Part shown: piece by piece, positions 1-23,306 of the stretch | Layout: the number at the start of each line of letters is the position of its first letter | Numbering within the stretch: the stretch's first letter is position 1 | IMG/VR virus record: IMGVR_UViG_3300025276_000222 | Span: 1-23,306 of that record | Strand: one strand, 5' to 3' | DNA length: 23,306 nucleotides | Source of the DNA: a virus | The notes under the pieces: model-generated | What the model saw: the letters and a program-made list of their open reading frames with translations, nothing else | Database searches by the model: none | What the model was told of the DNA's origin: nothing | Translations under genes and position numbers: made by a program

Positions 1-396
1 AAAGGTGTTTATAGAAATTTAAATAACGGTCAAATATTAGGATTTGATAGAAATGATTTTGACATATTTAGAAAAAATCTTAGTAGTCATTTTGATTTTA
101 CATTAAACGAAGCTAAATTTAAAGGCAAAACAGTTGATTTAAACAAACCAACAAGAGGCGACAGTAAGAAATTTAAAGTTTATGTTAACTCAGGTAAGAA
201 AAATGCTGATGGTTCAATTAAGGTAAAAAAAGTAAATTTTGGACATGGTGGAACATCTGCTAAAAAGGCAGGACAAAAAACAATGTCAATTAGACAATCA
301 AACCCAAAGGCTAGAAAAGCATTTAGAGCAAGACATAATTGTTCTAATCCAGGACCTAAAACTATGGCAAGATACTGGTCTTGTAAGAAGTGGTAA
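1..396 (+). CDS. Conserved T4-like phage protein, 5'-truncated
   Basis: Frame 1 is open from the first base to a TAA at 394-396, giving 131 codons with no start, so the N-terminus lies outside the window. The C-terminal half is basic. It reads VKKVNFGHGG, then a stretch rich in K, R and A, and ends with RARHNC, PGPK and RYWSCKKW. From memory, this closing signature (FRARHNC, about 12 residues, RYWSCK-W) recurs in small proteins encoded near prohead genes of marine T4-like phages. The one His and two Cys could bind a metal, but that is inference. Function is unknown. A short ORF at 239-427 in another frame is its shadow. The next gene follows after 27 nt. Confidence 0.8.
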   Translation, partial: KGVYRNLNNGQILGFDRNDFDIFRKNLSSHFDFTLNEAKFKGKTVDLNKPTRGDSKKFKVYVNSGKKNADGSIKVKKVNFGHGGTSAKKAGQKTMSIRQSNPKARKAFRARHNCSNPGPKTMARYWSCKKW

Positions 397-407
397 TATT
401 TATAATA
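397..407 (+). promoter_or_regulatory. Late-promoter-like motif TATTTATAATA
   Basis: The core TATTTATAA is at 397-405, directly after the stop codon of the previous gene and 27 nt before the ATG at 424. It contains an exact TATAAT at 401-406. It is the first of a recurring intergenic series in this window. The promoter role is inferred from recurrence and position. Confidence 0.45.
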
Positions 408-423
408 GAATAAAAATAAACCA

Positions 424-717
424 ATGAAAGAATTAAATACGTTTAGAAAATTTCTTACAGAAGAAGAAGAAGGTAATAAAATACCTGAAGCAGCTTTAAT
501 TTTACCTAGAGGTAAAAAAATAATATTACAAGCAGAAGAACAAGATTATAAGAGGGGGTTAATTGTAGAATTAACAGATGAAGGTGGATATAAAATTAAT
601 TATTGGTACGGGGATGACGTAAAAGTTTATCCTGCAGAAGTTGAAGTAGATGGTGAGTCAATAAAAGACGACGCAAATGAAGTTTACATTAAATTCCACC
701 CAGAACTAGAAAAATAA
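424..717 (+). CDS. Small acidic protein with capsid-targeting-like N-terminal tag
   Basis: This 97-residue acidic protein of unknown function begins M-K-E-L-N-T-F-R-K-F-L-T-E, followed by more Glu. The tag resembles the N-terminal targeting peptide of T4 internal proteins (MKTYQEFIAE, cut after the last E), and LTE fits the L/I-x-E site of the T4 prohead protease. Nearly the same tag opens the next ORF and recurs inside it. The remainder (ALILPRGKKIILQ, then alternating polar and hydrophobic residues) looks like a small beta-rich domain. The stop lies 6 nt before the next ATG, so the two are probably co-translated. A packaged virion protein is the best guess but is unproven. Confidence 0.7.
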   Translation: MKELNTFRKFLTEEEEGNKIPEAALILPRGKKIILQAEEQDYKRGLIVELTDEGGYKINYWYGDDVKVYPAEVEVDGESIKDDANEVYIKFHPELEK

Positions 718-723
718 AATAAA

Positions 724-2079
724 ATGAAAGAATTAAATAGATTTAGACAATTCCTTACTGAAGGTAATATAGTAAAAGAAGATGTATCTTCAAGATTTAT
801 AAATAAATATCTTTCTATGGTTACACCAGAGAATTTTAAAGATATTGAAGATATAGAATCATATAGTGATAGAGATAAAGCTATATTTATGTACTTAGAA
901 ATAGTCCCAGGTATTATGGTAGGCGATGAGTTAGCAAGGGATCTTAAAAACAAACCAGGTGAAGAAATAGTTGGATATTTTAAAGATAAAAATTATAGTT
1001 ATATGCCTTATAGTGCGATGGATAAAACATTTGGTTCTAAAACCCCTACTGGAATGGAATTTGAAAGAGGACAACCAGACAAAGTACATTTAGATAGAAC
1101 TCATAACATGAGAATTAATAAAATCCTAAGAAGCGAATATCCAGATGTTATTGATTTTATGAAAAGTGATAGAACAGGAGGTAATGCAATAGACGTTCAT
1201 AATGCTATCCAAGATAGATATAGTGATGAAGCAAAAGACGGAAGAAGCAGAGAAGTAAGTTATGAAGAATACGCTTCAGATTTTGCTGATGCTATGATGA
1301 ATAGAGCTGCAGGTAATTTAAACGAAAATAAAATGAAAGAATTATATAGATTTAGACAATTTCTTGCTGAAGGAGTAATTAAAGAAGAAGTAGACGTTAA
1401 TAAAATACTATCTGATGGTGGGTATGACATTATTGATGATGAAGAATTATTAATGACTGTTAAGGCTCGTCTTAAAGTTTATCCATACAATATAGATGCT
1501 AAGAAATTAAATTTTTTAGTAATGAAAATTGAAGATGAAGAGGGTGGAAATATTGATTTTAGTGAAGGTAATCTAAACGAAAACGAAGAAAAAATGTATA
1601 CTCTTTTTACTACTAACGTTGAATACGATAACGGAAAAACTGGTTATATGTACCAATTAGTAGATTCAGAAACTGAAGAAGAAAATGAAATTGGTTTTGA
1701 TCAATTATATTTTGTAGGAAAAGGAGATGCATCTGATCCAAGAGTATTTACTGGTAAAGATTTTGAAGAATTTGATCAAGGTAGCTATCGAGAAGAAGAA
1801 GTATCAGCTGAAGAAGCTATGAAGATATATAAAGGTTTAATTTCTAATGAAAATGTAAAAATGAATGAAGGAGAAGTTCCTATGGAATTATTAAAATCAA
1901 TTCAAAAATATGCTAATGAAGATAATGGAATGGGGTTTCAAGATGCATTAAAAAAGATAAAAACTGCCCTATATAAAGTAAATAGAGAAACACAAGGATT
2001 TTCAGATATGGAACAAGAAGAAATACCAATGTTTAAAGGCACAAGAGATGCTTTAGATGATATTAACATTGAAATATAA
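724..2079 (+). CDS. Modular tagged protein, possible fusion or polyprotein of small virion proteins
   Basis: The protein has 451 residues and no recognised domain. It starts MKELNRFRQFLTEG, and an almost identical tag, MKELYRFRQFLAEG, occurs at residues 204-217. The DNA of the two 39-nt tags differs at only three positions. Linkers GNLNENK (before Met204) and GNLNENEEK (before Met291), and a looser SNENVK before Met380, split the ORF into four modules at residues 1-203, 204-290, 291-379 and 380-451. Each begins with Met after an A-rich stretch, like a free-standing gene start. The simplest reading is duplication and fusion of small genes whose stop codons were lost. Cutting by the prohead protease at LTE/G, LAE/G and FSE/G could separate the modules again; this is inference. 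Internal starts at 1333, 1594 and 1861 might also be used. Confidence 0.75.
   Translation: MKELNRFRQFLTEGNIVKEDVSSRFINKYLSMVTPENFKDIEDIESYSDRDKAIFMYLEIVPGIMVGDELARDLKNKPGEEIVGYFKDKNYSYMPYSAMDKTFGSKTPTGMEFERGQPDKVHLDRTHNMRINKILRSEYPDVIDFMKSDRTGGNAIDVHNAIQDRYSDEAKDGRSREVSYEEYASDFADAMMNRAAGNLNENKMKELYRFRQFLAEGVIKEEVDVNKILSDGGYDIIDDEELLMTVKARLKVYPYNIDAKKLNFLVMKIEDEEGGNIDFSEGNLNENEEKMYTLFTTNVEYDNGKTGYMYQLVDSETEEENEIGFDQLYFVGKGDASDPRVFTGKDFEEFDQGSYREEEVSAEEAMKIYKGLISNENVKMNEGEVPMELLKSIQKYANEDNGMGFQDALKKIKTALYKVNRETQGFSDMEQEEIPMFKGTRDALDDINIEI
1311..1335 (+). repeat. Internal repeat: NLNEN linker plus second MKEL tag start
   Basis: AGGTAATTTAAACGAAAA at 1311-1328 recurs as AGGTAATCTAAACGAAAA at 1566-1583, with one mismatch in 18 nt. 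Both copies run into an A-rich stretch and an in-frame ATG (1333 and 1594). The pair marks module junctions within the long ORF. Confidence 0.75.
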
Positions 2080-2083
2080 TAAT

Positions 2084-2149
2084 ATGGAATGTAATTGTAA
2101 AGAATGCAACTGTGGAAAGTCTTGTGACTGCCCTTGTTGTGATTGTTAG
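2084..2149 (+). CDS. Cysteine-rich micropeptide, metallothionein-like
   Basis: This 21-codon ORF starts 4 nt after the preceding stop and ends with TAG at 2147-2149. Nine of its 21 residues are Cys, at positions 3, 5, 8, 10, 14, 16, 18, 19 and 21. The spacing is C-x-C-x2-C-x-C-x3-C-x-C-x-C-C-x-C, with N, K, E, G, S, D and P between and no hydrophobic residue other than Met1. Repeated C-x-C and C-C pairs are the hallmark of metallothioneins and other thiolate-cluster peptides, so binding of Zn, Cu or Cd, or redox buffering, is plausible. In such AT-rich DNA, nine TGT/TGC codons in one short frame are very unlikely by chance. It is far shorter than known bacterial metallothioneins, so the function is inference. 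It sits between a virion-type gene and a flavoenzyme. Confidence 0.6.
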   Translation: MECNCKECNCGKSCDCPCCDC

Positions 2150-2209
2150 ATTGAAAACATATAGACAGATTCATAGCCTGTCGCGATTAAAAAATAAACA
2201 GATATCTGT

Positions 2210-2240
2210 GGCGTCTCATTTGGAGACGCCATTCTTAGTT
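2210..2240 (+). terminator. Strong hairpin, likely terminator
   Basis: GGCGTCTC (2210-2217) pairs perfectly with GAGACGCC (2223-2230) across a 5-nt loop, ATTTG. The downstream tract ATTCTTAGTT is only moderately T-rich, so termination may be partial. The rest of the gap at 2150-2270 holds a weaker GACAG/CTGTC hairpin (2164-2182), the palindrome CAGATATCTG (2199-2208) and an A-rich leader. Confidence 0.6.
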
Positions 2241-2270
2241 CGTATATTAACACATAAATAAGGATACAAT

Positions 2271-3584
2271 ATGAGTAAAAATGTAGTAATGGTTGGAGCA
2301 GGTGTAGCGAATGTAAATGCTGCTACTAAGCTAATTGACAATGGTTTTAAAGGTAAAATTACTATCATTGATATGGGAAAAAATCCATATGACAGAAAAT
2401 ATTCCGAAGTAATGGAAGGGTTTTTGGGAGCTGGTGGTTGGTCTGATGGTAAATTAACTTACCATACTTCAATTGGGGGTCAATTATCAAAATACACAGG
2501 TGAAGAAAAAGCAATGGAGTTGTTTGATCAAGTTATAGCTAACTTTAAACGTTTCCACCCTAAACCAGAAGAAGTACAATGTTCAAATCCTATAGCAGAA
2601 CCTGAATTTATTAAACCGTATTTTGGTTTAAGACTATTCCCTGTATGGCACGTTGGTACAGACTATTTACATGAAATTGGTAAAAATTGGTATGATTTCT
2701 TAGTAGAGGGTGGTGTAGAATTTATATGGGAAACTAAAGTAACTAGCATTGATTTTGATAATAATGAATTGTTTATTGGTGAAGAAGAATCTTTTGTAGA
2801 TCCAAAAAATTGGCCGATTTCATATGATAAACTTATTTTTGGTGTAGGTAAATCGGGTATTGACTTTGGTAAAGCATTAGCGGAACAATTCGAACTACCA
2901 ACTGAATCTAAACCAGTACAAATTGGTGTGCGTTTTGAAGCACCACAAAAACACTTTCAAAAGTTAATTGATGTATCCTATGATTTTAAATTATATCGTA
3001 AGTATGAGGATAAGGGAGTATCACTTCGTTCATTTTGTACTAACAATAATGCAGCTTATGTTGCTGTTGAAGAAACATATGGCGATCATAGTTACAATGG
3101 GCACGCTAAGAAAGATGAATCGTTTAGGAATGATATGACAAATTTTGGTATTTTAATGGAAGTTCAAGGAATTGATAAGCCATTTGAATGGTCAAGAGAT
3201 GTAGTTAAGAAATTACAAATAGATGGTACAGGATTATATTATAGTCCAACACGTAAACCATCTACAACATCAGAAGGTGAAAATGTATCTGCTATACAAG
3301 TAGACACATTACACAAAATAGCAAAATCAATGCAACCATATTTTATGTATGTATATGATTTTATAGAGGATATGAAAAAAGTATTTCCTACATTAAACGA
3401 CGATTGGGGTATTTATGTACCCGAAGTAAAATATCTATCACCTGAGCCACTTGTCGATTACACCAATTTAGCACTCACTAAGTATCCTAACGTACATTTC
3501 GTAGGTGATGCTCTATCAGCTAGAGGTATAACGGTAAGTGGTGCACAAGGGACATATGTTGCAGAACATATATTAAAAAGTTAG
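2271..3584 (+). CDS. FAD-dependent oxidoreductase, COG2509-like
   Basis: This 437-residue protein is probably a cytoplasmic flavoprotein. An N-terminal Rossmann strand-turn-helix (VVMVGAGVANVNAA, from residue 5) is followed by an acidic strand end (IIDMG, residues 32-36) expected to hold the FAD ribose. Residues 50-63 (GFLGAGGWSDGKLT) and the C-terminal FVGDALSARGITVSGAQG match the pattern of COG2509 FAD-dependent dehydrogenases, whose substrate is not established. The glycine motif is atypical: GAGVAN, with Asn14 at the usual third glycine. AAGGA at 2258-2262 is one of the few Shine-Dalgarno-like sites here. The gene follows a hairpin and may be its own transcription unit. It is an auxiliary metabolic gene candidate within a virion module. 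Family is fairly sure, reaction unknown. Confidence 0.8.
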   Translation: MSKNVVMVGAGVANVNAATKLIDNGFKGKITIIDMGKNPYDRKYSEVMEGFLGAGGWSDGKLTYHTSIGGQLSKYTGEEKAMELFDQVIANFKRFHPKPEEVQCSNPIAEPEFIKPYFGLRLFPVWHVGTDYLHEIGKNWYDFLVEGGVEFIWETKVTSIDFDNNELFIGEEESFVDPKNWPISYDKLIFGVGKSGIDFGKALAEQFELPTESKPVQIGVRFEAPQKHFQKLIDVSYDFKLYRKYEDKGVSLRSFCTNNNAAYVAVEETYGDHSYNGHAKKDESFRNDMTNFGILMEVQGIDKPFEWSRDVVKKLQIDGTGLYYSPTRKPSTTSEGENVSAIQVDTLHKIAKSMQPYFMYVYDFIEDMKKVFPTLNDDWGIYVPEVKYLSPEPLVDYTNLALTKYPNVHFVGDALSARGITVSGAQGTYVAEHILKS

Positions 3585-3604
3585 GATAACATATATAAAT
3601 TTTG

Positions 3605-3616
3605 TATATTTACAAT
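3605..3616 (+). promoter_or_regulatory. Late-promoter-like motif, TATATTTACAAT variant
   Basis: The core TATTTACAA at 3607-3615 differs from the series consensus at one position (C for T) and lies 21 nt before the ATG at 3628. It occupies the 43-nt gap after the flavoprotein gene. Confidence 0.35.
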
Positions 3617-3627
3617 AAATAATAATT

Positions 3628-3885
3628 ATGGCAGATAAAAAAACACCTTATCCAAAATCTAAAAAATTAAAAAAAGTAGATGGAACCATTGCCCACGTTT
3701 GGGATGGTAAATTACATAATTGGGAAGGTCCCGCTTTGATACCCGAGGGTAATGAAAAAAGGAGAGAATATTATCTTTATGGTATTCAATATACTGAAGA
3801 GGATCATAAAGAAGCAATTAGACAACAAACAGGTTTACCTTGGTATAAACAACCAGCAGCAAAGGGTGCTAATCACAGAAATTAA
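3628..3885 (+). CDS. Small DGKLHNxxGPA-motif protein
   Basis: This is an 85-residue basic protein. Its centre reads HVWDGKLHNWEGPALI, then a short linker and REYYLYGIQYT. This is one copy of the W-x-D-G-K-x-H-N/R-x-x-G-P-A ... Y-x-x-G repeat that occurs, often in tandem, in many phage proteins of unknown function and that resembles MORN-like beta-hairpins. The C-terminus (LPWYKQPAAKGANHRN) is polar and probably disordered. No enzymatic residues are evident. The next gene starts 6 nt after its stop, so the two are likely co-transcribed. Confidence 0.65.
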   Translation: MADKKTPYPKSKKLKKVDGTIAHVWDGKLHNWEGPALIPEGNEKRREYYLYGIQYTEEDHKEAIRQQTGLPWYKQPAAKGANHRN

Positions 3886-3891
3886 AATAAT

Positions 3892-4422
3892 ATGAAAATA
3901 GGTTTATGCGGTACAATGAGCGTAGGTAAAACTACACTAGTAAATGCTTTAAAAGAATTAAAGCAATTTAAAGGTTATGAATTTGCAACAGAACGCAGTC
4001 AACATTTAATGTCTTTAGGTATTCCATTAAATACGGATTCAACATTAAAAGGACAAACTGTATTTTTAGCAGAACGTTGTGGTGAATTAATGCATGACAA
4101 TATTATTACAGATAGAACAATATTAGATGTTATGGCATTTACCTTAAATGCTAAGTCAATACCCCACCAAGATAAGGATGCGTTTGAAGTATATGCTAGC
4201 GAATTTATTAGAGAATACGATTATATATTTTATATATCCCCTCATGGAATAGAAATTGAAGATAATGGCGTACGTGAAACCGATGAACATTATAGAGATT
4301 TAATTGATTTTACAATTACTACTCTTATTAAAAGACATGGTCATAAAGCGGGCCAAATAGAAAAGATATCCGGATCTACAGAGGAACGAATTCAACAAAT
4401 ATTAAATATTACTAGTCTTTAA
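3892..4422 (+). CDS. P-loop NTPase / kinase-like protein, AAA_28 type
   Basis: This 176-residue protein opens with a beta strand and a clear Walker A loop, GTMSVGKTT (residues 7-15). An ERSQ segment follows around residue 34, then ITDRTILDV, the Asp-Arg motif seen in small-molecule kinases of the NadR/AAA_28 and nucleotide-kinase type. VRETDEHYRDLID late in the chain could form a lid. Length and motif order suit phosphorylation of a nucleoside, nucleotide or related small metabolite, but nothing visible identifies the substrate. It lies in an accessory cassette with the flavoprotein and the DGKLHN protein and may adjust host nucleotide or cofactor pools. The P-loop fold is confident; the substrate is not. 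Confidence 0.75.
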   Translation: MKIGLCGTMSVGKTTLVNALKELKQFKGYEFATERSQHLMSLGIPLNTDSTLKGQTVFLAERCGELMHDNIITDRTILDVMAFTLNAKSIPHQDKDAFEVYASEFIREYDYIFYISPHGIEIEDNGVRETDEHYRDLIDFTITTLIKRHGHKAGQIEKISGSTEERIQQILNITSL

Positions 4423-4438
4423 CATATTTATAATAAAA
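4423..4438 (+). promoter_or_regulatory. Late-promoter-like motif CATATTTATAATAAAA
   Basis: The core TATTTATAA at 4425-4433 begins three nt after the previous stop and 34 nt before the ATG at 4459. It includes TATAAT at 4429-4434. Confidence 0.45.
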
Positions 4439-4458
4439 TCTAACTATAACATTATATA

Positions 4459-5049
4459 ATGAAAAGATCTAAATTAAAAGAGTTTATAAAAGAAGAAATT
4501 CTAACATCTCTAAAAGAGGCTACAATTGAAACTTCACCACAAAATTTATCTAAAGTAAAGTCTCAGGCTAAGGATGATGATATAATTAAAGTAGTAGAAG
4601 ATAAAGAAGATAATTGGGCTGATTACACAGACATAGGACAATTTTACTTAGAAGGATTTGGTAAAGAACACACTTTAGATGATAACCAATTAGAAAATTT
4701 AGGTAAAAAAATTGTTGACCAATTATATAAAGGTGATGTAGGTAAGGCATATGATGATATTGTAGGTCGCTTTAGAAACAAACCAAAAGATATAAAAGAA
4801 AATGAAGATGACGACACAGAAAAAGATGCAGTTAAGGCAGCAAAATCTGCTCGTGGTAAACATAAAAAATTAGATATTGCGGTTAAGGCTTTAAAGGACA
4901 TTACTACTGAGATGAAGTCTATAGCCCGTGAGTATAGTAAAGCAGACGGTATTGAAAAAGAAAAAATTAAGGATAAATTAAAAACTAAAACAGCTAAGAA
5001 AAAAGAACTAGAGTCTTTAGTAGCTAAATTAGAAAAGGATGTCGTTTAA
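4459..5049 (+). CDS. Lysine/glutamate-rich coiled-coil protein with tag-like N-terminus
   Basis: This 196-residue, highly charged protein has no recognised enzymatic motif. The start MKRSKLKEFIKEEI is a short amphipathic helix. It carries I-K-E and, a little later, SLKEA, both compatible with the L/I-x-E prohead-protease pattern, although K/E-rich helices give such matches easily. Residues 110-196 are rich in K, E, A and L with heptad-like spacing (KKLDIAVKALKDITTEMKSI, then KKELESLVAKLEKDVV), so a coiled coil is likely. It could be an internal head protein or a chaperone-like factor. Its 3' end overlaps the next gene by 11 nt in another frame. Confidence 0.7.
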   Translation: MKRSKLKEFIKEEILTSLKEATIETSPQNLSKVKSQAKDDDIIKVVEDKEDNWADYTDIGQFYLEGFGKEHTLDDNQLENLGKKIVDQLYKGDVGKAYDDIVGRFRNKPKDIKENEDDDTEKDAVKAAKSARGKHKKLDIAVKALKDITTEMKSIAREYSKADGIEKEKIKDKLKTKTAKKKELESLVAKLEKDVV

Positions 5050-5422
5050 AGAAAGACTTTTATACCTTGCTATAGCATTTTTGGGGGTCTATTATTTAAT
5101 TAATATGTACTCTTCAAATGAAAAAGAATATATTAATAAATATAATAATAAAATAGAGGCATTAGAACAAAAAGTTGATTCGTTACATTATATAAACGAA
5201 AATTTAGTATATAAAATTGATACATTAAATCAAGAAATACAAAAATTAGACAACGCCATTTATTTACAGAACAATAAAATTATTATATTAAAAAAGCAAA
5301 CAAATGAAAAAATTAATGCTGTTGATTCTTTTAACGATGACGAGCTTACTAGGTTTTTCACAGAGCGCTATAGACAGCACCTCGATTCAATTAAAAAAAC
5401 CAATAGTAAAACTCGTAATTAA
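5039..5422 (+). CDS. Candidate inner-membrane spanin (Rz-like)
   Basis: This 127-residue protein has one N-terminal membrane helix (residues 7-23, LLYLAIAFLGVYYLINM) after a short charged MSFKER, so it should be anchored N-in/C-out. Residues 27-95 form a long polar heptad-like coiled coil, and the end (VDSFNDDELTRFFTERY) is a compact polar segment. This is the build of Rz-type i-spanins, which join an outer-membrane partner to disrupt the envelope at lysis. The case is strengthened by the next gene, whose start lies inside this one in another frame, as in Rz/Rz1 pairs. The gene sits just upstream of terminase. Sequence similarity to a named spanin cannot be shown here, so the call rests on topology and arrangement. 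Confidence 0.6.
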   Translation: MSFKERLLYLAIAFLGVYYLINMYSSNEKEYINKYNNKIEALEQKVDSLHYINENLVYKIDTLNQEIQKLDNAIYLQNNKIIILKKQTNEKINAVDSFNDDELTRFFTERYRQHLDSIKKTNSKTRN

Positions 5423-5708
5423 AGATTTAATACAAGGTGATGGGCTTAAAAAAGAACTATCCCTTATATCAACTAAAGTTTTTTTGTTAGAAAATAAAAT
5501 TGTTATAAAAGATAGTGTTATTAATAATCTAAATTCTCAAATAAATAATTTTAATTCTATATTGTTTACTAGTAAGAAACAGTTTGAATTAGCAGAGGAT
5601 TTAAATGCAAAATTAAAGTTATCATTGAAAAAACAAAGACTTAAAACTAAATTAACAGGAGGTGTAGGTATTGTAGCTATTGTTGGTGTAATTCTTTTAC
5701 TAAAATAA
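5304..5708 (+). CDS. Exported coiled-coil protein, candidate spanin partner
   Basis: This 134-residue protein starts inside the previous gene and overlaps it by 119 nt in a different frame. Residues 1-20 are a signal peptide (basic MKK, a run of L/I/M, then LLGFSQS) of flavobacterial style. The mature part carries VIKDLIQGD, a heptad-like region and a C-terminal hydrophobic helix at about residues 118-133. It should therefore be periplasmic with a C-terminal membrane anchor. Classical o-spanins are lipoproteins, but no lipobox Cys is present, so this would be an unusual partner. An alternative is a periplasmic lysis or exclusion protein unrelated to spanins. The terminase gene starts 2 nt after its stop. 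Confidence 0.6.
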   Translation: MKKLMLLILLTMTSLLGFSQSAIDSTSIQLKKPIVKLVIKDLIQGDGLKKELSLISTKVFLLENKIVIKDSVINNLNSQINNFNSILFTSKKQFELAEDLNAKLKLSLKKQRLKTKLTGGVGIVAIVGVILLLK

Positions 5709-5710
5709 TA

Positions 5711-7291
5711 ATGGCTGATATAAAAAAAGTAATACGCCAAGAATATTTAAAATGTGCTACGGACCCAGTACATTTTATGCGTAAGTACTGTTATATACAG
5801 CACCCACAACGTGGTCGCATACAGTTTAACCTGTACCCATTTCAAGAAAAAATATTAACGTTATTTCAAAATAACGACTATAGTGCTATACTAAAATCTA
5901 GACAACTAGGTATATCAACATTAGTGTCAGGTTACTCTCTTTGGTTAATGACCTTTCATAAAGATAAAAATATACTGGCCTTAGCAACTACACAGGCAAC
6001 CGCAAGAAATTTAGTAACAAAAGTACAATTTATGTGGGAAAATTTACCTTCATGGCTTAAAGTAGATTCTGCGGAAAATAATAAATTATCACTTAGATTT
6101 ACTAATGGTTCAAAAGTACAAGCAAAATCTTCAAATGCTGATGCCGCACGTTCGGAAGCAGTATCATTGTTGATAATTGATGAAGCAGCCTTTATTGATA
6201 ATATTGCTGAAACATGGGCATCAGCACAACAAACCCTAGCGACTGGTGGTGGAGCTATAGTATTATCTACACCTTATGGTACAGGTAATTGGTTTCATCA
6301 AACTTGGGTTAAGGCGGAACAGGGAGAAAATGATTTCTTACCAATTAAACTTCCATGGTATGTCCATCCTGAAAGAGATCAGTCATGGAGAGATGCACAG
6401 GATAATTTATTAGGTGATCCTAGATTAGCAGCACAAGAATGTGATTGTGATTTTAGCACATCAGGTGATATAGTATTTTATAATGAACATTTAGAATATT
6501 ATGAAAAATCCTTTATTAAAGAACCACTAGAACGTAGAGGTGCAGATCAAAACTTATGGGTTTGGGAAAATGCTGATTATTCTAGATCTTATATGGTCTT
6601 AGCAGATGTTGCTCGAGGTGATGGAAAAGATTTTTCTACTTGTCATGTAATGGATGTTGAAACTAATGTTCAAGTAGCAGAATATAAAGGTCAAATTGGT
6701 ACTAAAGAATTTGGACATTTATTAGTAGGATTAGCTACAGAATATAATGAAGCATTACTAGTAATTGAAAACGCCAACATAGGATGGGCTACAATACAAG
6801 TAGCTATAGATAGAAACTATTCTAACCTTTACTATTCACAAAAGAGTGGAGAAGCCAATGCTAGTTCGTATTTTGACCAATATGAGGACAATTCTAAAAA
6901 AGTAGCTGGTTTTACAATGTCATCTAAAACAAGACCTATGATAATAGGTAAGTTTCAAGAATACATTGGTGATAAAGGAGTAACAATTCAATCTAGAAGG
7001 TTGATAGAAGAAATGAAAGTATTTATTTGGAAAAATGGAAGGGCAGAAGCGCAAACAGGATATAATGATGATTTAGTAATGGCTTTTGGGATGGGGATGT
7101 ATGTTAGAGATACGGCATTAAAATTTAAACAAAGAGGAATAGACTTAACAAAACAAACCTTAGGTAATATGACAGTTAATAGAACACCTTACCAAGGTGG
7201 TTATGGTAGCGGTTACAATCAACAAGTAAAAAACCCATATAGCATGAATGACGATAAAGGTAATAAAGAAGATATTAGTTGGTTATTATAA
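5711..7291 (+). CDS. terL: Terminase large subunit (gp17-like)
   Basis: This is the ATP-driven DNA-packaging motor and headful nuclease, which docks on the portal. It has 526 residues (T4 gp17 about 610). Motifs appear in order: Walker A SRQLGIST (residues 63-70, the T4-like form), Walker B LLIIDEAA (153-160), and coupling motif LSTPYG (185-190). The RNase H-like nuclease domain carries LADVARGDGKDFS (Asp299), VIENANIG (Glu353) and YNDDLVMAFG (Asp453/454), giving the three acidic metal ligands. No small terminase is visible in the window. The gene is tightly coupled to the overlapping membrane-protein pair upstream, and the portal gene follows after 30 nt. Identification is confident. Confidence 0.96.
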   Translation: MADIKKVIRQEYLKCATDPVHFMRKYCYIQHPQRGRIQFNLYPFQEKILTLFQNNDYSAILKSRQLGISTLVSGYSLWLMTFHKDKNILALATTQATARNLVTKVQFMWENLPSWLKVDSAENNKLSLRFTNGSKVQAKSSNADAARSEAVSLLIIDEAAFIDNIAETWASAQQTLATGGGAIVLSTPYGTGNWFHQTWVKAEQGENDFLPIKLPWYVHPERDQSWRDAQDNLLGDPRLAAQECDCDFSTSGDIVFYNEHLEYYEKSFIKEPLERRGADQNLWVWENADYSRSYMVLADVARGDGKDFSTCHVMDVETNVQVAEYKGQIGTKEFGHLLVGLATEYNEALLVIENANIGWATIQVAIDRNYSNLYYSQKSGEANASSYFDQYEDNSKKVAGFTMSSKTRPMIIGKFQEYIGDKGVTIQSRRLIEEMKVFIWKNGRAEAQTGYNDDLVMAFGMGMYVRDTALKFKQRGIDLTKQTLGNMTVNRTPYQGGYGSGYNQQVKNPYSMNDDKGNKEDISWLL

Positions 7292-7292
7292 C

Positions 7293-7307
7293 CATATTTA
7301 TAAACAA
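7293..7307 (+). promoter_or_regulatory. Late-promoter-like motif CATATTTATAAACAA
   Basis: The core TATTTATAA at 7295-7303 is 27 nt before the portal ATG at 7322 and begins four nt after the terminase stop. Confidence 0.45.
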
Positions 7308-7321
7308 TAATTATATATTAG

Positions 7322-9217
7322 ATGGCAGATAAAAGTGTATTTACAAGATTAAGGAGATTATTTTCTACAGACGTAGTAATACGAAATGTTGGAGGTAACC
7401 AAATTAAAACCATAGATTCGGGTCATATCCAATCTAGTGGAGAGTATGAAACAAATGCTCTAGTAGACAGATTTAATAAAGTCTACTCCTCAGCCCCTAC
7501 CTCATTATATGGGGCACAATTTAATTTAAACTATCAATATTTAAGAACACAACTATACTCAGAATATGATGTAATGGACACAGATGCTATTATAGCCTCT
7601 TCTCTTGATATTATAGCAGATGAGTCTACACTTAAAAATGATATGGGTGAAGTGCTTCAAATTAGAAGCTCTAATGAAGATATACAAAAAATATTATATA
7701 ATTTATTTTATGATGTATTAAATGTAGAATTTAATCTGTGGATGTGGGTTAGACAAATGTGTAAATATGGCGATTTTTTCCTAAAATTAGAAATAGCTGA
7801 AAAATTTGGTGTATACAATGTTATACCTTACACAGCATATCATATTGAAAGACTTGAAGGTCAAAATCCTGAAAATCCTTCTGAAGTAAGGTTTAAATGG
7901 AATCCTGAAGGTTTTTCTGGAGGTTCTTCTAGTGGTTATTATAATGTAGCAGGGGCTAATGGAGCAAACGATGATAGAAGTGGTATAATATATGATAATT
8001 ATGAAATGGCTCACTTTAGAATGGTGGGTGATGTTAATTATTTACCTTATGGTAGGTCTTATATTGAACCAGCTAGAAAATTATTTAAACAATACACGTT
8101 AATGGAAGATGCGATGTTAATTCATAGAATTGCTCGTGCTCCTGAAAAAAGAGTATTTTATGTAAACGTTGGAGCAATTCCACCTAATGAAGTAGAAGCA
8201 TTTATGCAGAAAACTATCAATAACATGAAACGTACTCCAATGATGGATGAAAAAACAGGTGAATATAACTTAAAATATAACATGCAAAACATGTTAGAAG
8301 ATTTTTACATTCCTGTTCGTGGTAATGATAGCGCAACAAAAATTGAAACAACACCAGGATTACAGTATGATGGTATTGCGGATGTTGAATATTTAAGAGA
8401 AAAATTATTTGCTGCTCTTAAAGTACCAAAATCTTTTATGGGTTATGGAGAAGGAGAAGCAGGTAAATCTACATTAGCACAACAAGATATTAGATTTGCT
8501 CGTACTATTGATAGAATACAAAGAATATTATTATCTGAGCTCCAGAAGATTGCTCTAGTTCATTTATACACACAAGGGTTTAGAGATGAAACCTTAACAA
8601 ATTTTGAATTGTCAATGACAACTCCTTCTATCATTTATGATCAAGAAAGAATTGAATTAATGAAATCAAAATCTGAATTAGCAGGTACATTATTAGAACA
8701 AGGTTTAGTACCATCTGATTGGATTTACCACAATGTATACCACTTTAGTGAAGACCAATATGATGAGTATAGAGATCTAGTTCGCGAAGACTCTAAACGC
8801 AAATTTAGAAATGATCAAATTTTAGCAGAAGGCAATGATCCAGTAGAAAGTGGTCAATCATATGGAACTCCTCATGATTTAGCTTCATTATATGGTAAAG
8901 GCAGAACAATGTCTGATCCTGCTAATGTACCTGATGGGTATGCTGATGATTTAGAATTAGGTCGACCTAAAGATGGGGTTACTAATAGAGGAAAACAAGA
9001 CAATAATTTCGGTAAAGACCCTCTAGGAGTTAAAAGCATGAAAGGAACAGATAAAAATGATGGAGATTTTAAACCAAGACTATCAGAATTTGAAGACCCT
9101 AAAATAACTTACCTAAAAAATAAGGATATATTTAAAGGTTTAGACAAAAAACAACTAATATTTGAACAGGATAAAGCGGACTCTTCATTACTTGATGAAT
9201 CTCGACTAAAATCTTAA
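7322..9217 (+). CDS. gp20: Portal protein (gp20-like)
   Basis: The portal forms the dodecameric ring at the head vertex that nucleates prohead assembly and docks terminase. Support comes from position after terminase, length (631 residues against 524 in T4) and typical T4-like portal segments. These include the N-terminal FSTDVVIRNVGG, DTDAIIASSLDIIADEST near residue 85, HRIARAPEKRVFYVNVG near residue 270, and KVPKSFMGYGEGEAGKSTLA near residue 370. The last roughly 110 residues (from about GRTMSDPANVPDG) are polar, low in hydrophobics and rich in D, K and G. They look like a disordered extension and explain much of the extra length. ATG at 7322 follows an A/T leader with a motif 27 nt upstream. 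Confidence 0.93.
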   Translation: MADKSVFTRLRRLFSTDVVIRNVGGNQIKTIDSGHIQSSGEYETNALVDRFNKVYSSAPTSLYGAQFNLNYQYLRTQLYSEYDVMDTDAIIASSLDIIADESTLKNDMGEVLQIRSSNEDIQKILYNLFYDVLNVEFNLWMWVRQMCKYGDFFLKLEIAEKFGVYNVIPYTAYHIERLEGQNPENPSEVRFKWNPEGFSGGSSSGYYNVAGANGANDDRSGIIYDNYEMAHFRMVGDVNYLPYGRSYIEPARKLFKQYTLMEDAMLIHRIARAPEKRVFYVNVGAIPPNEVEAFMQKTINNMKRTPMMDEKTGEYNLKYNMQNMLEDFYIPVRGNDSATKIETTPGLQYDGIADVEYLREKLFAALKVPKSFMGYGEGEAGKSTLAQQDIRFARTIDRIQRILLSELQKIALVHLYTQGFRDETLTNFELSMTTPSIIYDQERIELMKSKSELAGTLLEQGLVPSDWIYHNVYHFSEDQYDEYRDLVREDSKRKFRNDQILAEGNDPVESGQSYGTPHDLASLYGKGRTMSDPANVPDGYADDLELGRPKDGVTNRGKQDNNFGKDPLGVKSMKGTDKNDGDFKPRLSEFEDPKITYLKNKDIFKGLDKKQLIFEQDKADSSLLDESRLKS

Positions 9218-9229
9218 TATTTATAAATA
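9218..9229 (+). promoter_or_regulatory. Late-promoter-like motif TATTTATAAATA
   Basis: TATTTATAA starts directly after the portal stop and 24 nt before the ATG at 9242. It is the only site in the series that also contains the T4 late-promoter octamer TATAAATA on the + strand (9222-9229). Confidence 0.45.
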
Positions 9230-9241
9230 AATATATTTTTG

Positions 9242-10105
9242 ATGAAAATTAAACACTCAAAGTATAAAAATACAGGTATACTATTTGAATTACTTGTTAG
9301 ACAGATAACTGCGGATACCCTGTCGGGTAAAGAATCCAAGGCTATTGACTTATTAAAGACTTACTTTGTAAAAACAGAATTAGGTCGTGAATATAAGTTG
9401 TATGAAACAATTACAAAGTCTAAAGTACTAAATGAATCTAGAGCTACCGTATATTTAAATACTACACTAGATAACTCTAAAATATTTAATAGAGGTGCTT
9501 TAAGAAAGCAAAAGTACAATTTAATTAATGAAATAAAAAACCATTATAACTTAAATACTTTCTTTGGTTCACAAATTAAAAACTACAAAGAAACTGCAGC
9601 CTTGTATACATTAATCGAGGGTGTTAATTCTAAAACTGTAGTTGACAATAACCAGTTAATTGCTAGTAAAATAACAATACTAGAATTTTTAACTAAAACT
9701 GAAATAAAAAAGACCAAAAAAGACCAAGTACTAGCCGAATTTACTACTTACGATAAGGATGTAAGGTCCTTAACTTATAGAATATTACTAGAAAAATTTA
9801 ATGAAAAGTATGATGGTTTAAGTCAAGATCAAAAACAAGTACTTAAAGAATTTATCACCTCCGTAGACTCAACACCCGGATTAAGAACTTTTTATAATTC
9901 TAAAATAGTTTTACTTAAAAATTCCTTAAAAGAATCTTCTAAAGATATTAAGGATGAAGCTACTAAAATAAAAATTAACGAGATTACTAAGTTTTTAGTA
10001 GAATTAAATAAAACAGATAAGGTAGATAATGATAATCTAGTTGATTTGTTACAATACTACGAATTAGTAAATGAAATTAAAATAGCAAATGGCGTTAAAA
10101 TATAA
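9242..10105 (+). CDS. Conserved marine-phage protein between portal and protease
   Basis: I start this protein at ATG 9242; a TTG directly before it is possible but less likely. It has 287 residues, is basic and is mostly alpha-helical in character. The opening KIKHSKYKNTGILFELLVRQ is, from memory, recurrent among uncultured marine T4-like phages and always found near the portal. The body has K/E/N-rich helices without transmembrane segments, Cys clusters or a recognisable catalytic motif. Its place in the slot of T4 genes 67 and 68 suggests a prohead core or assembly role, but no sequence similarity to those is evident. The 3' end overlaps the next gene by 17 nt. Confidence 0.75.
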   Translation: MKIKHSKYKNTGILFELLVRQITADTLSGKESKAIDLLKTYFVKTELGREYKLYETITKSKVLNESRATVYLNTTLDNSKIFNRGALRKQKYNLINEIKNHYNLNTFFGSQIKNYKETAALYTLIEGVNSKTVVDNNQLIASKITILEFLTKTEIKKTKKDQVLAEFTTYDKDVRSLTYRILLEKFNEKYDGLSQDQKQVLKEFITSVDSTPGLRTFYNSKIVLLKNSLKESSKDIKDEATKIKINEITKFLVELNKTDKVDNDNLVDLLQYYELVNEIKIANGVKI

Positions 10106-11471
10106 ACTTAAAGAAATAGAAGTAGGTGACGTAAAAATAGATAACGGAGTTAAGTCTGTAGTTACAAGTAAAGACCCTAATACGGGTGCTATATCTTGGT
10201 CTATAGATTATGTTCCTAATTTAACTAAATTAGTTGAAGATTCTATGGAATTAGCTAGTACGGCAAAGGGTGTGTATCAAAAAGCTAAAGATGATAAAAA
10301 ATTTCTAGATATATACGAACAATCAAAACAATTAAGAAATACAATTCGTACCCATGTTAGAAATAATTATCCTGAAGACTATAAAAAATCAACAAACGAA
10401 TCAGTAGAAGAAGGAGTAGTTTATGATAATGAAACTCAAATATTAAAAGCTAAAATTTATGCTGAGGATTTTATGAGATCATATCGTAAAATGCTTAGAA
10501 TAGTTGATGGTAACTTTGGAGAAGTAGCAGAAGCTGAATTTAAAAAGATAGTAAAGGCCAAATTTAATGGTATGAATGAATCTGTAGTTAAAGAAGAAAC
10601 ATTTGAAGACGAAATCGTAAGATTAGAAGATACAATGTACGTTGATCGAAGAGATGGTGGTAAAATTTTTATACACCCCTTAGATAAACCAGGTGTAAGA
10701 AGACCTTCAAAAGATTACATTTCAATTAGTGGTAATAACATAACAGCTGTTCAAGGATACAATTCAGGACCAATACAAGATTTAGCAGATACCTATGGTT
10801 TATTTGTTGATAAGGATTCACGACTAGTCCCTATGGGTAAAGATTATGCTAGTGGAAAAGCATCATTATTATCCTCTAATATTTTAAGAGACGCTATTAA
10901 AGCAATTGAAGATGCAAGGAACATAGAAGCAAAAAATCAACAAGATTATTACAGAAAAAGAGGCCCAGTATCAGGAGTTGGTAATATGGATGAAGCTGAT
11001 GTTGTAGCTCCTATTGCAAAAGCAAATGTAGCGAAAGCTAACAACGCAATTACAAATGCTTCAGGGGTTGCCGATTATTTATTAGATGTTATTGATCAGA
11101 TAAAAGATAAAGAACAAGACGGTATTTTTAATAATAGCAATATAAAACAAGCTATAAACTTTTTAACAAAAGCTAAAGGTGTAGACGAAATGTCTATGTC
11201 AGGTGGGGCAGGTGCTTATCTAACACCTTATGCTTTTAGATTACCAAAAAAGAAAAAAAAAGACATAAAAGAAGGTGCTAAAAAGTCGGTTAATGTACAT
11301 AATCAAGGACAGCAACCAGGTGAAGACTTAGGACCGGGTCCAAAAGCAACAGAAGACGGAGTAAAAGATAATGCGTATGTAAAACAATTTAAATACCAGT
11401 TAGTTCCTAAAAATAAAAATGGTACTTATGTACAAAAAGGATCAGGACTTGAAGTAAAAAAATTGTTTTAA
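10089..11471 (+). CDS. Putative virion or prohead-core protein of unknown function
   Basis: This 460-residue protein is of unknown role. Residues 1-100 are charged (MALKYKLKEIEVGDVKID, later LTKLVEDSMELASTAKG). NESVEEGVVYDNETQI near residue 105 and NESVVKEETFEDEI near residue 155 look like paired linkers either side of a helical segment. A middle domain includes YISISGNNITAVQGYNSGPI. Near residue 365, MSMSGGAGAYLTPYAF is followed by RLPKKKKKD; from memory this GGAGAYLTxYAF element recurs in structural-region proteins of marine phages. The C-terminal 80 residues are Gly/Lys/Asn-rich and probably disordered. The start lies within the previous gene in another frame, and a 1-nt gap precedes the next gene, so these form one operon. 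Confidence 0.7.
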   Translation: MALKYKLKEIEVGDVKIDNGVKSVVTSKDPNTGAISWSIDYVPNLTKLVEDSMELASTAKGVYQKAKDDKKFLDIYEQSKQLRNTIRTHVRNNYPEDYKKSTNESVEEGVVYDNETQILKAKIYAEDFMRSYRKMLRIVDGNFGEVAEAEFKKIVKAKFNGMNESVVKEETFEDEIVRLEDTMYVDRRDGGKIFIHPLDKPGVRRPSKDYISISGNNITAVQGYNSGPIQDLADTYGLFVDKDSRLVPMGKDYASGKASLLSSNILRDAIKAIEDARNIEAKNQQDYYRKRGPVSGVGNMDEADVVAPIAKANVAKANNAITNASGVADYLLDVIDQIKDKEQDGIFNNSNIKQAINFLTKAKGVDEMSMSGGAGAYLTPYAFRLPKKKKKDIKEGAKKSVNVHNQGQQPGEDLGPGPKATEDGVKDNAYVKQFKYQLVPKNKNGTYVQKGSGLEVKKLF

Positions 11472-11472
11472 T

Positions 11473-11715
11473 ATGTATAATTATAAGTTGATAAAAGAAG
11501 ATGAGGATACGGCTAAACGAAATTTCCAAGAAGAAAGAGTTAATGCCTTTAGGGAAATAGAAGAAAAATTACAGTCTTTAATAAAACCATTAAGACAAGC
11601 AAAAATAGAAACTATAAAATATTATAGGGAAAACCCCAATAGTTACTCAGTAGTAACGGGTACAGATTTAATTAAGGACTTTATTAAGGATATTGAAACA
11701 TTACTAGAAAAATAA
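11473..11715 (+). CDS. Small helical protein, unknown
   Basis: This 80-residue protein begins MYNYKLIKEDEDTAKRNF and has no transmembrane segment. The centre (VNAFREIEEKLQSLIKPLRQ) and the end (TDLIKDFIKDIETLLEK) have heptad spacing and suggest a helical hairpin. The early L-I-K-E fits the prohead-protease pattern loosely. It lies 1 nt after the previous stop and 4 nt before the next start, in the slot where T4 carries the small core genes 67 and 68. A small core protein is possible, but no similarity can be claimed. Confidence 0.65.
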   Translation: MYNYKLIKEDEDTAKRNFQEERVNAFREIEEKLQSLIKPLRQAKIETIKYYRENPNSYSVVTGTDLIKDFIKDIETLLEK

Positions 11716-11719
11716 TAAT

Positions 11720-13123
11720 ATGAAAACATTACAAGAACAATACAATTCAATTCAAGAAGGCAAGGGCCGTAAGGATTTATTTTTAAAGGAGGCTAAAAAA
11801 ACATATCCTAATTTATTATCAAATCTTACTTCTTATAATGATGCTACAAGCATCTTAAAAAGCAAAAATAAAATCAACGAAGGTTTAGGTGGTATTGTTA
11901 CTTTAAAACCACTAGTACAACTAACATCTGAAGATTTTAACCCAAACAAACAAGATTGGGAAAGGAAATATGAAGATTTTGTTAATGAAGAAAAAGCTAA
12001 ATCTTTAAAACCAATCATTAATAAGGATATTGATAAAAAAATCAATACTGAAAAGGAAGATGATAAAATTAAAGCAGATGCTAAAGAAACATCAAAAACA
12101 GTAACAAATACACAAGATCGTAATTACGACTATTCACCAAAGGAAGATAACATTAACAATGTTAATGCTCAAGAAATGATGAATGGTGTGTATTTTGAAC
12201 TTAAAGAAGACCCATCTTTAACATTAGAAAAAGCACAAGAAAAAGTAATTAAAAACCTAGCTAAGGACCCATTAACATATGTAAAAAATGGTCAATTTGG
12301 AGTAGGCGTAGGATACACAGAAACAGAAGTACAGGAAAATTCAGGTAAAACCTACGGAGGTAGTGGATACAGTGATAAATTAAAAAAATCAGATACAAAA
12401 ATGAAACCAATTAAAGAAAGTTTATTTAAAAAATTAATCAAAGAAGGATTAGGTGGTGTAGTAACATCAGGAAACCCAAATTCACTAGCTGCACAATCAG
12501 GTAGAGAAATTAGAAGAATAATGGCTGAAGATGGCTTTCAAGCAGACCAAGCAGGTTCTCAATACCATGCTTCATTATATGCTGAATCAAATGATGAAAA
12601 AGCAGGACCAATGGATGAAGCTCCTAAACCAGATTTTATGGATATTGATAAGGATGGTGATAAGGAAGAATCTATGAAAAAAGCGGGTAAAGATAAAAAA
12701 TCTAAAAAACCTAAAAAAGATTCAATAGATGCTAAATTAGCAGAAATTGGACTTCAAGCAGAAACTGTAAAAATGGAAGCTCAATTAGAATTTTTAACTA
12801 ACCACATTAGTGAAAAACAAGATAGATTATCAGGAATTAATGAAGACGAAAATATGTTGGAATTAATGGATAAGACTAAATTAAAAGAAATGGCTAAGGA
12901 CATTAAGGCGTTAGAGAAGAAAAAATCTCAAATGGAAAGAATCTACGAAAAATCTTGCGGTAAAAGTTACTCACCATCAAAAATGGTAGATGAAGTAGAG
13001 GATATTGATGAAATGGATGCTGTATCTTGGAACAGACAAAACAACCCAACACAAGGCCCAGCAGGCGAACGTGATCCTAAAAAAGTAGGACAGTCAACAT
13101 CGGCGTATGGTTTAAACAAATAA
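11720..13123 (+). CDS. Putative prohead-core or internal head protein with DxDxDG motif
   Basis: This 467-residue, highly charged, low-complexity protein opens MKTLQEQYNSIQEGKGRKDL, then FLKEAKKTYPNL. From memory this start is recurrent in marine T4-like phages. I-Q-E/G and L-K-E/A fit the prohead-protease pattern. A short motif is repeated: EGLGGIVTL near residue 54 and EGLGGVVTS near residue 241. MDIDKDGDKEESMKKAGK near residue 310 resembles a single EF-hand-like calcium loop followed by a Lys-rich tract. The region from about 345 to 415 is a K/E/L coiled coil. Its position, 2 nt before the protease gene, and its composition suit an internal core or cargo protein. Function unproven. Confidence 0.7.
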   Translation: MKTLQEQYNSIQEGKGRKDLFLKEAKKTYPNLLSNLTSYNDATSILKSKNKINEGLGGIVTLKPLVQLTSEDFNPNKQDWERKYEDFVNEEKAKSLKPIINKDIDKKINTEKEDDKIKADAKETSKTVTNTQDRNYDYSPKEDNINNVNAQEMMNGVYFELKEDPSLTLEKAQEKVIKNLAKDPLTYVKNGQFGVGVGYTETEVQENSGKTYGGSGYSDKLKKSDTKMKPIKESLFKKLIKEGLGGVVTSGNPNSLAAQSGREIRRIMAEDGFQADQAGSQYHASLYAESNDEKAGPMDEAPKPDFMDIDKDGDKEESMKKAGKDKKSKKPKKDSIDAKLAEIGLQAETVKMEAQLEFLTNHISEKQDRLSGINEDENMLELMDKTKLKEMAKDIKALEKKKSQMERIYEKSCGKSYSPSKMVDEVEDIDEMDAVSWNRQNNPTQGPAGERDPKKVGQSTSAYGLNK

Positions 13124-13125
13124 AC

Positions 13126-13731
13126 ATGAGAAAGCTATTAATAGAAACTCATACAATTAACTATACCCCAACTATATTAACTGAAAGTGTTAATGCGGAA
13201 AATGGGAATATGGTTGTTGAGGGGATATTAGCTACTTGTGAAGTTAAAAACGGTAACGGTAGGTATTATTCTAAGGAATTATGGAAAAGGGAAATGGACA
13301 AGTATAATGAACTAATTGAACAAAGACGTTCAATGGGGGAACTAGACCACCCAGAATCTCAAATAATTAATCTACAAAATGTATCACATATTATTAGTGG
13401 GTACAGATGGGAAGGAAATGACATTGTAGGTAAAATAGAAGTTTTACCAACCCCAGCAGGTAATATATTAAAGGCACTAGTAGGTAATGGTGTAACAGTA
13501 GGTGTATCGTCTCGTGGTATGGGTTCATTAGAGGAAAATAGAGAAGGCGTAATGGAGGTTCAAGATGATTTTGAATTACTATGTTGGGATTTTGTTTCAA
13601 CTCCTTCAAACCCTGGTTCTTACATGCATATGATTAAAGAAGGTATGGAGGCATCAAAGTATAACTACACAAAAGTAAACAGTATTATACATGAAATCCT
13701 TTGTTCAAAAGGGTCATGTCCAATAACTTAA
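13126..13731 (+). CDS. gp21: Prohead maturation protease (gp21-like)
   Basis: This serine protease matures the prohead by cutting scaffold, capsid protein and internal proteins after Glu. It has 201 residues (T4 gp21 about 212). The herpesvirus-protease-like fold is indicated by VEGILATCEVKNGNGRYYSK (residues 31-50), GELDHPE with catalytic His75, GVSSRGMGSL with the nucleophile at Ser128 or Ser129, and CWDFVSTPS with Asp155. The N-terminus contains ILTES (Glu20), which matches the L/I-x-E self-cleavage pattern, although it may simply be the first beta strand. The gene ends a tight operon and is followed by a strong terminator. The family call is confident. Confidence 0.93.
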   Translation: MRKLLIETHTINYTPTILTESVNAENGNMVVEGILATCEVKNGNGRYYSKELWKREMDKYNELIEQRRSMGELDHPESQIINLQNVSHIISGYRWEGNDIVGKIEVLPTPAGNILKALVGNGVTVGVSSRGMGSLEENREGVMEVQDDFELLCWDFVSTPSNPGSYMHMIKEGMEASKYNYTKVNSIIHEILCSKGSCPIT

Positions 13732-13769
13732 AAATAATTTTTTCGGACGCTACCGATGGATTAAACATT

Positions 13770-13795
13770 AGACGCTCATTTGAGCGTCTTTTTTG
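13770..13795 (+). terminator. Rho-independent terminator after the prohead protease
   Basis: AGACGCTC (13770-13777) pairs with GAGCGTCT (13782-13789) over the loop ATTT, followed directly by a T run. It separates the terminase-protease operon from the scaffold-capsid operon. Confidence 0.88.
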
Positions 13796-13812
13796 TTTTT
13801 AATAAGAGGTTA

Positions 13813-13823
13813 CATACGTATGA
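13813..13823 (+). promoter_or_regulatory. Palindromic promoter-like motif CATACGTATGA
   Basis: It lies 18 nt after the terminator T run and 108 nt before the scaffold ATG. It contains the perfect palindrome CATACGTATG and aligns with the intergenic series (TACGTATGA against TATTTATAA). If it drives transcription, the scaffold and capsid mRNA would have a leader of about 90 nt, much longer than elsewhere here. Confidence 0.4.
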
Positions 13824-13830
13824 CTGTAAT

Positions 13831-13895
13831 ACATCATGATTATTCTTATATGATGTCGACAATTATTATTTCTATTACGGTTCTTAATAACCGTA
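13831..13895 (+). other. Two hairpins in the leader of the scaffold-capsid operon
   Basis: ACATCAT (13831-13837) pairs with ATGATGT (13850-13856) over 12 nt. TACGGTT (13876-13882) pairs with AACCGTA (13889-13895) over 6 nt. Neither is followed by a T run, so they are not terminators. They could stabilise the mRNA of this abundantly needed operon or regulate translation; this is inference. Confidence 0.4.
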
Positions 13896-13922
13896 TTTCA
13901 CAAACTAAATTTTGGGATTATT

Positions 13923-15119
13923 ATGACAAACAACAGAGATTTGTTAAAAGAAGCAATCGCCGATGCTAAATCAGTTAAAGAAACTGCCATCGCGAATGCG
14001 AAACTTGCTCTAGAGGAAGCTTTCACCCCTTATCTACAAGATCAACTATCTGCTAAATTACAGGAGATGGACGATGAAGACGATAAGGATGAAAAAGTTG
14101 CTAAAAAAGCAGTTAAAAAAGAAGCAGTTAAAAAAACGTACGAAAGTGTTGACGAAGTTAACCTTGACGAATTATTAGCTGAAATTGAAATGGATGAAGA
14201 CGAAAAATCGGATGAGGAGCAAGAAGGCTACGAAGACGGTATGGAAGACGAGAAAGAAGATATGGACGACGAAGAAGTTGATCTAGAAGACCTTTCAGAA
14301 GACGACCTAAAAGGATTCATTGAAGATGTCATTAAAGACATGGTTGCAGCTGGAGAAATCGAGCCGGGCGACGAATTTGCAGAAGAAGACGTAGAAGTTG
14401 AAGACGTAGAAGTTGAAGACGATATGGATTTAGATGTAGCTATTGAACTTGACGAAGAAAAAATGTCAAACTCTGACATGAGACACGGAGACAAAGATGA
14501 CAGCGCACCTGAAAAAGAAACTGAAGCAGATCGTTTTAAAGACGATGACGAAGCAGATCGTTTTAAAGAAGGAGTAGATGTTGAGGTAGATGAATCATTA
14601 GCAGTAGCAGCAGGAGTTGCTTCTATTTTTGGTGGTGCCGTAGCATTAGATAAAGCAATGGATGCTTTAGAAGCAGGTAAATTAGGTGAAAAAGGAAAAG
14701 CATTTGCTGAATTCCTAAGATCACAAGGTAAAGCTGCTGCAGGTAGATATAATGAAGGTGTAGAAGAAGATTTTAATGAAATAGGAGAACTTAAACAAGA
14801 ACTTCAAGAAGTTAATCTTTTAAACGCTAAATTACTTTATACCAACAAAATCTTTAAAGCAAAAAACTTAACTGAAAATAAAAAAGTTAAAGTATTAAAA
14901 GCATTTGACAAAGCAACGGATGTTAAACAAGCAAAAGCTATTTATGAAACATTAAATGAAGGAATTGTAAACACAATTACAAATTCTAGAGTTAATGAAT
15001 CAGTAAAAAGAGGTGCTGCTTCAAAAGCTAGTGGTTTAGAACCAAGAGCTAAAAAACAACCAATTCTTGAATCAAATGAGGTATATGACCGTATGCGTAA
15101 GCTAGCGGGATTAATCTAA
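13923..15119 (+). CDS. Prohead scaffold / core protein (gp22-like)
   Basis: This 398-residue protein is probably the internal scaffold around which the capsid shell assembles and which gp21 then degrades. The start TNNRDLLKEAIADAKSVKE continues into a long amphipathic helix ending EEAFTPYLQDQLSAKL. Residues about 50-215 are extremely acidic (Asp/Glu tracts), as expected for a scaffold. A short Ala/Gly-rich hydrophobic stretch follows (ESLAVAAGVASIFGGAVALD), then a helical C-terminus ending RMRKLAGLI. L-K-E/A near the start fits the protease pattern. Two internal tandem repeats lie in the acidic part. Position directly between protease and capsid genes matches T4 gene 22. Direct similarity to gp22 is not obvious, so the role rests on context and composition. 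Confidence 0.8.
   Translation: MTNNRDLLKEAIADAKSVKETAIANAKLALEEAFTPYLQDQLSAKLQEMDDEDDKDEKVAKKAVKKEAVKKTYESVDEVNLDELLAEIEMDEDEKSDEEQEGYEDGMEDEKEDMDDEEVDLEDLSEDDLKGFIEDVIKDMVAAGEIEPGDEFAEEDVEVEDVEVEDDMDLDVAIELDEEKMSNSDMRHGDKDDSAPEKETEADRFKDDDEADRFKEGVDVEVDESLAVAAGVASIFGGAVALDKAMDALEAGKLGEKGKAFAEFLRSQGKAAAGRYNEGVEEDFNEIGELKQELQEVNLLNAKLLYTNKIFKAKNLTENKKVKVLKAFDKATDVKQAKAIYETLNEGIVNTITNSRVNESVKRGAASKASGLEPRAKKQPILESNEVYDRMRKLAGLI
14385..14414 (+). repeat. 15-nt tandem duplication in the scaffold gene
   Basis: GAAGACGTAGAAGTT occurs twice back to back (14385-14399 and 14400-14414), encoding the pentapeptide EDVEV twice. It probably arose by slippage and expands the acidic tract. Confidence 0.85.
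14523..14569 (+). repeat. 20-nt direct repeat in the scaffold gene
   Basis: GAAGCAGATCGTTTTAAAGA is present at 14523-14542 and 14550-14569 (27-nt period), encoding EADRFKD and EADRFKE. It lies in the hydrophilic part of the scaffold. Confidence 0.85.
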
Positions 15120-15150
15120 AAACAAGTATTAAATTTTAAAAACAAAAAAC

Positions 15151-16836
15151 ATGAGCTTAAATTCATTATTAGAAAGCGCAAACCCATATCAGTCTATGCA
15201 GTCTGATGCGGCCAGATTATCTGGAAAATGGGGAAAAACAGGTCTTTTAGAAGGTCTAGAAGGACAAAACAAAAACAATATGGGTCTCATATTGGAAAAT
15301 CAAGCTAAGCAATTAGTTGTAGAATCATCTCAAACAGGTGGTGGTGCTGCATCTTCAGGTACATTCCAATCACAAACAGCTGTTAACACAGGTGGTCAGT
15401 GGGCAGGAGTTGCTTTACCATTGGTAAGAAAAGTATTTGGTCAAATCGCAGCGAAAGAATTCGTTAGTGTACAACCAATGAACTTACCTTCAGGTCTAGT
15501 ATTTTTCCTAGATTTCCAATACGGAAGTGATAAAACACCATTCTCAAAAGGGGATTCATTATATGGAAACACAACAGCAAATACATCTCCTTTTGGAAAT
15601 GATTCTGCAGGTGGTTTATACGGAGCAGGTCGTTTCGGTTACTCTATTAACAACTCAGCTTCAATCGCTGCAGACGCATCAGCTCCTTTAGCAGCTGCTG
15701 TATGGGCGGATTTTAACTATGATTCTAATTATTCTCAATCTTCAGTAGATGCAACTTATTGGAAAGTATTAGTACCAACTCAATCTTTAGATTTCGTAGA
15801 TAAAGAAGGTGTTGCTGCATTCCAATTATTCTCAGGATCACAAGGATATGATGCTATTTCAGCTTCAGCTGGATTACAATTATCAGCATTCACTAAATAC
15901 GACGGAGGAGCAAATATTACTTTCGTAGTACCTAAAGTTGATTTAGTAGGTGCAGGACCAGTTGCATTCGCAGCAGGTGACAACGTATCAGTTGTATACC
16001 AATTACAACCAACTGATCAATACAGAGGTGACTTTGAAGATGCTAACCCAGAGCCAAATAGTTTGAACTCTCCATCAATTAAAATTCCAGAAATCAACGT
16101 ACAGATGAAATCATCTGCAATCGTTGCTAAAACTAGAAAATTGAAAGCAGTATGGACGCCAGAATTCGCACAGGATTTAAATGCATACCATGCATTAGAT
16201 GCTGAAGCTGAATTAACTTCAATCTTAAGTGAGTACATTTCATTAGAAATTGACTTAGAGATTTTATCAATGTTGTTAGATAACGCAGCAGCAGGAAATG
16301 AAATATGGTCTGCAGTTAACAACAGATCAATTACTGAAGCAGGTGGTATTCAACCAGATTTAGGATTTTACAATTCTCAAGGACAATGGTTCCAAACATT
16401 AGGAACTAAAATCCAAAAGTTAAGTAATATCATACACCAGAAAACATTAAGAGGTGGTGCAAACTTCCTAGTATGTTCTCCAGCTATTGGAACAATCATG
16501 GAATCAATTCCAGGATTTGCTGCTGATACTGATGGTGATGCTGCAAAAGCAACTTACGCATTTGGTGTACAAAAAGTAGGTCAATTAAATGGACGTTACA
16601 AGGTTTACAAAAACCCTTACATGACTGAAAACACAATCCTATTAGGATTTAGAGGTGCTCAGTTCTTGGAAACGGGTGCTGTATTCGCTCCATATATTCC
16701 ATTAATCATGACTCCGTTAATTTACGATCCAGAAACTTTCACACCACGTAAAGGTTTATTGACTCGTTATGCGAAGAAAATGGTTAGACCAGAATTTTAT
16801 GGTACTATTCAAGTAAATGGTTTAAATACTCTATAA
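15151..16836 (+). CDS. gp23: Major capsid protein (gp23-like)
   Basis: This 561-residue shell protein (T4 gp23 521) has an HK97-type fold. The N-terminal pro-region shares landmarks with T4 gp23: KWGKTGLLEG near residue 26 (T4 KWKPLLEG), ILENQ near 47 (T4 IFENQ), then LVVESSQTGGG. Cleavage is therefore expected after Glu58. VALPLVRKVFGQIAAKEFVS and VQPMNLPSGLVF follow, as in T4 (VQPMNSPTGQVF). The C-terminus has FVCSPAIGT-like (FLVCSPAIGTIMES), YKVYKNPYM and LTRYAKKMVRPEFYGTI. It appears richer in C-ending codons (TTC, AAC, TAC) than its neighbours, fitting high expression. It is co-transcribed with the scaffold across a 31-nt A-rich gap and closed by a strong terminator. Confidence 0.95.
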   Translation: MSLNSLLESANPYQSMQSDAARLSGKWGKTGLLEGLEGQNKNNMGLILENQAKQLVVESSQTGGGAASSGTFQSQTAVNTGGQWAGVALPLVRKVFGQIAAKEFVSVQPMNLPSGLVFFLDFQYGSDKTPFSKGDSLYGNTTANTSPFGNDSAGGLYGAGRFGYSINNSASIAADASAPLAAAVWADFNYDSNYSQSSVDATYWKVLVPTQSLDFVDKEGVAAFQLFSGSQGYDAISASAGLQLSAFTKYDGGANITFVVPKVDLVGAGPVAFAAGDNVSVVYQLQPTDQYRGDFEDANPEPNSLNSPSIKIPEINVQMKSSAIVAKTRKLKAVWTPEFAQDLNAYHALDAEAELTSILSEYISLEIDLEILSMLLDNAAAGNEIWSAVNNRSITEAGGIQPDLGFYNSQGQWFQTLGTKIQKLSNIIHQKTLRGGANFLVCSPAIGTIMESIPGFAADTDGDAAKATYAFGVQKVGQLNGRYKVYKNPYMTENTILLGFRGAQFLETGAVFAPYIPLIMTPLIYDPETFTPRKGLLTRYAKKMVRPEFYGTIQVNGLNTL

Positions 16837-16867
16837 TTTAGAGAATTAAAACTATATTAATAATTAG

Positions 16868-16891
16868 ACCCGGCTTAGGCCGGGTTTTTTT
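16868..16891 (+). terminator. Rho-independent terminator after the major capsid gene
   Basis: ACCCGGC (16868-16874) pairs with GCCGGGT (16879-16885) over the loop TTAG, followed by a T run to 16891. It is the most GC-rich hairpin in the window. Confidence 0.92.
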
Positions 16892-16902
16892 ATCCTTTTT
16901 TC

Positions 16903-16916
16903 ATATGTATAATAAA
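16903..16916 (+). promoter_or_regulatory. Palindromic promoter-like motif ATATGTATAATAAA
   Basis: TATGTATAA at 16904-16912 lies 27 nt before the phoH ATG and 12 nt after the terminator T run. With the preceding C it forms the palindrome CATATG, and it includes TATAAT at 16908-16913. Confidence 0.45.
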
Positions 16917-16930
16917 CAAAAAGTTATTAT

Positions 16931-17617
16931 ATGGCTTCAAAACACCACACTGACGATGTATTCGTTCAAAAAAGAAGACCCAAAAAACCCATTAAATTTA
17001 ATGTACAGCTTAACGATGAACAAAAGATAGCTAAAGCAAAAATTATTCAATCACCAATAACGGTGCTTAGAGGAATGGCTGGGTCAGGTAAAACTTTAGT
17101 AGCGACACAAGTAGCACTTGATATGTTATTTACTAAACAAGTAGAAAGAATTATAATTACAAGACCAACTGTATCAAAAGAAGATATCGGTTTTTTACCT
17201 GGTGATATTCGAGAGAAAATGGATCCTTGGTTAGCACCTATATATCATAACTTACATATGTTATATAGTAAAGACAAAATAGCAAAAGAATTAGATAATG
17301 GAAATATAGAAATAGTACCCTTTGCATTTATGAGAGGTAGAACATTTCTAAAAGCTTTTGTTATCGTAGACGAGGCACAAAATGTTACACATAACCAAAT
17401 GGAGACAGTAATTGGAAGATTAGGTAAAGGCTCTAAAATGGTAATATGTGGTGATATGGCTCAAATTGATTTAAAAGACAAAAGGGAAACAGGCTTTTCT
17501 TTCCTATCTAGGATAGAAGAAAGTGTAGGAGGTTTTAGTGTTTCTACCTTATTACAAAACCATAGACATGAAATAGTATCACCAATACTTAAAGTTTATC
17601 AAACCTTTAGAGATTAA
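16931..17617 (+). CDS. phoH: PhoH-like P-loop ATPase
   Basis: This 228-residue protein is an ATPase of the PhoH family, common in marine phages. Its role in infection is not settled; RNA-related or phosphate-stress functions have been proposed. A basic N-terminus (QKRRPKKPIKFN) precedes LNDEQKIAKAKI, Walker A GMAGSGKT (residues 48-55), ITRPTVSKEDIGFLPGD (76-92), FMRGRTFLKAFVIVDEAQN with Walker B (133-151), VICGDMAQIDL and LLQNHRHEIVSPIL near the C-terminus. All core motifs are intact, and the length is that of the single-domain phage version. It lies alone between a terminator and the neck genes, with its own promoter-like motif. Confidence 0.95.
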   Translation: MASKHHTDDVFVQKRRPKKPIKFNVQLNDEQKIAKAKIIQSPITVLRGMAGSGKTLVATQVALDMLFTKQVERIIITRPTVSKEDIGFLPGDIREKMDPWLAPIYHNLHMLYSKDKIAKELDNGNIEIVPFAFMRGRTFLKAFVIVDEAQNVTHNQMETVIGRLGKGSKMVICGDMAQIDLKDKRETGFSFLSRIEESVGGFSVSTLLQNHRHEIVSPILKVYQTFRD

Positions 17618-17630
17618 CGTATTTTTATCA

Positions 17631-17640
17631 TATTTATAAT
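17631..17640 (+). promoter_or_regulatory. Late-promoter-like motif TATTTATAAT
   Basis: The core at 17631-17639 is 44 nt before the neck-gene ATG at 17675, the longest distance in the series apart from the scaffold leader. It contains TATAAT at 17635-17640. Confidence 0.42.
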
Positions 17641-17674
17641 CATACAACATATACCAATATCTTAAAAATAAAAT

Positions 17675-18856
17675 ATGAATATACCAATTTGGACAGGAAC
17701 ATCAATATTTACCTCAGGTTCAGGAGACACTCCCTTTGGTTTTTATGATGGAGATACTGAATTTGCCTCTGATGCTCCTAAGGTAGCTAACTTTTGTGCA
17801 AGAAGATTAGGTTACCCTTTAGTAGATATCGAACTCCAATCAGGATCGTTTTTTACTGCCTTTGAGGAGGCTGTAACCACATATGGTAACGAGGTTTACG
17901 CATATAAAATACGAGATAATCAATTATCTCTTGATGGGTTACCCACATCATCAAACTTAAATACCGCGCTTATAACACCGAGTTTTGAACCCATAGTTAG
18001 ACTATCAGAACAATATGGTGAAGAAGCAGGTAGTGGAGGAAATGTAACTTACTATTCAGGCTCATTTAATTTAACATCTAGTGTGCAAGATTATAATTTT
18101 TCAACTTTTATGACCGCAAGTGATCTTACAGGATCTAAATATATACATGGTTTAGAAGTAAAAAGAGTATTTTATCAAAACCCATACCCAGCAGGTGCTA
18201 GATTTTTAGGAGCAAATAATGGTTTTGGTTTTGGAGGTGTAATGGCAGCAGGAGTAATGGGTTTAGGTGGATTTGGTGCTGAAGGAGGATATTTAATGGC
18301 TCCATTAAATTACGACATCGCTGTTATACAGCAAATCGAAATGAGTGAAACTATTCGAAGAAATCAATACTCATTTGAAATAAGAAATGACAACTTAAGA
18401 GTATTTCCAATTCCTAATTTTGCATTTGGTGATAATAATCAATGTAAAATATGGTTTGAATATATTTTAAGGGATGAAAGAATTTCAAGCGCCGTAATGC
18501 AAACACCAGGTAATGTTACAAACGTTTCAAATGCCCCTTATGCTAATCCTGATTATAATTCAATTAATAGTGTAGGACGACAATGGATATTTGAATATAC
18601 CTTAGCATTATCTAAAGAAATGTTAGGATACGTAAGAGGTAAATATGGTAGTATACCAATCCCAAATGCTGATGTTGTCTTAAACCAATCAGATTTAATA
18701 GCAGCTGCTACAGCAGAAAAAACAACATTAATAGAAAGATTAAGAACTTATTTAGATGAAACATCAAGGATGGCTTCATTAGAAAGAAGAGCACAAGAAG
18801 GAGAATCAAAAATGATGGAACTACAGAAGGTCCCATATACAATTTATATAGCGTAA
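17675..18856 (+). CDS. gp13: Neck / head-completion protein (gp13-like)
   Basis: This 393-residue protein probably joins the portal vertex to the tail. The N-terminal third reads FASDAPKVANFCARRLGYPL (residues 30-49), then VDIELQSGSFFTAFEEAVTTYGNEV. From memory this block is characteristic of proteins annotated as neck proteins in marine T4-like phages. A Gly-rich loop occupies residues about 174-208. IWFEYILRDERISS and WIFEYTLALSKEMLGYVRGKYG near residues 265 and 310 are further family-like segments. The C-terminus is helical and charged. T4 gp13 is about 309 residues, so this version is longer, partly because of the Gly-rich loop. The next gene begins after 1 nt, which supports a neck operon. 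The gp13 label rests on context and remembered family pattern. Confidence 0.75.
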   Translation: MNIPIWTGTSIFTSGSGDTPFGFYDGDTEFASDAPKVANFCARRLGYPLVDIELQSGSFFTAFEEAVTTYGNEVYAYKIRDNQLSLDGLPTSSNLNTALITPSFEPIVRLSEQYGEEAGSGGNVTYYSGSFNLTSSVQDYNFSTFMTASDLTGSKYIHGLEVKRVFYQNPYPAGARFLGANNGFGFGGVMAAGVMGLGGFGAEGGYLMAPLNYDIAVIQQIEMSETIRRNQYSFEIRNDNLRVFPIPNFAFGDNNQCKIWFEYILRDERISSAVMQTPGNVTNVSNAPYANPDYNSINSVGRQWIFEYTLALSKEMLGYVRGKYGSIPIPNADVVLNQSDLIAAATAEKTTLIERLRTYLDETSRMASLERRAQEGESKMMELQKVPYTIYIA

Positions 18857-18857
18857 T

Positions 18858-19388
18858 ATGGCAATGTACACTAGACAAAGGGATGTTTCTCTTATGCGAA
18901 AGTTTAACAGGGAATTGATGGGGAATATTATTACTCAACAATGTGCTATATATCAATTTAAATTAGAAGAAACTAAGGTAAACATCTACGGTGAAGCAGC
19001 CGAAGAAAAGTATTATGATGGTCCTTTCTTATTTAACGTTTTAATAGATAGAGGAGATCAACAATATCCTGAAGCAGGAGAAGGAATATTATTTGAACAA
19101 GGTATTAATTTTTACTTTTTTAGAGATGATTTAGTAGATAAAGACGTGGTACCCCGAGTAGGAGATATTATCTTATATCAAGAAGGATACTATGGAGTAC
19201 AAAGTACAATTGCCAACCAATATTGGGGAGGTAAAAACCCTGATTACCCTAATAATGATTCAGATGGTACACCAAACCCACTAAATCCTAACTTAAATCA
19301 ATTTGGTAATAATGTTTCAATACTAGTATCAACATATTATATACCAGCAGATAAAGTAGCAATTTCACCTCACATAGAAAGAATGTAA
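18858..19388 (+). CDS. gp14: Neck protein (gp14-like)
   Basis: This 176-residue protein (T4 gp14 256) is a probable neck component sealing the filled head. Recognisable elements are YTRQRDVSLMRKFNRELMGN at the N-terminus, VNIYGEAAEEKYYDGPF, and FFRDDLVDKDVVPRVGDIIL, followed by YYGVQSTIANQYWGGKNPDY. From memory, the R-D-D-L ... GDII ... YY-V pattern is typical of the gp14 group in marine T4-like phages. A nearby in-frame Met at residue 3 is an alternative start. The gene starts 1 nt after the gp13-like stop, and its own stop overlaps the next ATG by one base. That arrangement suggests coupled translation of the three connector proteins. Confidence 0.78.
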   Translation: MAMYTRQRDVSLMRKFNRELMGNIITQQCAIYQFKLEETKVNIYGEAAEEKYYDGPFLFNVLIDRGDQQYPEAGEGILFEQGINFYFFRDDLVDKDVVPRVGDIILYQEGYYGVQSTIANQYWGGKNPDYPNNDSDGTPNPLNPNLNQFGNNVSILVSTYYIPADKVAISPHIERM

Positions 19389-20296
19389 TGGCAAAACCTA
19401 GAAAACCCATACCAAAAAGTCAATTAACTATAAGTGACACTAAACTAACCCCTTTTAAAGGGATAGAAGGTAGAGGAGAAGTAGGGAATCCTAATGATTC
19501 TATAACTCCCCCTAACCCTAATTATACTGAAACAGGTATTGATTTTAATAGATCAAACCAAATGAGTTTTAAGGATGATACTACTAAACAGTATTCAGTT
19601 GGTATCAAAGATATTGATGAGGCGGTGTTTTATTATTTTCAAAACGTAATTAGACCTTTTGTTTACCAAAATGGCGAACGAAGAGAGGTACCTGTAATAT
19701 ATGGTGCTCCTGAAAGATGGAAATCTTTTCAACGTGATGGTTACTATAGAGATAAAAGTGGAGCAATTATGCTTCCTATTATGGTAATAAAAAGAGATTC
19801 TTTAACCAAGGATAGAACCGTTGCAAATAAACTAGATGCTAACATGCCTAACTTATATGGGCAATGGTCAAAACAATTTAGTCCTAAAAACTTTTACGGT
19901 AATTTTGCTGCATTAAATAATAGAAAACCAGTTGAAAAGTTTCATATAGTAGCACAGCCTGATTATGTAACAATGGAATACAGTGTTATAATCCAAACGT
20001 ATTACATGGAGCAACTAAATAAGATAATAGAAGCATGTGAATATGCATCAGATGCATATTGGGGTGATCCTGAAAGGTTTCAGTTTAGAGCTTTTATAGA
20101 TAGTTTTAATACTGCTACGGAATTAACTCAAGGTAAAGATAGATTAGTTACTGGTACATTTAATATAAGACTACGAGGTTATATATTACCTGATACTATT
20201 CAAAAGGAACTAAACGCAACTAAAATATATAATTCAAAAGCAAAAGTTACTATAACAACAGAAACAACAAATAACATCGAGGATATCGACTTTTAA
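19388..20296 (+). CDS. gp15: Tail completion / sheath stabiliser (gp15-like)
   Basis: This 302-residue protein probably caps the tail tube and sheath and docks to the neck. A roughly 70-residue polar N-terminal extension rich in P, N and T precedes the conserved part. Landmarks resemble T4 gp15: EVPVIYGAPERWKS (residues about 99-112), MLPIMVIKRDSL, VTMEYSVIIQTYYMEQLNKI near 195-215 (T4 has a similar strand followed by a QI-EQ helix), and TGTFNIRLRGYILPD near 255 (T4 ends with a GW-YPP strand). The first base of its ATG is the last base of the gp14-like stop. The gp15 assignment is by motif layout and position after gp13 and gp14. Confidence 0.75.
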   Translation: MAKPRKPIPKSQLTISDTKLTPFKGIEGRGEVGNPNDSITPPNPNYTETGIDFNRSNQMSFKDDTTKQYSVGIKDIDEAVFYYFQNVIRPFVYQNGERREVPVIYGAPERWKSFQRDGYYRDKSGAIMLPIMVIKRDSLTKDRTVANKLDANMPNLYGQWSKQFSPKNFYGNFAALNNRKPVEKFHIVAQPDYVTMEYSVIIQTYYMEQLNKIIEACEYASDAYWGDPERFQFRAFIDSFNTATELTQGKDRLVTGTFNIRLRGYILPDTIQKELNATKIYNSKAKVTITTETTNNIEDIDF

Positions 20297-20306
20297 ATAT
20301 TCTTTA

Positions 20307-20319
20307 CATATTTATCATT
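20307..20319 (+). promoter_or_regulatory. Late-promoter-like motif, TATTTATCAT variant
   Basis: TATTTATCA at 20309-20317 differs from the consensus at one position and is 25 nt before the ATG at 20334. Confidence 0.38.
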
Positions 20320-20333
20320 AAACAAAATCAATT

Positions 20334-20585
20334 ATGGAAAATAAAAAGTTATCAAAAAAAGAGTTACAAGTATTAAAAGAATATCAACACAAAACCAACG
20401 AGATTATTGCTACATTAGGAGGTATAGAATTACAACTTGATGCATTAGAAACTCAAAAAGAAGAAACATTAGACAATTTTAAAGTCCTTCAAGAAAATCA
20501 AACAAAAACTGGTAAGGAATTACAAGATAAGTATGGTGAAGGTAATATAAATTTAGAAGACGGAGAATTTACTCCAAAGAAATAA
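20334..20585 (+). CDS. Small coiled-coil protein upstream of the tail sheath
   Basis: This 83-residue acidic protein has a first 65 residues that are almost all helix-forming with heptad spacing (KKELQVLKEYQHKTNEII, GGIELQLDALETQKEE, then LDNFKVLQENQTK). The end reads LQDKYGEGNINLEDGEFTPK. From memory, this C-terminal YGEGxINLExGEFTP pattern recurs in small marine-phage proteins found beside tail genes. There is no transmembrane segment or catalytic motif. It might be a tail-assembly chaperone or minor tail component, but function is unknown. It has its own promoter-like motif and stands 58 nt before the sheath gene. Confidence 0.7.
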   Translation: MENKKLSKKELQVLKEYQHKTNEIIATLGGIELQLDALETQKEETLDNFKVLQENQTKTGKELQDKYGEGNINLEDGEFTPKK

Positions 20586-20604
20586 ATTTTTGAAATAATT
20601 TTCA

Positions 20605-20618
20605 ATATTTATAATAAA
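20605..20618 (+). promoter_or_regulatory. Late-promoter-like motif ATATTTATAATAAA
   Basis: TATTTATAA at 20606-20614 is 38 nt before the sheath ATG at 20644. It contains TATAAT at 20610-20615 and is followed by an unbroken A/T-rich leader. Confidence 0.45.
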
Positions 20619-20643
20619 ATAAAAATAAATAAAAATATAGACA

Positions 20644-22698
20644 ATGGCAGAGACAACATTAATATCTCCAGGTGTATTAACAAGAGAAAACGATTCATCA
20701 TTTATTGGGGCTAGACCTGTTACCTTTGGTGCAGCTGTTATAGGACCAGCAATAATGGGGCCTGTTGGTATTCCAACAGGAGTTTCTACTTTCTCTCAAT
20801 ATGAAGCCATATTTGGGGGATCAATAGAAAGTGGATCACAACAATACACTTATTTAAACTCTATATCAGCAAGAAATTATTTTGCTCAAGGAGGACAATC
20901 ATTATTAGTAACACGTGTTGTTACTGGTTCTTTTTCTGAAGCGTCAGGTTCAATAGGTAGTACTAGAACCTCAGGTGCTTTATTAGGTGGTGAAGATCAA
21001 CTAAAATCTTCAATTGAAAATGCGGCTACTGTAAATATTACTGGTAGTACTGGTGGTGCAGTTGTAGGCGTTGCAGTTTTTAGTACCACAGGTACAGGTA
21101 CAGGGGCAATAGCTAATATAACTATAGCACCTCAAACAGCTAACTTCACAGGACCTTCAGTAGTATCAGATATAACAATTACAACACCAGGAGTAGGTTA
21201 TGCTTCTGGAGATACAATTGTTTTTACATCAGAATCTTTAGGTGCACAAGTAATTGTTACTGGAAATGGAGTAGATTTAAAATATAAATTAAATGCAAAC
21301 GATTTAGCAGTTACATCATCTTTTGAGCTTAAAACAATATCTGAAGGTGTAATGATGAATAATGCTCAAACATTAGATTCAGCAAATGGTACATTAATTA
21401 GTGGTTCAGCAAATAATCTTAGATGGGAAATAGCTTCTGTAAATACATCTTCAGGACAATTTTCACTATTAGTAAGAAGAGGAAATGATACTGCAACACA
21501 AAAATCTATATTAGAGACATATAACAATGTATCTTTAGACCCACAGGCAACTAATTATATTTCAAAAGTAATAGGTGACACATTCGAAACTGTAGCTCAA
21601 GATGGTACAGATTTCTTTGTTAAAACAAATGGTAACTTCCCACGAAGAAGTGCTTACGTTTACGTTTCATCAGTAGGTTTAGCAACTCCTTCTTATTTTG
21701 ATAATAATGGAACAGCAAAAAGCGAATTTACTGGTAGTTTACCAAAAATACAATCTGGATCCTTTGGAGGTGCTACAGGTAAAAACTTTGAAAATGGTGA
21801 TGCTAAATTTAACGAAAGCATTACTGCAACCAATATACAAGGTATTGCACCAAATGATTATACACAATCAATTAACTTATTAAGTAATTCTGATGATTAT
21901 CAGTTTAACGTAATAACAGCTCCTGGATTAAATGCACAACAACATTCATCACAAACAACAGGTTTAGTAACATTAGCACAAGGTAGAACTGATTGTTTAG
22001 CAGTGATTGATATCGTAGCATATAATGCGTCAATCAACACAGTTACAACGCAAGCAACAGCTTATGATAGCTCATATGCCGCTACTTATTGGCCATGGTT
22101 ACAAACGGTAGATGCAGCAACAGGACAAACAGTTTGGGCACCAGCCTCAACATATATTCCTGCAGTTTATGCATTTACAGATGCTTCATCAGACCCATGG
22201 TTTGCACCAGCAGGTTTACTTAGAGGAGCTTTAGGAAGTGTAGTAAGAGCAGAAAGAAAATTAACATCTGGAAACAGAGATACATTATATGAAGCAAATG
22301 TAAACCCAATTGCAACATTCCCAGGAAGTGGAGTTGTAGTATTTGGACAGAAAACTTTACAGAAAAGAGCAAGTGCTTTAGATAGAGTAAATGTACGTAG
22401 ATTATTAATTGCACTTAAAGGATATATCACACAAGTATCAGATAACTTAGTATTTGAACAAAATACAAATGCAACAAGAAACAACTTCTTAGCAAATGTA
22501 AACCCATACTTAGAATCAGTACAACAAAGACAAGGATTATATGCTTTTAAAGTAGTAATGGATGCTACAAATAACACACCAGATGTAATTGATAGAAATG
22601 AGCTAGTAGGCCAGATTTTCTTACAACCAACTAAAACAGCTGAATTCATTATTCTAGATTTCAACGTTTTACCAACTGGAGCAACATTTCCTGAATAA
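20644..22698 (+). CDS. gp18: Contractile tail sheath protein (gp18-like)
   Basis: This 684-residue protein (T4 gp18 659) forms the contractile outer tube. The N-terminus SPGVLTRENDSSF and PVTFGAAVIGPAIMGPVGIP is typical of sheath proteins. YFAQGGQSLLVTRVV (residues 79-93) is the conserved strand after the first domain. Residues about 128-208 form an inserted Gly/Thr/Val-rich segment with TTPGVGYASGDTIVF, a G-x-G-Y-x-x-G-D motif seen in beta-structured phage proteins. The conserved C-terminal domain includes DPWFAPAGLLRG, NPIATFPGSGVVVFGQKTLQ, LDRVNVRRLLIALKGYI and ETNNTPDVIDRN-like (TNNTPDVIDRNEL), matching T4-type sheaths. The following gene encodes the tube, as in T4. Confidence 0.95.
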   Translation: MAETTLISPGVLTRENDSSFIGARPVTFGAAVIGPAIMGPVGIPTGVSTFSQYEAIFGGSIESGSQQYTYLNSISARNYFAQGGQSLLVTRVVTGSFSEASGSIGSTRTSGALLGGEDQLKSSIENAATVNITGSTGGAVVGVAVFSTTGTGTGAIANITIAPQTANFTGPSVVSDITITTPGVGYASGDTIVFTSESLGAQVIVTGNGVDLKYKLNANDLAVTSSFELKTISEGVMMNNAQTLDSANGTLISGSANNLRWEIASVNTSSGQFSLLVRRGNDTATQKSILETYNNVSLDPQATNYISKVIGDTFETVAQDGTDFFVKTNGNFPRRSAYVYVSSVGLATPSYFDNNGTAKSEFTGSLPKIQSGSFGGATGKNFENGDAKFNESITATNIQGIAPNDYTQSINLLSNSDDYQFNVITAPGLNAQQHSSQTTGLVTLAQGRTDCLAVIDIVAYNASINTVTTQATAYDSSYAATYWPWLQTVDAATGQTVWAPASTYIPAVYAFTDASSDPWFAPAGLLRGALGSVVRAERKLTSGNRDTLYEANVNPIATFPGSGVVVFGQKTLQKRASALDRVNVRRLLIALKGYITQVSDNLVFEQNTNATRNNFLANVNPYLESVQQRQGLYAFKVVMDATNNTPDVIDRNELVGQIFLQPTKTAEFIILDFNVLPTGATFPE

Positions 22699-22713
22699 AA
22701 ACAATAATTTAGA

Positions 22714-22728
22714 ATATTTATAATAAAA
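22714..22728 (+). promoter_or_regulatory. Late-promoter-like motif ATATTTATAATAAAA
   Basis: TATTTATAA at 22715-22723 is 25 nt before the tail-tube ATG at 22740, with TATAAT at 22719-22724. Confidence 0.45.
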
Positions 22729-22739
22729 ATATATAAACA

Positions 22740-23228
22740 ATGGCAGTATTAGACCCAAACGAAATATTTTATACAGCATTTGAACCGAAACAACAAAACA
22801 GGTTTATATTGTATGTAGATGGAATCCCTTCATACCAAATTAAAGGTATGGGAGCTGTTTCATTAACTCAAGGTACAGTTCAGTTGAACCATATTAACGT
22901 TGCAAGATACGTAAAAGGTAAAACACTTTGGAACACGATTCAAATGACGTTATTTGATCCAATTACTCCAAGTGGTGCACAAGCATGCATGGAATGGGTT
23001 AGATTACATCATGAGTCAGTAACGGGTAGAGACGGTTATAGTGATTTCTATAAAAAAGATTTAACTATGAACGTATTAGGACCTGTAGGAGATATCGTAT
23101 CTGAATGGATTATCAAAGGAGCTATGATTACCGAAGCTAATTTTGGAGATTACAATTGGGATAATGAAAGTGCAGCAGTAGAACTACAATTAACAGTTCA
23201 ACCTGATTACTGTATTTTAAATTTCTAA
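22740..23228 (+). CDS. gp19: Tail tube protein (gp19-like)
   Basis: This 162-residue protein almost equals T4 gp19 (163) and should stack as hexamers to form the inner tail tube. Landmarks are FYTAFEPKQQNRFILYVDGI (residues 10-29), the QLNHINVARYVKGKTLWNTI strand region, DPITPSGAQACMEWVRLHHE (about 71-90), and the closing AAVELQLTVQPDYCIL. These are typical of the T4-type tube family. The gene follows the sheath by 41 nt, has its own promoter-like motif, and is followed by a strong terminator. It may thus be made both from the sheath transcript and from a short monocistronic one, as suits an abundant protein. Confidence 0.94.
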   Translation: MAVLDPNEIFYTAFEPKQQNRFILYVDGIPSYQIKGMGAVSLTQGTVQLNHINVARYVKGKTLWNTIQMTLFDPITPSGAQACMEWVRLHHESVTGRDGYSDFYKKDLTMNVLGPVGDIVSEWIIKGAMITEANFGDYNWDNESAAVELQLTVQPDYCILNF

Positions 23229-23257
23229 AAAGAAAAATACATAAATTATATAAAATT

Positions 23258-23283
23258 GCTTGGCTTCCGCCAAGCTTTTTTTT
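23258..23283 (+). terminator. Rho-independent terminator after the tail tube gene
   Basis: GCTTGGC (23258-23264) pairs with GCCAAGC (23269-23275) over the loop TTCC, followed by eight T. It closes the tail operon. Confidence 0.92.
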
Positions 23284-23289
23284 ATATTA

Positions 23290-23302
23290 CATATGTATAA
23301 TT
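23290..23302 (+). promoter_or_regulatory. Palindromic promoter-like motif CATATGTATAATT
   Basis: TATGTATAA at 23292-23300 follows the terminator T run by 8 nt and lies within the palindrome ACATATGT (23289-23296). It includes TATAAT at 23296-23301. The gene it would serve lies past the window end. Confidence 0.4.
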
Positions 23303-23306
23303 GAAT

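Follow-up and report, generated by a model that had tools for sequence, protein, structure and literature searches.

A short N-terminal tag that recurs in related viral contigs in front of otherwise unrelated proteins is very probably a capsid-targeting leader that works like that of T4. The best reading of the sequence comparisons is that this tag and a second, alternative tag are a far-T4 variant of the T4 capsid-targeting leaders, through which a large arsenal of cargo proteins would be packaged. Beyond the leader itself, we lean slightly towards an exchangeable far-T4 cargo system, in which any small protein could become cargo, through the gain of one of two or more exchangeable leaders or through insertion into a head-core protein at a protease site, and the prohead protease would unpack all of it, multi-cargo chains among them, before DNA packaging.

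Tag copies and genomic setting

The window, i.e., the whole stretch of DNA that was analysed, is a 23.3-kb IMG/VR fragment of a T4-related myovirus (Table 1). Its host is probably a marine Bacteroidetes bacterium, by analogy with the marine Bacteroidetes that have been linked to far-T4 phages, which are reported to occur widely in aquatic environments (PMC7198788).

Three tag copies had been described in an earlier note on this DNA, at 424, at 724 and in frame at 1333, and all three were recovered. Over 39 nt, the copies at 424 and 724 differ at five positions, those at 424 and 1333 at six, and those at 724 and 1333 at three, the last figure being the one given before. The third copy is present as claimed, and its position turns out to be a joint inside a fused protein of several segments, where it may also start a separate product. 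When all N-termini of the window were compared over residues 2–14, the 424/724 pair reached a BLOSUM62 score of 49, against a maximum of 23 both for shuffled window N-termini (20 within-protein shuffles) and for the next-best real pair; the likeness of the two tags is therefore not a matter of chance. When the same scan was run on T4, the established leaders of IPII and IPIII (MKTYQEFIAE) formed the top-ranked pair, which shows that it detects leaders where they are known. Among the looser tag candidates proposed in the earlier note, the ORF at 11473 gained support through an orthologue with a genuine tag (see below), and the other three did not: the ORF at 4459 starts with a different N-terminal motif, and the products of those at 11720 and 13923, a head-core and a scaffold-like protein, have no tag, though many L/I-x-E sites.

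Table 1. Features of the window discussed in the text; a slash stands behind the Glu of an L/I-x-E site.
Feature	Position	Strand	Remark
Tag copy 1, MKELNTFRKFLTE	424..462	+	presumed cut after Glu13
Cargo body 1, 84 aa plus stop	463..717	+	body of ORF 424
451-aa fused protein, several tagged cassettes	724..2079	+	
Tag copy 2, MKELNRFRQFLTE	724..762	+	start of the 724-2079 ORF
Segment A, residues 14-195	763..1308	+	separate tagged gene of 195 aa in L096/L105 (94% identity)
Joint 1: GNLNE/NK, tag copy 3, then VIKE/	1309..1386	+	
Tag copy 3, MKELYRFRQFLAE	1333-1371	+	in frame inside the 724-2079 ORF
Segment B, residues 222-283	1387..1572	+	no homologue found
Joint 2: LNE/N (Glu286)	1573..1584	+	
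Segment C, residues 288-372	1585..1839	+	separate gene elsewhere, behind tag 1 (L256/L095) or tag 2 (L094/L087)
Segment D, residues 373-451 plus stop	1840..2079	+	no firm homologue
Large terminase homologue	5711..7291	+	N-terminus matches the annotated immuto terminase
Portal, gp20 type	7322..9217	+	phrog_213
Presumed head-core protein	10089..11471	+	between portal and protease; IKE site at residue 395
Small presumed core protein MYNYKLIKE...	11473..11715	+	between portal and protease; tag-1-bearing orthologue in L232
Presumed head-core protein	11720..13123	+	13 L/I-x-E sites
gp21-type prohead protease	13126..13731	+	phrog_207, E 8.5e-57
Scaffold-like protein (gp22 position)	13923..15119	+	14 L/I-x-E sites; follows the protease
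Major capsid protein	15151..16836	+	56% identity to Flavobacterium phage immuto

Distribution and exchange of the two tags

Tag 1 was defined as MKELxxF[RK]x[FY]LxE and tag 2 as M[DE]N[FY][DN]L[KR]K[YF]L[AV]E, typically MDNFDL[KR]KYLAE, and the proteins were drawn from pattern scans of a viral collection (IMG/VR contigs) and from loci fetched by portal. At least 289 non-redundant proteins on related IMG/VR contigs carry one of the two tags. Their bodies range from about 50 to more than 500 aa and fall into at least 128 clusters after removal of the tag (BLAST, single linkage; counts approximate), which agrees with the earlier proposal that unrelated proteins share the tag. This distribution marks the tag as a mobile module at the N-terminus. 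In locus L082, six consecutive tagged genes each have a different body. Where a locus also contains the FAD-like gene found at position 2271 of the window, the tagged ORFs (169 by a redundant count) all have the same orientation and 166 of them lie upstream of that gene, so that a single main locus for cargo precedes the packaging and head genes. Outside the viral collection, a search of 84,980 genomes of bacteria and archaea with the tag-2 pattern matched only three contigs, all of which are pieces of the same phage group binned into MAGs.

The two leaders are, on the evidence of their sequence context, interchangeable between bodies. At least 25 pairs of a tag-1 and a tag-2 protein, from at least eight separate families, have the same body beginning right behind the tag, with body identities of up to 93% across the swap. 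The body of segment C of the fused protein follows MKELYRFRQFLAE in L106 and MDNFDLKKYLAE in L109 (93% identical), and the body of ORF 424 carries tag 2 as MDNFDLRKYLTE in L311:4109 and as MENFDLRKYLKE in L179:9012. Such swaps are difficult to reconcile with the view that the tagged proteins are one tandemly duplicated paralogue family, in which the bodies diverged, the N-terminus was the slowest part to change and the tag plays no role in sorting. The tandem order of the tagged genes in a single locus and on a single strand is what such a family would show. However, close relatives of one body occur behind either tag, cargo 1 (the body of ORF 424) also occurs without a tag, as a domain inside other proteins, and the tenfold spread in body length goes along with weak, single-member family matches. 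We regard the paralogue reading as very improbable and continue with an exchangeable leader.

A third tag, MKKSELKxxIKE (window 4459), was considered and rejected as a comparable module. Its 61 proteins form just 11 body clusters and, with 44 of them in one cluster, it mostly marks one conserved family. Four immuto proteins (L304:2250, L304:2836, L097:6293 and L097:16460) also open with MKKS[EQ][LI]..., like the ORF at window 4459; such starts could be a further leader type, with low body diversity in our sample.

Conserved positions and likeness to the T4 leader

Both tags keep near-invariant residues at P7, P4, P3 and P1, counted back from the presumed cut Glu. Among the matches listed, the 37 body-cluster representatives of tag 1 all have Phe at P7 and Phe or Tyr at P4, and the 99 representatives of tag 2 have Leu at P7 in 98 and Tyr or Phe at P4 in 99 cases, counts that are partly demanded by the search patterns. 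Since the patterns fix some of the conserved residues, the check that counts is the set of portal-fetched loci, which was read with a regex for the tag's first half only. In this tag-unbiased set, 16 of 17 tags end in [FYW][LI]xE, so that the L/I-x-E ending described in the earlier note is indeed conserved. The information content of tag 1 is 4.3 bits at the Glu and falls to about 0.4–1.0 bits from P2' on; P2 and P8–P9 of this tag are not conserved. In 90% of the 99 tag-2 body clusters (among the matches listed), another L/I-x-E lies in the 12 aa that follow the tag; the rate was 10% for body windows and did not exceed 36% in any of 500 shuffles. The spacing of this second site varies. For tag 1, a second site was found in 27% versus 13% expected, a value equal to the best shuffle, and the excess is not significant.

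The Leu at P3 of tag 1 is written with at least five different codons, which indicates selection on the peptide. Synonymous changes are also common at the conserved Leu, Phe, Tyr and Glu codons of the tags, and these changes speak against a conserved nucleotide element, such as a ribosome-binding or start context or a recombination hotspot, of which the peptide would be a by-product. Such an element would explain the A-rich starts before the tags, and the repeated tags might act as recombination seams. It would not explain why conservation is placed at the four positions named above and is missing at P2 and, in tag 1, at P8–P9, or why the second L/I-x-E of tag 2 is retained despite its changing distance. 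The nucleotide reading also appears very unlikely to us, and a conserved peptide is preferred.

Knowledge of the T4 capsid-targeting leader goes back to the 1990s and is, as far as we are aware, limited to a few T-even proteins. Mutations in the leader of T4 IPIII have assigned targeting to residues 4 and 7 and processing to residues 8 and 10; the cut by gp21 falls behind L/I-x-E (PMC9026906). Counted from the cut, T4 residues 4, 7, 8 and 10 are P7, P4, P3 and P1, the same positions that both tags keep. The resemblance to the targeting peptide of T4 internal proteins, which had been suggested from the window alone, is thus borne out as bulky hydrophobic residues at P7 and P4, Leu or Ile at P3 and Glu at P1. 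As with the T4 leaders (CTS) of IPI, IPII and IPIII, a short N-terminal leader stands on otherwise unrelated proteins (PMC9026906, PMC3012670, PMC12373910), ends in L/I-x-E, has hydrophobic or aromatic residues at the two targeting positions and occurs with a gp21-type protease. Unlike the T4 leaders, the tags have 12–13 residues with little sequence identity to MKTYQEFIAE, form two mutually replacing leader families on at least 128 body clusters and, in the case of tag 2, bring a second L/I-x-E site; the cargo here is also embedded in core proteins or chained with sites at the joints. Because the leaders are so short, the shared pattern could be convergent rather than a product of common descent.

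Other phages have comparable propeptides. According to the parts of PMC5694885 on which we draw, the propeptides of phiKZ and SPN3US ejection proteins are, like the tags, N-terminal and cut after Glu, with several sites each, and the first 15 residues of SPN3US gp53 and gp54 are identical. Unlike the tags, they depend on S80 proteases with the motif A/S-x-E, and gp53 and gp54 are paralogues; the same parts of that account report no leader swapping between unrelated bodies (PMC5694885).

Co-occurrence with the prohead protease

The assignment of a gp21-type prohead protease to the window in the earlier note is confirmed by the match to phrog_207 (Table 1). Among 34 tag-bearing records, the portal was found in 17 and gp21 in exactly those same 17, including all seven records of at least 150 kb. 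Wherever a tag-bearing record extends into the region of portal and protease, it also encodes a gp21-type protease, and the short record G003, in which the portal is present, stops before the expected protease position. The tag is thus confined to records that encode gp21 or to fragments without part or all of the portal–protease region, in keeping with the proposed link between the two. Three near-identical records of ~100–110 kb with six tagged genes each (G001, G004 and G007) gave no gp21 or portal match; G001 has T4-like genes for replication and the baseplate, and its scanned genes include no head module. These records were considered as gp21-less carriers that would refute the tag–protease link and were set aside in this role, as they are also without a portal match. 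They seem to be T4-related fragments without the head module and are neutral evidence.

The head region itself holds further sites and tags. The N-terminus of the window protease itself contains an ILTE site, at residue 20, and all 69 protease homologues have an L/I-x-E, usually LTE, within their N-terminal residues 11–32. In L232, the orthologue of the window ORF at 11473 lies at the same place, between portal and protease, and opens with tag 1 (MKELTSFKKYLVE). Tagged genes directly follow gp21 in L012 and the gp21 match in G031 and G038. In T4, the genes of gp67, gp68 and gp22 lie in the portal–protease interval and are rich in L/I-x-E. The window ORFs at 10089, 11473 and 11720 resemble them in both respects and, unlike them, core proteins here also carry cargo domains or, in L232, a leader; the comparison with gp67 and gp68 is a presumed one by position, not by sequence homology.

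These placements also bear on the possibility that the leader is a cleaved sorting peptide with a destination other than the head interior, such as the tail, the baseplate or a bacterial compartment. The six-gene tagged array of G001 is upstream of baseplate genes on a contig where no head genes were seen, and some tagged genes of immuto are far from the head operon, as would be expected of such a peptide. Nevertheless, cargo is found in, and tags on, genes between portal and protease, the tag site matches the specificity of gp21, and some tagged genes come directly after gp21 or its match. Another destination is decidedly improbable in our estimation, and delivery into the head remains the preferred reading.

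Cargo in fused and head-core proteins

The body of ORF 424 is embedded in five longer proteins (L061, L027, L063, L152 and L118), of which those of L061 and L027 are homologues of the window core protein 10089–11471. In L061, the cargo sits at the IKE site that corresponds to residue 395 of this protein. The right border of the embedded cargo is PELNE/ or PELKE/ in all five carriers, and the left border is L/I-x-E in four (L061, L027, L063 and L152) and VNE in L118; in L114, PELKE/ stands at the end of cargo 1 with a further segment behind it. Where cargo 1 forms the end of the protein, the right-hand site is missing and the sequence reads PELEK-stop (window, L244 and L179) or PELKN (L253). 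As terminal copies are without it, the right-hand site seems to arise where something must be cut off. The L/I-x-E motifs at the borders of cargo 1 support a predicted cutting at these points. For embedded cargo overall, L/I-x-E was found at the left border in 25 of 51 non-redundant cases (13 clusters), compared to a random expectation of 12.6, and none of 2000 simulations reached 25; the left-border window of the other 26 copies contains no L/I-x-E. A relative of the window protein 11720–13123 in L234/L237 holds tag-1 cargo in its C-terminal half.

The 451-aa ORF 724–2079 has only five L/I-x-E motifs, at residues 13, 201, 216, 221 and 286, and all of them are in the tags or joints, which make up 11% of its length. 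The chance of such a placement at random is about 1.5e-5, or 1.3e-3 without the two tag sites. This placement at the fusion joints likewise supports cutting, as a prediction from the site motif. The P1 polyvalent proteins DarB and DdrB resemble the fusion in being multi-domain and virion-delivered, with parts freed by proteolysis; a peptidase domain of their own has been proposed for them, whereas release here would need the prohead protease and L/I-x-E joints (PMC5512222). The cargo was rejected as DarB/DdrB-type polyvalent proteins, as there was no peptidase domain among the Pfam matches of 124 cargo representatives.

Proposed packaging route

For core binding, cutting and injection of the tagged proteins, we infer the following route. 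The hydrophobic face of the leader (P7 and P4 from the cut Glu) would bind the prohead core, and the protein behind the leader would thereby be built into the head. The gp21-type protease would then cut after the L/I-x-E at the leader's end and release the mature cargo, with tag 2 usually offering it a second site just downstream, and the mature cargo would stay with the DNA and be injected into the host. Cargo can also ride in a head-core protein or in a fused chain, from which the protease would free it at the L/I-x-E joints. The cluster upstream of the packaging and head genes is where cargo genes come and go. Flavobacterium phage immuto is one carrier, with ORFs 193 and 194 and the tagged ORFs at 1803–2318 and 103762–104310; leaders there end in FLTE or FLVE, and the second L/I-x-E is LLKE in ORF 193 and ILKE in ORF 194. 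For this phage, no virion proteomics was found in the open literature.

Within the open literature searched, the scale of the system, the exchange of two leaders and the cargo inside core proteins between protease sites appear to be new. If the exchangeable cargo system is real, the leader cluster would amount to an inventory of the anti-defence proteins injected into Bacteroidetes hosts. With its leader swaps and its cargo between protease sites, this natural collection, much larger than that of T4, allows the rules by which proteins are targeted to the head and cut to be read from sequence, and the family-less proteins behind these leaders are candidate virion-delivered proteins, plausibly inhibitors of Bacteroidetes defences. 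Interchangeable self-cutting leaders and insertion sites could also be practical tools to load phage heads.

Nature of the cargo

AlphaFold predicts a confident compact beta domain for residues ~25–92 of ORF 424 and a helical leader of low confidence. A comparison of the cargo 1 fold with the PDB gave nothing significant (best E 0.34), and two relatives of the model were found in BFVD. In BFVD entry A0A6J5NEB8, a relative of the cargo-1 domain is inside a 478-aa phage protein annotated as XkdF, perhaps another carrier protein. PHROGs gave no match for the window ORFs 424 and 724. For the 124 cargo representatives, matches in Pfam, PHROGs and PADLOC were single-member and mostly weak. The Pfam matches comprise 16 families at E 0.01 with one member each; the best cargo family match is Zeta_toxin (PF06414, E 8.7e-18, one member; alignment A2), which is kinase-like. 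L/I-x-E occurs 153 times in the cargo versus 174 expected and 194 times versus 169 in control proteins, a depletion that is suggestive, post hoc and weak.

T4 Ip1–3 share only the leader and each block a different GmrSD restriction enzyme, and the variable bodies of T4 internal proteins inhibit type IV restriction enzymes (PMC12373910). With this precedent, injected anti-defence is the natural guess for the cargo here, and the anti-defence roles that we infer are carried over by analogy from the T4 internal proteins.

Additional observations

Directly 3' of the fused tagged gene, at window 2084–2149 and inside ORF 2057–2149, there is a tiny Cys-rich ORF, MECNCKECNCGKSCDCPCCDC, with a metallothionein-like composition. 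Similar AT-rich strings (atatttataata) occur at ~395–410 and ~4422–4440, upstream of ORFs 424 and 4459, and are perhaps a late-promoter element. The orthologue of the FAD-like window ORF 2271–3584 is in two parts in L105:11738–14098 and L107:14298–16649, which are the same phage (G006/G013). Two ORFs lie inside the split gene, and one of them, MSRIKNKTFIYYLERNKLPFYIGKT..., resembles a GIY-YIG endonuclease, so the split is probably a homing-endonuclease insertion. Two immuto proteins (L302:25470–25865 and L097:4780–5244) have MKKQILSEQF[KR]RMQ[FK]L in common, and a related string, RMRKLAGLI, forms the end of the scaffold-like window ORF 13923–15119; these strings are possibly a further head-core association motif.
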